Shown: positions 1 through 64,000 of the stretch, piece by piece
Layout of the letters: each line of letters opens with the position of its first letter
Position numbering within the stretch: position 1 is the stretch's first letter
Origin: Halarcobacter ebronensis
GTDB lineage: Bacteria; Campylobacterota; Campylobacteria; Campylobacterales; Arcobacteraceae
Direction: 5' to 3'
Assembly (NCBI RefSeq): GCF_013201825.1
Contig: NZ_CP053836.1
Location: 1,116,001 to 1,180,000 of the forward strand
DNA: 64,000 nt
Program-made: the position numbers and the translations under genes
The notes under the pieces: model-generated
Seen by the model: only the letters and a program-made list of their open reading frames with translations
Databases searched by the model: none
What the model was told of the DNA's origin: nothing

Positions 1-918
1 ATAAGCTTTTAAGTCATTAATAAATTCATTTACCAAATAATAGTTACTTATTTTTTTACTTTCTAAAATCTCAATTGTAAGATAGTGTCCTATATCATCG
101 TTTCTTAAATTCTCAATTATCAAATTTTTCATTGTGGGGTTTAAAATATCTGTATAGTCTAAATTGATGCTAACTGATATTTTATATAATTTAATATACT
201 CTATGACCTTTAGAATCAAAAGCTCCATTAATTTATTAAAAAGTCTATATTTTCTAGCCTTTTCAATAAAAGCTTGAGGCATTATTATATTTCCCTCATT
301 GTCATATATTCTCATCAATGCTTCATATTTTGTAATTTGTTGAGTTTTATTATCCATTATTGGTTGAAAATATGGCTCAACTTTTTTCTCTTCAATATTT
401 CTATGTAGGGTTTTTACAAGCTCTTCATTTACAAGTTGATTTTTATATAGTTTTGCATCATAATACATAAAATGGATATAGTTCATTTTCGCATTGTGAA
501 GGGCTCTTTCTGCATAAACTAAAAGATCTTTATCTTCCCCTTTAGAACATCCAATGGTTATATCAATATCAATTGCTACTTTTGAATTTAATATTTTAAA
601 CTCAGAACCAACAATATTATCAAAAATAATATTTTTGACCTTTAAAATGTCTGTCTCAACTAAGTCATCATAAATAGTAATTGTAAACACATCAACATGG
701 GATTTTTTTATCTCAATACATGAGGGATTTTCTAAACAGTGATTAATATCACGCCTAATCTTATTTTTTAGTAATTTACATAGTTGAGAAAGTATATAAT
801 CACCATTTTTAAAACCATAAAAGGCGTTTATATCTTTCATATACAATATGTCAATTATAAATATCGTTTTTGTTTTATTTTTGTAAAAATATTTACAAAA
901 CGTTTGAAACAAGGACAT
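1..918 (-). CDS. GGDEF/EAL-domain protein, 3' end cut by the window edge
   Basis: The frame is open from an ATG at 918 to the window edge, giving 306 residues without a stop. An AAAAGG Shine-Dalgarno lies 9 bases upstream of the ATG. Residues about 20-165 look like a GGDEF domain, but the signature loop is degenerate: HVDVF stands where GGDEF is expected, so diguanylate cyclase activity is unlikely. From about residue 185 an EAL phosphodiesterase domain begins (PYFQPIMD, then YEALMR with the metal-binding Glu). The sequence ends inside the EAL domain, so the remaining catalytic residues cannot be checked. No membrane segment or sensor domain precedes it, so it is probably a soluble c-di-GMP turnover or binding protein. 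The EAL assignment is firm; activity is an inference. Confidence 0.8.
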   Translation of the reverse strand, partial: MSLFQTFCKYFYKNKTKTIFIIDILYMKDINAFYGFKNGDYILSQLCKLLKNKIRRDINHCLENPSCIEIKKSHVDVFTITIYDDLVETDILKVKNIIFDNIVGSEFKILNSKVAIDIDITIGCSKGEDKDLLVYAERALHNAKMNYIHFMYYDAKLYKNQLVNEELVKTLHRNIEEKKVEPYFQPIMDNKTQQITKYEALMRIYDNEGNIIMPQAFIEKARKYRLFNKLMELLILKVIEYIKLYKISVSINLDYTDILNPTMKNLIIENLRNDDIGHYLTIEILESKKISNYYLVNEFINDLKAY

Positions 919-1388
919 CTTTTACCTTTTTAAAGCAATAAATTCAGTATAAGTTATTTAATCTTAAGAAATGTATATATATATTAAAGAAATCTTAAAA
1001 AATTTAGAAAAAAATCAAAAAAAATTTAACTTAGTATACAAATTGTATAAAAAAATTTCTTTTAAAGATTTTTAGATAAAATTAATCCTATTTTTAAAAG
1101 GATTGACTTTGGAAGAATCAATAAAATTCTTTTTTTATTGTACAATCTTTATATAAATATAAAAATTGATTTTTTGCAAAAAGAATAATAGCTAAATTTG
1201 AGTTAAATTTATTATAGTTAATTTTTATTATTTTATGATTGTTAGAGTGTATAAATATTTTTTATATAACTAATAACATTATTTTATTAACTAATCTATT
1301 AATAAGATATTTTTTATAAAGCTTGATAAAAATTTTTTAGAAAAAATCATTTAAATATTTTAAAAATAATTTTTTTATAAGGGTTTCT
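919..1388. other. AT-rich 470-bp intergenic region with two short palindromes
   Basis: This gap separates the divergent GGDEF/EAL and DedA genes. I see no convincing gene. It holds the perfect palindrome TATACAA-A-TTGTATA at 1035-1049 and ATTGTACAAT at 1137-1146, which resemble the TTGTACA elements upstream of acnB. A short frame from the TTG at about 1110 follows an AAAAGG but ends after about 15 codons and has no recognisable content. The two divergent promoters presumably lie here. Confidence 0.6.
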
Positions 1389-1925
1389 TTGGAAGATATA
1401 ATTAAAGACTGGGGTTATTTAGCTCTATTTTTATATTCATTTGGTGGTGGTTTTGTTGGACTTGTAGTTGCAAGTGTACTCTCTTTTACAGGGACAGGAG
1501 ATTTGAATTTATATATTTGTATGTTGGTGGCTGGAACTTCAAATTTCATAGGGGATCAATTTCTTTTTTATATGGCAAGAACAAATAAAAAGTATGCAAA
1601 AGAGACTATGAAAAAATATGGAAGGAAAGTGGCTTTAGCTCATCTTTGGATGAGAAAATATGGTTCACCTGTTGTTTTTATTCAAAAATATATTTATGGG
1701 ATTAAAACTTTAATACCTTTAGCAATGGGGTTAACAAAATACTCATTTAAAAAATTTACAATTTACAATGCAATTGCGGCAGCACTTTGGGCAGTAGTTG
1801 TTGGATATGCTAGTTATATTTTAGGTGAAGCGATTCTAACATACGCAGATGAGTACAAATATTATGGAGTTGCAATTATTCTACTTATAGTTTTTACTGT
1901 CTCATATTATTTAAGGAAAATTTAG
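1389..1925 (+). CDS. DedA/VTT-family inner-membrane protein
   Basis: The 178-residue protein has the DedA (SNARE-associated/VTT) layout: an N-terminal hydrophobic segment with glycine-rich stretch (GGGFVGLVVAS, about 19-30), a re-entrant-like region near residues 45-60, a basic middle segment, and GxKTLIPLAMG (about 104-113) before two C-terminal membrane helices. DedA proteins are linked to lipid-carrier flipping and membrane homeostasis. It starts at a TTG preceded by AAGGG. The stop is one base before the start of the downstream helicase gene, so the two are probably co-transcribed. The family is clear; the transported lipid is unknown. Confidence 0.85.
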   Translation: MEDIIKDWGYLALFLYSFGGGFVGLVVASVLSFTGTGDLNLYICMLVAGTSNFIGDQFLFYMARTNKKYAKETMKKYGRKVALAHLWMRKYGSPVVFIQKYIYGIKTLIPLAMGLTKYSFKKFTIYNAIAAALWAVVVGYASYILGEAILTYADEYKYYGVAIILLIVFTVSYYLRKI

Positions 1926-1926
1926 T

Positions 1927-3294
1927 TTGCAATTTAGTAGTTTAGAAATAAAAAAAGAGATTTTAGAGGCTTTAGATACTTTAGAATATAAAAATATGAC
2001 AAAGGTTCAAGATTTAAGTTTACTACATACTTTAGAGAAAAAAGATGTAATTGTTCAATCAAAAACAGGTTCAGGTAAAACTTTGGCATTTGCAATTCCT
2101 GTTGTAAATCTTCTTGATATAAAAAAATATAGAATTCAAACTCTAATTTTAGCTCCAACAAGGGAGTTAGCAAATCAAATAGCCGATGAGATAAAAAAAA
2201 TTTGTAGGTTTATTCCAAATATAAAAGTATTAACCCTTTGTGGAGGTGTTCCTTTTAAACCCCAAGTGGCTTCACTTGAACATGGTGCACATATTGTTGT
2301 AGGAACTGTTGGAAGGGTTATGCAACATATTTATGAAACAAAAATTGATCTATCTTCTATAGAAAATTTTGTTTTGGATGAAGCAGATAAGATGCTAGAT
2401 ATGGGTTTTTATGAAGATATTCTAAAAATAGTTGAAGTTTTGCCAAAACAAAGACAAACTATGCTTTTTTCTGCAACCTATGAAGAGAATATTAAAGAAC
2501 TTGCAAATAGTGTTTTAACAAATCCACTTTATATAAAAAATGAAGAAGTTCATAAACAAGATTCAATAGAACAAAAGTTTTATAAAGTAGAAGAGAGTAG
2601 TAAATTAGAATCTCTTTTAAGATTGATTTCATACTATAAGATGGAGTCTATTTTGATATTTTGCAGTACAAAAGTGATGTGTAATGAACTTGCTGATGAC
2701 TTAAGTGATGCTGGAGTTGATACTCTGCTTTTACACTCTGATTTAGACCAAAAACAAAGAGATGAAACTGTTGTTTTGTTTTCAAATGGCTCATATCCAA
2801 TTTTAATTGCAACTGATATAGTTTCAAGGGGTATTGATATTACAGATATAAAATATGTAATAAATTACAATATTCCAAAAGATGAAACTATCTATACTCA
2901 TAGAATTGGAAGAACAGCAAGGGGAGAAGCAAATGGAGTTTCAATAACCCTTTACAGTGAAGAGGAAAATTATAAAGTAAAACCAATAAAAGAAAAATTT
3001 TCAGATATTGAGTTTAATGATATTTACAATTTAGAAGTTGATAAAATCTCTTTGCCAAAACCAGTTTTTAGAACAATGATGATATTAGGTGGGAAAAAAC
3101 AGAAACTAAGAGCAGGGGATATTTTAGGTTCACTAACAGCAGATATTGGTTTAAAAAAAGAGGATGTTGGAAAAATAAATATTTTGGATTTTGTATCTTA
3201 TGTGGCAATAAAAAGTGAAGTTTTTGAAGCAACTTTTAATAAATTACAAAAAAGAAAAATAAAAGGAAAGTATTTTAAACTCTATGAAAAATAG
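1927..3294 (+). CDS. dbpA: DEAD-box RNA helicase, DbpA type
   Basis: The protein has 455 residues with all helicase motifs: Walker A SKTGSGKT at 45-52, PTRELANQ near 77-84, DEAD at 151-154, SAT at 182-184, and HRIGRTARG at 325-333. The last 75 residues form a DbpA-type RNA-binding domain. In DbpA this domain recognises helix 92 of 23S rRNA and directs the helicase to assembling 50S subunits. The start is TTG, one base after the DedA stop, with its Shine-Dalgarno inside the upstream gene. The C-terminal domain separates it from RhlE or CsdA homologues. A role in ribosome assembly is inferred from the family. Confidence 0.88.
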   Translation: MQFSSLEIKKEILEALDTLEYKNMTKVQDLSLLHTLEKKDVIVQSKTGSGKTLAFAIPVVNLLDIKKYRIQTLILAPTRELANQIADEIKKICRFIPNIKVLTLCGGVPFKPQVASLEHGAHIVVGTVGRVMQHIYETKIDLSSIENFVLDEADKMLDMGFYEDILKIVEVLPKQRQTMLFSATYEENIKELANSVLTNPLYIKNEEVHKQDSIEQKFYKVEESSKLESLLRLISYYKMESILIFCSTKVMCNELADDLSDAGVDTLLLHSDLDQKQRDETVVLFSNGSYPILIATDIVSRGIDITDIKYVINYNIPKDETIYTHRIGRTARGEANGVSITLYSEEENYKVKPIKEKFSDIEFNDIYNLEVDKISLPKPVFRTMMILGGKKQKLRAGDILGSLTADIGLKKEDVGKINILDFVSYVAIKSEVFEATFNKLQKRKIKGKYFKLYEK

Positions 3295-3337
3295 TTATGT
3301 TAAAATCACCACTTTATTTTAAAAAATAGGAGAAATT

Positions 3338-3619
3338 ATGGCAAGAGCTGCTGCAAGACACCTTTTAGTTCCAACTGTTGAACAATGTAATGAACTAAAA
3401 ACAAGAATCGAAAATGGTGAAAAATTTGAAGATTTAGCAAAAGAGTATTCACAATGCCCATCAGGAATGAATGGTGGAGATTTAGGTGTATTTCACAAAG
3501 GTGAAATGGTTCCTGAGTTTGATACAGTAGTATTTAATGAAGCAATAAATACTGTACATGGACCAGTTAAAACACAATTTGGTTATCACCTATTAGAGAC
3601 TACTTACAGAGAAGACTAA
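3338..3619 (+). CDS. Parvulin-type peptidyl-prolyl isomerase (PpiC-like)
   Basis: This is a single-domain 93-residue parvulin. It carries ARHLLV at the start, FEDLAKEYSQCPSG, GGDLGVF, GEMVPEFD and the terminal QFGYHLL, all in the order expected for the rotamase fold. There is no signal peptide, so it acts in the cytoplasm, unlike SurA or PpiD. It follows dbpA by 43 bases with a good AGGAG site, and a strong terminator closes the unit directly after the stop. The length matches E. coli PpiC (about 93 residues). Confidence 0.9.
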   Translation: MARAAARHLLVPTVEQCNELKTRIENGEKFEDLAKEYSQCPSGMNGGDLGVFHKGEMVPEFDTVVFNEAINTVHGPVKTQFGYHLLETTYRED

Positions 3620-3646
3620 AAAACAGGGAAACTCCCTTGTTTTTTA
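3618..3646 (+). terminator. Intrinsic terminator after the parvulin gene
   Basis: The stop codon runs into AAAAACAGGGA-AAC-TCCCTTGTTTTTT. The stem pairs CAGGGA with TCCCTTG (one unpaired T) plus flanking A/T pairs, and is followed by a T run. It is A-rich upstream, so it may also work in reverse. Confidence 0.8.
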
Positions 3647-3742
3647 ATAAACTAAACATTCTTATATAATAATCTAACTAATTTATAACTTTTATTAACC
3701 TTTTAAAAAAATCATTTATAATTATTCTTTTAGGAGGAAATT

Positions 3743-4123
3743 ATGAAAATAATAATAACAATATTTTTATTAGCAAGTTCAATTTTTGCAAGTGGAATAA
3801 ATTTTGAAAAGAGTTTAGATATTGCAAAAGAAAAAGCTTTAACACAAAACAAAAAAATTATGATAATGTACTCAACTCCAACTTGTCCTGAGTGTAACTA
3901 CATGAAGAAAAAAGTTTTTAAAGATAAAAATATTATCTCTTATTTAAACAACAACTATATTTCAGTTGTTATGGATATAAATGAAGATAAAGATAAACTT
4001 CCTTTTGATTTTATTGGTATACCAACTTTTTATTTTACAGATAAAAATATGAATTTATTGGCAAAAAAAATAGGTGGTTCGAGAGAAGATGAGTTTTTAG
4101 AAACTATAAAAAGTGTAAAATAG
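3743..4123 (+). CDS. Exported thioredoxin-fold protein (CPEC active site)
   Basis: The 126-residue protein begins with a signal peptide (MKIIITIFLLASSIFA, cleavage after about residue 16). It carries a thioredoxin-like redox motif C48-P-E-C51 within STPTCPECNYM, and the cis-proline loop GIPTFYF about 40 residues later. The best fit is the thioredoxin_7/SoxW-like group of periplasmic thiol-disulphide proteins. AGGAGG precedes the ATG. It lies 8 bases before the pentapeptide-repeat gene, also exported, so the two probably share a transcript. The substrate is unknown. Confidence 0.8.
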   Translation: MKIIITIFLLASSIFASGINFEKSLDIAKEKALTQNKKIMIMYSTPTCPECNYMKKKVFKDKNIISYLNNNYISVVMDINEDKDKLPFDFIGIPTFYFTDKNMNLLAKKIGGSREDEFLETIKSVK

Positions 4124-4131
4124 GAGAAAAA

Positions 4132-4725
4132 ATGAAAACCATATTAGTTCTGTTTTTTTTAATCTCATCACTTTTTGCCTATAACCAAAAAGATTTAGAT
4201 AAGTTTCTAAATACAAAGGTGTGTCAAAATTGTGATTTGTCAAATGCAAATTTAAGTGGCAAAGAGTTTCAAAATTCTGATTTAAGTGGGACAAATTTGA
4301 GTGGAGCAAACCTTAGTAAAAGCGATTTTTTAAAATCAAATCTTTGGGGTGCAAATCTTACAAATGCAAATTTAAGTGATACAAATTTAAGAGCTTCAAA
4401 CCTTTCAGCAGTTGAGTTTAAAAATGTAAATTGTAATAATACAACACTAAAAGGAGCAAATCTTTCAAATGCCTCTTTGTCAAATATAAAATGTAAAAAC
4501 CTTTCACTTTGGGGAGCAACCTTTTTGGATACAACTTTAGAAGAGGTTGATTTTTCAAAAGCAGGAGCAGCCTATGCAAATTTCAATGGTGTAGATTTTT
4601 CTAAAACAGTTTTAGAAGGCGGTATATTTTGGAATGCAAAATTTATAAATTCAACTTTTACAAAAACTCAGTGCAAGTATCTAAAAACTGAAGAGGCTAT
4701 TTTAGATGGAGCAGAGTGCAATTAA
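4132..4725 (+). CDS. Exported pentapeptide-repeat protein
   Basis: A signal peptide (MKTILVLFFLISSLFA) is followed by about 180 residues of pentapeptide repeats of the A(N/D)LSx type, for example LSNANLSGK, LSGTNLSGAN and LWGANLTNAN, predicting a right-handed quadrilateral beta-helix. Five or more cysteines are spread through it, including CQNC near the N-terminus. It follows the thioredoxin-fold gene closely, which suggests that the cysteines may be redox-handled by that neighbour (inference). The 3' end overlaps the convergent minus-strand gene by four bases. The molecular role is unknown. Confidence 0.85.
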   Translation: MKTILVLFFLISSLFAYNQKDLDKFLNTKVCQNCDLSNANLSGKEFQNSDLSGTNLSGANLSKSDFLKSNLWGANLTNANLSDTNLRASNLSAVEFKNVNCNNTTLKGANLSNASLSNIKCKNLSLWGATFLDTTLEEVDFSKAGAAYANFNGVDFSKTVLEGGIFWNAKFINSTFTKTQCKYLKTEEAILDGAECN

Positions 4726-5081
4726 GCACTCTCAACCTCTTCATCCCAAAGAATTGTAACTCCATACTCTTCATTTGGAACCACGTATTTATAATACTCT
4801 TTACTTCCTTTTCTTCCGTGCAGTCTAACTTTTGTTTGTCCTTCACTTAAAAGTCTTCTCATCTCATTTTCAGAAAAACTTCTTTTGTTCCATCTTAAAA
4901 AAGCGTTTGAATAAACTCTAAAGGTACATGTTGAATCTGAAGTAAAAACATATTGTTCACTCTCGTCATACTCTTTTTTTGCATTTTCACAACTATAAAG
5001 TTTTATCTCTTTTGCATTTGTAATAAATTTTTTTGAGATTACAGCTCCGTTACAGTAGGGGCATTTGCCTAAAATTGACAT
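4722..5081 (-). CDS. Small zinc-ribbon protein with topoisomerase C-terminal-like repeat
   Basis: A 119-residue soluble protein. CPYCNGAV at 7-14 and a Cys about residue 30 (YSCENAKK), followed by a FRVYSNAFLRWNKRSFS-like segment, resemble the zinc-binding C-terminal repeats of topoisomerase III. No catalytic toprim or nuclease part is present. A strong AAGGAG lies 9 bases before the ATG, inside an inverted repeat (5081-5113). I do not recognise a specific function; a nucleic-acid-binding role is a guess from the zinc ribbon. Confidence 0.6.
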   Translation of the reverse strand: MSILGKCPYCNGAVISKKFITNAKEIKLYSCENAKKEYDESEQYVFTSDSTCTFRVYSNAFLRWNKRSFSENEMRRLLSEGQTKVRLHGRKGSKEYYKYVVPNEEYGVTILWDEEVESA

Positions 5082-5113
5082 TGTTAAGACTCCTTTTATT
5101 GGAATCTTAACAA
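5081..5113 (-). promoter_or_regulatory. Leader hairpin that places the Shine-Dalgarno in its loop
   Basis: TTGTTAAGA at 5081-5089 and TCTTAACAA at 5105-5113 are perfect 9-base inverted arms. On the minus strand one arm starts at the ATG of the zinc-ribbon gene and the loop holds the AAGGAG site. Read on the plus strand the same element is followed by a T run, so it could instead be the terminator for the pentapeptide-repeat transcript. Either reading is possible. Confidence 0.45.
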
Positions 5114-5153
5114 GTTTTTTTAAATGGGTTTAAAAATATTTCAATTTGTAAGA

Positions 5154-6530
5154 TTAAGATTTTTTGTTTTCAAAAATTCTTTCAGTAAACTCTGCAAATT
5201 TACCCCTTACAGCTTTTTCAAGCTCAATTGCAAACATATTTATTTCAGGATGTTTTTCTCTAGTTTGTTTTAATAGCGTTGTAAGACCATTGTTATATTT
5301 ATTTAAATAAAGATTATCTATTTGTCTATTTGATCCAATAACAACTGCCATGCAGGTTTCATCAAGTCTACTTAAAATAAGTTGAGTAGTTTTTTCACTT
5401 GAATTTTGCCACTCATCCATAATAACTATTGCTTCAGATAGAGTTCTTCCTCTTGCTTCCCCTGGCCATAAAGTCTCAATACAGTATCTTGAAGTCAGCT
5501 CAGAGATTTTTGACTCAATTGACTCTTTGTTCTCTCTATTTTCACTCTTTTTTAGATACTTTTTAGCAATAAACTCTAAAGTATCTTGTAAAGCCATATT
5601 ATAGATTCTAAATTTTTCATCATTTCCAGCTAAGAAACCAACTTCTGCCCCTTTGTCAAGGGATTCAATAGAGTTTCTAACATATACGATTTTATCATAG
5701 TGTCCAAGGTCAATTAGTCTCATAGCACTAACTATTGACATCAAAGTTTTTCCTGAACCAGCTTTTGCATCAATTACAAGCAAATCAAACATATCTGTTA
5801 AAATTGCTTTCATAAAGAGTTTTTGTTTTAGATTAACTGGTCGCACTTGTAATGTTTTAAAATCTGAATCATCTAAAACATTTATTCTTTCATTTACTAC
5901 TATTGCATATGCAGTATTCCCATCGGAACTTTCAAAAGCATAACAGAAGTTTTCATTTTGATACTCTTCATCAATCTTTTTTATATCACTGCCTTCTAAA
6001 GAGTTAAACAAAGAGGAATCTAAACTCATATGTTTTACAAATTCAAAAGTTGGAACTGTTGATTTATCATCGTGCAGTGTTTCAGCTTTTATCCCTTTAA
6101 ACAGAGCAAAAGTTCTAGCATATACATCTAAAGATAAAAATACTGTTTGGGCTCCTTTGTAATAATCTTGTGCAATTGCAGCAACTTCAATTATTCTTTT
6201 GTCATTGCTTTCACTTAAGTGAACTTGCTCAATCTCTGATTCATACTTATCTTTTGAAATAATATGAAGATTAAGCTCTTCGTTAAAAAGTTTCACAACT
6301 TTAAAGCCAATTTTATAGTCAACCTCTTTGATTTTCATCTTTGCTAAAAGTCGTGCAAATTCTCTTGAATAGTAACCTAACTCATTTGGCAGTTTTTTCT
6401 TATCCTCTAGTTCTATTAAAACTGTCTCTGGAACGACAATATTGTTAGTTTTGTTGTCAGATAATCTACTTAAGTTTTGTACGTTTTGTAAGATGATATT
6501 TGTGTCAATAACATAAATTTTTTCTTTCAT
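5154..6530 (-). CDS. PIN-PhoH family ATPase (PhoH2 type)
   Basis: The 458-residue protein joins an N-terminal PIN domain (VIDTNIILQN at 7-16, acidic E40 and a C-terminal SLD near 133-135) to a PhoH P-loop ATPase. Walker A AKAGSGKT is at 255-262 and Walker B IVIMDE at 368-373. PhoH2 proteins couple PIN-type RNA cleavage to ATP-driven unwinding. The length fits the family. It stands alone, divergent from the methyltransferase gene at 6670. RNA processing or decay is the family role; targets are unknown. Confidence 0.88.
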   Translation of the reverse strand: MKEKIYVIDTNIILQNVQNLSRLSDNKTNNIVVPETVLIELEDKKKLPNELGYYSREFARLLAKMKIKEVDYKIGFKVVKLFNEELNLHIISKDKYESEIEQVHLSESNDKRIIEVAAIAQDYYKGAQTVFLSLDVYARTFALFKGIKAETLHDDKSTVPTFEFVKHMSLDSSLFNSLEGSDIKKIDEEYQNENFCYAFESSDGNTAYAIVVNERINVLDDSDFKTLQVRPVNLKQKLFMKAILTDMFDLLVIDAKAGSGKTLMSIVSAMRLIDLGHYDKIVYVRNSIESLDKGAEVGFLAGNDEKFRIYNMALQDTLEFIAKKYLKKSENRENKESIESKISELTSRYCIETLWPGEARGRTLSEAIVIMDEWQNSSEKTTQLILSRLDETCMAVVIGSNRQIDNLYLNKYNNGLTTLLKQTREKHPEINMFAIELEKAVRGKFAEFTERIFENKKS

Positions 6531-6669
6531 GGAATTAATTATAACATTAAAACTTAATAATCATATTATGACTATGTATATTTTTTGTAATCAATATTTG
6601 ATAGGCTACAAAAGTAAATTATGTTTGGATTTTTTTGGTTATAATTCCACTAAAAAGATATGAGATTTT

Positions 6670-7596
6670 ATGAAAAGATTTACAACAGAAGATATTTATC
6701 AAATATATTTATATTTAAAAAAAGAGTTAAACAGTAAAAAGAGTGCTTCAATTGAAGTTTTAAATCCAGCTTTTGTCAAACCACATTATTCAGGGGAGTT
6801 TGTAAATCTTGATACTTTGGAGTATAGATATAGAAATTACAGAGTTTGGAGTGATTTAGCACAAAAACTTTTTTGTAGAATATCTGAAATAAAAGAGTTG
6901 TCAAAACATACAATTCTAATAGTTTTTGAAAAGTTAGATGATAAAGACTCTTTTCATAAAACAGAAAATAATCAAGAGAAATATGGTAGCTCTTCAATCT
7001 TTAACAGAATTGATAAAAATGAAGAACCAGAGATTCTGCTTAGTTATTTAGAAGCCTTAAATAGTGTTGATTTAAAAAAAAGAAAAAGAGTTTTAAATCT
7101 TGGAGTAAACAGTGCTGATGAGTTTAAAATAATAAAAAAATATTTTGAGACCTTTTGCCAAATAGAGTTTGTGGGAATTGATTATTGTGTTTCGGCAATA
7201 AATGAAGCAAAAAAGTATTTTATTGAAGATAAAAATTGTACTTTTTATGCACAAGATATAAATAGTTTAGATGAACTAAATTTAGGTGAATTTGATTTGA
7301 TAATCTCAATTGGAACACTTCAAAGTTCAAATTTAGAATTTAATACACTGTTTATGCATATAGTTCAAAACTATTTGAAAAAAGATGGAGCAATGATATT
7401 AGGGTTTCCAAATTGTCGATGGATTGATGGAGAGATTGTTTATGGAGCAAGAGTTCCAAACTATAACTATAGTGAACTATCAACTCTATTTAAAGATGCA
7501 GTTTTTTGCAAGAAGTATTTGCAACAAAAAAAATTTAGAGTAACTTTAACAGGAAAGTACTATATTTTTTTAACTGCTACTTCAATTAAGAAGTAA
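6670..7596 (+). CDS. SAM-dependent methyltransferase, class I
   Basis: The 308-residue protein has an N-terminal region of about 135 residues without a recognised fold, then a Rossmann methyltransferase core. The core shows VLNLGVNSADE at 141-151 as a degenerate motif I, FVGIDYCVSAINEAKKYF as the motif II acidic region, and FDLIISIGTLQS as motif IV. Motif I lacks the full GxGxG. It is 11-23 bases ahead of mltB on the same strand. The substrate cannot be read from the sequence; small-molecule and RNA targets are both possible. Confidence 0.7.
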   Translation: MKRFTTEDIYQIYLYLKKELNSKKSASIEVLNPAFVKPHYSGEFVNLDTLEYRYRNYRVWSDLAQKLFCRISEIKELSKHTILIVFEKLDDKDSFHKTENNQEKYGSSSIFNRIDKNEEPEILLSYLEALNSVDLKKRKRVLNLGVNSADEFKIIKKYFETFCQIEFVGIDYCVSAINEAKKYFIEDKNCTFYAQDINSLDELNLGEFDLIISIGTLQSSNLEFNTLFMHIVQNYLKKDGAMILGFPNCRWIDGEIVYGARVPNYNYSELSTLFKDAVFCKKYLQQKKFRVTLTGKYYIFLTATSIKK

Positions 7597-7619
7597 TAGA
7601 ATTTCACATGGATTATTTA

Positions 7620-8645
7620 ATGAAAAAGATTTTTTTAAAACTATTTTTAATACCAATATTATCAACTTCTATTTTTGCAAACAATATAAAAGACTATACA
7701 AAAAACTCTGAAGTACAAGAGTTTATAAATGAATTGGTAGAAAGCTATAAATTTGAGAAGGAAAAATTAGCCAAACTCTTTTCAAAAGTTAAAACTCAAG
7801 AGAAAGTTTTGAAGTATTACTTTCCAACAAAAGAGATAAAAACCAATGAAGATTTAAGAAAACTAAAAAAAACAAGATATGGTACTTGGGATGATTATGA
7901 AGAGCGTTTTATAGGAGATGAACGGGCAAAAAGTGGAGCTTTATTTATGAAAAAACATAAAAAAGAGCTTTTAAAAGCCTACAAAAAGTATGGAGTTCAA
8001 CCTGAATATATAACAGCAATTATAGGAATTGAGAGTCAATATGGCAAACATACAGGAGCATATCCTGTTTTTGATACTTTAACAACACTAGCTTTTGAAA
8101 AAAATAGTAGAAATAAGTTTTTTAAGTCTGAGTTAAAAGAGTTTTTATTACATACAAAAAGAAATGATTTTAATCCAAGGGAAATAAAAGGCTCTTATGC
8201 TGGAGCAACTGGAATGGTACAATTTATGCCAAGCAATTTAAAAAAAGTGGCAGTTGATTTTAACAATGATGGTAAAGTTGATTTGAATAATGAAGCTGAT
8301 GCCATAGGAAGTGTGGCAAACTACTTTTATATTTCTGGTTGGGACAAAAAAATACCTGTTGCAACAAGAGTTAGTTATCAAGGTAAAAGATTTGAAAAAT
8401 TTCAAACAGGATTTAAGTATAAATATGAGCGAATTGAACTTGTTGGAATCAAACCAAGAAGTAAAAATTTCCATTATCCTAATAAAGTTCACCTAGTAAG
8501 ATTGGATAGAATAAAATATGATGAACTTTGGTATGGTACAAAAAATTTCTATGTTATAGGAACTTATAATAGAAGTACTTACTATGCTATGGCAGTTTAT
8601 CAATTGGCTAAAAAGATAAAAAGTGAATATAAAAAACTAATATAG
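7620..8645 (+). CDS. mltB: Lytic murein transglycosylase B
   Basis: The protein matches MltB. The catalytic Glu sits in IIGIESQYGKHTGAYP and the family block GSYAGATGMVQFMPSN follows, with an EF-hand-like DFNNDGKVDLNNEADA between. I chose the ATG at 7620, giving 341 residues, because MKKIFLKLFLIPILSTSIFA makes a typical signal peptide and GGAT is correctly spaced. The in-frame ATG at 7608 would add four residues before it. No lipobox cysteine is seen, so it is probably a soluble or peripherally bound periplasmic form. The enzyme cleaves peptidoglycan glycan strands to 1,6-anhydro ends. Confidence 0.87.
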   Translation: MKKIFLKLFLIPILSTSIFANNIKDYTKNSEVQEFINELVESYKFEKEKLAKLFSKVKTQEKVLKYYFPTKEIKTNEDLRKLKKTRYGTWDDYEERFIGDERAKSGALFMKKHKKELLKAYKKYGVQPEYITAIIGIESQYGKHTGAYPVFDTLTTLAFEKNSRNKFFKSELKEFLLHTKRNDFNPREIKGSYAGATGMVQFMPSNLKKVAVDFNNDGKVDLNNEADAIGSVANYFYISGWDKKIPVATRVSYQGKRFEKFQTGFKYKYERIELVGIKPRSKNFHYPNKVHLVRLDRIKYDELWYGTKNFYVIGTYNRSTYYAMAVYQLAKKIKSEYKKLI

Positions 8646-8707
8646 TTCTAACTTACACAGAATCTACACACTTTTAAGATAAAATAATTTTATTTTATGG
8701 ATTAGAT

Positions 8708-9136
8708 ATGCAGAAGAAAAGAATCATTTCAACAGTAGTATTTTACTGTTTTTTAGTTGCAAGTGTTGCATCATTGGGCTCACTATTTTTTAGTGAATTT
8801 ATGGAGTTTATTCCATGTACTATGTGCTGGTATCAAAGAATTTTTATGTATCCTTTAGTTTTTATTTTTCTTACAAATTTATTAGAGAGTGATGAAAATA
8901 TTTTTAAATACGCGATTCCTTTGGCGTTGGTTGGGTTTGGTTTTGCTTTTTACCATAATCTTTTGATGTGGGGCATTATAAGTGAAGATATTGTTCCTTG
9001 TAAACATGGTGTTCCGTGCTCAACGGAATATATAGAGTATTTAGGGTTTATAAATATTCCATTTTTATCCCTTACCGCTTTTAGTTTAATCCTAGTTTTA
9101 TTACTTGTTGGACAAAATAGGGCAAAAAGATTTTAA
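8708..9136 (+). CDS. dsbB: Disulphide bond formation protein B
   Basis: A 142-residue membrane protein with four hydrophobic segments. It carries the first periplasmic pair C37-T-M-C40 (IPCTMCWYQR) and the second pair C98 and C104 (PCKHGVPC), as in DsbB, which reoxidises DsbA and passes electrons to quinone. It is slightly shorter than E. coli DsbB (176). The next gene, 8 bases downstream, is a thioredoxin-like lipoprotein, so this is an envelope thiol-redox operon. No DsbA is in the window. Confidence 0.9.
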   Translation: MQKKRIISTVVFYCFLVASVASLGSLFFSEFMEFIPCTMCWYQRIFMYPLVFIFLTNLLESDENIFKYAIPLALVGFGFAFYHNLLMWGIISEDIVPCKHGVPCSTEYIEYLGFINIPFLSLTAFSLILVLLLVGQNRAKRF

Positions 9137-9144
9137 GGAGATTT

Positions 9145-9705
9145 ATGAAAAAGTTTTTACTTCTATTTACTGTTTTAGTTGCATTTATATTTGTTGGTTG
9201 TGGTTCAGAAGATGAAGCAAAAGCAGTTGTTGACAACTCACAAAGTTTTAAAGAGTTAAAAGCCTTGAGTAATAAAGATTATACTTTAAAAACAACCCAA
9301 GGTAAAGAGATAAAACTAACAATTCAAAATGATATCTTAACTTCGAAAGATTATAACGGACAAAAGATTGTAATGGTAAATTTTTGGGCTACTTGGTGTC
9401 CTCCTTGTATAAAAGAGATTCCTGTATTTAACGAACTTTATGAGAAATACTCTGATAAGTTTGAGATAATTGGAGTTCTTTTTGAAAAGGATAAAGATCC
9501 AAATGAATTAAAAGCCTTTATTGAAAAATACAATATCAAATTTCCTATAACTGTAGGGGATGAAAACTTTAGAATGGCAAAAGCCTTTAATAATGTACAA
9601 AAAGTTCCTGAGTCATACCTCTACTCAAAAGGTGGAAATTTTGTTAAAAGTTACATTGGAGAGGTTAATAAAGAGGATTTAGAAGAGTATATTAGAAGTA
9701 ATTAA
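9145..9705 (+). CDS. TlpA/ResA-like thioredoxin lipoprotein
   Basis: The 186-residue protein has a lipoprotein signal (FIFVGC, lipidated C19) and a TlpA-type thioredoxin domain with W-C85-P-P-C88 in NFWATWCPPCIKEIP. The cis-proline loop KVPESYLYS lies about 75 residues later. AAGGAG is 5 bases before the ATG. It sits directly behind dsbB. Such proteins reduce disulphides in apocytochromes or in other periplasmic thiol proteins. Which partner it serves cannot be decided here. Confidence 0.88.
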   Translation: MKKFLLLFTVLVAFIFVGCGSEDEAKAVVDNSQSFKELKALSNKDYTLKTTQGKEIKLTIQNDILTSKDYNGQKIVMVNFWATWCPPCIKEIPVFNELYEKYSDKFEIIGVLFEKDKDPNELKAFIEKYNIKFPITVGDENFRMAKAFNNVQKVPESYLYSKGGNFVKSYIGEVNKEDLEEYIRSN

Positions 9706-9806
9706 ACTTTTAATATACTTCATATAAAGTTAGTTATTTATTTACTTATTATTATCAGCTTTATTTTTGTATACTCTATTACTTAGATTATTTTTAAAGG
9801 AAATAG

Positions 9807-10973
9807 ATGTCTATCTCTCAATTTTTTTCAACCCTAAAAGAGTCACAATTTAATATCCTAGAAGTTTACAGCAAAGCTCCAAATGAGACTTTGATTGCTT
9901 TTGCAATTATTCTATTAATTATTTTAGTTGCTGTTTTTCTTATTGCAAGAATATATAAAATTAATAATCTTATAAATACAATTAATACAATTTTAGAGAC
10001 AAAAACTTATGAAGAGTATGATGAAAAAATCTCTTTTATTGCACAAGATATCTCAAAAAGAGGGAAAAAAGTAGCTTTACATTTAAATAGTTTAAAAGAG
10101 AAAATACTATTTAAAATCTCTAAACAAATCTCTACATTTTCTATAAAAGAAAAAATTGAAGTTTATAAAAGTCTTAGTAAAAACTACTCTTTGATTGCAA
10201 ATGCTTGTGAAAAATATAATGAAACAGAGTTAATTAAATTTTATGAAAGAAAAGCAAAAGAACTTTTAGAAAAAACTCTAAAAGATGAGATAGAGTTTTA
10301 TTATAAAAATGTTGATTTGACAATCAATGAAATTGATAATATTAATGCAGTTGTAAAGTATATAAATACATTAAACAATAAAGATGAGATTTTTGAACAA
10401 CTTTTAAAAGAGTTTAGTAAATTTAGCTTTGGCTACAATCTTGATTTATATAAATTTATTGAAAAACTTGAGATAAAAGAGGCAAAACAAGTATATAGAT
10501 TTTGTAGAGCAAAAATAGATGAAATTGAACAAGGTGGGCAAAAAGAGCTATCAATAAATATATTAGAGTATCTATTAAATAATTGGAAAGAAGAAAAAGC
10601 TTACAACTATATTTCAAATTTAAAACTAGAAAGCTATCTTCAACAGTTACATGATCAATTTTTCAATAAAAAAGATGACCTTAATTTAGATTTATCTTTT
10701 ATTGCGAATCCTTTGAAAATAGATAGTGATTATAAAAACTATATTGATAACTCTTTAACAAGAAACTGGAGAGATTCAAAACATATTGAGTTTATCTCAA
10801 ACTCAAAAGGAGTTTTAGAAACCCTTGGACATATGGAGTTTAGAACACTAATTGAGAGAGTTGATTCAATTGCAGCAGAGGAAGAGAATAAAAAAGTTGC
10901 ACAAGAGGCACTAAAAATAGCAAAAAGAGCAGAAACAATTGCCCTTGAAGCAAAATCTTTAAGAGGTAAATAG
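9807..10973 (+). CDS. Membrane-anchored protein of unknown function
   Basis: A 388-residue protein with one strong transmembrane helix near residues 29-46 (TLIAFAIILLIILVAVFLIA) and a long, charged, mainly helical cytoplasmic part. The last 60 residues are Glu/Lys/Ala-rich and look coiled-coil (EENKKVAQEALKIAKRAET). I do not recognise the family. The stop overlaps the GTG of the next gene (TAGTG), so the two products are probably made together. The good AAAGGAAA site supports translation. Confidence 0.7.
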   Translation: MSISQFFSTLKESQFNILEVYSKAPNETLIAFAIILLIILVAVFLIARIYKINNLINTINTILETKTYEEYDEKISFIAQDISKRGKKVALHLNSLKEKILFKISKQISTFSIKEKIEVYKSLSKNYSLIANACEKYNETELIKFYERKAKELLEKTLKDEIEFYYKNVDLTINEIDNINAVVKYINTLNNKDEIFEQLLKEFSKFSFGYNLDLYKFIEKLEIKEAKQVYRFCRAKIDEIEQGGQKELSINILEYLLNNWKEEKAYNYISNLKLESYLQQLHDQFFNKKDDLNLDLSFIANPLKIDSDYKNYIDNSLTRNWRDSKHIEFISNSKGVLETLGHMEFRTLIERVDSIAAEEENKKVAQEALKIAKRAETIALEAKSLRGK

Positions 10974-11266
10974 TGGAAAATCTCTTTGTTTATGTGGTAA
11001 TGTTTATTCTTCTTTTGGGTGTAATCTTACTTTTATTTAAAAAATCTTCAATTAATCAAAAGCCTAGTTATCTAAAGAAAGAGGAGATCTCAAAAAAGTA
11101 TGAATATGAGTTATTAAAACTTATATCAACATATGAAAAAGATGAAACTCTTTTAAAAGAGAAAAAATTGGAGTTTATAAAACAGGCAAATGCTGAATTA
11201 AATAATAATATCTTTTTTGATGAGTCTGAAATAAAGGCTCTTATATCAAGATTAGCTTCACTATAG
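10973..11266 (+). CDS. Small membrane-anchored protein, partner of the upstream gene
   Basis: A 97-residue protein with one N-terminal transmembrane helix (about residues 4-22, VYVVMFILLLGVILLLF) and a charged helical tail. It begins at a GTG whose G is the last base of the upstream stop codon, indicating translational coupling. Function unknown. The gene ends inside a hairpin shared with the convergent ferritin-like gene. Confidence 0.65.
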   Translation: MENLFVYVVMFILLLGVILLLFKKSSINQKPSYLKKEEISKKYEYELLKLISTYEKDETLLKEKKLEFIKQANAELNNNIFFDESEIKALISRLASL

Positions 11267-11284
11267 AAGTGAAACTTCTATAGT
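11260..11284. terminator. Bidirectional hairpin between convergent genes
   Basis: ACTATAGAAGT-GAA-ACTTCTATAGT is a perfect 11-bp stem with a GAA loop. It overlaps the stop of the upstream plus-strand gene and abuts the stop of the minus-strand ferritin-like gene. There is no long T run, so termination strength is uncertain. Confidence 0.55.
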
Positions 11285-11752
11285 TTAGAATTCTGCGCTT
11301 GCAACCCAGTCAGCAGGCTCTTCTAAGAAGATTACAATCTCTTCTAAAATTCTTTTGTGTTTTTTCTCTTCTTGAGCAATTTGAAGAAAAACTTTTTTCT
11401 CTTTTTCATCCTCTAATTCACAGGCTTTCTCTTTATAAAATTCAAAAGAGTTATCTTCTCTTGCAATTGCATCTTTATAATACTCTAAATGTTCGCTATC
11501 TAAACTAACATTATCTTTTTCCTCTAAAAGGGTTTGAAAAATAGTTTTTGTATCGGTAATAATATCAAGTTTATCTAAATCAATATTCTCTTTTTTCATC
11601 ATATTTTTGAAGATATTGTAGTGTTTTACCTCTTCTTCTGCTAACATTGTAAAAACTCTTTTTAGACCAGGATTAGATGCTTTTGCAGACATCTCTCTAT
11701 AGTAAGCTTCTCCCTCTTTTTCTACTTTCATAGCGTATTCATATACATTCAT
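11285..11752 (-). CDS. Ferritin-like/rubrerythrin-type diiron protein
   Basis: The 155-residue protein is a four-helix bundle of the rubrerythrin-like ferritin superfamily. Diiron ligands are visible: E11/E15 region in helix 1, E41-x-x-H44 in helix 2 (AEEEVKHY), a Glu-rich helix 3 (AIAREDNSFEFY), and a second EExxH in helix 4 (QEEKKHKR). It has no rubredoxin domain, so it would need an external electron donor if it acts as a peroxidase. It stands alone. Oxidative-stress or iron handling is a family-level inference. Confidence 0.8.
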   Translation of the reverse strand: MNVYEYAMKVEKEGEAYYREMSAKASNPGLKRVFTMLAEEEVKHYNIFKNMMKKENIDLDKLDIITDTKTIFQTLLEEKDNVSLDSEHLEYYKDAIAREDNSFEFYKEKACELEDEKEKKVFLQIAQEEKKHKRILEEIVIFLEEPADWVASAEF

Positions 11753-11827
11753 ACTATACCTCTCTATTTAAAATTTGTTATATAATATCACACAATATTA
11801 ATTAAGTCAATGAATAATTTATTAACT

Positions 11828-12574
11828 CTATTCATAAGATACTATTATAGGAGGATTGTGCTCAAAAGAGGCTTTTACTGCACTTGAAATAGAAGCTTTA
11901 TATTTTGCATTTTGTCCAATTGCTGCAAATTGTAAATATTGCTCACACCACTCTTTTGTTTTCTCTTTTTTATACACAAAAGCAACTTTTTTCCCCATTT
12001 GTACAACTCTTTCATAGATAGTTCTTGCATAACTGTCGATATATGGGAACTCTTTAGAGTTGATTTTTTCTCCCCACGCAAAAAATACAAATTTGCCACT
12101 TGGAATAAAAGTTTGTGCATCAAAATACATTATCTCTCTTTCAAACTCTGTGTTTTGTGAAGAGTTGTATGTCTCCAAATCTGAATTAAACTTTGTTAGA
12201 AGTTGTGCTGAATCTATATGCTCTTCATTAAGATTAAATAGATTTTTTATTTCAACTAATTTACCTTCATAACTATTTTTCATTGCCTGTTTAAAAGTAG
12301 TTATATAGTTCTCTTGTTTTAGTTCTATATAGTCACCAAAATCATCAAACTCTTGGTCAAGTAAAAATTTATTTGAGTCATATCCCATAGGAGTTACAAC
12401 AGGATTATATAAAAAGATAGTTCCAACAATATTCTTTTTTCTATCTTTAGTTGTTTTAATCATATCTTTTAACTCTTTAGCACTTATTGTTTCATCTTCT
12501 TTATTAAAGTACAAAAAACTAGAAGTTACAAAGATCTCTTCATATTTAGTCTCAATTACACCAAAATATTGCAT
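11828..12574 (-). CDS. Conserved-looking protein of unknown function
   Basis: I place the start at 12574 (ATG preceded by AAGGG at 6 bases), giving 248 residues. An in-frame ATG at 12622 has no Shine-Dalgarno. It is soluble, with no signal peptide. A FFAWGEKI segment about two-thirds along recalls DUF1643-type proteins, but the rest does not match well enough for an assignment. It stands alone between two intergenic gaps. No function proposed. Confidence 0.6.
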   Translation of the reverse strand: MQYFGVIETKYEEIFVTSSFLYFNKEDETISAKELKDMIKTTKDRKKNIVGTIFLYNPVVTPMGYDSNKFLLDQEFDDFGDYIELKQENYITTFKQAMKNSYEGKLVEIKNLFNLNEEHIDSAQLLTKFNSDLETYNSSQNTEFEREIMYFDAQTFIPSGKFVFFAWGEKINSKEFPYIDSYARTIYERVVQMGKKVAFVYKKEKTKEWCEQYLQFAAIGQNAKYKASISSAVKASFEHNPPIIVSYE

Positions 12575-12787
12575 ATATACCCTTGAAAGTTTATTTTTTA
12601 AAATATTAGCAAAAAAGAGCATATTTTTGAGTAAAACTCTCTTTATTGATAAAAATTATCATTAACCTTAAATAAGACTAAAAATATCCTATTTGTTTTT
12701 TTTAAATGAAAATGTTTAAGTCTAATCTGTTAAGATTTCAATACATTAAAAATTTGATGTAAAAATAACACAGCCAAAACACGCAAT

Positions 12788-12835
12788 AGAAATTAACAAA
12801 GTATTTATTCTTCTCCTTCGCTTTTGTTAATTTCT
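12788..12835. repeat. 13-bp inverted repeat upstream of the aminotransferase gene
   Basis: AGAAATTAACAAA at 12788-12800 and TTTGTTAATTTCT at 12823-12835 are perfect inverted arms around a pyrimidine-rich 22-base spacer. Imperfect pairing continues outward to GCAA/TTGC. It lies about 70 bases before the aminotransferase start. It could be a leader hairpin, a terminator for an unseen transcript, or an operator. Confidence 0.5.
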
Positions 12836-12903
12836 TTGCATTTTCAATTTTAAAATCCAACTTATCTTTCTTTAGTTATAATTCTTCTTTTTTAGGATTA
12901 ATT

Positions 12904-14019
12904 ATGAGATATAAAAAAATGAGCTCTTTTATTGTAATGGATATAGTAAGAGAAGCACAAAAGTATGAAGATACAATACATTTTGAAATAGGGCAACCTG
13001 ATTTAAATCCAACACCAAAAGTAAAAGAGAGTCTAGCTAAAGCTTTAAATGATGACAAGTTTTCATATACAGAGAGTTTAGGGCTTTTAGAATTAAGAGA
13101 GAAGATTGCAAAGCATTATAAAAAAGAGTATAACGTAGATATTGAGCCTTCACAAATTTTACTTACCCCTGGAACTTCAGGAGCTTTTTTAATTGCCTAT
13201 ACTTTGACTTTAAAACATAAACAAAAATTAGGTTTAAGTGATCCTTCATACCCTTGTTATAAAAACTTTGCCCATATGCTTGATATTGAACCTGTTTTTA
13301 TGAATATTGATAAATCTTGTAATTATGAGTTAAATGTAAATCATTTAAAAGCAAACAAAATTGATGCGCTACAAATCTCATCTCCTTCTAATCCAACAGG
13401 AAATATTTATAGTGAAGATAATTTAAAAGAGTTGATTGAGTATTGTGATAAAAATTCAATTGCATTTATCTCTGATGAACTTTATCATGGATTAGTATAT
13501 GAAAAAAAAGCAAGTTCAGCTTTACAATACAGCAGTAATGTAATAGTAATAAATGGCTTTTCCAAATATTATTGTATGCCAGGACTAAGACTTGGTTGGA
13601 TTATTGTTCCTAAAAATTTAAGTAGAGAAGCAGAAATTATTGCTCAAAATATTTTTATCTCTGCTCCAACTCTTTCTCAATATGCTGCTCTTGAAGCTTT
13701 TGATTATGAATATTTAGACTCTATTAAAAATACTTTTAAAGAGAGAAGAGATTATTTGTATAATGAGTTAAATGAGATTTTCCCAATTGATGCAAAACCC
13801 CATGGTGCTTTTTATCTTTGGGCAGATGTTTCAAAATATACAAACGATAGTTTTAGTTTTGCAAAAGAGCTTTTAGAAAATATCCATATAGCTACAACTC
13901 CAGGAATTGATTTTGGTTCAAACAATACAAATAAATATTTAAGATTTGCCTATACAAGAGATATAAAACATATGAAAGAGGGAATTAGAAGATTAAAAGA
14001 GTATTTAAAGAGTAGGTAA
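12904..14019 (+). CDS. PLP-dependent class I/II aminotransferase
   Basis: The 371-residue protein has the fold-type I signatures: SSPSNPTGN at 159-167, D191-E-L-Y194 for cofactor binding, the Schiff-base K221 in NGFSKYYCMPGLRLGW, and a C-terminal Arg in YLRFAYTR for the substrate carboxylate. The length is near the 380-400 of aspartate/aromatic aminotransferases. AGGA precedes the ATG. The substrate is not determined by the sequence. The 3' end overlaps the convergent HAD gene by 15 bases. Confidence 0.87.
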   Translation: MRYKKMSSFIVMDIVREAQKYEDTIHFEIGQPDLNPTPKVKESLAKALNDDKFSYTESLGLLELREKIAKHYKKEYNVDIEPSQILLTPGTSGAFLIAYTLTLKHKQKLGLSDPSYPCYKNFAHMLDIEPVFMNIDKSCNYELNVNHLKANKIDALQISSPSNPTGNIYSEDNLKELIEYCDKNSIAFISDELYHGLVYEKKASSALQYSSNVIVINGFSKYYCMPGLRLGWIIVPKNLSREAEIIAQNIFISAPTLSQYAALEAFDYEYLDSIKNTFKERRDYLYNELNEIFPIDAKPHGAFYLWADVSKYTNDSFSFAKELLENIHIATTPGIDFGSNNTNKYLRFAYTRDIKHMKEGIRRLKEYLKSR

Positions 14020-14640
14020 AAAATCTATTAACTCTTTTAAACTTCCTATTTTATGTTTTGCTGTTGAAAAATCTTGTGTTTTTGTAAATTCATTGTGAAC
14101 AATAATACAGTCAATATCTGCACTATTTGCAGAAATCAAACCCCTTTGTGAATCCTCAACAACAACTGTTTCATCTTTTTGGGCGTTAAATAATTTAAGA
14201 CCTTTTAAATATGGATCAGGGTAGGGTTTTGCTCTTTTATAATCTTCTACACATAAAACAAAATCCATAAAGTTTGTAACTCCTCTATTGTTATGGATTA
14301 TTTCAAAATCAACACGTCTTGAAGTTGTTACAATTCCCATTCTGTAATTTTTACTAAGTGCATTTAAAATATCATGGATATTATCTATTGCAATATCCTC
14401 TTTTTTTAAATACTCTTGATAGTAAATATCTCTTTGATTTCTTGCTCTTATTATCTCTTCTTTTGTTGCATTCGGTGCTGCAACCCAGACTCCATTACCC
14501 TCTGTCATAATATCCATATACTGATCAAAGTGAAGCTTTACATCAAAGAACTCTTTTAAAGCTTTTTTACTAGCTTCAAAGTAAAGAGGTTCTGTTTCAA
14601 CTAATACACCATCATTGTCAAATAGAATAAATTTTTTCAA
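14005..14640 (-). CDS. HAD-superfamily phosphatase (beta-phosphoglucomutase-like)
   Basis: The 211-residue protein has the HAD catalytic pair D8 and D10 in LFDNDGVLVETEP, a helical cap, a TTS motif II (GIVTTSRR), and VVEDSQRGLISA with the Lys-side motifs (KPYPDPYL) before it. This is subfamily I with a C1-type cap, similar to phosphoglycolate phosphatases and beta-phosphoglucomutase. The substrate is unknown. It converges on the aminotransferase gene with a 15-base overlap. Confidence 0.82.
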   Translation of the reverse strand: MKKFILFDNDGVLVETEPLYFEASKKALKEFFDVKLHFDQYMDIMTEGNGVWVAAPNATKEEIIRARNQRDIYYQEYLKKEDIAIDNIHDILNALSKNYRMGIVTTSRRVDFEIIHNNRGVTNFMDFVLCVEDYKRAKPYPDPYLKGLKLFNAQKDETVVVEDSQRGLISANSADIDCIIVHNEFTKTQDFSTAKHKIGSLKELIDFLPTL

Positions 14641-14708
14641 AAAAGAGAAGCCTTGTGATTTTTTGAAAGTATACTAAAGTTAGCTAATAGAAGTTTTAAT
14701 TCTTAATT

Positions 14709-15125
14709 TTACGCGTCATCATATTTTTCAAACTCTTCGTCGTAAAAACATCCAAGCTGACAGTGTGTTACTCTAATATCAGAGTTATTTATTGTTGAAC
14801 CAACTTTTTTAAGACTTGAGCCTTTTTCTCTTGCTGTATGCCAAGCAACTTGACACTCAACTTTTTTGCCATGATTAAAGTTTTCAGAGAGTTTATTATA
14901 TATTTTGTCATCCATATCAACAAACTTAAGTTTACCAAAAACTCCAAGTTCACAGTTTGTGATTTTGATATTTAATGCTTTAGTAATTGAATCCATCTCT
15001 TTAGGTTTTACACCAATTAACCGTGCAACTTTAAATGCTTTTAGGCAAGATAGCTTACCATCTTCATCTAAGTTAGTCATTAGTAAATCCATTTGGGTGT
15101 CATCTAATTGTCTCATAAAAAACAT
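14709..15125 (-). CDS. Protein with two tandem CxxA...CxLG-F repeats
   Basis: The 138-residue protein contains an internal duplication. Repeat 1 runs from CLKAFKVARLIGV to NCELGVFG (about residues 27-66). Repeat 2 runs from CQVAWHTAREKGS to HCQLGCF (about 91-128). The shared frame is C-x2-A-x3-AR-x-G, a spacer, I-x(I/V)-x2-C-x-LG-x-F. From memory, similar single modules accompany molybdenum/tungsten enzyme genes, but I cannot assign a function. Starts at 15125 or 15116 are both possible; AAAAGG is rather close to the first. Confidence 0.6.
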   Translation of the reverse strand: MFFMRQLDDTQMDLLMTNLDEDGKLSCLKAFKVARLIGVKPKEMDSITKALNIKITNCELGVFGKLKFVDMDDKIYNKLSENFNHGKKVECQVAWHTAREKGSSLKKVGSTINNSDIRVTHCQLGCFYDEEFEKYDDA

Positions 15126-15557
15126 AACCTTTTATTATATAATTTTAGTTTATTTTAAGAAAATTGAATTTCCATTCATTTTTCAATTATACGATTTTTA
15201 AATTAAAATTGTGCGATTTTTAAGAATAAATTATAGACAATAGATAAAAGTGTAGAAAAAAAAGACAAAACTAAACAAATTTTGTCTTTTTCTTAGGAGA
15301 AATCTTCGCAAAATTTCATAAGTAGTTCGCTCTACTTATTTATAAAAATTATAATCAATGACTATTAACAAAGAAAAAATAAAGAGTTAATAGAAAATTA
15401 ACTTAAAATTGAAATTAATTTCTTTTATTAAAGATAATAATTTTTAATCTAATATATAATCAATTAATATATAAATAATTTATTTTATTGTGATTAATAT
15501 CAAATAATAATTTTTCATTTTTAAATATAATAATCTATAGTTTAGCAAGGAGTTGCA
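15126..15557. other. 432-bp intergenic region with two hairpins
   Basis: This lies between a minus-strand gene and the plus-strand PAS gene. Hairpin 1 is AAAAAGACAAAA (15259-15270) with TTTTGTCTTTTT (15280-15291). Hairpin 2 is ATAAGTAG-TTCGCT-CTACTTAT at 15318-15339. Both flanking genes start away from it, so neither hairpin ends a recognised gene. A small RNA between about 15190 and 15345 is possible. The rest is AT-rich promoter-like DNA. Confidence 0.5.
15318..15339. repeat. Perfect 8-bp hairpin with TTCGCT loop
   Basis: ATAAGTAG (15318-15325) pairs with CTACTTAT (15332-15339) around a TTCGCT loop. The Cys-Gly-style loop sequence (TTCGC) resembles loops in the hairpin cluster at 36241-36606. 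Confidence 0.5.
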
Positions 15558-15944
15558 ATGGATTCTTTAGAATTGAAACTTTCAAGAAACTCTTTTTTAT
15601 TGTCTGAGACAGACGAAAAAGGGATAATTAGATATGCAAATGATGAATTTTGCATTTTTTCAGGTTTTTCACTTGAAGAGTTAATAGGTAAACCTCATAA
15701 TATTGTAAGGCATTCTGATATGCCAAAAGCTGCTTTCGCAGATTTGTGAGCAACAATACAAGGGGGAAAACCTTGGAAAGGTTTTGTAAAAAACAAATCT
15801 AAAAATGGAAAATATTATTGGGTTTTTGCCACAGTATTCCCTTTTAATTCATGTGATGGTAGTAAAGGTTATATTTCATGTAGAAGAATGGCTTCAAATG
15901 ATGAGATTAAAAAATATGAAAATCTTTATAAAACAATGAAATAG
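15558..15944 (+). pseudogene. Stand-alone PAS sensor gene interrupted by TGA
   Basis: The frame reads a PAS domain of the Aer type: LLSETDEKGIIRYAND, FSGFSLEELIGKPHNIVRHS, DMPKAAF, then a TGA at 15747-15749 (codon 64). It continues in the same frame with ATIQGGKPWKGFVKN, YYWVFATVFPF to a TAG at 15942-15944. Homologous PAS proteins have Trp at this place (ADLW), so one TGG to TGA change explains the stop. There is no frameshift. AAGGAG precedes the ATG. The Shine-Dalgarno of the following chemoreceptor overlaps its final stop, so the pair looks like a coupled aerotaxis/energy-taxis sensor. The 63-residue remnant would lack half of the ligand pocket. Confidence 0.75.
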
Positions 15945-15952
15945 GAATAGTT

Positions 15953-18184
15953 ATGACTCTTAATAATATGACAATAAAAAATAAAATACGATTAGTAAGT
16001 ACAACACCTGTAATTATTCTTTTTATAGTTTCTATTTTTGTAATATATTTAGCATATGATAAAAAAACAAAATTGGAAGAGTTAAATACACTATTAACAT
16101 TTAGTCAAAAAATCTCATTATTGGTTCATGAAACACAAAAAGAAAGAGGAGCCAGTGCGGGTTTTTTGGGTAGTTCAGGAAAAGATTTTAAAGATATTCT
16201 TGCAAAACAGAGAGAATTAACAAATGAAAAAGCTCAAGATTTTATAAGTTTTACAAAAAGTCTTGATGCTACACAATTTCCAGATAGTGGAAAAGAGTAT
16301 ATATCAACAGCTTTAAGTGAGCTTGATAAAATTTCAGCAATTAGAGGTTCTATTGATAATCTTAATATAGAGACAAAAAAAGCTATTGGATACTATACAA
16401 ATATTAATAAATTGTTATTAGATTTTGTGGCAAGTCTTGCTTCAATTGGTGTTGATCAACATATTATCAATGATATAAGTGCTTATTACTCTTTTCTTAT
16501 GTCAAAAGAGAGAGCTGGTATTGAAAGAGCAGTTGGTTCAAATACCTTTGCACAAAAAACTTTTGGAAAAGGAATGTTTATAAAGTTTGTAAATTTAGTT
16601 GATGAACAAAATATTTTTTTAGATAATTTTTACATTTATGGTTTTATATATAAAGATTATGTAAAAGAAAAATTAGATAATCCAGTTATAGAAGAAGTAC
16701 AAAAAATGAGAGATATACTTTTTAGTTCAGAGGGGAATCCAGCTGCAAAATTTGATGTTGATGCTAAATATTGGTTTCAAACAATTACAAAAAAGATTAA
16801 TATTTTAAAAGAGATTGATGATTATTTAATCAATAATATAAAAAATGAAGCAAATGTTTTAATTGATAAAAGTGCAAATTTAGTTAATATGTTATCCATT
16901 ATATTAGCAATTGTTGTATCTGGAACAATATCATTAGTATTATTTTTTAATAAAAATATTATGGATTCAATTAATAAGATGTATGTTGGAATAGAACAAT
17001 TTATGGCATATCTAAATAAAGATATTAATGAATTAAATTATGTTGATATTCATGATAATGGAGAATTAGGGAAATTAGCTAGGTTAGTCAATGAAAATAT
17101 AGATAGGATAAATGGAGATTTGGAAAAAGATTTACTCTGTGTTGGCGAGGCAATTATCACATTAGATAAAGTTGAAAAAGGAATTTACTCATGTAGAGTT
17201 ATGTCAGAAGCTGCAAATCCACAAGTTGTAACTTTTGCTAAAACAATAAATAAAATGCTTGATAATCAACAAGAAGTTATTGGAAGTATTTTAAAAACAT
17301 TAAAAGAGTATGCAGATTATAACTATTTGAATTCAATTCATGTAAATAACAATATTACAGGTGAATCAAAAGAGATGGTAGATTGCATAAATATTTTAGG
17401 TGATGCAATTACCTCTATGTTAAGAGATAACAAAAAAAGTGGAGAGATTTTGTTAAAAGGTTCAAATAAACTTATTAGAAATGTTGATAAATTGAATAGC
17501 GCTTCAAATGATGCAGCAGCAAGACTTGAAGAGACAGCAGCAGCAATAGAACAAATAACAGGCAATATTGCATCAAGTACAGAAAATGTTGCTAAAATGG
17601 CTCAATTTGTAGAAAAACTAACTAAAGCAGCAAATGATGGAGAGAAATTAGCAAATGAGACAGTTAACTCTATGGATGATATAAATTCACAAGTAACAGC
17701 TATTAATGAGGCAATCTCTGTTATTGATCAAATATCTTTCCAAACAAATATTCTTTCACTAAATGCAGCAGTTGAAGCTGCAACTGCTGGTGAAGCAGGA
17801 AAAGGTTTTGCCGTTGTTGCCCAAGAGGTTAGAAATCTAGCAAGTAGAAGTGCAGAGGCTGCAAAATCAATTAAGGATATTGTTGAGAATGCAACAATAA
17901 AAGCTAATAATGGTAAAAATATAGCCTCTAAAATGATTGAGGGTTATAATCAACTAAATGAAAATATTAGTAACACAATAAGTTTAATAAAAGATGTTGA
18001 TCACTCTGCAAAAGAGCAAAGGGATGGAATTCAACAAATAAGTGATGCGGTAAATAGTTTGGATAAACAGACACAAATAAATGCAAATATTGCATCAGAG
18101 ACAAATGATATTGCTCAAGGGACAATAGAGTTGGCTAATAATGTTGTAAATGCTACAAAAGATAAAAAATTTAAAGAGGCTTAA
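15953..18184 (+). CDS. Methyl-accepting chemotaxis protein with NIT sensor domain
   Basis: The 743-residue receptor has a transmembrane helix at about 14-36, then a periplasmic NIT domain ([17 protein letters not shown]) to about 300, a second helix near 305-330, a HAMP-like linker, and a long cytoplasmic signalling hairpin with the highly conserved tip ([31 protein letters not shown]). NIT domains are associated with nitrate/nitrite sensing. The ligand here is an inference. It follows the PAS remnant by 8 bases. A hairpin terminator closes it. Confidence 0.9.
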
Positions 18185-18210
18185 CTAAATAGGAGAGAGG
18201 TCCTATTTAG
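18185..18210. terminator. Bidirectional terminator between chemoreceptor and LOG genes
   Basis: CTAAATAGGA-GAGAGG-TCCTATTTAG is a perfect 10-bp stem with a 6-base loop. It sits between the chemoreceptor stop and the convergent LOG gene, overlapping the LOG stop codon. Confidence 0.7.
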
Positions 18211-18778
18211 CTTGTAGAATATCCCATTTTCTTCTTGGAGGTGTGTAATTTTTAAAAGAGTTATATATCTCTTCTATGCTATCACTTACAATAATTGCAT
18301 CAATATGTTCTTTTAATAAAAATCCCTCTTTTTCACAAGCTCTTAAAAACTCTAAAAACTTATCATAATAACCATTTATATTTAAAAGTGCACAAGGTTT
18401 ATTTGAATCACTTATTTGAATTGAAGTAAATATCTCTGTAATCTCTTCAAGCGTTCCAAATCCTCCAGGAAGTGCAATAAAAGCATCAGCTTTCTCTTCC
18501 ATTATGGCTTTTCTCTCTCTAATAGTCTCTACATGATGTAGTTCTGAGATATTTTTATTTTCTAACTCTTTATCAGCTAAACCGTAAGTAATTACGCCAT
18601 AAACATTCATTCCCAAACTCATAGCTTCATTAGAAATAACTCCCATAAGACCAACTTTACTTCCACCATAAACGATTGAACACTCTTTGCTTTTTAAAAA
18701 GTGAACCATTTCTATTGCTTTTTCTTTATAAATTGGACTCGCTCCAAATGCTGTACCACAATATATTGCTATTTTCAT
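18203..18778 (-). CDS. LOG-family nucleoside 5'-monophosphate phosphoribohydrolase
   Basis: The protein has the LOG/TIGR00730 signature PGGFGTLEE plus an MxxRK-like ERKAIMEEKAD segment, and an N-terminal KIAIYCGTAFGA Rossmann strand. LOG enzymes cleave ribose 5-phosphate from nucleoside monophosphates. I favour the ATG at 18778 (192 residues) because homologues begin MKIAxYCG. Upstream in-frame ATG or TTG codons to 18799 would overlap the previous gene by 20 bases, and the GAAGGA site is better spaced for neither. It probably shares a transcript with the CPXCG gene. Confidence 0.8.
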   Translation of the reverse strand: MKIAIYCGTAFGASPIYKEKAIEMVHFLKSKECSIVYGGSKVGLMGVISNEAMSLGMNVYGVITYGLADKELENKNISELHHVETIRERKAIMEEKADAFIALPGGFGTLEEITEIFTSIQISDSNKPCALLNINGYYDKFLEFLRACEKEGFLLKEHIDAIIVSDSIEEIYNSFKNYTPPRRKWDILQAK

Positions 18779-18779
18779 A

Positions 18780-18974
18780 TTAAAATTCATTTCCTTCAAT
18801 TTTTTTATAAAAAAAAGAGATTAACTCTTCATTTTCAAAGCTGTATTTTAACTCAATAGGTCTACAACAAACCTCACAATCTTCAATTAATTCTGTATCT
18901 TCATCATTCCCCATATCAAGTAAAATTGTAATTTTTTCCATACAATATGGACAAATAAGCTCTTTTTCAAACAT
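18780..18974 (-). CDS. CPXCG-motif cysteine-rich small protein
   Basis: The 64-residue protein has CPYC near residue 8 and DCEVCCRPIEL near 32-42, forming a four-Cys zinc site typical of the CPXCG family (about 60 residues). The function of this family is not known to me. It lies directly between the RND transporter gene and the LOG gene on the same strand, with gaps of only a few bases. Confidence 0.8.
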   Translation of the reverse strand: MFEKELICPYCMEKITILLDMGNDEDTELIEDCEVCCRPIELKYSFENEELISFFYKKIEGNEF

Positions 18975-18979
18975 AAAAT

Positions 18980-21451
18980 TTATTTGACTTTATATGGTTT
19001 TAAAAGAACTATTAGTTTTGGTAGTAGAAGTAATGCTGAAGCTAACATTGTAGCCATTACTATAACTGTAAGAAGTCCAAAATATATTGTTGGAATTAAG
19101 TTTGATAAAACCAAGATTGAGAAACCAGCAATAACAACTAAAGAGGTATAAGTCATAGCATATCCAATACTTTCATGCGATCTTTTCATTGTATTTATAT
19201 AGTTATGATCTTTTTTAAACTCTTCATGAAATCTATGGATATAGTGAATTGTATCATCAACTCCAATTCCAATAGATATTGCAGCGATTGTAATGGTCAT
19301 AATATCCAAAGGAATTCCTGACCAACCCATAATACCAAATACAATAGAGATTGGTACAAGATTAGCAATAATAGCAATTGAAGCTATAAGTATTGATCTA
19401 AAAAGGATTAAGAACATAACAAATAGTATTACAACTACAAAACCTAAAGTTTTTATTTGTGAATCAAAAAGTGATTGCAGCATATTGTTATATAAAATCA
19501 TAAGATTTGATTGTCTAAACTCTACGCTCTCATCATTTATCACTTTAGGAAGTTCAGTATTGATTTTTTCAATCAACTCTTCTCTTCTTAGTTTTGGATT
19601 TGAATCAACTATTCTTGTATTTATTCTTGCTTGATTATCTTTAATACTAATGTATGGAGATAAAATAAGATCTTTATACTCTTGTGGAAGTTTTTCATAT
19701 AATAGTGCCAAAGTAATACCATCTAAATCTTTACCACCATTTAAAGTTTTTCCTACTTTTAAAAGAGTTGCAAGAGATGAAACTTTACCTGTTTCTGAAA
19801 GAGAATCAAGATAGTCATGTACTCTAGTTATAACTTCCATTTTATCAACGGTAAACCAATATTTATTGTCATCTTGTGTTTGGGCAAACTCATTTTCAAA
19901 ATCTGAAAATTCATCATCACTCTTCTCTTTTTTGGGTTTTTGTTCTTCCGTTTTAAAAGTTAATATAACATCTAAAGGTGTGGTTCCACCCAATTGATTA
20001 TCTATCACTTCCATCCCCTTATAAATCTCAGTTGATTTTTTAAAGTAGTTTATAAAACTATTTTCAACTATAAGTTTTGAAGCTCCAGTTAGTGAAAAAA
20101 GAACAACTACTATTGATACAATAATTATAGCTTTTCCTCTTTTTTCAACTAAATTAGCTGTTATTGAAATAAGAGATAGTTTAAATTTAGAACTAGATAC
20201 TTCATCAACTTTTTTTATAGCAATCATTACCGTTGCAAAAACTATAAAAGAGATAACCAAAGAGATAGAGATCCCTGTACTCATCATCCATCCTAGATTC
20301 TTAACAGGTTGAATTCCAGAAAAGACTAAAGATGCAAATCCAGCAATTGTAGTAATAATTGCAAAGAAAGATGGGTTTAGTTTTGAAAGCAGAGTATTTA
20401 TTACAAGTTTATACTGTGAAGCATGGCTATACTTTTGAGTTAGTTCTCTATATCTTACTATTAAGTGAAGAACAATTGATATTGTTATAATTAGTTGTAG
20501 TGAAATAAAATTTGAAGATATAACTGTAACTTCCCATCCAAACAATCCAAGTGCACCTGCTGTTGATAAAACAGATAAAGTACAGATTAAAATTGGCAGT
20601 AATATCCAAATAAGTTGTCTAAAGATTAGCCATAAAATAGCTATTAAAAGGAATATAAGTGTTGAACCATAAATTAGTAAGTCACTTTTAACAAAACCAA
20701 TAATATCATCAGCAATCATACTTACTCCACCAAGGAAAAGTTGTCCTCTATCTTGATATTTCTCTACAATTGCTCTTACTGCTAAAATATTTTCGTGATC
20801 TGTTTTTCTGATATTTTCCCTATACTCTTTAAACTCTTTTTGTGTTTGTTTTAATTCCTCAAGCTCTTCAGGAGTTGCACTGTGTTCTCTTTTCTTTTTT
20901 AAAAGGTCATTTCTTTTATATAAAATTTCAAAATATTTTTTATCACCTTTTAGGTTTAATAATATAGCAGTAGTTTTAAAATCTGCACTAACTAAACTAT
21001 TTTTATAAAGTTCTGAGTTCAAAAACTCATTTTTTACTAATGTTTTATCAACTTGACTATTCTCTAAAGTTCTAACTCCATCTAAAAGTTTTGTTAATTC
21101 TTGAACAGGAGATTGTAAAAGAGGAACATTTAATATAGAAGTTGTTGAGACAACTTTATCAAGTTTTAAAAACTCATTTGATAACTCTTTTATAGTATCT
21201 AAACTACTTTGTGATAATAAATCCTCTTTAGGTTTAAATGTAACTAATAAAAAATCTGGTGCATGATATCTTTGATTTACTTCTCTAAAAAATTTTAAAT
21301 CTTTATCATTGTCTAAAAGAAGAGTTTCAGAAGAAGCATCAATCTCAAGCTTTGTGGCATAATATCCAAGATATGCCACAGCAACTATCAATAAAAATAG
21401 AATTTTTAATGGATGTTTTAAAATAAAATTATCGAAAAACTTTTTAATCAT
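18980..21451 (-). CDS. RND/MMPL-family transporter of the Mla-type operon
   Basis: An 823-residue inner-membrane protein with the RND duplication: a transmembrane helix at about 14-32, a large periplasmic loop to about 245, five helices, then a second periplasmic loop (about 450-640) and five more helices. SSD-like FISLQLIITISIVLHLIVR and IAAISIGIGVDDTIHYIHR mark the two repeats, the latter with Asp pairs used for proton coupling. It is half the size of AcrB and resembles HpnN/MMPL lipid exporters. It lies 9 bases after mlaC and belongs to an mlaA-mlaC-RND unit like Cj1371-1373 of C. jejuni. Lipid trafficking across the periplasm is inferred. Confidence 0.85.
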   Translation of the reverse strand: MIKKFFDNFILKHPLKILFLLIVAVAYLGYYATKLEIDASSETLLLDNDKDLKFFREVNQRYHAPDFLLVTFKPKEDLLSQSSLDTIKELSNEFLKLDKVVSTTSILNVPLLQSPVQELTKLLDGVRTLENSQVDKTLVKNEFLNSELYKNSLVSADFKTTAILLNLKGDKKYFEILYKRNDLLKKKREHSATPEELEELKQTQKEFKEYRENIRKTDHENILAVRAIVEKYQDRGQLFLGGVSMIADDIIGFVKSDLLIYGSTLIFLLIAILWLIFRQLIWILLPILICTLSVLSTAGALGLFGWEVTVISSNFISLQLIITISIVLHLIVRYRELTQKYSHASQYKLVINTLLSKLNPSFFAIITTIAGFASLVFSGIQPVKNLGWMMSTGISISLVISFIVFATVMIAIKKVDEVSSSKFKLSLISITANLVEKRGKAIIIVSIVVVLFSLTGASKLIVENSFINYFKKSTEIYKGMEVIDNQLGGTTPLDVILTFKTEEQKPKKEKSDDEFSDFENEFAQTQDDNKYWFTVDKMEVITRVHDYLDSLSETGKVSSLATLLKVGKTLNGGKDLDGITLALLYEKLPQEYKDLILSPYISIKDNQARINTRIVDSNPKLRREELIEKINTELPKVINDESVEFRQSNLMILYNNMLQSLFDSQIKTLGFVVVILFVMFLILFRSILIASIAIIANLVPISIVFGIMGWSGIPLDIMTITIAAISIGIGVDDTIHYIHRFHEEFKKDHNYINTMKRSHESIGYAMTYTSLVVIAGFSILVLSNLIPTIYFGLLTVIVMATMLASALLLLPKLIVLLKPYKVK

Positions 21452-21460
21452 TAGATAAAA

Positions 21461-22033
21461 TTACTTCGTAGTTGATAAATTAGTTAACAAATCATCAAAA
21501 GATTTATCTTTTAAAAATCCTGCAAATTGTTGTCTATATGTTTGGATAATACTAACACCTAATAAATCAACATCATAAATAAGCCAACTACTATCTTTAG
21601 TTTCATAGAACTTATATCCAATGTCATATTTATCATCTTTCCCAATTAATTGAGTTTTTAAAACTATTCTATTATTTTTTGGTTGGTCAACTCCCAAAAT
21701 ATCAACTTTTTGGTCAGTATAAAGATATAGTTTATCTGTATATGACTCTTTTAGTTTTTTTGTAAATAGTTCTGTAAATCTATCTTTTTGCCCTTTATCA
21801 AGCTCTTTCCATTTAGCTCCTAAAGAGAGTCTAGACATCAAAGTAAAATCAAATAGAGGATCTATTATTGGAATAATCTTATTTTTTTTTGCCTCTTTTG
21901 TTAAATTTGAATCTTTTAAAACAGATAATACACTGTTTATTTTTATTGTCATTTCTGGTTGAATTTCATCTTTTGTTAGGGCAAACAGTAGTGTGCTTAC
22001 TAACAAATTTAAAAATAAAAATTTCTTAATCAC
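21461..22033 (-). CDS. mlaC: MlaC/Ttg2D-like periplasmic phospholipid-binding protein
   Basis: The 190-residue protein has a signal peptide (MIKKFLFLNLLVSTLLFA) and the MlaC fold features: FDFTLMSRLSLGAKWKELD, FTELFTKKLKESYTDKL, and SWLIYDVDLLGVSIIQTYRQQF near the end. MlaC shuttles phospholipid between the outer-membrane MlaA complex and an inner-membrane transporter. It is 2 bases from mlaA and 9 bases before the RND gene, which presumably replaces the MlaFEDB ABC transporter here. Confidence 0.88.
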   Translation of the reverse strand: MIKKFLFLNLLVSTLLFALTKDEIQPEMTIKINSVLSVLKDSNLTKEAKKNKIIPIIDPLFDFTLMSRLSLGAKWKELDKGQKDRFTELFTKKLKESYTDKLYLYTDQKVDILGVDQPKNNRIVLKTQLIGKDDKYDIGYKFYETKDSSWLIYDVDLLGVSIIQTYRQQFAGFLKDKSFDDLLTNLSTTK

Positions 22034-22035
22034 CT

Positions 22036-22884
22036 TTATTCCTTAATTGCTTTCTCTCTATTTTGTTCATATATGTCCCTTAAAAATGGGTATAAATCAA
22101 TTGCATCTTTTTTTAGGTTTTCATATTGCCCAATGTTAAGAGATGTTTTATTAATAGTTTGAAAAGTTCCAATTGCGATAGTTTCCCAACCTTCGTCTGG
22201 AATTTTATAATCTATATCATGTTTTCCTAAATCAGTCACTGGATTTATATACATATCTGCTGCTAATCCTACAATGTCTCTAACATTAGATGGTCCAAGT
22301 ATTGGAAGTACTATATGTGCACCACTACCAAATCCATAATAACCTAATGTTTGACCAAAATCCTCTTTGTGCTCTTTTAAACCATTTTCACTTGCTCTAT
22401 CTAAAAGTCCACCTATACCAATAGTTGAGTTAACTACAAATCTTCCTGTCTCTTCTAAAGCATTTTGAAACTTAAATTGTAAAATGTTATTTAAAAATCT
22501 TATTGGAAACATTAAGTTGTCAAAGAAGTTTGCAATTGCAATTCTTCCTGGTTCTGGAATTACTTCTTTATAACCCTTTGCGACAGGATTTAATACATTT
22601 ATATAGAAATAATCATTAAAGCTTGTCATTGCTCTGTTATAACCCTCAAAAGAGTCATCTTTTAGATTATTAGAATACTCTTCATCAAATGAAGCTTCAT
22701 TTTTACTATTTATCTCAACTTTTTTAAAAAGTCTCTCTTTAGTAAAGACTTCATAAGTAACCCATTGATCTTCTGGTAAAAGCTCAAATTGTAAATTTGA
22801 GTTAACTTTATAATGAGTTGTAATTGTTGCAGCATTTAGCGCAACAGTAAAAGTTGTTAAAACGGCTAATCCTACCTTTTTCAT
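22036..22884 (-). CDS. mlaA: MlaA (VacJ) family outer-membrane lipid-asymmetry protein
   Basis: The 282-residue protein contains the MlaA core: FNDYFYINVLNPVAKGY, FFDNLMFPIRFLNNILQ, FVVNSTIGIGGLLD, DFGQTLGYYGFGSGAHIVLP and GPSNVRD. It has a signal peptide but I see no lipobox cysteine at its end (VALNAA), unlike E. coli MlaA, which is a lipoprotein. It heads the mlaA-mlaC-RND unit. It would remove mislocalised phospholipid from the outer leaflet. The weak Shine-Dalgarno makes the exact start less certain. Confidence 0.87.
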   Translation of the reverse strand: MKKVGLAVLTTFTVALNAATITTHYKVNSNLQFELLPEDQWVTYEVFTKERLFKKVEINSKNEASFDEEYSNNLKDDSFEGYNRAMTSFNDYFYINVLNPVAKGYKEVIPEPGRIAIANFFDNLMFPIRFLNNILQFKFQNALEETGRFVVNSTIGIGGLLDRASENGLKEHKEDFGQTLGYYGFGSGAHIVLPILGPSNVRDIVGLAADMYINPVTDLGKHDIDYKIPDEGWETIAIGTFQTINKTSLNIGQYENLKKDAIDLYPFLRDIYEQNREKAIKE

Positions 22885-23095
22885 AATATTTTTGTACCTT
22901 GTTTCTTTTTTTGTGTGTATTGTGTGTAACTAAGATGTTATCTAATTTTTGTATAAAAGTTACTTAATAATCTTTTTTAAATTTAATCATTATTTGTAAA
23001 AATAACTTTATTACACTATTTTAAAAAGATCTTTTTGCATCTTAATTTCAAAATTGGTATAATCCCGAAAATGTAAAATAATTGGAGTGTTATTT

Positions 23096-23803
23096 ATGGG
23101 TAGAGCCTTTGAATATAGAAAAGCAGCTAAAATGAAAAGATGGGGAAATATGTCAAGAGTTTTCCCAAAATTAGCAAAAGCAATTGAAATGGCAGCAAAA
23201 GCAGGTGGTGGTGATCCTGATATGAATCCTGCTTTAAGAACTGCAATACTTAATGCAAAAGCACAAAACCTTCCAAAAGCGAATATTGACGCCGCTATCA
23301 AAAGAGCTTCTGGAAAAGATGCAACAAATTATGCAGATGTAAACTTTGAGGGTAAAGGTCCTCATGGTGTTTTAGTTTTTGTTGAATGTGCAACAGATAA
23401 TAATACTAGAACAGTTGCTAATATTAAAATGTATTTTAATAAAAATGGTGGACAAGTTGTTCCTACAGGATCTTTAGAATTTATGTTTGATAGAAAAGCA
23501 ATTTTTGAATTTGCAATGCCAGATATGGATTTAGAAGAGCTAGAGCTTGAACTTATTGATTCAGGATTAGAGGAGCTTGAAGAGGAAGATGGAGTAGTTA
23601 TTGCATTTGCAAACTATACAGATTTTGGTAATATGAGTAGCAAATTTGAAGAGCTTGGAATTGAGCTTACAAAAGCTGAACTTAAAAGAATTCCTAATAA
23701 TCCACAAGAGTTTACAGAAGAAGAACAAGCAGATATGGAAAAACTTTTTGACAAACTTGAAGATGATGAGGATGTACAAGCTATATATACTAATATAGCT
23801 TAA
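23096..23803 (+). CDS. YebC/PmpR-family protein
   Basis: The start is set at the ATG at 23096 ([17 protein letters not shown]), preceded by TTGGAG at 8 bases; a GTG three codons upstream is less likely. The 235 residues show the YebC family blocks [41 protein letters not shown] and [18 protein letters not shown]. YebC proteins act in translation, relieving ribosome stalling, and some act as DNA-binding regulators. The C-terminus is unusually acidic. It stands alone. Confidence 0.92.
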
Positions 23804-23808
23804 TCACT

Positions 23809-24615
23809 TTAATAAATTCTTTTTCCAAGAGATTCATTGAATTGAACTCTTGGAGGAAGTTTTCCCTCTTTGTCTTCTAACTCTTTTATTATTCTTTTTA
23901 TATTTTCTATTCTAGTTTGAGAACTTGGGTGGGTTGAGAAAAACTCGTTACTTTGATTACTGTCTTTGCTCATATTTTCCCAAAAATTTAAAGATTCATA
24001 GATATTAAATCCAGCTTGAAACATTAAATGAATCCCAATCTCATCTGCTTCATTTTCTTGCATTCTACTATAAGGAAGCACTACTCCATATTGAGAACCA
24101 AGTCCATAGGCTACATTAAAAGTTGATTGTACATGTGAAGCTTGAGTACTTAAAATGATATTTCCTAATAGTTGTACCCCTTGAGATATTAGTCCTGTTG
24201 TCATTCTTTCTGCTCCATGTCTTGCTAGTGCATGTGCAATTTCATGGGAAATAACAGTTGCTAGTTGATCATCATTTTTAGCAACTTTAAGTATTCCAGT
24301 GTAAACAACAACTTTTCCTCCAGGCAGACAAAAAGCGTTTTTTTCTTCATTTTTTACTAAATTAAATTCCCATTTATAATCTGTTCTATCAACTATATTT
24401 GCAATCTTTCTTCCTATCTCTTTTACTCTTTTTGCATCTACTGTATTATTTATAACTTCTGAATTTTTAAGTACCTCTTTGTATGATTGTTCACCCAAAG
24501 CTAATTCATTTGTTTGAGAGATAAGTATAAGTTGGTCTCTATTTGTTACAGGGGCTTTACTGTTACACCCTATAAAAAATATTGTTATAATTATTAGGAT
24601 TACTTTTTTATACAT
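23809..24615 (-). CDS. M48-family metalloprotease lipoprotein
   Basis: The 268-residue protein has a lipobox (FFIGC, C17), the zinc site HEIAH at 124-128 in SHEIAHALARHG, and the third ligand Glu in ENEADEIGIHLM about 60 residues later. This is the BepA/LoiP group of periplasmic proteases that survey outer-membrane protein assembly. It lacks the TPR tail of BepA, so it is closer to LoiP/YggG. It converges tightly on yebC and stands alone. Confidence 0.87.
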   Translation of the reverse strand: MYKKVILIIITIFFIGCNSKAPVTNRDQLILISQTNELALGEQSYKEVLKNSEVINNTVDAKRVKEIGRKIANIVDRTDYKWEFNLVKNEEKNAFCLPGGKVVVYTGILKVAKNDDQLATVISHEIAHALARHGAERMTTGLISQGVQLLGNIILSTQASHVQSTFNVAYGLGSQYGVVLPYSRMQENEADEIGIHLMFQAGFNIYESLNFWENMSKDSNQSNEFFSTHPSSQTRIENIKRIIKELEDKEGKLPPRVQFNESLGKRIY

Positions 24616-24720
24616 TAACTGTCCTGTAAAATTTATTTAAAGTAATTTTACAATCTATTAAGTTAAACAATTACTTTTTAAGAGTTTAATTTATATAATC
24701 ATCTTTTTGAAGGATAAAAT

Positions 24721-25617
24721 TTGGACAATACACACGCTAAAGGTAATATTTTAGGACTTTTAACGATACTTTTATGGTCATCATTAGCACTTTTTACAGT
24801 TTTATCTGGTTCTATCCCCCCTTTTCAACTTCTTGCAATATCTTTTTTTATAGCTTCTTTTATTGGGCTTTTTATGTTAAAAAAACAAAAAAGAAGTTTC
24901 AAAGAACTTTTTAAAATACCTTTTAAAATCTATTTAGTAGGACTTTATGGTCTTTTTGGTTATCACTTTTTTTATTTTGTTGCAATTAAAAATGCACCTG
25001 CAATTGAAGCAAACTTGTTAAATTATCTTTGGCCTTTATTAATAGTGGTTTTTTCGGCATTATTACCAAATGAAAAACTAAAATGGTACCATATTGTAGG
25101 GACATTTTTAGCTCTTGTTGGGGCTTTTTTATTAGTTTCAAAAGGTGGAAAATTTGAGTTTGACGAGCAATATTTTTATGGATTTGCTTGTGCTTTAGCT
25201 GCAGCAATTATCTGGTCTTCATACTCTGTTATTTCAAAAACATTAAAACATATACCAACTTTTGCTGTTACTGGGTTTTGTCTTTTAACAGCACTTTTTT
25301 CTTTGATTGCCCATCTTATTTTAGAACAAACTATTATTCCCAGCGCTACACAGCTTTTTGCTTCTATTATGTTAGGATTAGGTCCAGTAGGAGGAGCATT
25401 TTATCTTTGGGATTTTGCAGTTAAAAATGGTGATATAAAGATATTAGGCTCACTATCTTATCTTGCTCCTCTTCTTTCTACCTTAATTTTAGTTTTTATG
25501 GGGATTGCTCCTTTAACAAGTTCTGTTATTTTTGCTTGTATATTGATTGTATTAGGCTCAATAATTAGCTCAAAAGAGTATATAAAAGTAATTAAAAAAT
25601 TTTTTATAAAATCTTAA
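24721..25617 (+). CDS. DMT-superfamily (EamA) transporter
   Basis: The 298-residue protein has ten predicted transmembrane helices in two EamA repeats, with the family pieces ANLLNYLWPLLIVVFSALL and GSLSYLAPLLSTLILV at the ends of each half. It starts at a TTG preceded by AAGGA. EamA proteins export amino acids or other metabolites; the substrate is not readable. The 3' end overlaps the convergent thioesterase gene by 14 bases. Confidence 0.85.
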   Translation: MDNTHAKGNILGLLTILLWSSLALFTVLSGSIPPFQLLAISFFIASFIGLFMLKKQKRSFKELFKIPFKIYLVGLYGLFGYHFFYFVAIKNAPAIEANLLNYLWPLLIVVFSALLPNEKLKWYHIVGTFLALVGAFLLVSKGGKFEFDEQYFYGFACALAAAIIWSSYSVISKTLKHIPTFAVTGFCLLTALFSLIAHLILEQTIIPSATQLFASIMLGLGPVGGAFYLWDFAVKNGDIKILGSLSYLAPLLSTLILVFMGIAPLTSSVIFACILIVLGSIISSKEYIKVIKKFFIKS

Positions 25618-26047
25618 TTACATATACCCCTTTGAACTCTACACATATTTTATCATCTTGAATAATTTTAGATTCAATCTTTATTGAACCACTTTTTTTC
25701 TCTTTTAGTTTGTTTTCAAGTAAGTGTAATTGCTCTTTTGATGGAATTAAAGTTTGACAAATCATATCTTTTGTAACGGGAGCTCTATATGAAATATCAC
25801 TTTTGATTATAGCAATCATGCAGTTATCAAATCCTAGCTCTTTAGCTTTCAAATAACATAATCCCCAAGCAGAAATTGTAACTAATGTTCCTAAACTTCC
25901 TGCAAAGCCTGTACCTTTGTCATTTATATTTGGAAGAAGTGGAGCACTTGTATAAAAAGAGGTTTCATCCATTTTATCAATTTTTAGTTGCATATATTTA
26001 GTTAAGGGTATCTCTAAATGGAGTTTATCTTCTAATTCTTTTAGCAT
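25604..26047 (-). CDS. Hotdog-fold thioesterase (YiiD C-terminal type)
   Basis: The 147-residue protein matches the YiiD-C thioesterase group: PLTKYMQLKIDKMDE, PLLPNINDKGTGFAGSL, with Asn-Thr-Gly-Phe-Ala in the active-site helix, and the strand DISYRAPVTKD. Acyl-CoA or acyl-carrier substrates are typical for the fold but unproven here. It stands alone, convergent with the EamA gene and divergent from acnB. Confidence 0.75.
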   Translation of the reverse strand: MLKELEDKLHLEIPLTKYMQLKIDKMDETSFYTSAPLLPNINDKGTGFAGSLGTLVTISAWGLCYLKAKELGFDNCMIAIIKSDISYRAPVTKDMICQTLIPSKEQLHLLENKLKEKKSGSIKIESKIIQDDKICVEFKGVYVIKIL

Positions 26048-26380
26048 TTATACTCTTTTTTTATTTTAATAGTACTATTAATTTAATATAAAAAATATAA
26101 AACTTAATAGTCAACTAAAAGAGTATACAATTAAAAAATTAATGTACAATAATTGTACATAAAACCTCTTCTTAACTTAAAGGAATTTGATTAATTTTTA
26201 TTAACTTTTATTTATTACACGATATTATAGTTTTGAAATTAGCACACAATTTTTTTTTATTACTTTTAGTAACTTTTGTACAAAGAATAAAAAATTGTCC
26301 CATCATTAACAAAAATTGTACATTGGATGTCTTTTACATTATGCTATACTTGTGCTACAAATTATATAGGAGATGTATAT
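26048..26380. other. 333-bp acnB promoter region with TTGTACA elements
   Basis: The gap between the divergent thioesterase and acnB genes is AT-rich. It contains TGTACAAT-A-ATTGTACA at 26143-26159, and half-sites TTTGTACAAAG near 26273-26283 and AATTGTACATT near 26313-26323, with a related GTATACAAT near 26122-26130. The clustering suggests an operator array for control of acnB. No gene is seen here. Confidence 0.55.
26142..26160. promoter_or_regulatory. Perfect 19-bp palindrome upstream of acnB
   Basis: ATGTACAATAATTGTACAT is a perfect inverted repeat with a single central base. Its core TTGTACA recurs as half-sites in the same gap, closer to the acnB start. This looks like an operator for a dimeric regulator. 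The regulator is unknown. Confidence 0.55.
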
Positions 26381-28957
26381 ATGAGTTTATTAGCTACTTA
26401 TAAAGCACATACAGAAGAAAGATTAAAAGAGGGCGGGTTACCACCATTAGCTTTAACTGCAGAACAAACTGCACAATTAGTTGAGCTATTAAAAGCAAAA
26501 AATGTGGAAGATGCACAATACGCTTTAGATTTATTTACAAATAGAATCAACCCAGGTGTTGATGATGCAGCATATGTTAAAGCGGCATTTTTAAATGATA
26601 TAGTACAAGGAAAAGTTGCATGTTCAGTGATCTCAAAGTTAGAAGCTATTGAGATTTTAGGAACAATGATGGGTGGATTTAATGTAACTCCACTTGTAGA
26701 AGCATTAAAAATAGATGATATTACAGAAGCTGCAGCAACTCAATTAAAAAATACAATTTTAGTTTATGATTCATTTAATGATGTTAAAGAGTTAGCAGAT
26801 GCTGGAAATGCAAAGGCTAAAGAGGTAATTCAATCTTGGGCAAATGCAGAGTGGTTTACAAATAAACCTGCATTAGAAGAAGAGATTACTTTAACCGTTT
26901 ACAAAATCCCTGGTGAAACAAATACAGATGATTTATCTCCTGCAACTGTAGCTTTTACAAGAGCGGATATTCCTCTTCATGCAACTGCAATGTTACAATC
27001 AAGAATGGAAAAACCACTTGAAATGATGGCAAAACTAAAAGAGAAAGGTCACCCATTGGCATATGTTGGTGATGTTGTTGGTACTGGTTCATCAAGAAAA
27101 TCAGGTATCAACTCTGTTCAATGGCATATGGGTAGAGATATCCCAGGTGTTCCAAATAAAAGAACAGGTGGAGTTGTAATTGGTTCAATCATTGCTCCAA
27201 TTTTCTTCAACACAGCAGAGGATTCAGGATGTTTACCAATTCAAGCAAATGTTGATAGCTTAGAAACTGGTGATGTTATTACTTTAAAACCTTATTCTGG
27301 AGAAATTCTTAAAAATGGTCAAGTTGTTTCAACTTTTACTTTAGAGCCAAACACTTTAACAGATGAGATGAGAGCAGGGGGAAGAATTCCTCTAATTATT
27401 GGTAAAGGTTTAACAGCAAAAGCAAGAGAAGTACTTGGTTTAGGTGCTTCTGATATGTTTATTGCTCCAACACAACCAGAAGATAATGGAAAAGGGTATA
27501 CTCAAGCTCAAAAAATGGTTGGACGTGCTTGTGGAGTTGAAGGTGTAAAACCAGGTATGTATGTTGAACCAATTGCAACAACTGTTGGTTCTCAAGATAC
27601 AACAGGACCTATGACAAGAGATGAGATTAAAGAGCTTGCTGCACTATCTTTTGGTGCAGATATGGTTATGCAATCTTTTTGTCACACTGCTGCTTATCCA
27701 AAACCTGCAGATATTAACCTACAACATACACTTCCAGAGTTTATTACAAGTAGAGCAGGTGTTACTTTAAGACCAGGTGATGGTGTTATTCACTCTTGGT
27801 TAAATAGACTTTGTCTTCCAGATACAGTAGGTACTGGTGGAGATTCACATACAAGATTCCCAATTGGAGTATCTTTCCCTGCTGGTTCTGGACTTGTTGC
27901 ATTTGCAGGAGTTACAGGAATGATGCCTTTAACTATGCCTGAGTCTGTTCTTGTTAAATTTACAGGTAAACTACAACCAGGAATTACACTAAGAGATTTA
28001 GTTAATGCTATTCCATTATATGCAATTAAACAAGGACTATTAACTGTTCCTAAGAAAAACAAAAAGAATATTTTTGCTGGTAAAGTAATTGAGATTCAAG
28101 GTTTAGGAGATATGAAAGTTGAGCAAGCATTTGAGCTTTCAGATGCATCTGCTGAGAGATCAGCTGCTGCTTGTACAGTTCAACTAAACAAAGAGCCAAT
28201 TATTGAGTACCTATCTTCAAATATAGCTCTAATTGAAAAAATGATTGAAGAGGGTTACCAAGATGCTAGAACTCTTCAAAGAAGAGCTGATAAAATGAAA
28301 GAGTGGATTAAAAATCCAGAGCTTTTAGAGCCAGATGCAGATGCAGAATATGCGGCAACAATTGAGATTGATTTAAATGAGATTACTGAGCCAATTTTAG
28401 CTTGTCCAAACGATCCAGATGATGTTGATACATTAACAAACATTTTAAATGATCCAAATAGACCAACTCAAAAAATTGATGAAGTATTTGTTGGTTCTTG
28501 TATGACAAATATTGGACTATTTAGAGCTTTAGGTGAAGTTCTAAAAGGTGAAGGACCAGTTCCAGCAAAACTTTGGATTGCTCCTCCAACAAAAATGGAT
28601 CAACAACAATTAACTGAAGAGGGTTACTACTCAGTATTTGGAGCAGCAGGAGCAAGATTAGAGATTCCTGGTTGTTCTTTATGTATGGGTAACCAAGCAA
28701 ATGTTGCTCAAGGTGCAGTTGTATTTTCTACAAGTACAAGAAACTTTGATAACAGACTTGGAAAAGACTCTAAAGTTTATTTAGGTTCTGCTGAAATGGC
28801 AGCTCTTGCGGCGCTTCTTGGAAGACTTCCAACTAAAGAAGAGTACTTAAATATGGTACCTAAAAAAATCACTCCAGAGAAAAGAGACGATATTTACAAA
28901 TATCTTAACTTCCATACTCTAAGTGACAAAGAGTTAACTAACTTAGTTCACTCATAA
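26381..28957 (+). CDS. acnB: Aconitate hydratase B
   Basis: I start at the ATG at 26381 ([15 protein letters not shown]), with AGGAG before it; upstream in-frame codons lack a ribosome site. The 858 residues fit AcnB (E. coli 865): N-terminal HEAT-like domain, swivel domain ([16 protein letters not shown]), and the catalytic domain with 4Fe-4S ligands in [17 protein letters not shown] and [10 protein letters not shown]. It interconverts citrate and isocitrate in the oxidative or reductive TCA cycle. When iron-free, AcnB can bind mRNAs in other bacteria. It is monocistronic, with a clear downstream terminator. Confidence 0.95.
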
Positions 28958-28962
28958 GATAG

Positions 28963-28990
28963 AGGGGTTTTAAAACCCCTTTGTTTTTTC
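28963..28990. terminator. Terminator downstream of acnB
   Basis: AGGGGTTTTAAAACCCCT is a perfect 18-base palindrome at 28963-28980, followed by TTGTTTTTTC. It is also inside the 3' end of the convergent HAD gene and includes its stop, so it may end both transcripts. Confidence 0.8.
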
Positions 28991-29755
28991 TAACTTCTCT
29001 TTTAAATCTATTAATGAATCAAAAATCATAAAATCTTTTTTTACCACATAATTTGGAAGCTCATTCCCTGTTTTTATCCATGCTGGATTTATTTTTGAGT
29101 TTTTTGCTCCTAATATATCTGTTTCGTAAGTATCTCCTATCATCATTGTTTTATGACTTTGTTTATTAAACTTTTTTAAAATTGTTTCATATCCATAAGT
29201 GTTTGGTTTCCCTATTATCTTTATCTCTTTATTTGTAAATTGTGCAATTATACTATTTATGACCCCACACTCTAACTCAAATCTACCTTTTAATGGGATT
29301 AGTTTATCAGGATTAGCAGCTATTATTTTTGTATTTTCTCCAATAAGATTTATTGTGTTTGAGATATCTTTTAGTGTTATAGAGTTTTCCATACCAATAA
29401 TTATATATTCAGGATTAGTTTCACACTTTTTATATTTACTATAAAGGCTCTCTTGAAGCTGCATACTTCCTAAAACATAGATATTATCTGCAAAGTTTTC
29501 AAAAAGATAGTGCTCAATTAGTTTTGTGGTTGTAAAGATTCTATTTTCACTTACATCAACACCACCATAAAGCAGTTTGTCTTTGTATCTGCTTGTTTTA
29601 TAGTTTGAGTTATTTGTAAAAAAGCAGTACTCAATTTTTTGTGAATCTAAAAAATTAATTATCTCTCTTGTTCCTTCAATTTTCTCATCTTCTCTATAAA
29701 AAACACCATCCAAATCAAAAATTATAAAATCTATATCTTTTAAAATCTCATACAT
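28970..29755 (-). CDS. HAD-IIA (NagD-like) sugar/glycerol phosphatase
   Basis: The 261-residue protein has the NagD-type motifs: IFDLDGVFYREDEKI, FFTNNSNYK as motif II, KIIGKPNTYGYE with the catalytic Lys, and MIGDTYETDILGA. HAD-IIA enzymes dephosphorylate small phosphorylated compounds, including glycerol phosphate and phosphoglycolate. Its start overlaps the stop of the upstream permease gene (TAATG), so it belongs to the ABC-transporter operon. A role in dephosphorylating the imported glycerol-phosphate-like compound is inferred from this position. Confidence 0.82.
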   Translation of the reverse strand: MYEILKDIDFIIFDLDGVFYREDEKIEGTREIINFLDSQKIEYCFFTNNSNYKTSRYKDKLLYGGVDVSENRIFTTTKLIEHYLFENFADNIYVLGSMQLQESLYSKYKKCETNPEYIIIGMENSITLKDISNTINLIGENTKIIAANPDKLIPLKGRFELECGVINSIIAQFTNKEIKIIGKPNTYGYETILKKFNKQSHKTMMIGDTYETDILGAKNSKINPAWIKTGNELPNYVVKKDFMIFDSLIDLKEKLEKTKGF

Positions 29756-30552
29756 TATTTGATTCCTGTGTGCAAAAATGAGTTAACAAACTCTTTTTGG
29801 AAAATTAAAAAAGCGATTAGGAGTGGAGCAACTGAGATTAGAGTTGCAGCAGAGATTGTAGACCATTGAACTCCTGATTCAGGTGCTGCAAAAATTGCAA
29901 GTCCAACAGTAAGTGGTTTTACTTCATTTGAGTTTGCAATTACAAGTGGCCATAAAAAGTTATTCCAGTGGTATGAAACTGAAACCAATGCATAGGCTAA
30001 ATATGTTGGTTTTGACAAGGGAATATAGACTCTAAAAAGAGTTCCAATAGGAGAGCATCCTTCTATTTTTGCCGCATCATCTAACTCACTTGGAATAGTT
30101 TTAAAAGTTTGTCTTAATAGAAAAATTCCAAAGGCTGAAGCTATATAAGGAATTGCCATTCCCCATGTTGTATCTATTAAATTAAAATTTGCAACAGTTT
30201 TATAATTTTCTATTATTAAATTTTCAGGCATTATCATTAATTGCATCAGAACTAAAAAGAAAGCTATATTTTTACCATAAAAATCAAATTTTGCAAATGC
30301 ATAAGCTGCTAAAGTACAAAGAACCATCTGCCCTATTAAAATAATAGTTACCAAAAAAAAGGTATTTGTTAAATATTGTAAAAATGGTGCTTGTATCCAA
30401 GCATCAAAAAAAGCTTGACCACTCAAAGGTGCAAAAAGGGTAAAATCAGAAGAGTATTTTTCTTCATGAGATGCTGCCCAAAAGGTATATATTAGTGGAA
30501 GTATCCAAATTATAGCCAAAGTATAGGTTGCAATTTTTTGTAATAATTTCAT
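29755..30552 (-). CDS. ugpE: ABC sugar/glycerol-3-phosphate permease, UgpE/MalG type
   Basis: A 265-residue permease with six transmembrane helices and the EAA loop SELDDAAKIEGCSPIGTLF, which contacts the ATPase. The group is CUT1 (UgpE/MalG). It lies between the UgpA-like permease and the HAD phosphatase gene. The ugp name rests on operon content (DeoR regulator plus phosphatase) and is less sure than the family. Confidence 0.8.
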   Translation of the reverse strand: MKLLQKIATYTLAIIWILPLIYTFWAASHEEKYSSDFTLFAPLSGQAFFDAWIQAPFLQYLTNTFFLVTIILIGQMVLCTLAAYAFAKFDFYGKNIAFFLVLMQLMIMPENLIIENYKTVANFNLIDTTWGMAIPYIASAFGIFLLRQTFKTIPSELDDAAKIEGCSPIGTLFRVYIPLSKPTYLAYALVSVSYHWNNFLWPLVIANSNEVKPLTVGLAIFAAPESGVQWSTISAATLISVAPLLIAFLIFQKEFVNSFLHTGIK

Positions 30553-30559
30553 CTTTTTC

Positions 30560-31423
30560 CTATTTATAGTGTATTTTTCTCTCTACTAATCCAAACTGAA
30601 TTAGTGAAACAACAATCAAAAGTGCTAAAAGTACTATAGTAAGTGTGGCAGCATAGGCATAATCAAAAAATGAGAAAGCCACATCATAAATGTAATAAAG
30701 CAGTAGATTTGAGGCATTATCAGGACCACCTTTAGTTAAAATAAAGAGGTGATCAATCATTTTAAAAGAGTTAATCAGAGCATTTACCATTACAAAAAAA
30801 GTTGTTGGCATAAGAAGAGGAAAAGTAATTTTCCAAAAACTGGTCCAAGCAGATGCACCTTCTATTTTTGCAGCTTCATTTAACTCTTTTGGAATACTTT
30901 GAAGTGCAGCTAGGTAGAAAATCATAAAAAATCCAGCCTCTTTCCAAACAGTCATAACTATAGTTGCTTCCAATACCATATTAGTATCTCCCAAAAAGTT
31001 TTGTTGAGGAAGATTGAAATATTGAAATATCTGATTTATTAGACCAATTTCAGGTGCATAAAAAAAGAGCCAAATATTTGCAACTGCAACCATAGGTAGG
31101 ATTGTTGGTGTAAAGTATGCAAGTCTTACAACAGAACGACCTCTAATTTTCTCTTGAACAAAAACTGCCATTGCTAAAGCAAGAGCAATAGATAAAGGAA
31201 CAGTTGTAAGTGCAAAATAGATAGTATTTTTAAATGTTTGTAAAAATACAGGATCATTTAACATATACTCATAGTTACTAAGCCCAACAAATTTTTTGGG
31301 CCTAATAACTGTTTGGTTTGAGAAAAAAGAGTTAATAAAGGTCGTTACAGTTGGATAGTGTGTAAATGCTACAATAAGAGTAAATCCAGGAAGCAGTAAC
31401 AACCAACCGTAAACATGTCTCAT
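30560..31423 (-). CDS. ugpA: ABC sugar/glycerol-3-phosphate permease, UgpA/MalF type
   Basis: The 287-residue permease has six helices and the EAA motif PKELNEAAKIEGASAWTSF. It pairs with the downstream MalG-type permease and follows the binding-protein gene by 8 bases with an AAGGA site. The start MRHVYGWLLLLPGFTLIV is typical of UgpA. Substrate identity is inferred only from operon context. Confidence 0.8.
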   Translation of the reverse strand: MRHVYGWLLLLPGFTLIVAFTHYPTVTTFINSFFSNQTVIRPKKFVGLSNYEYMLNDPVFLQTFKNTIYFALTTVPLSIALALAMAVFVQEKIRGRSVVRLAYFTPTILPMVAVANIWLFFYAPEIGLINQIFQYFNLPQQNFLGDTNMVLEATIVMTVWKEAGFFMIFYLAALQSIPKELNEAAKIEGASAWTSFWKITFPLLMPTTFFVMVNALINSFKMIDHLFILTKGGPDNASNLLLYYIYDVAFSFFDYAYAATLTIVLLALLIVVSLIQFGLVERKIHYK

Positions 31424-31431
31424 ATTAATCC

Positions 31432-32700
31432 TTATTTATAGTTTCTTAATAGTTTAGAAGCCTCTTTTTGAGCCTCTTCTAAAGCCTCTTTTGGCTCTTT
31501 TTTATCTGTTAAAACAGCTTGGATAGTATCATCTAATATTTTTCTAACTCTTCCTGTTTGGTAAGTAGAAAGTTCAGCAGTTGCAAACTCTAATTGATCT
31601 CTTGCAACTTTTGCAGGAGGGAACTCTTCAACATATTTTTTAAGATCAGGAGTATTGTATGCAGCTTTTGAAATACCAATATATCCTGTTCCCATAGACC
31701 ATTTTGCAGAGTTTTCAGGGCTTGTCATAAACTTGATTAATCTCATAGAAGCTTCTCTCTCTTGAGGAGTGGTTTTTTTAAAGATATAGAAGTTTCCTCC
31801 ACCAGTAGGCGTTCCTCTCATTTTACTTGCAGGAAGCATTGCAACACCAAAATCAAAAGTTGCTTCGTTTTTAACAGCAGTTAAATTTCCTGTAGAGTGC
31901 CACATCATCGCAGTTTTTCCACTTAAGAAATTTTTTCTAAGTGTTCCCCACTCAATAGTTCCCTTTGGCATAATATTATACTTATTAGATAAATCTTTCC
32001 AATACTCTAAAGCTTTTACAACATTTGGGTTATCAAAATATGTTTTTGTTCCTTCACTATTCATTAGAATTTCACCATTTTGTTTTGCTAATGCTCCAAA
32101 CATCCAGTATGGATATCCAGTTGAAGGAATCATAAGTCCCCATTGGTCATTTGTTGTAAGTTTTTTACCCATTGTTACCATTTCATCCCAATCTTTTGGT
32201 GGTTTGTTTGGGTCAAGTCCTGCTTTTCTGAAAGCATCTTTGTTGTAATACATTATAATTGTTGAACGTTGAAAAGGGATAGCCCATACTTTTCCTAAAG
32301 TTGTACCATTTTCCATTAATGCTGGATAAAAAGAGTTTAACCACTCTTTATCTTTGTCACTTTTAACAATATCTGAAAATGAGATAATTGCATCTTGTTC
32401 AATTAAGTCATAAGTATCAATAGAGAACATTACAGCTAATTGTGCAGGTTGACCAGCTTTTAATGCAGCAAGTGATTTAATTCTTGCATCATTATAGTTT
32501 CCTGCATAGATTGCATTTACATCAATATCAGGGTTTTGTTTTTCAAACTCTTCTACCATAGAATCAACAATTTTTGTTAGTGGTCCACCGACAGAAATTG
32601 GATAGTACATCGTTAATTCAGTTTTTTGTGCATTTGCACTTGATAAAAAGCTTGCAGCTAAAACACTAACTAATGCAGCTCTTTTTACAAATCTAAACAT
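31432..32700 (-). CDS. ugpB: Periplasmic solute-binding protein, UgpB-like
   Basis: The 422-residue protein has a cleavable signal (about 24 residues ending SSANA) and a family-1 extracellular binding fold: TELTMYYPISVGG, FEKQNPDIDVNAIYAGNY, IPFQRSTIIMYYNKDAF, and GTLRKNFLSGKTAMMWHSTG. This pattern resembles UgpB (glycerol-3-phosphate/glycerophosphocholine binding). A clear AGGAG precedes the start. It is the first periplasmic component of the operon. Confidence 0.82.
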   Translation of the reverse strand: MFRFVKRAALVSVLAASFLSSANAQKTELTMYYPISVGGPLTKIVDSMVEEFEKQNPDIDVNAIYAGNYNDARIKSLAALKAGQPAQLAVMFSIDTYDLIEQDAIISFSDIVKSDKDKEWLNSFYPALMENGTTLGKVWAIPFQRSTIIMYYNKDAFRKAGLDPNKPPKDWDEMVTMGKKLTTNDQWGLMIPSTGYPYWMFGALAKQNGEILMNSEGTKTYFDNPNVVKALEYWKDLSNKYNIMPKGTIEWGTLRKNFLSGKTAMMWHSTGNLTAVKNEATFDFGVAMLPASKMRGTPTGGGNFYIFKKTTPQEREASMRLIKFMTSPENSAKWSMGTGYIGISKAAYNTPDLKKYVEEFPPAKVARDQLEFATAELSTYQTGRVRKILDDTIQAVLTDKKEPKEALEEAQKEASKLLRNYK

Positions 32701-32727
32701 ATATTTTCTCCTACTAATTAGATTTAT

Positions 32728-33801
32728 TTAAGATAAGATCTCTCTTCTCTCACCTTGTGAGTTAAAAAAGTTAATTTTAGTTTCACTCCAATTTACCCAA
32801 ACCCTATCACCATTTATGTAGTTTTCGGCTTTTTGTATTCTCATTAATATTGGATTATCTAAGTTACTATTTAGAGTTTGAATTCCTAAAATAGTATCTG
32901 AGCCATGATAATCTTGATAAATTATCTCCCCTTCTAATCCACTATTATTCTCTTCAAAATATACATCTTCAGGACGGATTCCTAAAAAACATATATCATC
33001 AGTAATACGGCTTGAATAAGTTGTATTAATCTCTTGATTGTTTATTAATATCTTTTCATTCTCCTTTTTTATATTTAGTATATTCATTGGTGGTGTACCA
33101 ATAAATTTGCCCACAAAGGTTGTTGCTACATTTTCATATAACTCTTTAGGACTGCCTTGTTGTTCAATTACTCCTTTGTTTAATAAGATTATGTGATCAG
33201 CCATGCTCATGGCTTCTGTTTGATCATGGGTTACATATAAAACTGTCATATTTAGTTGTTGTTGTAATTTTTTTATCTCTATTCTCATCTCATGTCTAAG
33301 TTTTGCATCAAGATTAGACAAAGGTTCATCCATAAGACAAATTTTGCTCTTTGCCACAAATGCCCTTGCAAGAGCAACTCTTTGCTTTTGTCCACCTGAT
33401 AGTTGTGAAGGTTTACTCTCAAGCAAACCTTCAAGTCCCACAAGTTTAATAACTTTTTTAAGTCTTTTTTCTCTCTCGTCTTTGGCAACTTTTCGTACCT
33501 TTAGACCAAAAAGAATATTATCTTTAACACTTAAGTGAGGAAAAAGTGCATAAGATTGAAATACCATAGAGATTCCTCTTTTAGATGCTGGAAGTTTTGA
33601 AATATCTTTCCCATCTATTAAAATCTGCCCTGAACTTATCTCTTCGAGTCCAGCTATCATTCTAAGTGTTGTCGATTTTCCACATCCTGAGGGTCCTAAT
33701 AAAACTGTAAAACTCCCTTTTTTTATCTCAAAATTTAAATCTTCAATTACCATTTTTTTATTGTATTTTTTTGTTATATTTTTTAATTTTATATAAGCCA
33801 T
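32728..33801 (-). CDS. ugpC: ABC transporter ATPase, UgpC/MalK type
   Basis: The 357-residue ATPase has Walker A GPSGCGKST at about 36-44, signature LSGGQKQRVALARAF, Walker B ICLMDEPLSNLDA, and the H-loop VTHDQTEAMSMAD. A C-terminal TOBE/OB domain (about 240-357) is present, as in MalK/UgpC. Its start overlaps the stop of the DeoR gene (TAATG), showing tight coupling with the regulator. Confidence 0.88.
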   Translation of the reverse strand: MAYIKLKNITKKYNKKMVIEDLNFEIKKGSFTVLLGPSGCGKSTTLRMIAGLEEISSGQILIDGKDISKLPASKRGISMVFQSYALFPHLSVKDNILFGLKVRKVAKDEREKRLKKVIKLVGLEGLLESKPSQLSGGQKQRVALARAFVAKSKICLMDEPLSNLDAKLRHEMRIEIKKLQQQLNMTVLYVTHDQTEAMSMADHIILLNKGVIEQQGSPKELYENVATTFVGKFIGTPPMNILNIKKENEKILINNQEINTTYSSRITDDICFLGIRPEDVYFEENNSGLEGEIIYQDYHGSDTILGIQTLNSNLDNPILMRIQKAENYINGDRVWVNWSETKINFFNSQGERREILS

Positions 33802-34577
33802 TAATTAACCCCTTCATAAGTAGGGAAATGAAGTTCAACTTCATTTCTTTTTAATATTTCATAGATATTTTGTGGAGGTTTTTTATCACAAAAAAAGTTG
33901 TCAACCATTGAGATATTTCCTCCCCTTATATGTGCTTTCCTTTCAAACTTTGAAAAATCAGCAGCTAAAAATACCCTTTTGCTATATCTATTTATTGCCT
34001 CTCTTGCTTGTATCTCTTCATGGGTAAAATCAAGCAAAGAACCATCCTCTTCTATTGCTCCAACTCCATATATTCCAAAATCAACACTATATTTACTAAA
34101 AAAATTCTCTATATCATTTCCCAAAATATCTCTGTGTTTATTTCTAACTAATCCCCCATGAAGAACAACCTCAAAAGTGGGATTTTCGCAACAAACAAGT
34201 GCCACATTTATATTATTAGTAAAGATTTTTAGATTTTCATGGTTTATTAACTCTTTTGCAATTATCTCAGGTGTTGTACCGATTGAAAAAAACAAAGAGC
34301 TATTGTTAGGTATCTGTTTAGCAATTAGTTTTGCTATACTCTTTTTTTCATCATAATGAATAATTTTTCTACTATTATAAGAGATATTCTCTTGTTGAAC
34401 AGGAATTTCAACTCCTCCATAGACTCTTCTTAGAAGTCCCTCTTTGCATAAATCATTTACATCTTTTCTAATGGATTGTAGTGATACACAAAAAATGTTA
34501 CTTAACTCCTCAACTGAAGCAAACTTTTCTTGTCTGATTTTTTCTAATATGTACGCTTGTCGCTCTTTTGGTTTCAT
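33801..34577 (-). CDS. DeoR-family transcriptional regulator (GlpR-like)
   Basis: The 258-residue regulator has an N-terminal winged helix (VEELSNIFCVSLQSIRKDV, then GLLRRVYGGVEIP) and a C-terminal phosphosugar-sensing domain (FSIGTTPEIIAKEL, GIYGVGAIEEDGSLLDF). GlpR-type regulators respond to phosphorylated metabolites such as glycerol 3-phosphate. It is the first gene of the ABC operon. Direct repeats of ATCTTTCGTT overlap its leader, fitting autoregulation. The downstream HAD phosphatase supports a phosphorylated ligand. Confidence 0.88.
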   Translation of the reverse strand: MKPKERQAYILEKIRQEKFASVEELSNIFCVSLQSIRKDVNDLCKEGLLRRVYGGVEIPVQQENISYNSRKIIHYDEKKSIAKLIAKQIPNNSSLFFSIGTTPEIIAKELINHENLKIFTNNINVALVCCENPTFEVVLHGGLVRNKHRDILGNDIENFFSKYSVDFGIYGVGAIEEDGSLLDFTHEEIQAREAINRYSKRVFLAADFSKFERKAHIRGGNISMVDNFFCDKKPPQNIYEILKRNEVELHFPTYEGVN

Positions 34578-34581
34578 CTTT

Positions 34582-34613
34582 ATCTTTCGTTGTTTTAATA
34601 AAAATCTTTCGTT
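34582..34613. promoter_or_regulatory. Direct repeats of ATCTTTCGTT in the DeoR leader
   Basis: ATCTTTCGTT occurs at 34582-34591 and again at 34604-34613, 22 bases apart, two turns of the helix. The second is followed by CGAAA, making TTTCGTTCGAAA partly palindromic. One copy overlaps the Shine-Dalgarno area of the regulator gene. TTCG-rich direct repeats are typical operators of DeoR-family proteins. Confidence 0.6.
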
Positions 34614-34697
34614 CGAAATAAAATTAGTGGAATTATAAGTTCAAAGTGTTACATATTGATTACATGACCATATTGTAGATAATTATTAGGTCAATTT

Positions 34698-34709
34698 ATG
34701 AATTTTCAT
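34698..34709. promoter_or_regulatory. ATGAA-N2-TTCAT palindrome upstream of tetR
   Basis: ATGAATTTTCAT has arms ATGAA/TTCAT with a 2-base centre. It lies 60-70 bases before the TetR start. The same arms and spacing occur before hydA1 and hydA2, so I read it as a candidate autoregulatory operator. Confidence 0.5.
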
Positions 34710-34769
34710 TCGTTATTAATATTTTTAATAATATAATCGACTATAAAAAATTAAAATGAAGGATTGATA

Positions 34770-35360
34770 TTGTCAGCAAAAGAAGAGAAAAAAAATACAA
34801 TTATTGAAAACTCTTTGAAACTGTTTTCTAAAAATGGTTTTTACAATACAACAATTCCAGATATAGCCAAATCAATGAAAATGAGTGTTGGTAATATGTA
34901 CAACTACTTCAAATCAAAAGAGGAGTTGGCAAAATATGCAATCAAATACTCAACAAATGTTTTAGCAAAAGAGCTTAAAACAATAAACCAAATGGATATT
35001 AATTCAAAAGACAAGGTTTATCTTTTCACTAGAAAATATTTGGAAAGTGTAAAAAAAGCACCTGAAGTGATTGAGTACTTTTTAAGGGTTTACTTATCAA
35101 ATAGAGAGGTTTTCCAAGAGGGATGTGAAGGGTTTTTATGTGTAAGTGAATTTGTTACAGAAGTTATGATTCTACTTGATGATGGAGCTTCTAATAAAGA
35201 GTTTAGACAACAAGACTTTTTCCCAGCTTTCGCATTGATTATGGGAGCTTTAGGAGGTTTTGCTTTTTTAAGTGGAGAGAAAGTTTTAGAAAAAGATATA
35301 TTAGAGTATTCTGATGCAGTTGCAGAAAACATCTTTAGAGCACTTAAATACGAAGAGTAA
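34770..35360 (+). CDS. TetR/AcrR-family regulator of the hydrogenase island
   Basis: The start is the TTG at 34770, with AAGGA 6 bases upstream; a TTG at 34764 is directly against the ribosome site. The 196 residues have a TetR helix-turn-helix (about 10-50: NSLKLFSKNGFYNTTIPDIA, MSVGNMYNYFKSKEELAKY) and a helical ligand or partner domain. The downstream hydrogenase small-subunit gene overlaps its 3' end by 47 bases, so the two are coupled. Its position at the head of the hydrogenase island and the shared palindromes make it a probable regulator of hyd genes. The effector is unknown. Confidence 0.82.
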   Translation: MSAKEEKKNTIIENSLKLFSKNGFYNTTIPDIAKSMKMSVGNMYNYFKSKEELAKYAIKYSTNVLAKELKTINQMDINSKDKVYLFTRKYLESVKKAPEVIEYFLRVYLSNREVFQEGCEGFLCVSEFVTEVMILLDDGASNKEFRQQDFFPAFALIMGALGGFAFLSGEKVLEKDILEYSDAVAENIFRALKYEE

Positions 35361-36240
35361 AAAACCAAAAGTGTTGTGGCTTCAAGCCATAACCTGTAAT
35401 GGTAACACACACTCTTTTTTAAGTGCAAATGATAATAGAATGAAACTATTTTTAAATAGTTTTGATCTTATATATCATCCATCAATTACAACCCACACAA
35501 CAATCAAAGAGATTTTAAATTCTAAAGTAGATATTGATTTTTTACTTGTTGAAGGAGCAATTACTCCTCAAAAAGAGTTTTTTTCAATCTCAGGCTATAC
35601 ACCTTATGAGATTTTTAATAAATTAGTAAAAAAATCAAAATATATTATTGCCGTTGGTTCTTGTGCTTCTTATGGAGGAGTTCATGCAAAGTTTGAACAA
35701 AATAATCAAATCAAAGGATTAAGTGACTCTTTAGATAGTCAAAATATATATAGTTTAGCGCATCCTGTAGTTAATCTAACAGGTTGTCCTGTTCATCCTG
35801 AGTGGATATTTCAAACACTTTTTTCCCTAAAAGATTATGGAAAAATATCTTTAGATGAGAGGGGAAGACCAAAAGAGATATATTATGGTTTGGCACACCA
35901 TGGATGTACAAGAAATGAGTATTTTGAATGGAAGATTGAAGGACACTTTGGTAAAAAAGAGGGTTGTCTTTTTTATGAACAAGGCTGCCGTGGTCCTATG
36001 ACACACTCTAATTGTAATAAAATTTTATGGAATGATGTAAGTACAAAAACAAGAGCAGGAATGCCTTGTATTGGTTGTACTGAGTTTGACTTTCCAAGGG
36101 ACAATATGCTTGAAACTAAAAAAAATATAGGAATTCCAGCAGAAGTTCCTTTAGGTATTAGCAAAAGAGCATATTTGTCAATCTCAGGAGTTGCTAAGAC
36201 TTTTAAAATAGATAGGTTGCATAAGAAGCTTATAGATTAG
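35314..36240 (+). CDS. Group-2-like cytoplasmic [NiFe]-hydrogenase small subunit
   Basis: The 308-residue protein begins almost directly with the Fe-S part (KVLWLQAITCNGNTHSF) and has no Tat signal, so it is cytoplasmic, as in HupU/HoxB sensors and cyanobacterial HupS. The proximal-cluster motif is C28-N-G-N31: the usual second Cys is Asn. Other ligands are present: GSCASYGG, TGCPVHPE, HHGCTRNEYF with distal His/Cys, EGCLFYEQGC, SNCNKI and PCIGCTEFDFPR. The reading frame overlaps tetR by 47 bases. Its large subunit lies 366 bases downstream, past a hairpin cluster. H2 sensor or low-potential uptake enzyme are both possible. Confidence 0.85.
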   Translation: MQLQKTSLEHLNTKSKKPKVLWLQAITCNGNTHSFLSANDNRMKLFLNSFDLIYHPSITTHTTIKEILNSKVDIDFLLVEGAITPQKEFFSISGYTPYEIFNKLVKKSKYIIAVGSCASYGGVHAKFEQNNQIKGLSDSLDSQNIYSLAHPVVNLTGCPVHPEWIFQTLFSLKDYGKISLDERGRPKEIYYGLAHHGCTRNEYFEWKIEGHFGKKEGCLFYEQGCRGPMTHSNCNKILWNDVSTKTRAGMPCIGCTEFDFPRDNMLETKKNIGIPAEVPLGISKRAYLSISGVAKTFKIDRLHKKLID

Positions 36241-36606
36241 TTTTTTGTGCCCACTTGCGTGGTGTACAAACTCTCTTGCGAGAGGAGTGCTTTTAATACT
36301 TTTTTATAGAAAAAAGTATTGCCTGTGCTTGCACTCTCTTTGAAAAAAACTACCAACGGCTTCACTGTTTGCTACGCAAATACCCTCAAAGAGCTTTAAC
36401 AACGCGTCTGGTTGTTTTGGCGCAACCTTTTTCAATAAAAAGGTTGTAAGAGTGACCTACGCTAGGCACAAGAGAGATTTTATCTTTTGGCATAAAAGAT
36501 TGTAAACACTTTGCGAAGCAAGTGTAAAAGAGATTTAAACCCAAAACACCAAATTCCTAACTTATATTAAAAATATGCTAAAATTTTTCCATATTGAAAG
36601 GTCATA
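36241..36606. repeat. Hairpin-array spacer between group-2 hydrogenase genes
   Basis: This 366-bp gap has no gene but at least eight consecutive short inverted repeats. They are CCAC-TTGC-GTGG (36251-36262), CTCTC-TTGC-GAGAG (36271-36284), AATACTTTTTT-ATAG-AAAAAAGTATT (36295-36320), CTCTTTGA...TCAAAGAG (36336-36393) enclosing TTTGC-TAC-GCAAA (36368-36380), CAACCTTTTT-CAAT-AAAAAGGTTG (36423-36446), CCTA-CGC-TAGG (36456-36466), ATCTTTT-GGCAT-AAAAGAT (36482-36500), and ACACTTTGC-GAA-GCAAGTGT (36506-36525). The GC content is visibly higher than neighbouring gaps. It could be a mobile palindromic element, a structured RNA, or a transcription-attenuating leader. Confidence 0.7.
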
Positions 36607-37962
36607 ATGAAAACAGTTGATATTATTGAAAGAATTGAAGGCGAAGCAAAACTTGTATGCCAATGGGATAATAATAGAATCAAAGATGCAAGAATAGAGT
36701 TTTTAAACTTTAGAGGTTTTGAGTATATTTTAGAAAATAAAGCGCCACTTGATGCTTTAGTTTATACGCCAAGAATTTGTGGAATTTGTGGTCAAGCCCA
36801 TTTGAAAGCTACTGTTGAAGCTTTGGAAGATATTTATAAAAATATTGGAGCTGAACTTAAAGTTACAAAAAAAGCAAAACTTTTAAGAGAAATTGGGCTT
36901 AATATTGAGATTATTGATTCACATATAAAATGGTTTTACATGTTTATTATGCCAGATATGATTAAACTTTCAAAAAGAGATTTTTCTAGTTATGAACCTC
37001 TTCATGGTGAAAAATGGCTTAAAGGTTTATCAACAGCAAGTGAAACAATAAAAGCTTTAGCTGTTATTGGTGGACAGTGGCCCCATACCTCATATATGAT
37101 TCCAGGTGGAGTTGTAAGTGATCCTACACTTTTTGATTTAACTACAATGAACAACTACTTAGATAGTGCAATAAATTTTTTTGAGAAACAGTTTGTTGGA
37201 GTTGATTTTGAAACTTATCTCTCTTTTTCAAAAATAGATGAACTAACAAATATAAAAGGTGATTTTAAAGATTTTATAGATTTATGTTATGAAAATAACT
37301 TTAATGAAATAGGTAGAAGTCACAATAGACATATTGTTCTATCTTCAAGTTCCCTTTTTAAAATGGGAAAAGTTAATAAAAGATTGACTAATAAAATAGA
37401 TTTTGAAAGAATAGAGGAGAATAGTGATTACACTTTTAATGTAGATAAGAATTTGCAAAATAGTAACTCTTATACTTGGTCAAAAAGTGTAAAGTATGGA
37501 AACAATTTTTATGAAACAGGACCTCTTTCAAGAGCTGTAGTTTCAAAAAGAGAGTTCCTTTCAGCTCTATATGAAAACTATCAAGACTCTGTTTTAGTTA
37601 GAGTTATGGCAAGAATGGATGAGTTGGCACATCTTCTTTACAATACAAAAAAACTTATAAAAGAGATAAATATAAGTGAAGAATCAGCAACAAAAGTTAG
37701 TTACTCTTTAAATGATATTAATAGTGCAGAAGGTCAAGGTGTTGTTGAAGCAAGTAGAGGTTCTTTATACCATAAAGTAACAATAGAAGAGGGAAAAATT
37801 CAGAAATATGATGTAATTACACCAACAGTATGGAATCTAGGTCCTGGAAGTTTAGATAATCAATCAATTGCACAAAAAGCAATAATTGGCTTAGACTCAA
37901 TTGAAAAAGCACAAATAGTTTTAAGAAGTTTTGATGTTTGTTCTGTATGTACTACACACTAA
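36607..37962 (+). CDS. Group-2-like [NiFe]-hydrogenase large subunit without C-terminal extension
   Basis: The 451-residue protein has the Ni-binding L1 motif RICGICGQAH near 57-66 and L2 DVCSVCTTH as its last residues. Most large subunits carry DPCxxCxxH followed by a 5-25 residue extension that a protease removes after Ni insertion. Here translation stops right after the His, as in sensor hydrogenases of the HupV/HoxC type, so no HydD processing is needed. The usual Pro of DPC is Val. There is no twin-arginine partner signal, so the pair is cytoplasmic. A clean AAAGG site precedes the ATG. Confidence 0.87.
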   Translation: MKTVDIIERIEGEAKLVCQWDNNRIKDARIEFLNFRGFEYILENKAPLDALVYTPRICGICGQAHLKATVEALEDIYKNIGAELKVTKKAKLLREIGLNIEIIDSHIKWFYMFIMPDMIKLSKRDFSSYEPLHGEKWLKGLSTASETIKALAVIGGQWPHTSYMIPGGVVSDPTLFDLTTMNNYLDSAINFFEKQFVGVDFETYLSFSKIDELTNIKGDFKDFIDLCYENNFNEIGRSHNRHIVLSSSSLFKMGKVNKRLTNKIDFERIEENSDYTFNVDKNLQNSNSYTWSKSVKYGNNFYETGPLSRAVVSKREFLSALYENYQDSVLVRVMARMDELAHLLYNTKKLIKEINISEESATKVSYSLNDINSAEGQGVVEASRGSLYHKVTIEEGKIQKYDVITPTVWNLGPGSLDNQSIAQKAIIGLDSIEKAQIVLRSFDVCSVCTTH

Positions 37963-38190
37963 AAATGTTTCTCTTAGTAACAATACAAATATAAAATAAA
38001 ACTTAAATCTAATATAAAAAAAGTTATCTTAGTTTGCGACAAATTATGTCTACTTTATGTAACATCCATCCTATAGCACTTTTTATCTCTTCTCAAAAAA
38101 ATTAAATAATTTATTAAAAATATATAAAAATAATTAATTATTTATTATAAGAAAAACTTAAGTACCTAAAAGTTATTTTTTCATTACTGC

Positions 38191-38208
38191 TAAATGAATA
38201 TTCATTTA
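38191..38208. promoter_or_regulatory. Perfect palindrome TAAATGAATATTCATTTA before hydA1
   Basis: The 18-base sequence is a perfect palindrome with the ATGAA-N2-TTCAT core at 38194-38205. It lies 12 bases before the GGAGAGG ribosome site of hydA1, so a bound protein would sit on or just after the transcription start. The same core is upstream of tetR and hydA2. Confidence 0.6.
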
Positions 38209-38230
38209 AATAAGACAAAGGAGAGGTTAT

Positions 38231-39472
38231 ATGGTTGATTCTCATGAGATGGTAAAAAAAGTTTTTACCCAGAATTCTGCTAGAGTCGATACAAATAAAG
38301 GTGATGCATATTATAGTTCGCTTTTTGAAAAAGCAAAAACTAGATTAGAGGCATTAAGAAAGCAACCAGCGCTTAAAGACATTGATATGATGGGTATTGT
38401 TGAAAGTGAAGGTGTAAATAGAAGAGATTTTATGAAATGGGCAAGTGCAACAACTGCTACATTAATGTTACCTCCTATGTTTACTCCACTTGTTGCACAA
38501 GCTACAGAACTTATGAACAGAGTTCCTGTAATTTGGATTGAGTTACAAGACTGTGCAGGTAACTCAGAAGCTCTATTAAGATCTTCTGCTCCTACAGTTG
38601 ATGATCTAATATTTGATGTTTTAAGTTTAGAATTTCATGAAACTATTATGGCTGCTTCTGGACATCAAGCAGATGCACAATTAGAAGATGCAATTGAACA
38701 CTTTAAAGGTAAATATATTCTTTTTGTTGAGGGTGCAATTCCAACAGCTATGAATGGACAATATGGAACAATAGGTGCAAGTGGTGAAACCTTTAAAGAG
38801 CATTTAGAGAGACTTTCAAAAGATGCTGCTGCTGTTGTTGCTGTTGGAACCTGTGCAACTTTTGGTGGGATTCCTGCTGCTGCTCCAAATCCAACAGGTG
38901 CAGTTGGAGTTATGAATATTGTAAAAGGTAAACCTGTTATTAATATTCCTGCATGTCCTGCAAACCCAGCTAATATGGTCGGTGTTGTTTTACATTATGT
39001 TTTAACTGGACAAGTTCCAGAACTTGACTCACTATTAAGACCAAAATTTGCATTTGGTTATAGAATTCACGATAACTGTGAAAGAAGAGCTCACTTTGAT
39101 GCTGGTGAATTTGTTGAAGAGTGGGGAGATATTGGAGCTAAAAACAACTTCTGTTTATATAAAATGGGATGTAAAGGTCCTATGACATTTAATAACTGTT
39201 CTATCATTAGATATAACGAAGGTGCAAACTGGCCTATTGGTGTAGGTCGAGGATGTATTGGTTGTTCTGAACCTGATTTTTGGGATAAATATGCATATGA
39301 AAGACCAATGGCTGATGCAAATATTAAGGCTCCAACAGGTGGAGTTGAAAAAACAGTTGATCAATTCGGGCTTGGATTATTAACAGCAACAGCAGTTGGT
39401 ATTGGTGTGCACGCAGTTACAAGTGCTGCAATTGGAAAAAGAACAGTTCATAGCGAAGATGGAGATGAATAA
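38231..39472 (+). CDS. hydA: Periplasmic [NiFe]-hydrogenase small subunit, first copy
   Basis: The 413-residue HydA has an unusually long N-terminal extension before the Tat signal, with the twin arginines at 64-65 (NRRDFMKW) and a hydrophobic stretch to about 90. The mature part holds three Fe-S clusters. The proximal motif is D-C108-A-G-N111-SEALLR, where most group 1 enzymes have CTGC, so one cluster ligand is replaced by Asn. The remaining ligands are intact: VGTCATFGG, PACPANP, HDNCERRAHFDAGEF, CLYKMGC, NNCSII and GRGCIGCSEP. A C-terminal membrane helix (about 380-400) anchors it. It overlaps hydB by one base. Confidence 0.9.
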   Translation: MVDSHEMVKKVFTQNSARVDTNKGDAYYSSLFEKAKTRLEALRKQPALKDIDMMGIVESEGVNRRDFMKWASATTATLMLPPMFTPLVAQATELMNRVPVIWIELQDCAGNSEALLRSSAPTVDDLIFDVLSLEFHETIMAASGHQADAQLEDAIEHFKGKYILFVEGAIPTAMNGQYGTIGASGETFKEHLERLSKDAAAVVAVGTCATFGGIPAAAPNPTGAVGVMNIVKGKPVINIPACPANPANMVGVVLHYVLTGQVPELDSLLRPKFAFGYRIHDNCERRAHFDAGEFVEEWGDIGAKNNFCLYKMGCKGPMTFNNCSIIRYNEGANWPIGVGRGCIGCSEPDFWDKYAYERPMADANIKAPTGGVEKTVDQFGLGLLTATAVGIGVHAVTSAAIGKRTVHSEDGDE

Positions 39473-41208
39473 TGAGTAAACACGTAGTAATTGATCCAAT
39501 AACAAGGATTGAAGGGCACTTAAGAATTGAAGCAGTTATTGATGAAAATAATGTGATCACAGAGGCATACAGTTCTTCTACAATGTTTAGGGGAATTGAA
39601 GAGATTTTAAAAGGAAGAGACCCAAGAGACTGTGGTCTTTTAGCAATGAGAATCTGTGGTGTTTGTACAGGTACTCACTACCAAAGAAGTATTGAAGCAG
39701 TTGAGCATGCTTTTGGTGTTACAATTCCTAAAAATGCTAGAATTGTTAGAAACTTAATGCAAGGTGCTTTATATCTTCATGACCATATTGTTCACTTCTA
39801 TCATCTACATGCATTAGACTGGGTTGATATTACAAAAGCTTTAGAAGCTGATCCAAAAGCAGCTGTTGCTGAAGCTCAAAAATGGGCTAAATTGTCTGGA
39901 CAAAGACCTTGGAATGCTAGTGAAGATGTATTTGCAGAAGTACAAGCAAGGGTTACAAAATATGTAAAACAAGGAAGACTTGGGGTATTTGGAAATGCTT
40001 ATTGGGGAAGTAAAGCTTATAAACTAACTCCTGAGCAAAATCTAATTGGTCTTTCTCACTATCTTGATGCTTTAGATTTACAAAGAAAAATTGCAAAAGC
40101 TCAAGCTATTTTTGGTGGTAAAAATCCACATCCACAATCAATTGTTGTTGGTGGAGTAACTTGTGTACAAGATATTAAAAATCCTGCAAGAATTGCAGAG
40201 TTTAAAGATATTATTCAATTGGCACAAAAATTTATCAAACAAGCATATTTACCTGATGTTTATATGGCTGGAACTATGTATGCAGATGAAGCACTTGAAG
40301 GTGTTGGTGGTGGTTTAGGAAACTATATGTCTTATGGTGACTTTAACTTAGATGATACACCATTTTATGAAGCTAAAAAACTTTTCCCTAGTGGAATTGT
40401 TTTAAATAAAGATTTAACAAAAGTTTTTGATTTAGACCAATCTAAAATTACTGAAGATGTTACTCACTCTTGGTATGAGGGAACTGATAATCTTCACCCA
40501 TTTAATGGAAAAACAAATCCTAACTATACAGGATTTAAAGAGAAAAAAGATGGGATTGCATATTTAGATGTGGAGAAAAAATACTCTTGGATTAAATCAC
40601 CACTTTATGATGATCAAAGAATGGAAGTTGGACCACTAGCTAGAATGATAGTTGGTGTAGCAAAAGGGGATGAAAGAATTACAAAATATGTAACAACTTT
40701 CCTTAAAAATGGAAATCTTCCTACTTCTGTATTATTCTCTACTGTAGGAAGAACAGCTGGAAGAGCTATTGAAACAGAACTTATGGCAGAAGCAATTTTA
40801 GAGTGGTGTGATGAACTAGCTAAAAATGCAGCAGCTGGGGATTTATCTACTTGGACAGAGTTTGATTTTGACAAAGTTGCAAAAGACGCGCAAGGTTATG
40901 GTATGGCTGAAGCACCAAGAGGTGGTTTGGGTCACTGGGTTAAAATCAAAGATGGAAAAGTTGTAAATTATCAAGCAGTTGTTCCATCAACTTGGAATGC
41001 AGCTCCAAAAGATTACAAAGGTAGAATGGGAGCTTATGAGGCTTCTTTAGTTGGAACTAAAGTAGTTGATCCAGATCAACCATTAGAGATTATTAGAACA
41101 GTGCATAGTTTTGACCCTTGTATCGCTTGTGCAGTTCACATTGTAGATACAAAAGGCAAAGAATTGGCAGTATACAAAGTAGATCCAGTAGGAGGATGCC
41201 GTGCCTAA
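39472..41208 (+). CDS. hydB: [NiFe]-hydrogenase large subunit, first copy
   Basis: The 578-residue catalytic subunit has the N-terminal DPITRIEGHLRIE block, L1 MRICGVCTGTHYQRS, and L2 FDPCIACAVH followed by a 21-residue extension to be cleaved after the His. The four Ni-Fe cysteines are present. The enzyme splits H2 in the periplasm after Tat export in complex with HydA. The start overlaps the hydA stop (TAATG). The extension implies processing by the downstream HydD. Confidence 0.93.
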   Translation: MSKHVVIDPITRIEGHLRIEAVIDENNVITEAYSSSTMFRGIEEILKGRDPRDCGLLAMRICGVCTGTHYQRSIEAVEHAFGVTIPKNARIVRNLMQGALYLHDHIVHFYHLHALDWVDITKALEADPKAAVAEAQKWAKLSGQRPWNASEDVFAEVQARVTKYVKQGRLGVFGNAYWGSKAYKLTPEQNLIGLSHYLDALDLQRKIAKAQAIFGGKNPHPQSIVVGGVTCVQDIKNPARIAEFKDIIQLAQKFIKQAYLPDVYMAGTMYADEALEGVGGGLGNYMSYGDFNLDDTPFYEAKKLFPSGIVLNKDLTKVFDLDQSKITEDVTHSWYEGTDNLHPFNGKTNPNYTGFKEKKDGIAYLDVEKKYSWIKSPLYDDQRMEVGPLARMIVGVAKGDERITKYVTTFLKNGNLPTSVLFSTVGRTAGRAIETELMAEAILEWCDELAKNAAAGDLSTWTEFDFDKVAKDAQGYGMAEAPRGGLGHWVKIKDGKVVNYQAVVPSTWNAAPKDYKGRMGAYEASLVGTKVVDPDQPLEIIRTVHSFDPCIACAVHIVDTKGKELAVYKVDPVGGCRA

Positions 41209-41935
41209 AATGAAGCGGGTTGAGAGAATGACTCCAATCATGCGAACCATTCACTGGATGAATGCTATTTGTATGGTTGTTGCAGTTATAACCGGGCTAT
41301 ATATAGGTCATCCATATTATCAAACATTTATTGCAGATCCTGCAGTTGATAAATATGTGATGGCATGGAATAGATGGGGACATTTTATTGTTGCTATTAT
41401 ATTTGATGTTACAGCAATTTTAATTGGTTATTTGTATCTTTTCTCTAGATTTGAAAAACCATATAAAAAGATTTTGCCAACAAAAAGAAATTTTGTAGAG
41501 TTTTGTGAGGTTTTCTTCAACTTAATTACTTTTAATAGAAGAAAAAAATTTGATACAGAGTATAGTGATAGTTATAACATTATGTTCTTTACTCTATTTC
41601 ATATTCTATTAGTATTTATGTTGTTAACTGGTCTTCAAATGTATGTTCATGGGCTAGCTTCAGGGCATAGTTCAATTGGTGCATGGTGGCCTTGGATTCT
41701 TCACGTATCTACTGATTGGACACTTTGGGTATTTGGTGGAAATATGGGTGTTAGAATTGCTCACCACACTGCAATGTATATTTTGATTATGTGGGTTATG
41801 TCACATATTTATTATCAAATCTGGAGAACTATCTTCTGGAGAGAGGGTGATATTAATATTGTATTTGGTGGTACAAAATTTGTTAACAAAAGCATTGTTA
41901 ACTCAAAAGGTGAAGTTGAAACTCACGGAAAATAG
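41201..41935 (+). CDS. hydC: Hydrogenase cytochrome b subunit, first copy
   Basis: The 244-residue membrane protein starts at GTG 41201, because AGGAGG lies 5 bases before it; the ATG at 41210 is too far. It has four transmembrane helices with haem-ligating histidines in TIHWMNAICM, NRWGHFIVAI, LLTGLQMYVHG and VRIAHHTAMYILIMW. It passes electrons from the HydAB dimer to menaquinone. It overlaps hydB by 8 bases. A strong terminator follows immediately, separating it from hydD. Confidence 0.9.
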   Translation: MPKMKRVERMTPIMRTIHWMNAICMVVAVITGLYIGHPYYQTFIADPAVDKYVMAWNRWGHFIVAIIFDVTAILIGYLYLFSRFEKPYKKILPTKRNFVEFCEVFFNLITFNRRKKFDTEYSDSYNIMFFTLFHILLVFMLLTGLQMYVHGLASGHSSIGAWWPWILHVSTDWTLWVFGGNMGVRIAHHTAMYILIMWVMSHIYYQIWRTIFWREGDINIVFGGTKFVNKSIVNSKGEVETHGK

Positions 41936-41954
41936 AAAATTTGTTTCTATTTGT

Positions 41955-41990
41955 AATAGGCTGTGACAAAATGTTGCAGCCTATTTTTTT
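41955..41990 (+). terminator. Strong terminator between hydC1 and hydD1
   Basis: AATAGGCTGTGACA-AAA-TGTTGCAGCCTATT forms a 14-bp stem including two G-U pairs, followed by TTTTTT. It lies between the structural and maturation genes of the first hyd set. The second set has no such break. Confidence 0.82.
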
Positions 41991-42070
41991 ATAAAAGTTT
42001 ATTTGAGTTAAAATATAAATTATAAATATAATATTTAATTTTAATAAATTTTTAAAGTTTAGGGATTTTT

Positions 42071-42646
42071 ATGAACAATATAGTTATTGGAGTTGGGAAT
42101 TTATTATTCAAAGATGAGGGTGTAGGTATTTATGCTGCAAAATATTTAAAAGAGAATTTTAAATTTGACGACAATTTAGAGATTATTGAAGGTGGAACAT
42201 TAGGTTTTAAACTAATGACTTACTTTCAAGAGTATGATAATGTAATAATTTTAGATACTGTCTCTATTGAAGATAGAGCAGGGGAGATATATAGACTCCC
42301 TTCTGATGTATTGTTGGGACTTGGACAATATAGAAAAACTGCACACGAAGTAGAGATTGTTGAAATGCTTGAGATCTGCTCAGTTTTAGATAAACATGCA
42401 GAAGTTACTATTTTAGGAATAATTCCAGAAGATATTGTTACTGTTGAAATTGGACTTACCAAAACAATAGAGGACAAATTTGAAGAGTATATAGCACAAG
42501 CTTTAAAAGAGATTGAAACAACTGGAAGTAAAATTGAAAAAATCAATAATAAAAGTGTAAAAGATATTGCTTTAGAACTAATTGGAAGTTACAACGGGGA
42601 ACATTTAAATAGGATTCCAAATGAGGAAGATACCACATGGAGCTAA
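42071..42646 (+). CDS. hydD: Hydrogenase maturation protease, first copy
   Basis: The 191-residue protein belongs to the HyaD/HydD endopeptidase family, with GVGNLLFKDEGVGIYAAKYL (Ni-contacting Glu), IILDTVSIED with the catalytic Asp, and TAHEVEIVEML with the His. It cleaves the C-terminal tail of HydB after nickel insertion. It overlaps hydE by 10 bases. The C-terminal 30 residues are an extra tail relative to HyaD. Confidence 0.9.
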   Translation: MNNIVIGVGNLLFKDEGVGIYAAKYLKENFKFDDNLEIIEGGTLGFKLMTYFQEYDNVIILDTVSIEDRAGEIYRLPSDVLLGLGQYRKTAHEVEIVEMLEICSVLDKHAEVTILGIIPEDIVTVEIGLTKTIEDKFEEYIAQALKEIETTGSKIEKINNKSVKDIALELIGSYNGEHLNRIPNEEDTTWS

Positions 42647-44172
42647 TTTATAAAATAGATTTTAATAGTACAAATTTTTATTTTAAAAATATCATTGATT
42701 GTATAATAAAAGAATCAAAAGTTAATGCTAACTCTAAAATGTATAAAGGTTTTATCCTTTTAATATGTGACGATATTCAAGAGAATATAGAAAAACTATT
42801 TAAAGAGTTAGAGACTAGACTTCCTTTATCTATTTTTTTATCAAATTCTGAAGTATTAGAGAGCTTTGATTATGAAAAATATGAAGAGATTGAAGATAAA
42901 GATATTAAAATTAATCTTACATTAATGACAAATGATCAAATAAAAAAGATACTAGAAGAGAATCATATAGACTTTTCAAATGATATAAATAAGATAAAAG
43001 AGGGCGGAATTTCAAGATTTGAAACAAATAATGGCTTAAAAGATTTTTTCCTTCCATCAAAGAAGTTAAGAGAGCTTTTTGAATCAAGGGGACATGAAGT
43101 TAAACTTTTAATTACAAATATAAATGCAGCCTCAAACCTTTTGGAGATTTCTCAAAAAGATTTACAACTTCTATGTTCAATAGAGAGACCTTTAGTAAAA
43201 CTAAAATTTAAACTTTTAGAAAACAGGGATAAAGAGTACTCAAACACAAGATTTATCTATGCAAAAATTCCTGATGATAAAGAGACAGTGTTATTCTCAA
43301 ATGCTTTAAAAAACAGTGGAATTGATTTTGTTTTATATATTAATGATGATATTTATCAAAACGGATTAAAAGTTACATATAATGATAAACAAAACATTAT
43401 AATCCATGGAGAAAAAACGCTATTTCCTAAATATGACTATAAATTAAATAGAAAAGTAATTTGTGCAAAAGACTATTTTGATGAATATGGATCAGTTTTT
43501 AGAGCTACTCTTTGTCAGTTTAATAAAAAAGATGTTCCAGTTGCAGGAGCATATTTTTCATATAATAGTGAGAACTCTTCTATTTTAGTAAATCTTCCTG
43601 AAGTTGGTCAAAAAGATATTATACATATTCCAAATATTGTAAGTAGTGTTGATAACTGTTTAGAAGATATAAAATCAATTGATGAAAATTGCAATAGATT
43701 AGTTGAAAATTATAAAATAAAATTTCCTGAATTTTTTGAAAAAGAGTTTAATAATAGAAATAGTAATGGATTTGGGACAATTTTAAATATTTTATCTTAT
43801 CTCTTAGGAATGAGAGATTATAAAGAGTTTGAAGATACGGCTTTATTGTATAGTGCAAAAGGTGGTATTCAAATTGATATGAATCTAATAAAAATTGATG
43901 GCAAAAACTATTTAGATTATAGAAGAGTTATACAAAGTTCAATGAGCTATCTTTTAGCTGGAGTTGAAAAGAGTATGATTGCTTACTCATTCTATGAAAG
44001 TTTATCAGAGTTTTTAGTGGATAATATTAATAAAATAGACAAAGAGATAAGAATCAATGATTTAATTCTTTGTGGAAATATGTTTGCAAATACAATACTG
44101 TTAACAAAACTAAATAAGAATCTAAAAAATGTAAATATTCTTATCTCTAAAGAGTATCCAATAGATTTATAG
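42637..44172 (+). CDS. hydE: HydE hydrogenase maturation protein, HypF-like and lacking zinc fingers
   Basis: The 511-residue protein resembles Wolinella-type HydE. Its C-terminal third is a degenerate version of the HypF Kae1-like domain: SYLLAGVEKSMIAYSFYESL and LILCGNMFANTILL correspond to HypF positions ending LTGGVFQNRTLL. The acylphosphatase and zinc-finger parts are absent, and the middle is unique. It follows hydD with a 10-base overlap. HydE is needed for hydrogenase maturation in Wolinella (from memory). The catalytic role is unknown. Confidence 0.78.
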   Translation: MELIYKIDFNSTNFYFKNIIDCIIKESKVNANSKMYKGFILLICDDIQENIEKLFKELETRLPLSIFLSNSEVLESFDYEKYEEIEDKDIKINLTLMTNDQIKKILEENHIDFSNDINKIKEGGISRFETNNGLKDFFLPSKKLRELFESRGHEVKLLITNINAASNLLEISQKDLQLLCSIERPLVKLKFKLLENRDKEYSNTRFIYAKIPDDKETVLFSNALKNSGIDFVLYINDDIYQNGLKVTYNDKQNIIIHGEKTLFPKYDYKLNRKVICAKDYFDEYGSVFRATLCQFNKKDVPVAGAYFSYNSENSSILVNLPEVGQKDIIHIPNIVSSVDNCLEDIKSIDENCNRLVENYKIKFPEFFEKEFNNRNSNGFGTILNILSYLLGMRDYKEFEDTALLYSAKGGIQIDMNLIKIDGKNYLDYRRVIQSSMSYLLAGVEKSMIAYSFYESLSEFLVDNINKIDKEIRINDLILCGNMFANTILLTKLNKNLKNVNILISKEYPIDL

Positions 44173-44221
44173 TAAAAAATAAATTACCAAATTAATTAAA
44201 AATCATTATTTTATCTTCTAA

Positions 44222-44256
44222 AATTAGATTTATTAGTTTTACTAATAAATCTAATT
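44222..44256. repeat. Perfect 16-bp inverted repeat with TTT loop
   Basis: AATTAGATTTATTAGT (44222-44237) pairs perfectly with ACTAATAAATCTAATT (44241-44256) around TTT. It is almost pure A/T, with no T run after it. It could be a terminator of hydDE1 or a DNA-level site. Confidence 0.6.
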
Positions 44257-44466
44257 ATTATGAAAATCACAAAAAAATAACCAATATTAAAAAATAGTGT
44301 AAAAATAATGTAATAAAAAGGGAGAAAAAAGGGAGGAAATTAGGCACACCTTTGTCACTATTTTGACACAAAATATAAAAAAGAATTATAAATTTATATA
44401 AATTTAAAAAAATTATTAATCTTTTAGTTAAAGTTAAGTTTAAGTCGTGTAATATTTCTACTAAAC

Positions 44467-44480
44467 AATGAATATTCATT
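44467..44480. promoter_or_regulatory. AATGAATATTCATT palindrome before hydA2
   Basis: This is a perfect 14-base palindrome with the same ATGAA-N2-TTCAT core (44468-44479) as before hydA1 and tetR. It is about 90 bases upstream of the hydA2 start. A wider TTTGAA...TTCAAA element sits at 44536-44557 closer to the start. Confidence 0.58.
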
Positions 44481-44567
44481 CAAAAATTTGATTTGAGTCA
44501 ATTTTTATTGAAACAATTTTTATTAAAATTTGATGTTTGAACGAACAATTATTCAAAAGGATTGGTT

Positions 44568-45725
44568 GTGGAAGAAAAAAGTTTATTTGACAGACTTTCG
44601 AAAAGGTTAGAAACTCTTGAAAAACTACCAAAGTTAGACGAAAACAAGTCTATACCTAAGGTGTTAGAAGAGAAAGGTGTATCAAGAAGAGATTTTATGA
44701 AGTGGGCAACAGCAATTACTGCAATGTTAGCACTTCCAGGTAACTTTTCTCCTCTTGTTGCAAAGGCTGCAGAGTTAAGTGATAGATTACCTATCATTTG
44801 GTTGCATATGGCAGAGTGTACAGGATGTTCTGAGTCACTACTTAGAACTGATGCTCCAACAATCGATTCCTTAATATTTGATTACATCTCTTTAGAGTAT
44901 CATGAAACATTAATGGCAAGTGCAGGTTGGCAAGCTGAACACAATTTAGAACATGCTATTGAAAGACATAAAGGTAACTACATCTTAATGGTAGAAGGTG
45001 GTATTCCTAGTGGACAAAATGATTTCTATTTAACTGTTGGTGGAAAAGGACATACAGGTGAGCACACTGCACAAATTGCATGTGAAAGTGCAAAAGCAAT
45101 TTTTGCTATTGGTACATGTTCTTCTTTTGGTGGTGTTCAAGCTGCTATTCCTAATCCAACAGGAGCAGTTGCACTTAGCAAAATTACAAACAAACCAGTT
45201 ATAAATGTACCTGGATGTCCTCCAAGTGAAAAAAATATTGTTGGAACTCTATTACATTTTATTCTTTATGGTACACTACCCGCCCTTGATGCATATAATA
45301 GACCAAAATGGGCTTACGGACTTAGAATTCACGATTTATGTGAGAGAAGAGGGCACTTTGATGCTGGTGAGTTTGTAGAAGAGTTTGGTGATGAAGGTGC
45401 AAAAAAAGGTTACTGTTTATATAAAGTTGGATGTAAAGGACCTTATACATTTAATAACTGTGGTAAAAATAGATTTAATCAACATACATCATGGCCTATT
45501 CAAGCTGGACATGGTTGTATAGGTTGTAGTGAGCCAGATTTCTGGGATACAATGGGACCATTTGAAGAGCCTGTTGCAGACAGATTATACAATACAGTAT
45601 TTGGTGGATTAGGAGCAGATGCAACAGCAGATAAAATTGGTGTTGGGCTTCTTGCAGTAACCGGTATTGGTATTGCAGCACACGCAGCTATTTCAAAATT
45701 TAAACATCCAAAAGATGAGGAGTAA
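44568..45725 (+). CDS. hydA: Periplasmic [NiFe]-hydrogenase small subunit, second copy
   Basis: I choose the GTG at 44568, seven bases after AAAAGG; a TTG at 44562 is too close to it. The 385 residues have twin arginines at 40-41 (SRRDFMKW) and a canonical proximal motif C84-T-G-C87 (ECTGCSESLLR), in contrast to the CAGN of the first copy. The other ligands (GTCSSFGG, PGCPP, HDLCERRGHFDAGEF, CLYKVGC, NNCGKN, GCIGCSEP) are intact. A C-terminal membrane helix is present. It is the small subunit of the classic Wolinella/Campylobacter-like enzyme. Confidence 0.92.
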   Translation: MEEKSLFDRLSKRLETLEKLPKLDENKSIPKVLEEKGVSRRDFMKWATAITAMLALPGNFSPLVAKAAELSDRLPIIWLHMAECTGCSESLLRTDAPTIDSLIFDYISLEYHETLMASAGWQAEHNLEHAIERHKGNYILMVEGGIPSGQNDFYLTVGGKGHTGEHTAQIACESAKAIFAIGTCSSFGGVQAAIPNPTGAVALSKITNKPVINVPGCPPSEKNIVGTLLHFILYGTLPALDAYNRPKWAYGLRIHDLCERRGHFDAGEFVEEFGDEGAKKGYCLYKVGCKGPYTFNNCGKNRFNQHTSWPIQAGHGCIGCSEPDFWDTMGPFEEPVADRLYNTVFGGLGADATADKIGVGLLAVTGIGIAAHAAISKFKHPKDEE

Positions 45726-45730
45726 AAAAA

Positions 45731-47461
45731 ATGGCAACTAAAAGAGTTATCGTAGACCCTATTACAAGAATCGAAGGACATTTAAGAATAGAAGTAGAGG
45801 TTGATGAAAATAATGTAATTCAAAATGCCTTCTCATCTGCAACACTTTGGAGAGGTTTAGAGACTATTGTAAAAAATAGAGACCCAAGAGATGCAGGATT
45901 TTTGATGCAAAGAATCTGTGGTGTTTGTACTTTCTCACACTATAGAGCAGGTATTGAAGCAGTTGAGGATGCACTTGGTATTGTTCCTCCTTTAAATGCA
46001 AAATTAACAAGAAGTTTAATGAACCAAGCACTATTTATGCATGACCACGTAATTCACTTTTACCATTTACATGGATTAGATTGGGTTGATGTTGTTTCAG
46101 CACTTAGTGCAGATCCAGCAAAAGCTGCTAAAGAAGCATTCCAATATACAAAATATCCAATTGCAACTGGTGAAAATGATTTAATTCAAGTAAAAGATAG
46201 AGTTAAAGCTTTTGTTGACAAAGGTGAACTTGGACCTTTTGCAAATGCATATTGGGGACATGGAACATTTAACTTTACACCAGAACAAAACTTAATTGCG
46301 CTTTCACACTATTTAAAAGCATTAGAAGTTCAAAGAACAGCAGCTCAATTAATGGCACTATTTGGTGGTAAACAACCACATCCACAAAGTTTAACTGTTG
46401 GTGGAGTTACTTGTGTTATGGATCTACTTGATCCTTCAAGAATGGGTGAATATTTAACAAAATATAAAGAAGTTTCTAACTTTATTAAAAATGCTTATTA
46501 TGCAGATATTAAAATGGCTGCAAAAGCTTATGCTGGTGAAAAAAGTGTAACTGAAAAAGCTGGAACTATGAACTTTATGTCTCACCAAGAGATGCAATTA
46601 AATAGAACAGAATATCTTTTTGATACTGGTATTATTATGAATGGTGACTTATCAAATGTTCTTCCAATAAATGAAGATTTAATTACAGAAGAAGCAACAC
46701 ATGCATGGTATGCAGATAATGAGCCTTTACATCCATATAATGGTAAAACAAATCCTAACTATACAGGATTACAAGATAAAATGACTATTGGACCTGATGG
46801 AACTGAAATTCCTTCAAAATCGATTGATGATAAGGGTAAATATACTTGGATGAAATCTCCAAGATATGATGGTCAACCAATGGAAGTTGGACCATTAGCA
46901 TCAGTTTTAGTTTCATATGCAAAAGGAAATAAAAGAGTTGTTAAAGTTGTAGATGAGTTCTTAAAAGAGACAGGTCTTCCAACAGCAGCACTATTTACAA
47001 CTTTAGGAAGAACAGCGGCAAGATGTCTTCAAGCAATGGCTATTATTGATAATGGTTTAGAAACATTTACTACACTTATTGAAAATTTAAAAGTTGACCA
47101 AGATACTTGTGCTCCTTATAAAATTGATAAAAATAAAGAGTATAAAGGAAGATTCATTGGAGATGTTCCAAGAGGTATGTTATCTCACTGGATTAGAATT
47201 AAAAATGGTGTTGTTGAAAACTACCAAGCTGTTGTTCCATCAACATGGAATGCAGGTCCAGAAGATGCAAAAGGACAAAAAGGTCCTTATGAATCAAATC
47301 TAATTGGATTAAAAGTTGAAGATATCTCTAAACCTTTAGAGATAATTAGGGTTATTCATAGTTTTGACCCTTGTATTGCTTGTGCCGTTCATGTAATGGA
47401 TCAAAAAGGTAATAATTTAGGTGTTTATAAAGTTGATCCTGTATATGGCACTAGCTGTTAG
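45731..47461 (+). CDS. hydB: [NiFe]-hydrogenase large subunit, second copy
   Basis: The 576-residue catalytic subunit has VDPITRIEGHLRIE at the start, L1 QRICGVCTFSHYRAG, and L2 DPCIACAVH with a cleavable extension of about 20 residues. It has an insertion around residues 350-375 (DKMTIGPDGTEIPSK) that the first copy lacks. It lies 5 bases after hydA2. Like HydB1 it needs HydD-type processing. Confidence 0.93.
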   Translation: MATKRVIVDPITRIEGHLRIEVEVDENNVIQNAFSSATLWRGLETIVKNRDPRDAGFLMQRICGVCTFSHYRAGIEAVEDALGIVPPLNAKLTRSLMNQALFMHDHVIHFYHLHGLDWVDVVSALSADPAKAAKEAFQYTKYPIATGENDLIQVKDRVKAFVDKGELGPFANAYWGHGTFNFTPEQNLIALSHYLKALEVQRTAAQLMALFGGKQPHPQSLTVGGVTCVMDLLDPSRMGEYLTKYKEVSNFIKNAYYADIKMAAKAYAGEKSVTEKAGTMNFMSHQEMQLNRTEYLFDTGIIMNGDLSNVLPINEDLITEEATHAWYADNEPLHPYNGKTNPNYTGLQDKMTIGPDGTEIPSKSIDDKGKYTWMKSPRYDGQPMEVGPLASVLVSYAKGNKRVVKVVDEFLKETGLPTAALFTTLGRTAARCLQAMAIIDNGLETFTTLIENLKVDQDTCAPYKIDKNKEYKGRFIGDVPRGMLSHWIRIKNGVVENYQAVVPSTWNAGPEDAKGQKGPYESNLIGLKVEDISKPLEIIRVIHSFDPCIACAVHVMDQKGNNLGVYKVDPVYGTSC

Positions 47462-47470
47462 GAGTATATT

Positions 47471-48142
47471 ATGATTAAAATGCATTATGAGTTTTCTTAC
47501 TGGTTAAGAATAACTCACTGGGTAAGATTTATTGCAATTATAGTTTTAGTTGTATCTGGATTCTATATTGCGTATCCTTTTATAAGTCCTAGCAATAATG
47601 GAGGGGAGCCTGTTAATTTTTTAAATGCTCTTTTTAGATCATGGCATATAGTTTTTGGATTTCTTTTAATTGCTGTTACAATTGGAAAATTTTATCTTTT
47701 TATCTTTGATAAACAAAGTAAAATAGAGAGAGACTCTTTTTGGGATTTTATTAATCCTAAAGTGTGGTTACAACAAGTTGGATACTATCTATTAGTATCT
47801 AAACATCCACACGGTAAAGGGGTATATAATCCATTACAATTTATGGCTTATTTAGGAATTTATATCTCTGTTGTTATGATTTCATTAACTGGACTTATTC
47901 TTTATGTTCATGTGTATCATGAAGGTATGGGTGGACTATTTTATGATTTTATGAGATATTTTGAAGTTATGATGGGTGGTTTGGCTTTTGTTAGAGAGTT
48001 ACACCATATCTTTATGTGGATTTTCATAATCTTCTTACCAATTCACGTTTACCTAGCTGTATTTAATGCAGTACATGGAAAAAATGGTGCTATGGACTCT
48101 ATTATCAGCGGATATAGATGGGACAAAGTAGAAGAAAAATGA
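47471..48142 (+). CDS. hydC: Hydrogenase cytochrome b subunit, second copy
   Basis: The 223-residue membrane protein has four helices with haem-binding histidines (WLRITHWVRFIAII, FRSWHIVFGF, GLILYVHVYHEG, ELHHIFMWIFIIF). It links HydAB2 to the quinone pool. The stop overlaps the hydD2 start (ATGA). Confidence 0.9.
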   Translation: MIKMHYEFSYWLRITHWVRFIAIIVLVVSGFYIAYPFISPSNNGGEPVNFLNALFRSWHIVFGFLLIAVTIGKFYLFIFDKQSKIERDSFWDFINPKVWLQQVGYYLLVSKHPHGKGVYNPLQFMAYLGIYISVVMISLTGLILYVHVYHEGMGGLFYDFMRYFEVMMGGLAFVRELHHIFMWIFIIFLPIHVYLAVFNAVHGKNGAMDSIISGYRWDKVEEK

Positions 48143-48702
48143 ATATTCTAATATTAGGAATAGGAAATATCCTATTCCAAGACGAAGGAATCGGAGCACA
48201 CTTTATCCACTATTTGGATGAAAAATATGAGTTCATTTCAGATAAACATACAATTAGTATTGTTGATGGTGGAACATTGGCTCAAAGATTGATTCCTTTG
48301 ATTATAGAGTATGATAAAGTTTATGTAATTGACTGTATTGATGCCTTAGATAGTAAAGCTGGAGATGTATATTTCTTTGATTATCTAAAGGCACCAGCAG
48401 AGATTGATTGGCAAGGTAGTGCCCATGAAGTTGAGATGCTTCAAACTCTTAATATGATTAAGATGAATGGCGACTTACCTGACACTCAAGTTGTTGGAGT
48501 AATTCCAAAAAGAGTTGCAGATGATACAACTTTTGACTTAAGTAGTGAAATTGTAAATGCTACAGCTACTATGGAAAAAGTTATGGTTGAATCATTAGAA
48601 AATCTAGGTGTAGAACTTAGAGTTAGACAAAGTAATTTGACAATAGAAGATATTGCAAAAATTTCATTTAAAAGAGATATAGTAAATGGTCCTAAGATAT
48701 AA
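48139..48702 (+). CDS. hydD: Hydrogenase maturation protease, second copy
   Basis: I start at the ATG at 48139 (MNILILGIGNILFQDEG), which overlaps the hydC2 stop; an upstream in-frame ATG at 48118 would place seven residues before the conserved strand. The 187 residues show GIGNILFQDEGIGAHF, VIDCIDALD and SAHEVEML, the HydD metal and catalytic positions. It should process HydB2. It overlaps hydE2 by 17 bases. Confidence 0.88.
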   Translation: MNILILGIGNILFQDEGIGAHFIHYLDEKYEFISDKHTISIVDGGTLAQRLIPLIIEYDKVYVIDCIDALDSKAGDVYFFDYLKAPAEIDWQGSAHEVEMLQTLNMIKMNGDLPDTQVVGVIPKRVADDTTFDLSSEIVNATATMEKVMVESLENLGVELRVRQSNLTIEDIAKISFKRDIVNGPKI

Positions 48703-50311
48703 ACTTGAATATTCATCAAATGATTATGGATATGCCAAAATTTTAGACAATATACTAAAAAAAAAGGATACGAATTACAAAATAAAAAAAGATGATGAAT
48801 ATATAACACTTTTTGTTGAAGATGAGGAAAAAAGTCTACTAAAAATATCAGATGAACTCTCAAAAGAGTTACCTTTATCAATATTTTTAAAAGATTTTGC
48901 ATTGGAAGTTGTACCACAGATACCTCCAGAAAACTATCATAATACCCTAGATAGTTGCCAAAAGTCTTATTGTTCAAATTGTTTAGCAGAAATCAAAAAA
49001 AAAGAATTGACAAGTTATTATAATCCCTTCATAAGTTGTCAAATTTGTGGTACAACTTCCAATGCAAAATCATTAGATATACATGAAAATAATCACCTAC
49101 TAAATTTCAAAACTTTTAAAGAGAGTTTTGAGTATTTAGCTAAAAAAATATATGAGAATAAAATAGTTAAAATAAAAAATTCTCAAATGCAATTTACATT
49201 AAAAAGATTTAAAGAGATAGAAAAAGAGCAACAATCTTTACTTTGTACAAATATAGATTCTCTTTCAACTTTGGTTGTTGGCTCAAAACAGAAAGATATA
49301 GCACTATTAAGTTTGGAAAAACCTACAATAAAATTTAATATTAATACAATTTATAAAAACAATCATAAAGTTGATTTTGAAACTGTAGATATAACTTATC
49401 CTTGGGATTTGGTTTTATATCTTTTATCAAAAGAGTTACATATCTTAGGAGTTAACTTTTTAGTTGTAGAAGAGGATTCAAAGGCAGATATTGAAGTAAA
49501 TTATGAAAATAGTATTACTCCACCTAAAATATCTTTTTGTGAAGATAGAATTTTTCTTCTTGAAAACAGTTGTTATGACAAAAGATTAGATGAAGTTTAT
49601 AATAAATTTGAAGAACCTTCAAAATCACAGTTTTTAGTTCTTTTAGATGAAAATAGACTTTATGAAAAATCTATATTAAATATTTTTATTTCATCAAAAT
49701 ACAATGATGCCGTAACTTTCTATAATCCAGAAATTGGTGGTTTTGTCGATATATTAGATTACAATTTACCCAAAAATATAAGTTCTATTTTTCATGATAT
49801 TTCAAAAATGGAAAATGGAAAAACTCTACTTGAAAACTATCAAAATAAATTTCCAGAGCTTTATGAACAAGCATTAAATAGCGATATTTCAGATCTAAAA
49901 ACTAAATCAATTTTAAATTTATGGAAAATTGCCGAGATTGTTTTAGGAATAGATAATATCTATAAAAAAGCTTCACACTCTCTTTTACAAAAGGGACCAA
50001 GAATTGATTATAAATTAAAACAGAGCAATAAAAATTTTAATAAAGAGTTTGATTTTATTAGTTTTATCAAAAGTGGTATGAGTTTTAAATTAGCAGGAGT
50101 TGATGAAAAAACTCTTTCATTAGGTTATGTTGAAAACTTCTTTTATATGCTTTCAGATTTGGTTGATAGTGTAAATGAAGAGCAAAAGTTAGATGGAATA
50201 TCTCTTTGCGGGGATATGATTGCAGATGATTTCACAAACAAACTTATCAATAAAACTTTTACTAAGAGTTTAAAATTATATTATAATAAGGATTTTCCAA
50301 TACAATTATAG
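48686..50311 (+). CDS. hydE: HydE hydrogenase maturation protein with HypF-type zinc finger
   Basis: The 541-residue paralogue of the first HydE retains a zinc-finger region absent from HydE1: C91, C96, C99 in CQKSYCSNC and C118-Q-I-C121. The C-terminal part again resembles a degenerate HypF Kae1-like domain (SGMSFKLAGVDEKTLSLGY, ISLCGDMIADDF). This shows that HydE descends from, or shares domains with, HypF. It overlaps hydD2 by 17 bases and precedes hypF by about 18 bases. Confidence 0.78.
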   Translation: MVLRYKLEYSSNDYGYAKILDNILKKKDTNYKIKKDDEYITLFVEDEEKSLLKISDELSKELPLSIFLKDFALEVVPQIPPENYHNTLDSCQKSYCSNCLAEIKKKELTSYYNPFISCQICGTTSNAKSLDIHENNHLLNFKTFKESFEYLAKKIYENKIVKIKNSQMQFTLKRFKEIEKEQQSLLCTNIDSLSTLVVGSKQKDIALLSLEKPTIKFNINTIYKNNHKVDFETVDITYPWDLVLYLLSKELHILGVNFLVVEEDSKADIEVNYENSITPPKISFCEDRIFLLENSCYDKRLDEVYNKFEEPSKSQFLVLLDENRLYEKSILNIFISSKYNDAVTFYNPEIGGFVDILDYNLPKNISSIFHDISKMENGKTLLENYQNKFPELYEQALNSDISDLKTKSILNLWKIAEIVLGIDNIYKKASHSLLQKGPRIDYKLKQSNKNFNKEFDFISFIKSGMSFKLAGVDEKTLSLGYVENFFYMLSDLVDSVNEEQKLDGISLCGDMIADDFTNKLINKTFTKSLKLYYNKDFPIQL

Positions 50312-50329
50312 AAAAGTTTTGGAAAGTTG

Positions 50330-52549
50330 ATGGATGCTCTTTACATAGAAGTTAAAGGAATAGTCCAAGGTGTTGGATTTAGACCTTTTGTATATACTTT
50401 AGCACTTAAAAACAAGCTGTTTGGATGGGTCAATAATGATGATAAAGGTGTTAATATACATCTTGAAGGTAACTCTCCTAATATCAAAAACTTTTTAGAT
50501 GAACTTAAAAAAAATCCCCCACCATTAGCAAAAATTGACTCTATAAGTGTAAAAAATATTAAAATTAAAAACTATAACTCTTTTGAGATAATAAAAAGTG
50601 AAACAACTTCAAACAAAAGTACTATAATCTCTCCAGATATGGCAATATGTCAAGAGTGCATCGATGATATAAAAAATAAAAACAACTTTAGATATAACTA
50701 TGCTTTAACAAACTGTACAAACTGTGGACCTAGATATACAATAATAAAAACGGTTCCTTATGATAGAGCTAACACTTCTATGGCAAATTTTGAGATGTGT
50801 GATGATTGTAAAAAAGAGTATGAAAATCCAACAAATAGAAGATATCATGCCCAACCAGTATCTTGCCAGAAATGTGGACCACAAATAACACTTTTTGATA
50901 AACAAAACCAGATATTAGCAACAGAACTTGAAGCAATAAAAGAGATTGCAAATAAGATAAATAGTGGAGAGATTGTTGCCATAAAAGGGATGGGAGGTTT
51001 TCATTTAATTTGCGATGCAACAAATGATAAAACCTTAAAAGAGCTAAGAAAAAGAAAAAACAGACCTTCAAAACCCTTTGCAGTAATGTTTAAAGATATA
51101 GAACAATTAAAAGAGTTTGCAGAGATTTCAATAAAAGAGCAAGAGATTATTTTATCAAAGGAAAAACCAATAACTTTGGTAAAATCTAAGAAAAATCTCC
51201 TAAGCTTTGAAGTTGCACCACATATTGATAGAGTTGGTTGTTTTGTCCCTTACACTCCTTTGCATATAATTTTATTTAACTATTTAGATAATCCAATAGT
51301 AGCAACAAGTGCAAATTTATCTGATGAGCCAATTATTAGAAGTAAAGATGAACTTTTAAAAAAACTTGGAAATGTTGTGGATTTTGTACTTGATTTTGAC
51401 AGAGAGATTATAAATGCCTGTGATGACTCTGTGGTTCAAGTTGTAAATGATGAACTTATGGTTTTAAGAGATGCAAGAGGTTATGCTCCAACCTCTTTAA
51501 AACTTGATAAAAAGATAGATAAAAAGATTTTAGCTCTTGGAGCAAATCAAAAATCTACAATTGCTTTAGCTTTTGAAGATAATCTTATTTTATCTCCCCA
51601 TATTGGTGATTTGAACTCTCTTACTTCTATGGAATATTTTCAAAGAACAATTAAAACCTTTGAGAGTTTTTATGATTTTAGACCTGAATTAATTGTTTGT
51701 GATAAACATCCAAACTATGAGAGTGTAAAGTGGGCTTTAAACCAAGATATAAAAGTAGTTCAAATTCAACATCATTATGCCCATGTTTTATCAACAATGG
51801 CAGAATACAAATTAGATGAAGAGGTTTTAGCTTTCTCTTTTGATGGAACTGGGTATGGAGATGATGGAAATATTTGGGGTGGAGAGGTTTTTTTAGCCAA
51901 TAAAAGAAGCTACAAAAGAGTAAACCATTTTAAATATTTTAGACTTCTAGGTGGTGAAAAATCAATAAAAGAACCCAAAAGAGTAGCTCTCTCTTTGCTT
52001 TTTGATACATTTTCTTTAGAAGAGATTTTGGAACTTAAAATACCAACAGTTGAAGCCTTTTTAGAAAATGAGATAAAACTAATGCATACAATTTGGCAAA
52101 AAGGTTTAAACGCTCCACTTACAAGCTCTTTAGGAAGAGTTTTTGATGCAATAGCCTCTTTTTCAAATATAGTACAAACCCAAAGTTATGAGGGAGAAAC
52201 TGGACTTCAAATTGAGATGGCATATAATAATGAGATAAAAGAGTCTTACTCTTATGAATTAATAGATGGAATTATTTCACTTGAAAAAGCTATTAAACAA
52301 ATAGTAAAAGATAATAACAAAGAGTTGATTTGTTCAAAATTTATTAATATGTTAGTAGAGATTGTTTTGGATATTTCAAAAAGTTATAACCTGCCAATTA
52401 TTCTAACAGGTGGAGTATTTCAAAATAGAACACTTTTAGAGCTTATTACTAAAAAGCTAGAAGAAAATAAAAGAAAATACTACTACTCAAAAAGAGTTCC
52501 TCTAAATGATGGAGGTATCTCTATTGGGCAGATATATTCGCAATCTTAA
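50330..52549 (+). CDS. hypF: Carbamoyltransferase HypF
   Basis: The ATG at 50330 is preferred (GGA spaced 6 bases). The 739 residues hold all HypF domains in order: acylphosphatase (VQGVGFRPFVY), two zinc fingers (C107-x2-C110...C129-x2-C132; then CDDCKKEY...CQKCGP), a YrdC-like domain (KGMGGFHLICDATN, KRKNRPSKPFAV), and the Kae1-like domain (HHYAHVLS, FSFDGTGYGDDG, LTGGVFQNRTLL). It makes the thiocarbamate on HypE used for the CN ligands. It completes the second hyd set; the rest of hyp lies beyond the 5-kb block. Confidence 0.94.
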   Translation: MDALYIEVKGIVQGVGFRPFVYTLALKNKLFGWVNNDDKGVNIHLEGNSPNIKNFLDELKKNPPPLAKIDSISVKNIKIKNYNSFEIIKSETTSNKSTIISPDMAICQECIDDIKNKNNFRYNYALTNCTNCGPRYTIIKTVPYDRANTSMANFEMCDDCKKEYENPTNRRYHAQPVSCQKCGPQITLFDKQNQILATELEAIKEIANKINSGEIVAIKGMGGFHLICDATNDKTLKELRKRKNRPSKPFAVMFKDIEQLKEFAEISIKEQEIILSKEKPITLVKSKKNLLSFEVAPHIDRVGCFVPYTPLHIILFNYLDNPIVATSANLSDEPIIRSKDELLKKLGNVVDFVLDFDREIINACDDSVVQVVNDELMVLRDARGYAPTSLKLDKKIDKKILALGANQKSTIALAFEDNLILSPHIGDLNSLTSMEYFQRTIKTFESFYDFRPELIVCDKHPNYESVKWALNQDIKVVQIQHHYAHVLSTMAEYKLDEEVLAFSFDGTGYGDDGNIWGGEVFLANKRSYKRVNHFKYFRLLGGEKSIKEPKRVALSLLFDTFSLEEILELKIPTVEAFLENEIKLMHTIWQKGLNAPLTSSLGRVFDAIASFSNIVQTQSYEGETGLQIEMAYNNEIKESYSYELIDGIISLEKAIKQIVKDNNKELICSKFINMLVEIVLDISKSYNLPIILTGGVFQNRTLLELITKKLEENKRKYYYSKRVPLNDGGISIGQIYSQS

Positions 52550-53025
52550 GCTAAAAAAATAAGTATATAGATCATAACACCCATATAACAACTTGTAATC
52601 AACCCATCAAATACAAGTTTACCAATTTTTCTGTGTCTTTTTATTTCAATTGCTTTTATTCCCTCTTGTTTATAGATTCTGTAAGTTGTAATATATAGAT
52701 AAAACCAACAAAGAACAGTTAGAAAAGCAATTATTATATGAATACTTAAAATAGAGATAAGGAAGTAGAAATAAAGACCCGTTTCATCTTTTGTTAATTC
52801 TGTAAAACCACCAATCATTCTAATATATATTTCAAAAAAAATTACAAAAATAACAGTAGTTGCCAATAGAGTTGATTGGCTTATAAAATGAATTTTATAC
52901 ATTTTTTTAACTGCAAAGAGTATGCTAATTCCAAAAAGTATTGGCAGTATTGCAAAATATATAGTAACTAAGTCTAAAAATAGAGGCGCTTTTGCCCCTA
53001 AAAAACCCTCTTTTAAGAAAAACAT
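52546..53025 (-). CDS. DUF420 membrane protein
   Basis: A 159-residue protein with five hydrophobic helices and the DUF420 outline (FLGAKAPLFLDLVT, then several His-bearing helices). DUF420 members occur near haem-copper oxidase genes in some bacteria, but no such gene is here. It overlaps the hypF stop by 4 bases on the other strand. It is followed on the same strand by a DUF3817 gene one base upstream. Confidence 0.75.
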   Translation of the reverse strand: MFFLKEGFLGAKAPLFLDLVTIYFAILPILFGISILFAVKKMYKIHFISQSTLLATTVIFVIFFEIYIRMIGGFTELTKDETGLYFYFLISILSIHIIIAFLTVLCWFYLYITTYRIYKQEGIKAIEIKRHRKIGKLVFDGLITSCYMGVMIYILIFLA

Positions 53026-53026
53026 A

Positions 53027-53320
53027 TTAATCTCTTTGAGCTTTTACTCTTTTCTCAATTAATAGGGCACCAAAAGGTAGAAGTGAAAATACAAAAAGTT
53101 GAAACATAAAACCTTTATTCCAGTTCTTATTAATTTTTGTTTGAAATAAAGAAAGCATAAAAAATATAAATAAAATTCCGTGAACCATTCCAAAAATTTT
53201 TACAGGGTAAGGATTCTCACCTATGTATTTGATTGGCATGGCTATAAAAATAAGTAGTAAAAAAGAGATTCCTTCTATTGCAGAGATAATTCTAAATCTA
53301 TTTACTGAGTCATTAAACAT
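53027..53320 (-). CDS. DUF3817 membrane protein
   Basis: The 97-residue protein has three membrane helices and the DUF3817 pattern: FRIISAIEGISFLLLIFIAMPIK, GMVHGILFIFFM and SLLPFGALLIEKRV. Function unknown. It is one base from the DUF420 gene, forming a two-gene unit. Confidence 0.8.
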   Translation of the reverse strand: MFNDSVNRFRIISAIEGISFLLLIFIAMPIKYIGENPYPVKIFGMVHGILFIFFMLSLFQTKINKNWNKGFMFQLFVFSLLPFGALLIEKRVKAQRD

Positions 53321-53456
53321 AATATTCCTCGATTTTTTTTGATATTATAGTTAGAAAAAATTATATTTAGATTATATAAATAATAAAAATTTTCTTTTTA
53401 TAAAATTATAATTTTATTTTGTGGATTTATTGTAGATATGATGTTTATTGGTTGTT

Positions 53457-54722
53457 TTAATTGATTTCTGAAAATTCATCAAAATTTTCAATAAAAATTT
53501 TTACTAAATTTGGGTCAAACTGGGTTCCACTATTTTTAATAATGTACTCTTTTGCTTTCTCTTTTTCCCAAGCCTCTTTGTAACATCTTTTATTTGTAAG
53601 AGCATCAAATACATCTGCAAGGGCTGTAATTCTCCCATGAAGAGTGATTTCCTCACCCTTTATTCCCCTTGGATAACCTGTTCCATCCCATCTTTCATGG
53701 TGTTCATAGGCAACGTGTGCGGCCATATCCAAAGTACTTTTTTTTGTATCTTTTAAAAAGTTGTATCCTATCTCAGAGTGCTTTTTCATCTCTTCATACT
53801 CTTCATTGGTTAATTTCCCTGGTTTAAGTAAGATTGCGTCAGAAATTCCTATTTTACCCACATCATGCATAGGTGAAACAGTCTTTAGTGTTTGTGCATA
53901 CTCCTCAGTCATTCCTACTTTTAGTGCTAAAAGATATGAGATTTTAGCTACTCTTTTAATATGATAAGGATCATCTATATATCTTTTCTCTATAATTTCA
54001 CCAAGTATTTCAATTAGTTTATTTTGAGTATTAAGCATCTCTTCTTTAAGTAAAATTATCTTTTTACTTTGTTTTTCATTTAACTCTTCCCTTTGAATTA
54101 AAGAGACTCTCATCTTTTCAAATTTATTTGCAAGTTCTCCCATCTCATCATTTGATTCAAGATAAATCTCTTTTGTAAAATCACCAAGTGCAATTTGTTT
54201 TGTGACACTAGATAAGTAATCAATAGAACTAGTAATCTTTTTTACAAGATAGTAGAGAAAAATTATAATTATAATAAAAGTAAATATACTAAAAGAAAAT
54301 ATTGTATTTTTATAAAGATTCATAAGCTCTATTATGTTTTTTCTTGTGTAATAGATATCTAAAGTACCTATATTTTCATTTTTGTATTTTAAATTGATGC
54401 TACTTATGATTAGATTCTCTTCATTTTTTTCTTTTTTATCTAAAGTTATATTTATATTATTACTAAAATCATGTAGTTTAATTTTTACAATCTCTGTATC
54501 CCTATAAAGGGAGTCTAAAAGTAGAGTTAACACCTCTTTATTAAACTCATATAAGAGTGCAGAGACAGACTCTTTGTAAAGCTTTTTATTATCTTCTATC
54601 TTTAGATTTAACTCTTTTTCTAAACTCTCTTTTTTTATTGAAATAATAAAATATGAGTATATTGAAAAAGATACAATTGTTGTTAGAAATAGAATTACAA
54701 ATATTTTTGTAAAGAGCTTCAT
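53457..54722 (-). CDS. Membrane HD-GYP c-di-GMP phosphodiesterase
   Basis: The 421-residue protein has two membrane helices (about 6-27 and 141-160), a periplasmic segment between them, a HAMP domain (about 160-212), and an HD-GYP domain with H286-D287 in MHDVGKIGISD and HHERWDGTGYPRG at 341-353. It should degrade c-di-GMP. Its start overlaps the stop of the upstream solute-binding gene (ATGA), suggesting the two form a sensor pair. Confidence 0.88.
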   Translation of the reverse strand: MKLFTKIFVILFLTTIVSFSIYSYFIISIKKESLEKELNLKIEDNKKLYKESVSALLYEFNKEVLTLLLDSLYRDTEIVKIKLHDFSNNINITLDKKEKNEENLIISSINLKYKNENIGTLDIYYTRKNIIELMNLYKNTIFSFSIFTFIIIIIFLYYLVKKITSSIDYLSSVTKQIALGDFTKEIYLESNDEMGELANKFEKMRVSLIQREELNEKQSKKIILLKEEMLNTQNKLIEILGEIIEKRYIDDPYHIKRVAKISYLLALKVGMTEEYAQTLKTVSPMHDVGKIGISDAILLKPGKLTNEEYEEMKKHSEIGYNFLKDTKKSTLDMAAHVAYEHHERWDGTGYPRGIKGEEITLHGRITALADVFDALTNKRCYKEAWEKEKAKEYIIKNSGTQFDPNLVKIFIENFDEFSEIN

Positions 54723-55606
54723 CTATAATTCTCCAACTTAATATTATATTTTTCATAACTACTGTCAAAGTTTCTGATATAAGGGTTAGTTAACCTATAT
54801 ATCTTCATATTTTTCATATTTATAATTGACATGTTTTTTTTAAACTCTATATTAAAAAGTCTATTAAATGAACCATCATCAAAGGCCATTTTTAAACCCT
54901 CTTCTATTCTTTTGATTGCAGCTTTATTTGATTTGTGAGTAAAAAAAAACTTTGGAAGGGGATAATAGATGAGAAAACTCTTTTCATATCTTAGATTCAT
55001 CTCTTTATTCCTTTCTAACTGTTTTTTTACTTGTAAAATCCCTTGTAAGTAGATATCAATTCTATTTTTAGCTAACATTAGGCAAGTGCTTTCATTATTT
55101 GGGCATGATATTACATTAAAGTTATGAAATTTTAGAATATCAATATCTAACCAACCAACACCTTGTCCTATTATTAAGTTTTTTATTTTTTCTAGAGTAT
55201 CATATTTTTCTGGATGATTTTCAAGATTTGGAGAAATAAATGCAATTCTATATCCATAACTTCCCCTTTGAGTAGGAACATTTGCATATATAAGGTTGCC
55301 TAATAGTAAATCATCTGAAGCAGAAGCATTTAAAATAAAGTTTTTTATTTTATTCTCTTTTGCAGTATAAATTGCTCTTTTTTTATTCATTTTCTCTGAA
55401 GGAATTAACTCATATTCTCCATAAAGGGGTATTGTTTTATCCAAAGCAAGTTTTAAAAGTTTGTAATCATAATTTTTATATTTATGTAAAACAGTATCCT
55501 CTTTATTTTCATTATTGTTATATACAAAGATAGTTTTTGAATATAGTTTCTGGGAATTAACAAATAAAAGAGAAAAATAGAATAAAATAACTAATTTTAC
55601 CATCAT
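54719..55606 (-). CDS. Periplasmic solute-binding-like protein paired with HD-GYP
   Basis: The 295-residue protein has a signal peptide (about 20 residues) and a type-2 periplasmic binding fold, with YGYRIAFISPNL, LIIGQGVGWLDIDILKFH and a C-terminal EEGLKMAFDDGSFNRLF. No permease or ATPase gene is near. Translational coupling to the HD-GYP gene suggests it presents a ligand to that sensor, as described for some periplasmic binding proteins. The ligand is unknown. Confidence 0.78.
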   Translation of the reverse strand: MMVKLVILFYFSLLFVNSQKLYSKTIFVYNNNENKEDTVLHKYKNYDYKLLKLALDKTIPLYGEYELIPSEKMNKKRAIYTAKENKIKNFILNASASDDLLLGNLIYANVPTQRGSYGYRIAFISPNLENHPEKYDTLEKIKNLIIGQGVGWLDIDILKFHNFNVISCPNNESTCLMLAKNRIDIYLQGILQVKKQLERNKEMNLRYEKSFLIYYPLPKFFFTHKSNKAAIKRIEEGLKMAFDDGSFNRLFNIEFKKNMSIINMKNMKIYRLTNPYIRNFDSSYEKYNIKLENYR

Positions 55607-55667
55607 ATACTCGCTATTTATGTTATAAAATAATTATACACTCTTTTGATTTATTTTTTATAATTTA

Positions 55668-56312
55668 TTATTGAAAATATAATTTTTTGATGATCTCTAT
55701 TTGTTTATTTTGTAAGTAGTTAAATTTGAATTCACACTCTTTTAAATAGTAGAAAAAATTATCTTCTGTAATACCTTTGTATTTTTTTAGGTTCTCTTCT
55801 AAATATTTCCAAAAAACACTAAGTGGTGTGGAATAGGCATATTGAGAGTAAATTTTATGCCACTTTAGGTAGTTTTCAAAGCTTTTATTATCTTCTCCTC
55901 TGTCATAACGTCTTAGTTTTGGCATTAAAAGTGTAAATACTTTTCTATTTGAATAGAATCCTATAATATTAACTGCTTCATATAAAGAGCGTTTTTTATC
56001 TCTTTTTTGTCTATTTGTAAAGTAATAATACTCTTCATAGGAACTATTATCTAATATAGAACTATAGTGTTGCTCTTCTAAATAGTATGCAACAAGTTTC
56101 CTAAAAAGCATATATCTATTTTGTACTGTTCTATAGTTTAGTTTGAGTCTGTTAGCACAACTATTGGCATTGATATTATTACAAAAAAATTCAATTACTC
56201 TTAAATCTGTATCTATTTTTCTAGGTGAGAATTTTCTTTTGCAAACACTACATTTTTTATTCTCATCTCTTAAATGATAGATTCTTTTGCTATTACAGTA
56301 TGGGCAAATCAT
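55668..56312 (-). CDS. IS1595-like zinc-ribbon transposase-family protein
   Basis: The 214-residue protein has an N-terminal zinc ribbon (C3-x2-C6, C21-x2-C24), a helix-turn-helix-like middle (ANRLKLNYRTVQNRYMLF), and a C-terminal part with YLKECEFKFNYL recalling the ISXO2/IS1595 end. The DDE catalytic residues are not clear: EEYYYF stands where a DExx motif would be expected. No inverted repeats are visible, and the start overlaps the DUF808 stop (ATGA), so it looks like a domesticated regulator or relic rather than a mobile element. Confidence 0.6.
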   Translation of the reverse strand: MICPYCNSKRIYHLRDENKKCSVCKRKFSPRKIDTDLRVIEFFCNNINANSCANRLKLNYRTVQNRYMLFRKLVAYYLEEQHYSSILDNSSYEEYYYFTNRQKRDKKRSLYEAVNIIGFYSNRKVFTLLMPKLRRYDRGEDNKSFENYLKWHKIYSQYAYSTPLSVFWKYLEENLKKYKGITEDNFFYYLKECEFKFNYLQNKQIEIIKKLYFQ

Positions 56313-57418
56313 TTTTTTAGAATAGGCTTTGCAAAATCTATAACTTTTAGAGCAATAAAACCTATTATTACTCCAAAAAGAATCTCAACTATAAAAAATA
56401 GAAAAGAGGAAAAATTTCCAAAATTACTATTTATAAACTCTTCCAAAAAAGTTAATGCATGGGTTTGATGGGCAACAATACTTCCTCCAACTGCAAGCAT
56501 TGCAACAGTACCAATAATTGAGATGATTTTTATAATAACTGGCATTGATGAAACAAGAGAGTTGCCTATTTTTTTCATCAATAAAGATTTTTTTTCTTGG
56601 AGGTAAAAACCTATATCATCAAGTTTTATTATAAGTGCAACAATTCCATAAACAGCAATTGTAGTTAAAATACCAACTATAATTAAAACAGTTAATTTAA
56701 CAGAAAATTCCGATTGAGAGAGAATACTAAGTGCTATTACAATAATCTCAAAAGAGAGAATAAAGTCTGTTTTAATTGCACTCTTTACCTTTTGTGCTTC
56801 AAACTCTTGACTACTTAGTTTTGAAGTTTGTTTCTCCTCTTTTATCTCTTCTTTATGATTATGAAGTTTTTCTAAAACAGTTTCAACTCCCTCATAGGCT
56901 AAATAGATACCTCCTAAAATAAGAGCTGGAGCTATTAACCAAGGAGCAAAAAAGTTTAATATAAGAACTATTGGAATAATTATAAATTTATTTTTTAAAC
57001 TTCCAAGTGCAATTTTATAAACAATAGGAAGTTCTCTTTTTGCAGCATTCTTTTGTGCTACTTTTATGGCTTTATCTCTTATCTTTTCAAGTTCACTTAA
57101 AAGCTCTTTTTTACTCTTCTCTTCAAGGTTCTCAATATTGTTTTTAAACTCTTTTATATTTGAAGCTTTTTCAAGCTCTTTTTTTAAAATATCAGAAGTA
57201 GTTTCACTTGTAAAACTTGATATTGCAGCTAAGTCATCTATTAATAATCCAGAAGATTTTGAACTTGCTAATTTAGTATATGTAGCAATATCATCAAAAA
57301 GAACTCCCATGTCATCAAATGTTGTAGCCAAACTTTTTGAAGTTGTTGCCATTGATTTTCCAGCTAATGAGCTTATATCATCTGCTAAAATTGAGAGATA
57401 TCCCAATATACCTGACAT
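56309..57418 (-). CDS. DUF808 (YedI-like) membrane protein
   Basis: The 369-residue protein matches DUF808: N-terminal SGILGYLSILADDISSLAGK, repeated DD-containing amphipathic segments, GLLIDDLAAI, and several membrane helices from residue about 145 onward (IIPIVLILNFFAPWLIAPALI, VKSAIKTDFILSFEIIVIAL). Its function is not established. It is coupled to the transposase-like gene through an ATGA overlap. Confidence 0.82.
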   Translation of the reverse strand: MSGILGYLSILADDISSLAGKSMATTSKSLATTFDDMGVLFDDIATYTKLASSKSSGLLIDDLAAISSFTSETTSDILKKELEKASNIKEFKNNIENLEEKSKKELLSELEKIRDKAIKVAQKNAAKRELPIVYKIALGSLKNKFIIIPIVLILNFFAPWLIAPALILGGIYLAYEGVETVLEKLHNHKEEIKEEKQTSKLSSQEFEAQKVKSAIKTDFILSFEIIVIALSILSQSEFSVKLTVLIIVGILTTIAVYGIVALIIKLDDIGFYLQEKKSLLMKKIGNSLVSSMPVIIKIISIIGTVAMLAVGGSIVAHQTHALTFLEEFINSNFGNFSSFLFFIVEILFGVIIGFIALKVIDFAKPILKK

Positions 57419-57556
57419 TATCTATCCTTGTCTATTTTGTTACCCTTAGGGTTTCTTAGTCCAAATAATACATAAGAGTACCATAATATTAGTTTAATTT
57501 TAGTTTACATAGACTAGACTGTGAAAAAATGAACAAATATTCATAAAGGATAAAAT

Positions 57557-58372
57557 ATGTGTAAAGATTGCGGATGTAGTATAACTGACCACCACCATCA
57601 TCACGACCATGACCATGACCATGAACACGATCATGACCACTCTCACGAACACCATCATCATGGAGATTCATCATCTCATCAAGCAGCCCATGAAACTCTT
57701 CATCATAATCCACAACTAAATGATAGTAAAACTATCTCTGTTATTCAAAAGATTTTAGATAAGAATGACCATGAGGCAGCTCATAATAGAGCACACTTCA
57801 ATGAGCATAAAGTATTAGGAATAAATCTAATGAGTAGTCCAGGAAGTGGGAAAACAACACTACTTGAACATTTAGCAGATATTGCAGATTTTAAATATGC
57901 TGTTGTTGAAGGTGATCTAGAGACAAATAAAGATGCAGATAGACTTGTTAAAAAAGGTATAAAAGCTGTACAAATCCAAACAGGAAGTGCATGTCACTTG
58001 GATGCATTTATGGTACATAAAGGACTTCACGATGTGAAGTTAGAGGATATTGATGTATGTTTTGTTGAAAATGTAGGAAATCTAGTATGTCCAGCTTCAT
58101 ATGATGTGGGGACACACTTAAATATTGTTTTAGTTTCAGTTCCAGAAGGGGAAGATAAAATAGCAAAATATCCAGTAATGTTTAGAGCTGCTGATTTAAT
58201 ACTTTTTACTAAAACTGACCTTCTTCCATATTTTGAATATGATTTAGAAAAAGAGAAAGAGGTTGCTAGAAAACTAAAACCAAATGTGGATATTTTAGAG
58301 GTATCAACAAAAGATAAAGAATCACTGCAAGCAGTAGTTGATTGGATAAACTATAAAAGAAAATTTAGATAA
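57557..58372 (+). CDS. hypB: Nickel-inserting GTPase HypB with His-rich nickel store
   Basis: The 271-residue GTPase begins with the CxxCGC nickel site (C2, C5, C7), then a His/Asp-rich tract from about 12 to 35 holding about 18 His, typical of nickel storage in HypB. P-loop SSPGSGKT is at 93-100, the metal-binding GSACHLDA near 150, and guanine-specific TKTDLLP near 219. It delivers nickel with HypA. An imperfect ATGAA/TTCAT element with a wider spacer (57529-57544) precedes the AAAGGA site. Confidence 0.95.
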   Translation: MCKDCGCSITDHHHHHDHDHDHEHDHDHSHEHHHHGDSSSHQAAHETLHHNPQLNDSKTISVIQKILDKNDHEAAHNRAHFNEHKVLGINLMSSPGSGKTTLLEHLADIADFKYAVVEGDLETNKDADRLVKKGIKAVQIQTGSACHLDAFMVHKGLHDVKLEDIDVCFVENVGNLVCPASYDVGTHLNIVLVSVPEGEDKIAKYPVMFRAADLILFTKTDLLPYFEYDLEKEKEVARKLKPNVDILEVSTKDKESLQAVVDWINYKRKFR

Positions 58373-58424
58373 AAAAGTGTAAGTAATTACATTTAAAAAT
58401 GAACATTTTTTAGGAGAAAATAGT

Positions 58425-58709
58425 ATGTGTTTATCAATACCATCAAAAATTACAAGTATAGATGAAAAGAATAATATTGCAACAGTTGATACAATGGGAG
58501 TTGAAAGACAAGCTAGTTTAGACTTAATTGACCAAGAGGTAAAAGTAGGGGATTATGTCCTTATACATATTGGTTTTGCAATGAATAAAATTGATGAAGA
58601 GGATGCTTTAGCCTCTTTGGAAGTATATCGTGAGATTATAGAGAAGATGGAAGAGGATGACAGGCGTCAAGCAATCTTAGAGGATGATGCTTGTGCTAAT
58701 AGGGCGTAG
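58425..58709 (+). CDS. hypC: Hydrogenase chaperone HypC
   Basis: The 94-residue protein begins MCLSIPSKI with the essential C2 and has GDYVLIHIGFAM, the HypC core. It carries the Fe(CN)2CO unit with HypD to the large subunit. AGGAG precedes it. The gene is 2 bases before hypD. The tail of about 20 acidic residues is longer than in E. coli HypC. Confidence 0.93.
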   Translation: MCLSIPSKITSIDEKNNIATVDTMGVERQASLDLIDQEVKVGDYVLIHIGFAMNKIDEEDALASLEVYREIIEKMEEDDRRQAILEDDACANRA

Positions 58710-58711
58710 AG

Positions 58712-59836
58712 ATGTCTGAATTAAAACTAAAAGATTTATATGATGGTTTTAGAGATCCAAAAGCTATAAAAGCCTTAAAAAAATTAATAGATGAAGAGTC
58801 TTTAAAACTTCCAAGAAAAATAAATGTAATGGAAGTTTGTGGAGGACATACCCACACTATTATGAAGTATGGATTAAATCAGCTTATGCCAAAAAATATT
58901 GAGTTTATTCATGGTCCAGGTTGTCCAGTTTGTGTAATGCCAAAAGAGAGAATTGACCATGCTTATATTTTAAGTTTGCAAGATGATGTGATTTTAGTAA
59001 CTTTAGGGGATATGATAAAAGTTCCAGGAAGTAATGGAAGTTTGCAAGATGCTAGAAGTAAAGGAGCAGATGTAAGATTTGTTTATTCTCCTCTTGATAC
59101 AATTAAAATTGCTTTGGAGAATCCAACTAAAAAGATTATATTTTTTGCAATTGGTTTTGAGACAACAACACCAATGACAGCAGCACTACTTGAACATGTA
59201 ACAAAAAACAAAATAGAGAATATTCTTTTTCATATAAATCATATAACTGTTCCAGAACCTATGAGAGTTTTACTTGAAAGCGATGATTGCAAAATTGATG
59301 CTTTTATAGGTCCATCTCATGTTAGCGTAATTACAGGTTCAAAAATCTATGAAGAGTTTGTAAAGAATTATAATAAGCCAGTTGTTGTTGCAGGGTTTGA
59401 GCCAGTTGATGTAATGCAATCAATTTTAGCTTTGACAAAACAGTTCAATGAACAAAGATGTGAGTTAGAGATAGAGTACAGTAGAGCTGTATCTTATGAT
59501 GGTAATTTAGCAGCACAAAGATTAAATGATAAATATTTCACAAGAGCAACACACTTTAGATGGAGAGGTTTGGGAGATATTCCTGATTCTGCTTTAAGAC
59601 TAAAAGATGAGTACTCTTATCTTGATGCCGAAATTATATATAAAGATATCTTGCCAAATAAGAAGATAGATGATCATAAACTTTGTATTTGTGGAGATAT
59701 TATGAGAGGAGTTGCTAAACCAAATGATTGCAAAGTTTTTGGAACAGCTTGTAAACCTAGCTCTCCACTTGGTTCTTGTATGGTTAGCTCTGAGGGCGCT
59801 TGTAGCGCATATTATAAATATGGGAATTTACTATAG
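58712..59836 (+). CDS. hypD: Hydrogenase maturation protein HypD
   Basis: The 374-residue iron-sulphur protein has VCGGHTHTIMKYG with the iron-binding Cys, HGPGCPVCV, and IGFETTTPMTA. Its C-terminal cluster cysteines appear in LCICGDIMRG, DCKVFGTACKP and GSCMVSSEGAC. It builds the Fe(CN)2CO unit with HypC, using cyanide from HypE. It abuts the amidotransferase gene (no gap). Confidence 0.95.
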   Translation: MSELKLKDLYDGFRDPKAIKALKKLIDEESLKLPRKINVMEVCGGHTHTIMKYGLNQLMPKNIEFIHGPGCPVCVMPKERIDHAYILSLQDDVILVTLGDMIKVPGSNGSLQDARSKGADVRFVYSPLDTIKIALENPTKKIIFFAIGFETTTPMTAALLEHVTKNKIENILFHINHITVPEPMRVLLESDDCKIDAFIGPSHVSVITGSKIYEEFVKNYNKPVVVAGFEPVDVMQSILALTKQFNEQRCELEIEYSRAVSYDGNLAAQRLNDKYFTRATHFRWRGLGDIPDSALRLKDEYSYLDAEIIYKDILPNKKIDDHKLCICGDIMRGVAKPNDCKVFGTACKPSSPLGSCMVSSEGACSAYYKYGNLL

Positions 59837-60556
59837 ATGAAAAAACTATTTATTATTAAAGCGGGAACTACTTTTAAAAATACAGTTTCAAACTATGGCG
59901 ATTTTGAAGATTGGGTTATAGAAAAATTAGATAATGAAAATCTTGATATAAAAATTATAGATGTACAAGCTAAAGAGGCACTTCCTCCTTTGGAAGATTG
60001 CGCAGGAGTTATTATAACAGGTTCTCATTCAATGGTTACAGATGAAGAGCCTTGGAGTGTAGAGTTAGAAAAATGGATCCCCTCTTTAGTTGAAAATGAG
60101 ATTGCACTTTTGGGTATTTGTTATGGACATCAATTAATGGCAAAAGCCTTAGGTGGAGTAAGTTCTTATCATAAAGATGGAATGGAGATTGGAACTGTAG
60201 AAATAGAGTTAGAAGAGAAAGCAAAAGAGGATAGCCTTTTTAATAATTTGCCTAAAAATTTTAAAGCTCATACCATACACTCTCAAACAGCTTTAACTCT
60301 TCCAAAAAATGCAATAAGACTAGCTTTCAATAAACATGATTCAAACCATGCTTTTAGAGTTGGTAAAAATGCTTGGGGTGTTCAATTTCATCCAGAATAT
60401 AGTAAAAATGTTATGAATTCATATATAAAAGAGGTATCAAAAGCAAAAGTGCTTCCAACAGAGAAACTACTTAAAGAGACAGAAGAGACACCAAATGCAA
60501 ATCTTATTCTAAAAAGATTTGGAGAACTTGTAGCAAAAGAGGTTAATAATGACTAA
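59837..60556 (+). CDS. Class I glutamine amidotransferase inside the hyp operon
   Basis: The 239-residue protein is a GMP-synthase-like class I glutamine amidotransferase: catalytic C95 in LLGICYGHQLMAKALGG, the His-Glu of WGVQFHPEYS near 186-188, and the oxyanion strand ITGSHSMV. It has no synthetase domain. It is wedged between hypD and hypE, abutting hypD and overlapping hypE by 8 bases, so it is translated as part of the operon. Standard hyp operons lack it. It could supply ammonia or an amidated compound; its link to maturation is inferred from position only. Confidence 0.85.
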   Translation: MKKLFIIKAGTTFKNTVSNYGDFEDWVIEKLDNENLDIKIIDVQAKEALPPLEDCAGVIITGSHSMVTDEEPWSVELEKWIPSLVENEIALLGICYGHQLMAKALGGVSSYHKDGMEIGTVEIELEEKAKEDSLFNNLPKNFKAHTIHSQTALTLPKNAIRLAFNKHDSNHAFRVGKNAWGVQFHPEYSKNVMNSYIKEVSKAKVLPTEKLLKETEETPNANLILKRFGELVAKEVNND

Positions 60557-61544
60557 TATAACACTAGCCCATGGAAATGGTGGACAAGAGAATAATGAAT
60601 TAATTACAAAAATATTTTATAAAGCTTTTAAAAATGAGATATTAGCAAAAAGTGAAGATGCTGCTGTTATAGAAGATGGAACACTTGCTTTTTCAACTGA
60701 CTCTTTTACAGTAAGCCCAATAGAGTTTCCAGGAGCAAATATTGGAAAACTTGCTGTTTGTGGAACTTGTAATGATTTAGCAATGATGGGAGCACAACCA
60801 AAATATCTTACTTGTTCAGTTATTATTGAAGAGGGTTTTGAAGTTGAGGTTTTAAAAAGAATAGTTGATAGTATGGAAAAAGAGTTAGCTTTAAATGGTG
60901 CTATAGTTGTAAGTGGCGATACAAAAGTAGTTCCAAAAGGAAGTGTTGATAAGATTTTTATTAATACAACAGGAATAGGGCAGATACAACAAAAAGGAAT
61001 CTCTTCAAATAGTATCCAAGAGGGTGACACAATAATTGTTTCAAACTCAATTGGAAAACATGGAGCTACAATTTTTGCAGCCAGAGAGGGAATTGATTTC
61101 TCTACAAATCTTAAATCAGATTGTGCTTCACTTTGGCAAGTTGTTAAAAAACTTATTGAATCTGGAATTCAAATAAGAGCATTAAGAGATGCAACAAGAG
61201 GTGGCGTTAGTGCTGTTTTAAATGAGTGGGCTAAACAATCAGATATCTGTGTAGAAATTGAAGAGGAGAAAATTCCAGTTTGCGATGAGGTAAAAGGAGT
61301 TTGTGAACTTTTAGGTTTTGAAGCTTTAAGTTTGGCAAATGAAGGAACTTTTGTAATGGCAATCTCAAAAGAGCAAGAAGAAAAAGCTATTGAGGTATTA
61401 AAAGAAATGGAAATCTCAAGTGAAGCAAGTATTATTGGAACAGTAACTTCTAAACACAAAGGTAAAGTTATACTAAATACAGCTTGGGGAACTCAAAGAT
61501 TTATTGATTTGCCAACAGGCGAACTATTACCAAGAATTTGTTAA
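60549..61544 (+). CDS. hypE: Hydrogenase maturation protein HypE
   Basis: The 331-residue protein of the PurM-like family ends in PRIC, the C-terminal Cys that receives the carbamoyl group from HypF and is dehydrated to thiocyanate. HGNGGQENNELI and FSTDSFTVSPIEFPG mark the ATP-binding half. It overlaps the amidotransferase gene by 8 bases. A repeat-rich spacer separates it from hypA. Confidence 0.95.
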   Translation: MTNITLAHGNGGQENNELITKIFYKAFKNEILAKSEDAAVIEDGTLAFSTDSFTVSPIEFPGANIGKLAVCGTCNDLAMMGAQPKYLTCSVIIEEGFEVEVLKRIVDSMEKELALNGAIVVSGDTKVVPKGSVDKIFINTTGIGQIQQKGISSNSIQEGDTIIVSNSIGKHGATIFAAREGIDFSTNLKSDCASLWQVVKKLIESGIQIRALRDATRGGVSAVLNEWAKQSDICVEIEEEKIPVCDEVKGVCELLGFEALSLANEGTFVMAISKEQEEKAIEVLKEMEISSEASIIGTVTSKHKGKVILNTAWGTQRFIDLPTGELLPRIC

Positions 61545-61553
61545 AAGAATACA

Positions 61554-61653
61554 GTCCCTTTAAAAATGGGACATTTTACAAAGGTTTAACTCGTTAAACC
61601 CTTTAGAGAAAGAGAAGAATAAGGTCCCTTTTAAAATGGGACATTTTAAAAGG
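61554..61653 (+). repeat. Duplicated GTCCC...GGGAC hairpins in the hypA leader
   Basis: Unit 1 (61554-61584) and unit 2 (61624-61653) share GTCCCTTT(A/T)AAAATGGGAC then ATTTTA(C)AAAGG. Each is an inverted repeat GTCCC/GGGAC. Unit 2 ends in the AAAAGGA ribosome site of hypA, seven bases before the ATG. Between them GGTTTAAC-TC-GTTAAACC (61583-61600) makes a third hairpin. The spacing start to start is 70 bases. Confidence 0.75.
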
Positions 61654-61661
61654 ACATATAG

Positions 61662-62003
61662 ATGCATGAATACAGTATCGTTCAATCACTTCTAGATAGT
61701 TGTGAGGAGCATGCAAAAAATAATGACTCAACAAAGGTTACCAAAGTGGTAGTAAAAATTGGAGTTTTATCTGGAGTTGAACCAAATTTACTTCAAACAG
61801 CTTTTGATACCTTCAAAGAAAAAACAGTTTGTGAAAATGCAGAGTTTATAATAAATCATCAAAAAATAGTTGTCCATTGCCATTCCTGTGGGGAAGAGTC
61901 TACATTAGAGAAACATGAGTTCGCTTGTCCAAAGTGTGAATCAACCCACTTAAAAGTGATTGATGGGGAGGAGATGTTTCTAATGAGTCTAGAAATGGAG
62001 TAA
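61662..62003 (+). CDS. hypA: Nickel metallochaperone HypA
   Basis: The 113-residue protein begins MHEYSIVQSLLDSC with the nickel ligand H2, and has the zinc site CHSCGEE...CPKCES. The length is standard for HypA (113-118). It loads nickel with HypB. Its ribosome site lies within a duplicated hairpin element, so it may be translationally controlled, which would match a need to tune nickel delivery (inference). Confidence 0.94.
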   Translation: MHEYSIVQSLLDSCEEHAKNNDSTKVTKVVVKIGVLSGVEPNLLQTAFDTFKEKTVCENAEFIINHQKIVVHCHSCGEESTLEKHEFACPKCESTHLKVIDGEEMFLMSLEME

Positions 62004-62123
62004 CCACTTAAAAGCCTTACTTTAAGTTTATTTTTATAATTTATCTATAATTTATACAACATTTATAAAAACTTTTTGAAACTTTATGCTAATATCTTTG
62101 GATAAAATTTACAAGGAGTGCAT

Positions 62124-63239
62124 ATGAAAAAAATAATTAGTTTAGCTGTTGCTTCAACTTTAACTTGCGGTATCACATTTGCAAAAGAGATTAAAGTTGG
62201 GGCAGTTATGCCAATGTCTGGACCTATAGCGCAATATGGTCAAGTATGTTATTTAGGTTTAGAGTTGGCAAATAAGCTTCAACCAACACTTAAAAATGGT
62301 GATACAATTAAGATTGTATTAGCTGATAACAAAGGTGATAAAGTTGAAACTGCAACAGCTACAACTAGACTTATCTCTTCTGATAATGTTGTTGCTATTT
62401 TAGGAGCACTAACTTCTACAAATACAGCTCAAACAATTGCTATTGCTGAAAAGAAAAAAGTCCCAGTTATTGCATCAGTTGCTACAAATGATAAATTAAC
62501 TGCAAAAAGAGAGTATGCAAATAGAGTTTGTTTTACTGACTCATTCCAAGGTGAAGTTGTTGCAAACTATGCAATTTCTCAAGGTTATAAAACAGCAGTT
62601 GTTGTAGTTGACCAAGCTCAAGTTTACTCACTTGGACTTGCAAAAGCTTTTGAACATGCATTTAAAGCTAAAGGTGGAAAAATCTTAGAAAAAATTAAAG
62701 TAACATCAGGGGACAAAGATTTTAAAGCTGTTGTTTCTCAAATTAAACAACTAAATCCAGATTTTATGTTCTTACCTTTATATCACCCAGAAGCATCTAT
62801 GATTGCTAGACAATCTAAACAACTTGGAGTAAACAAACCAATGTTTAGTGGAGATGGTGTTGCAAACCAAACATTTATTGATTTAGGTGGTGATGCAGTT
62901 GAAGGTTATATGTTTACTGACTTCTTTGACTATACAAATCCTCCATCAAAAACTTCAGCTGATTTTGTTGCATTCCATGAAAAAGAAACAGGTAAAAAAG
63001 AGGTTAATTCTTTTACAGCTCTTGGAGCAGATACTTATAATATCTTAATTGATGCTATGAATAGATGTGAAGATCCAACTGATTCAGTTTGTATTAACCA
63101 AAAAATCAAAGAGACTAAAAACTTTGATGGTGTTTCAGGTATGATCTCAATTGATAAAGAGGGTAACTCTACAAGATCTGCCGTTATCAAAGAGGTTAAA
63201 GACGGAAAAATGGTTTATAAAGCAACTGTTAACCCGTAA
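62124..63239 (+). CDS. Branched-chain amino acid ABC transporter binding protein
   Basis: The start is the ATG at 62124, with AAGGAG before it; a GTG at 62118 overlaps that site. The 371-residue protein has a signal peptide (MKKIISLAVASTLTCGITFA) and a LivJ-type fold: VGAVMPMSGPIAQYGQVCY, GALTSTNTAQTIAI, PVIASVATNDKL and YMFTDFFDY. It is highly expressed-looking with few rare codons. A strong terminator separates it from the permease gene, which is common for binding-protein genes needing excess expression. Confidence 0.9.
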   Translation: MKKIISLAVASTLTCGITFAKEIKVGAVMPMSGPIAQYGQVCYLGLELANKLQPTLKNGDTIKIVLADNKGDKVETATATTRLISSDNVVAILGALTSTNTAQTIAIAEKKKVPVIASVATNDKLTAKREYANRVCFTDSFQGEVVANYAISQGYKTAVVVVDQAQVYSLGLAKAFEHAFKAKGGKILEKIKVTSGDKDFKAVVSQIKQLNPDFMFLPLYHPEASMIARQSKQLGVNKPMFSGDGVANQTFIDLGGDAVEGYMFTDFFDYTNPPSKTSADFVAFHEKETGKKEVNSFTALGADTYNILIDAMNRCEDPTDSVCINQKIKETKNFDGVSGMISIDKEGNSTRSAVIKEVKDGKMVYKATVNP

Positions 63240-63258
63240 TTACAGTTTTTTGTGTTGA

Positions 63259-63292
63259 AGTCTAGCAATATTTATTGCTAGACTTTTTTTTT
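63259..63292 (+). terminator. Terminator between binding-protein and permease genes
   Basis: AGTCTAGCAATA-TT-TATTGCTAGACT is a perfect 12-bp stem followed by T9. It lies after the LivJ-like gene and before livH, so partial read-through would give less permease. Confidence 0.9.
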
Positions 63293-63349
63293 GTCATAAA
63301 AAAGATAAAATGGTTTGTTTTTTTTATTATAAATATTTTTGGAGTATAG

Positions 63350-64000
63350 ATGGATGTATTAACGTTTTTTCAACAGATGGTTAATGGTTTCTCCCTAGGA
63401 TCAATGTATGCCTTAATAGCAATTGGATATACAATGGTTTATGGAGTTTTAAGGCTTATAAATTTTGCCCATGGGGATATTATGATGGTTGGAGCCTTTT
63501 TAGGTTACACTTTTATGGAGGTTTTTCAATTACCTTTTACCTTGAGTATATTATTAGCAGTTGTAGTTTCATCACTGCTTGGAATCTTTATGGATAAAAT
63601 TGCTTATAAACCATTAAGAGAAGCACCAAAAATTTCCCTTCTTATAACGGCAATTGGTATTTCATTCTTTCTAGAAAACGCTTTTACAGTATTTGCAGGT
63701 GGAGTTCCTAGAGCTTTTCCAGTTCCTTCATACATGGAAAATGTAATAAATGTTGCAAATATCACTTTTTCAGTATCATCAATAACTGTTCCTCTTGTTA
63801 CTTTAGTTTTACTTCTTGGTATTCTTTATGTTTTATATAAAACTAAATATGGTATGGCTATTAGAGCTTTGTCTTTTGATATTAAAACAGTAAATTTAAT
63901 GGGAATAGATGCAAACTTAATTATCTCAATTGTATTTGCATTGGGTTCAGCCTTAGCTGCTGTTGGTGGACTTTTTTGGGCAATAAATTATCCTTCTGTT
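63350..64000 (+). CDS. livH: Branched-chain amino acid permease LivH, cut by window end
   Basis: The frame is open from the ATG at 63350 (GGAG at 6-7 bases) to the edge, 217 codons. The product is a LivH-type permease: QQMVNGFSLGSMYALIAIGY, YGVLRLINFAHGDIMM, RAFPVP after a membrane helix, and GMAIRALSFD, the EAA-like loop. It is about three-quarters of a LivH (about 290-300 residues). The rest of the liv operon is beyond the window. Confidence 0.92.
   Translation, partial: MDVLTFFQQMVNGFSLGSMYALIAIGYTMVYGVLRLINFAHGDIMMVGAFLGYTFMEVFQLPFTLSILLAVVVSSLLGIFMDKIAYKPLREAPKISLLITAIGISFFLENAFTVFAGGVPRAFPVPSYMENVINVANITFSVSSITVPLVTLVLLLGILYVLYKTKYGMAIRALSFDIKTVNLMGIDANLIISIVFALGSALAAVGGLFWAINYPSV

Follow-up and report, generated by a model that had tools for sequence, protein, structure and literature searches.

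A conserved asparagine replaces a proximal-cluster cysteine in a Campylobacterota clade of [NiFe] hydrogenase small subunits

The window analyzed here is a 64,000-nucleotide stretch of the Halarcobacter ebronensis genome (3.17 Mb on a single contig, NZ_CP053836.1). It carries three [NiFe] hydrogenases in a single cluster, in the order TetR-type gene, group-2-like pair, HydA1-HydB1-HydC1, and a second set with HydA2 and HydB2. All of the genes named below are on the + strand, and additional open reading frames (ORFs) in the window resemble maturation genes. The first gene of the cluster is the ORF of the TetR-type regulator (34764..35360); a TetR/AcrR protein is annotated at the equivalent place on two plasmids. 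The group-2-like small subunit (35314..36240) has Huc as its best solved relative, and alignment places a CNGN motif at 35395-35406. This subunit, too, therefore has Asn at the second proximal Cys position, a feature that went unmentioned in the first-pass annotation. CNGN was present in 69 of 76 distinct group-2-like small subunits, a set that includes loci from the pattern scan described below. The ORF of the corresponding large subunit (36607..37962) stops directly after CSVCTTH, without a C-terminal extension, a terminus that we take to fit a sensor-type enzyme.

HydA1 is a 413-residue [NiFe] hydrogenase small subunit (38231..39472). It is followed by the ORF of its large subunit, HydB1 (39472..41208), which has the L1 motif RICGVC and the L2 motif DPCIACAVH, and by HydC1 (41201..41935, GTG start), which, based on its ORF and gene order, probably serves HydAB1 as its cytochrome b membrane partner. 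The annotation of plasmids of Sulfurovum mangrovi and Sulfurimonas paralvinellae has a cytochrome b/b6 domain protein in the equivalent gene order. The ORF at 42071..42646 is, by its position, a probable hydrogenase maturation protease belonging to the HydAB1 set; a HyaD/HybD family protein occupies the matching place after hydC on the S. mangrovi plasmid. Further downstream are HydA2 (44562..45725), a paralog with the ordinary CTGC motif (44817-44828), and the ORF of its large subunit, HydB2 (45731..47461). Counted from the TTG start of HydA2, the two cysteines of CTGC are C86 and C89 and not, as had been given, C84 and C87.

HydA1 scored 456.2 bits against TIGR00391, for which the curated cut-off is 179.5. 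The Pfam domains NiFe_hyd_SSU_C and Oxidored_q6 were also above cut-off, and TAT_signal, at 22.3 bits, was slightly below its cut-off of 22.7. A twin-arginine motif, RRDFMKW, starts at residue 64, and there is a hydrophobic C-terminal segment. Among solved structures, HydA1 matched ordinary group 1 [NiFe] enzymes with E values of about 1e-74 to 1e-90 and Huc with an E value of only about 1e-32; judged by these values, HydA1 as a whole small subunit is not a member of group 2a. AlphaFold2 modeled HydA1 poorly (mean pLDDT of 55.3 overall and below 50 for residues 107-120), and no conclusion is based on this model.

The first-pass annotation had noticed that HydA1 reads CAGN where CxGC is expected at the proximal Fe-S cluster, and this was confirmed. 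The motif comprises C108, A109, G110 and N111, encoded by TGT GCA GGT AAC at 38552-38563, and its place at the proximal site is supported by alignment to solved small subunits and by column counts. The AAC codon is two or three base changes away from a Cys codon. Alignment with E. coli HyaA and solved small subunits identified C108, C208 and C242 as the proximal cysteines, H280, C283, C308 and C314 as the distal ligands, and C323, C342 and C345 as the medial ligands. Ten other cluster ligands (nine Cys and one His) are thus present. HydA1 has nine cysteines in total, every one of them at a known ligand position, with no spare. It lacks the C-x-x-C plus two more cysteines of a prototypical four-Cys proximal [4Fe-4S] site and has the C-x-G-N of group 2a, with both other proximal cysteines kept.

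We searched 104 genomes of the family and 397 genomes of the phylum (overlapping sets) with the whole HydA1 protein, so that hits were found blind to the motif. The resulting set of 136 HydA1-type proteins consists of 133 matches listed at E ≤ 2.5e-199 and three that are more divergent; lower-scoring matches were fetched in part, and the counts that follow apply among the matches listed. CAGN was found in 135 of 136 proteins and CAGE in one, and the ten other ligand positions were kept in all 136. Identity to HydA1 was as low as 54%, with all but three of the 136 at 67% or above. None of the 136 had CxGC, the finding in orthologs that the first-pass annotation had named as one that would refute its observation. 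Its further claim that the loss is specific rather than a sign of decay also stands, given that every other ligand is retained throughout. The ordinary CTGC was present in 23 of 23 HydA2-type proteins, which are part of the HydA2-type matches listed. Among the matches listed, HydA1-type proteins occurred in 91 of the 397 phylum genomes, and 43 of those 91 carriers had no other match at E ≤ 1e-60.

The CAGE protein is the second copy of a tandem hydA pair (genome G069; L051:8847-11294, and the same in L167, Arcobacter sp. LC1). The first hydA of this pair has CAGN with Ser-Cys-Pro at the fourth proximal position, and the second has CAGE with Gly-Cys-Pro there. On the S. mangrovi plasmid (NZ_CP087125, L254:8001-9229), the hydA1 match is split in two, with no small subunit among the listed proteins; this may be a frameshift, and the longer frame reads CAGN.

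We also scanned species genomes with two patterns and took the best 80 of 433 loci. These carried the labels Sulfurovum, Sulfurimonas, Sulfuricurvum, Nitratiruptor, Nitratifractor, Hydrogenimonas, Arcobacter, Aliarcobacter and Poseidonibacter, among others, and two of the 80 were labeled as coming from outside the phylum. Since one of the two patterns contains QDCAGN, the scan shows where the type occurs and not how well the motif is conserved. The scan loci were excluded from the count of 136. They are included in the larger HydB1, column and tree sets, so the main counts were repeated without them.

The CxGN motif was also seen in other small subunits. A plasmid of Sulfobacillus acidophilus (CP003180, L256:4821-6098) encodes a Bacillota group 1 small subunit with CDGN, in which Asp precedes the first Cys, as in HydA1; the motif is therefore not confined to Campylobacterota. 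In a fused protein of about 810 residues, a pyridine-nucleotide-disulfide oxidoreductase domain and a BFD-like [2Fe-2S] domain are joined to a [NiFe] small subunit whose motif is C(S/T)GN. It was found at L102:6442-8862 (+) and also in loci L050, L088, L094, L100, L101, L103, L129, L143, L144 and L168. These loci also contain a hydrogenase large subunit, and some copies are cut by the ends of the locus. The domains were assigned with Pfam in the L102 copy alone, where no twin-arginine signal was found. The fused protein could be an NAD(P)H-linked hydrogenase of the cytoplasm.

One tree was built from 79 small subunits; for a second, with 78, we left out one long row and five motif columns. The references were from E. 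coli, Azospirillum, Parabacteroides and Sulfobacillus, none of them marked as group 1b. In both trees, a well-supported branch separated each of HydA1, HydA2 and the fused family from all other sequences, and the HydA1 branch had support of 100/99 with the five columns removed. HydA1 thus forms its own clade, apart from the CTGC paralog that adjoins it in the window. In the first tree, HydA1, the fused family and the Sulfobacillus protein were joined with support of 95/88. Once the motif columns and the long row were removed, they no longer formed one side of a branch. A single clade of the three was not rejected (p-AU 0.416); of 200 bootstrap trees, 11% contained it. Within group 1, CxGN may thus have arisen once or twice, with long branches in play.

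The HydA1 clade is marked by more of its proximal pocket than the Asn. Among the matches listed, D107 and A109 were each conserved in 136 of 136 HydA1-type proteins, A114 in 135 and A241 in 134; at the same positions, HydA2-type proteins (26 or 27 of them) have E, T, S and G, respectively. The large subunit carries a signature as well. HydB1 Met59 (codon at 39646..39648) aligns with Glu73 of E. coli HyaB, adjoining the proximal cluster pocket. Met was found there in 159 of 159 distinct HydB1 sequences, a set that includes pattern-scan loci, and in 86 of 86 after the loci from that scan, one of whose patterns contains CAGN, were removed. The equivalent of His229 was kept in all 159. HydB2 has Gln at the Met59 column (18 of 18). 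In the Salmonella Hyd-5 work (PMC3940037), Glu73 is described as lying close to His229 and the proximal cluster, with Glu highly conserved at this position in O2-tolerant enzymes and Gln commonest in standard ones; changing Glu73 to Ala came at the expense of H2 oxidation in air. The fused relatives have Gln (eight) or Gly (three) in this column and the Sulfobacillus enzyme has Gln, all of them with CxGN. Met is therefore a mark of the clade, and the Asn does not require it. HydB1 and HydB2 also differ in many further columns.

Evidence for a working enzyme comes from S. paralvinellae GO25 (G111), a reported H2 user. Its genome has one small subunit above the hydA cut-off, which is plasmid-borne and reads CAGN, and the gene order on that plasmid (NZ_CP041407, 49,811 bases) is TetR, group-2-like pair, HydABC. 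Because an organism reported to use H2 has the HydA1 type alone above the cut-off, the type is very likely functional. The organism also has the group-2-like enzyme, and group 4 hydrogenase genes have been reported for it; with these present, HydABC1 is a presumed source of its H2 uptake. Table 3 of PMC7952632 gives S. paralvinellae no group 1 hydrogenase, and the genome in Table 2 of the same paper includes the plasmid; the plasmid-borne hydA corrects that entry. On this plasmid (L255), TetR, the group-2-like pair and HydABC1 are accompanied by maturation genes and hypBCDE, and a large share of the H2 metabolism of S. paralvinellae may therefore be plasmid-borne.

The nearest known enzymes are the group 1b HydABC hydrogenases of Campylobacterota. 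These and HydABC1 share the TIGR00391 family, the twin-arginine motif of a putative export signal, the L1 and L2 motifs and a cytochrome b assigned by gene order, and the small subunits share a His/Cys distal site and a three-Cys medial site. HydABC1 differs in having Asn for the second proximal Cys and HydB1 Met59 for Gln. E. coli Hyd-1 belongs to the same small-subunit family, is of the membrane-bound uptake type and also has an altered proximal cluster. Hyd-1 has two extra cysteines and Glu73; HydA1 falls one Cys short of the four-Cys type, and HydB1 has Met at the Glu73 position. The HupS proteins of cyanobacteria are not known to be exported by the twin-arginine route. The first-pass annotation had pointed to Asn at this position in group 2a, which agrees with the CSGN of Huc and with Table 1 of PMC4070099, where HupS of Nostoc punctiforme has Asn for Cys at proximal position 2. 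By the description in that paper, Nostoc HupS is set apart from HydA1 by further changes, distal His to Gln and medial Pro to Lys. Huc itself, from Mycobacterium smegmatis (group 2a, PDB 7UTD/7UUR), shares C-x-G-N with HydA1 and is otherwise the distant match noted above.

Group 1 precedents are also on record. Sections of PMC5364354 describe Asn or Asp at a proximal Cys in group 1f and Asn in the HupS of Methylacidimicrobium, and mention three-Cys proximal sites in groups 1b, f and g. These enzymes resemble HydA1 in being group 1 hydrogenases with one proximal Cys replaced; they come from other phyla, and the comparison is by description, with the replaced Cys left unspecified in those sections. 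The class of substitution is thus known, with the group 1b case mentioned in passing, and the HydDB paper classes a hydrogenase of Arcobacter sp. E1/2/3 as group 1b (PMC5037454). The suggestion in the first-pass annotation that Asn would be unusual in a membrane-bound periplasmic enzyme was consequently too strong, since Asn is the rule in the HydA1 clade and has the precedents in PMC5364354.

Our preferred reading, to which we give a probability of roughly two in three, is that HydA1 represents a conserved and distinct kind of membrane-bound uptake hydrogenase in the periplasm of Campylobacterota, with a three-Cys proximal cluster of raised potential that favors H2 oxidation. The proximal cluster would be held by Cys 108, 208 and 242, with Asn111 facing the corner normally bound by the fourth Cys. 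It would be either an Asn-capped [4Fe-4S] cluster or, slightly likelier, a [3Fe-4S] cluster like that of Huc. Loss of the thiolate would raise the proximal potential whichever cluster is present, and a higher proximal potential would favor H2 oxidation over H2 production, so that a bias to H2 uptake is expected for both cluster types. The analogy with Huc makes a shifted potential plausible. All three Huc clusters were assigned as [3Fe-4S] from a 1.52 Å map and EPR; the same report puts the gain at about +250 mV for [3Fe-4S] over [4Fe-4S] and the onset near −80 to −160 mV (PMC10017518). Since the other two sites of Huc are also [3Fe-4S], its high potential is not attributable to the Asn alone.

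The alternative that survives best is that Asn111 is a true fourth ligand of a 3Cys:1Asn [4Fe-4S] cluster, in which case the shift in potential is perhaps modest and the enzyme perhaps behaves like an ordinary group 1b hydrogenase. We rate it at somewhat below even odds; it overlaps with the preferred reading, and the odds we assign do not sum to one. Asn coordination of a [4Fe-4S] cluster in group 2a is described in PMC5364354, and isolated Nostoc punctiforme HupS, with its Asn, gave EPR signals of two [4Fe-4S] clusters and one [3Fe-4S] cluster (PMC4463661). However, the passage reporting those signals does not assign the [3Fe-4S] to a particular site, and the proximal CSGN site of Huc was assigned as [3Fe-4S]. 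The mixed signals of Nostoc HupS mean that CxGN alone does not fix the cluster type. When this Cys was changed to Asn in an engineered Alteromonas enzyme, whole cells still evolved H2 in a crude assay, so that activity remained; in the same survey, Asp and not Asn was nearly always the best-tolerated substitute (PMC4070099).

More tentatively, HydABC1 could be a Huc-like high-potential hydrogenase whose frame is that of a cytochrome-b-linked group 1 enzyme of the periplasm, with [3Fe-4S] clusters at the proximal and medial sites and [4Fe-4S] at the distal site. We rate this specific form as less likely than not.

It is unlikely, in our estimate, that the Asn confers oxygen tolerance in place of the six-Cys [4Fe-3S] cluster and so allows H2 use in oxic water. 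Three-Cys proximal sites do occur in the O2-insensitive Huc (PMC10017518) and in group 1h (PMC5364354), and HydA1-type genes were found, among the best 80 of 433 scan loci, in genomes labeled Sulfurimonas, Sulfurovum, Sulfuricurvum and Arcobacter. There is also an ecological argument. The plumes inhabited by Sulfurimonas pluma are saturated with O2, and the species is described as having only a group 1b hydrogenase, which the authors read as an oxygen-sensitive type and report, in the same account, as its highest expressed catabolic gene (PMC10066037). Elsewhere, group 1b is called oxygen-tolerant, citing work on H. pylori (PMC10811913). Against this, the exclusion of O2 from Huc is credited to its narrow gas channels (PMC10017518), and HydAB1 lacks the features of O2-tolerant membrane-bound hydrogenases (MBH). 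The extra cysteines of the six-Cys MBH are at Hyd-1 small-subunit positions 19 and 120 (PMC5186783); HydA1 has Gly at position 19, its nine cysteines are elsewhere, and HydB1 has Met59 and not Glu73. The one direct counterexample is the group-1b-like Methylacidimicrobium enzyme with Asn in HupS, which is reported as highly O2-sensitive, preliminary testing having shown inactivation at oxygen levels above 0.01% (PMC5364354). The oxygen tolerance that the first-pass annotation thought might follow from the Asn is accordingly unsupported.

We think it improbable that the Asn is nearly neutral, having become fixed in an ancestor without functional consequence. Ligand positions of the Alteromonas enzyme broadly tolerate Asp, Asn, His and Gln (PMC4070099), and the tandem second copy with CAGE shows another residue at this site in one lineage. 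Nevertheless, Asn was retained in 135 of 136 proteins down to 54% identity, with no reversion to Cys and with the neighboring pocket residues fixed, and it recurs in the fused family, the Sulfobacillus enzyme and most group-2-like small subunits.

It is very unlikely that another Cys supplies the fourth position and restores an ordinary four-Cys [4Fe-4S] cluster. A replacement within HydA1 was ruled out because all nine cysteines are at known ligand positions and none is spare. The large subunit offers a candidate in HydB1 Cys54, eight residues before the first Ni-ligand Cys and present in 128 of 159 sequences, but Ala or Val stands in its place in 30 of the 159. A sequencing error, a mutation in this isolate or a decaying gene can be dismissed, since 135 of 136 relatives agree, the frames are open, the ligands and gene order are intact, and nothing was found in favor.

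What is new here is the HydA1 clade with its nearly fixed Asn, the signature of pocket residues in the two subunits, and the finding in S. paralvinellae. We recognized no description of a CAGN clade in Campylobacterota, of its pairing with CTGC or of the HydB1 Met in searches of full-text literature, which mostly leave subscription papers outside. At vents and redoxclines, Sulfurimonas and other Campylobacterota are important consumers of H2, and their group 1b enzyme has been interpreted as oxygen-sensitive (PMC10066037). The window holds CTGC and CAGN small subunits side by side, with pocket residues that differ in both subunits, and since both enzymes are in one organism's gene cluster, they form a natural pair for testing the effect of the proximal Cys-to-Asn change. 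If the Huc-like reading is true, relatives in Sulfurimonas, Sulfurovum and Arcobacter would take up H2 at low concentrations and at high redox potential, and the group 1b label would hide two enzymes with different proximal clusters, sometimes within one genome.
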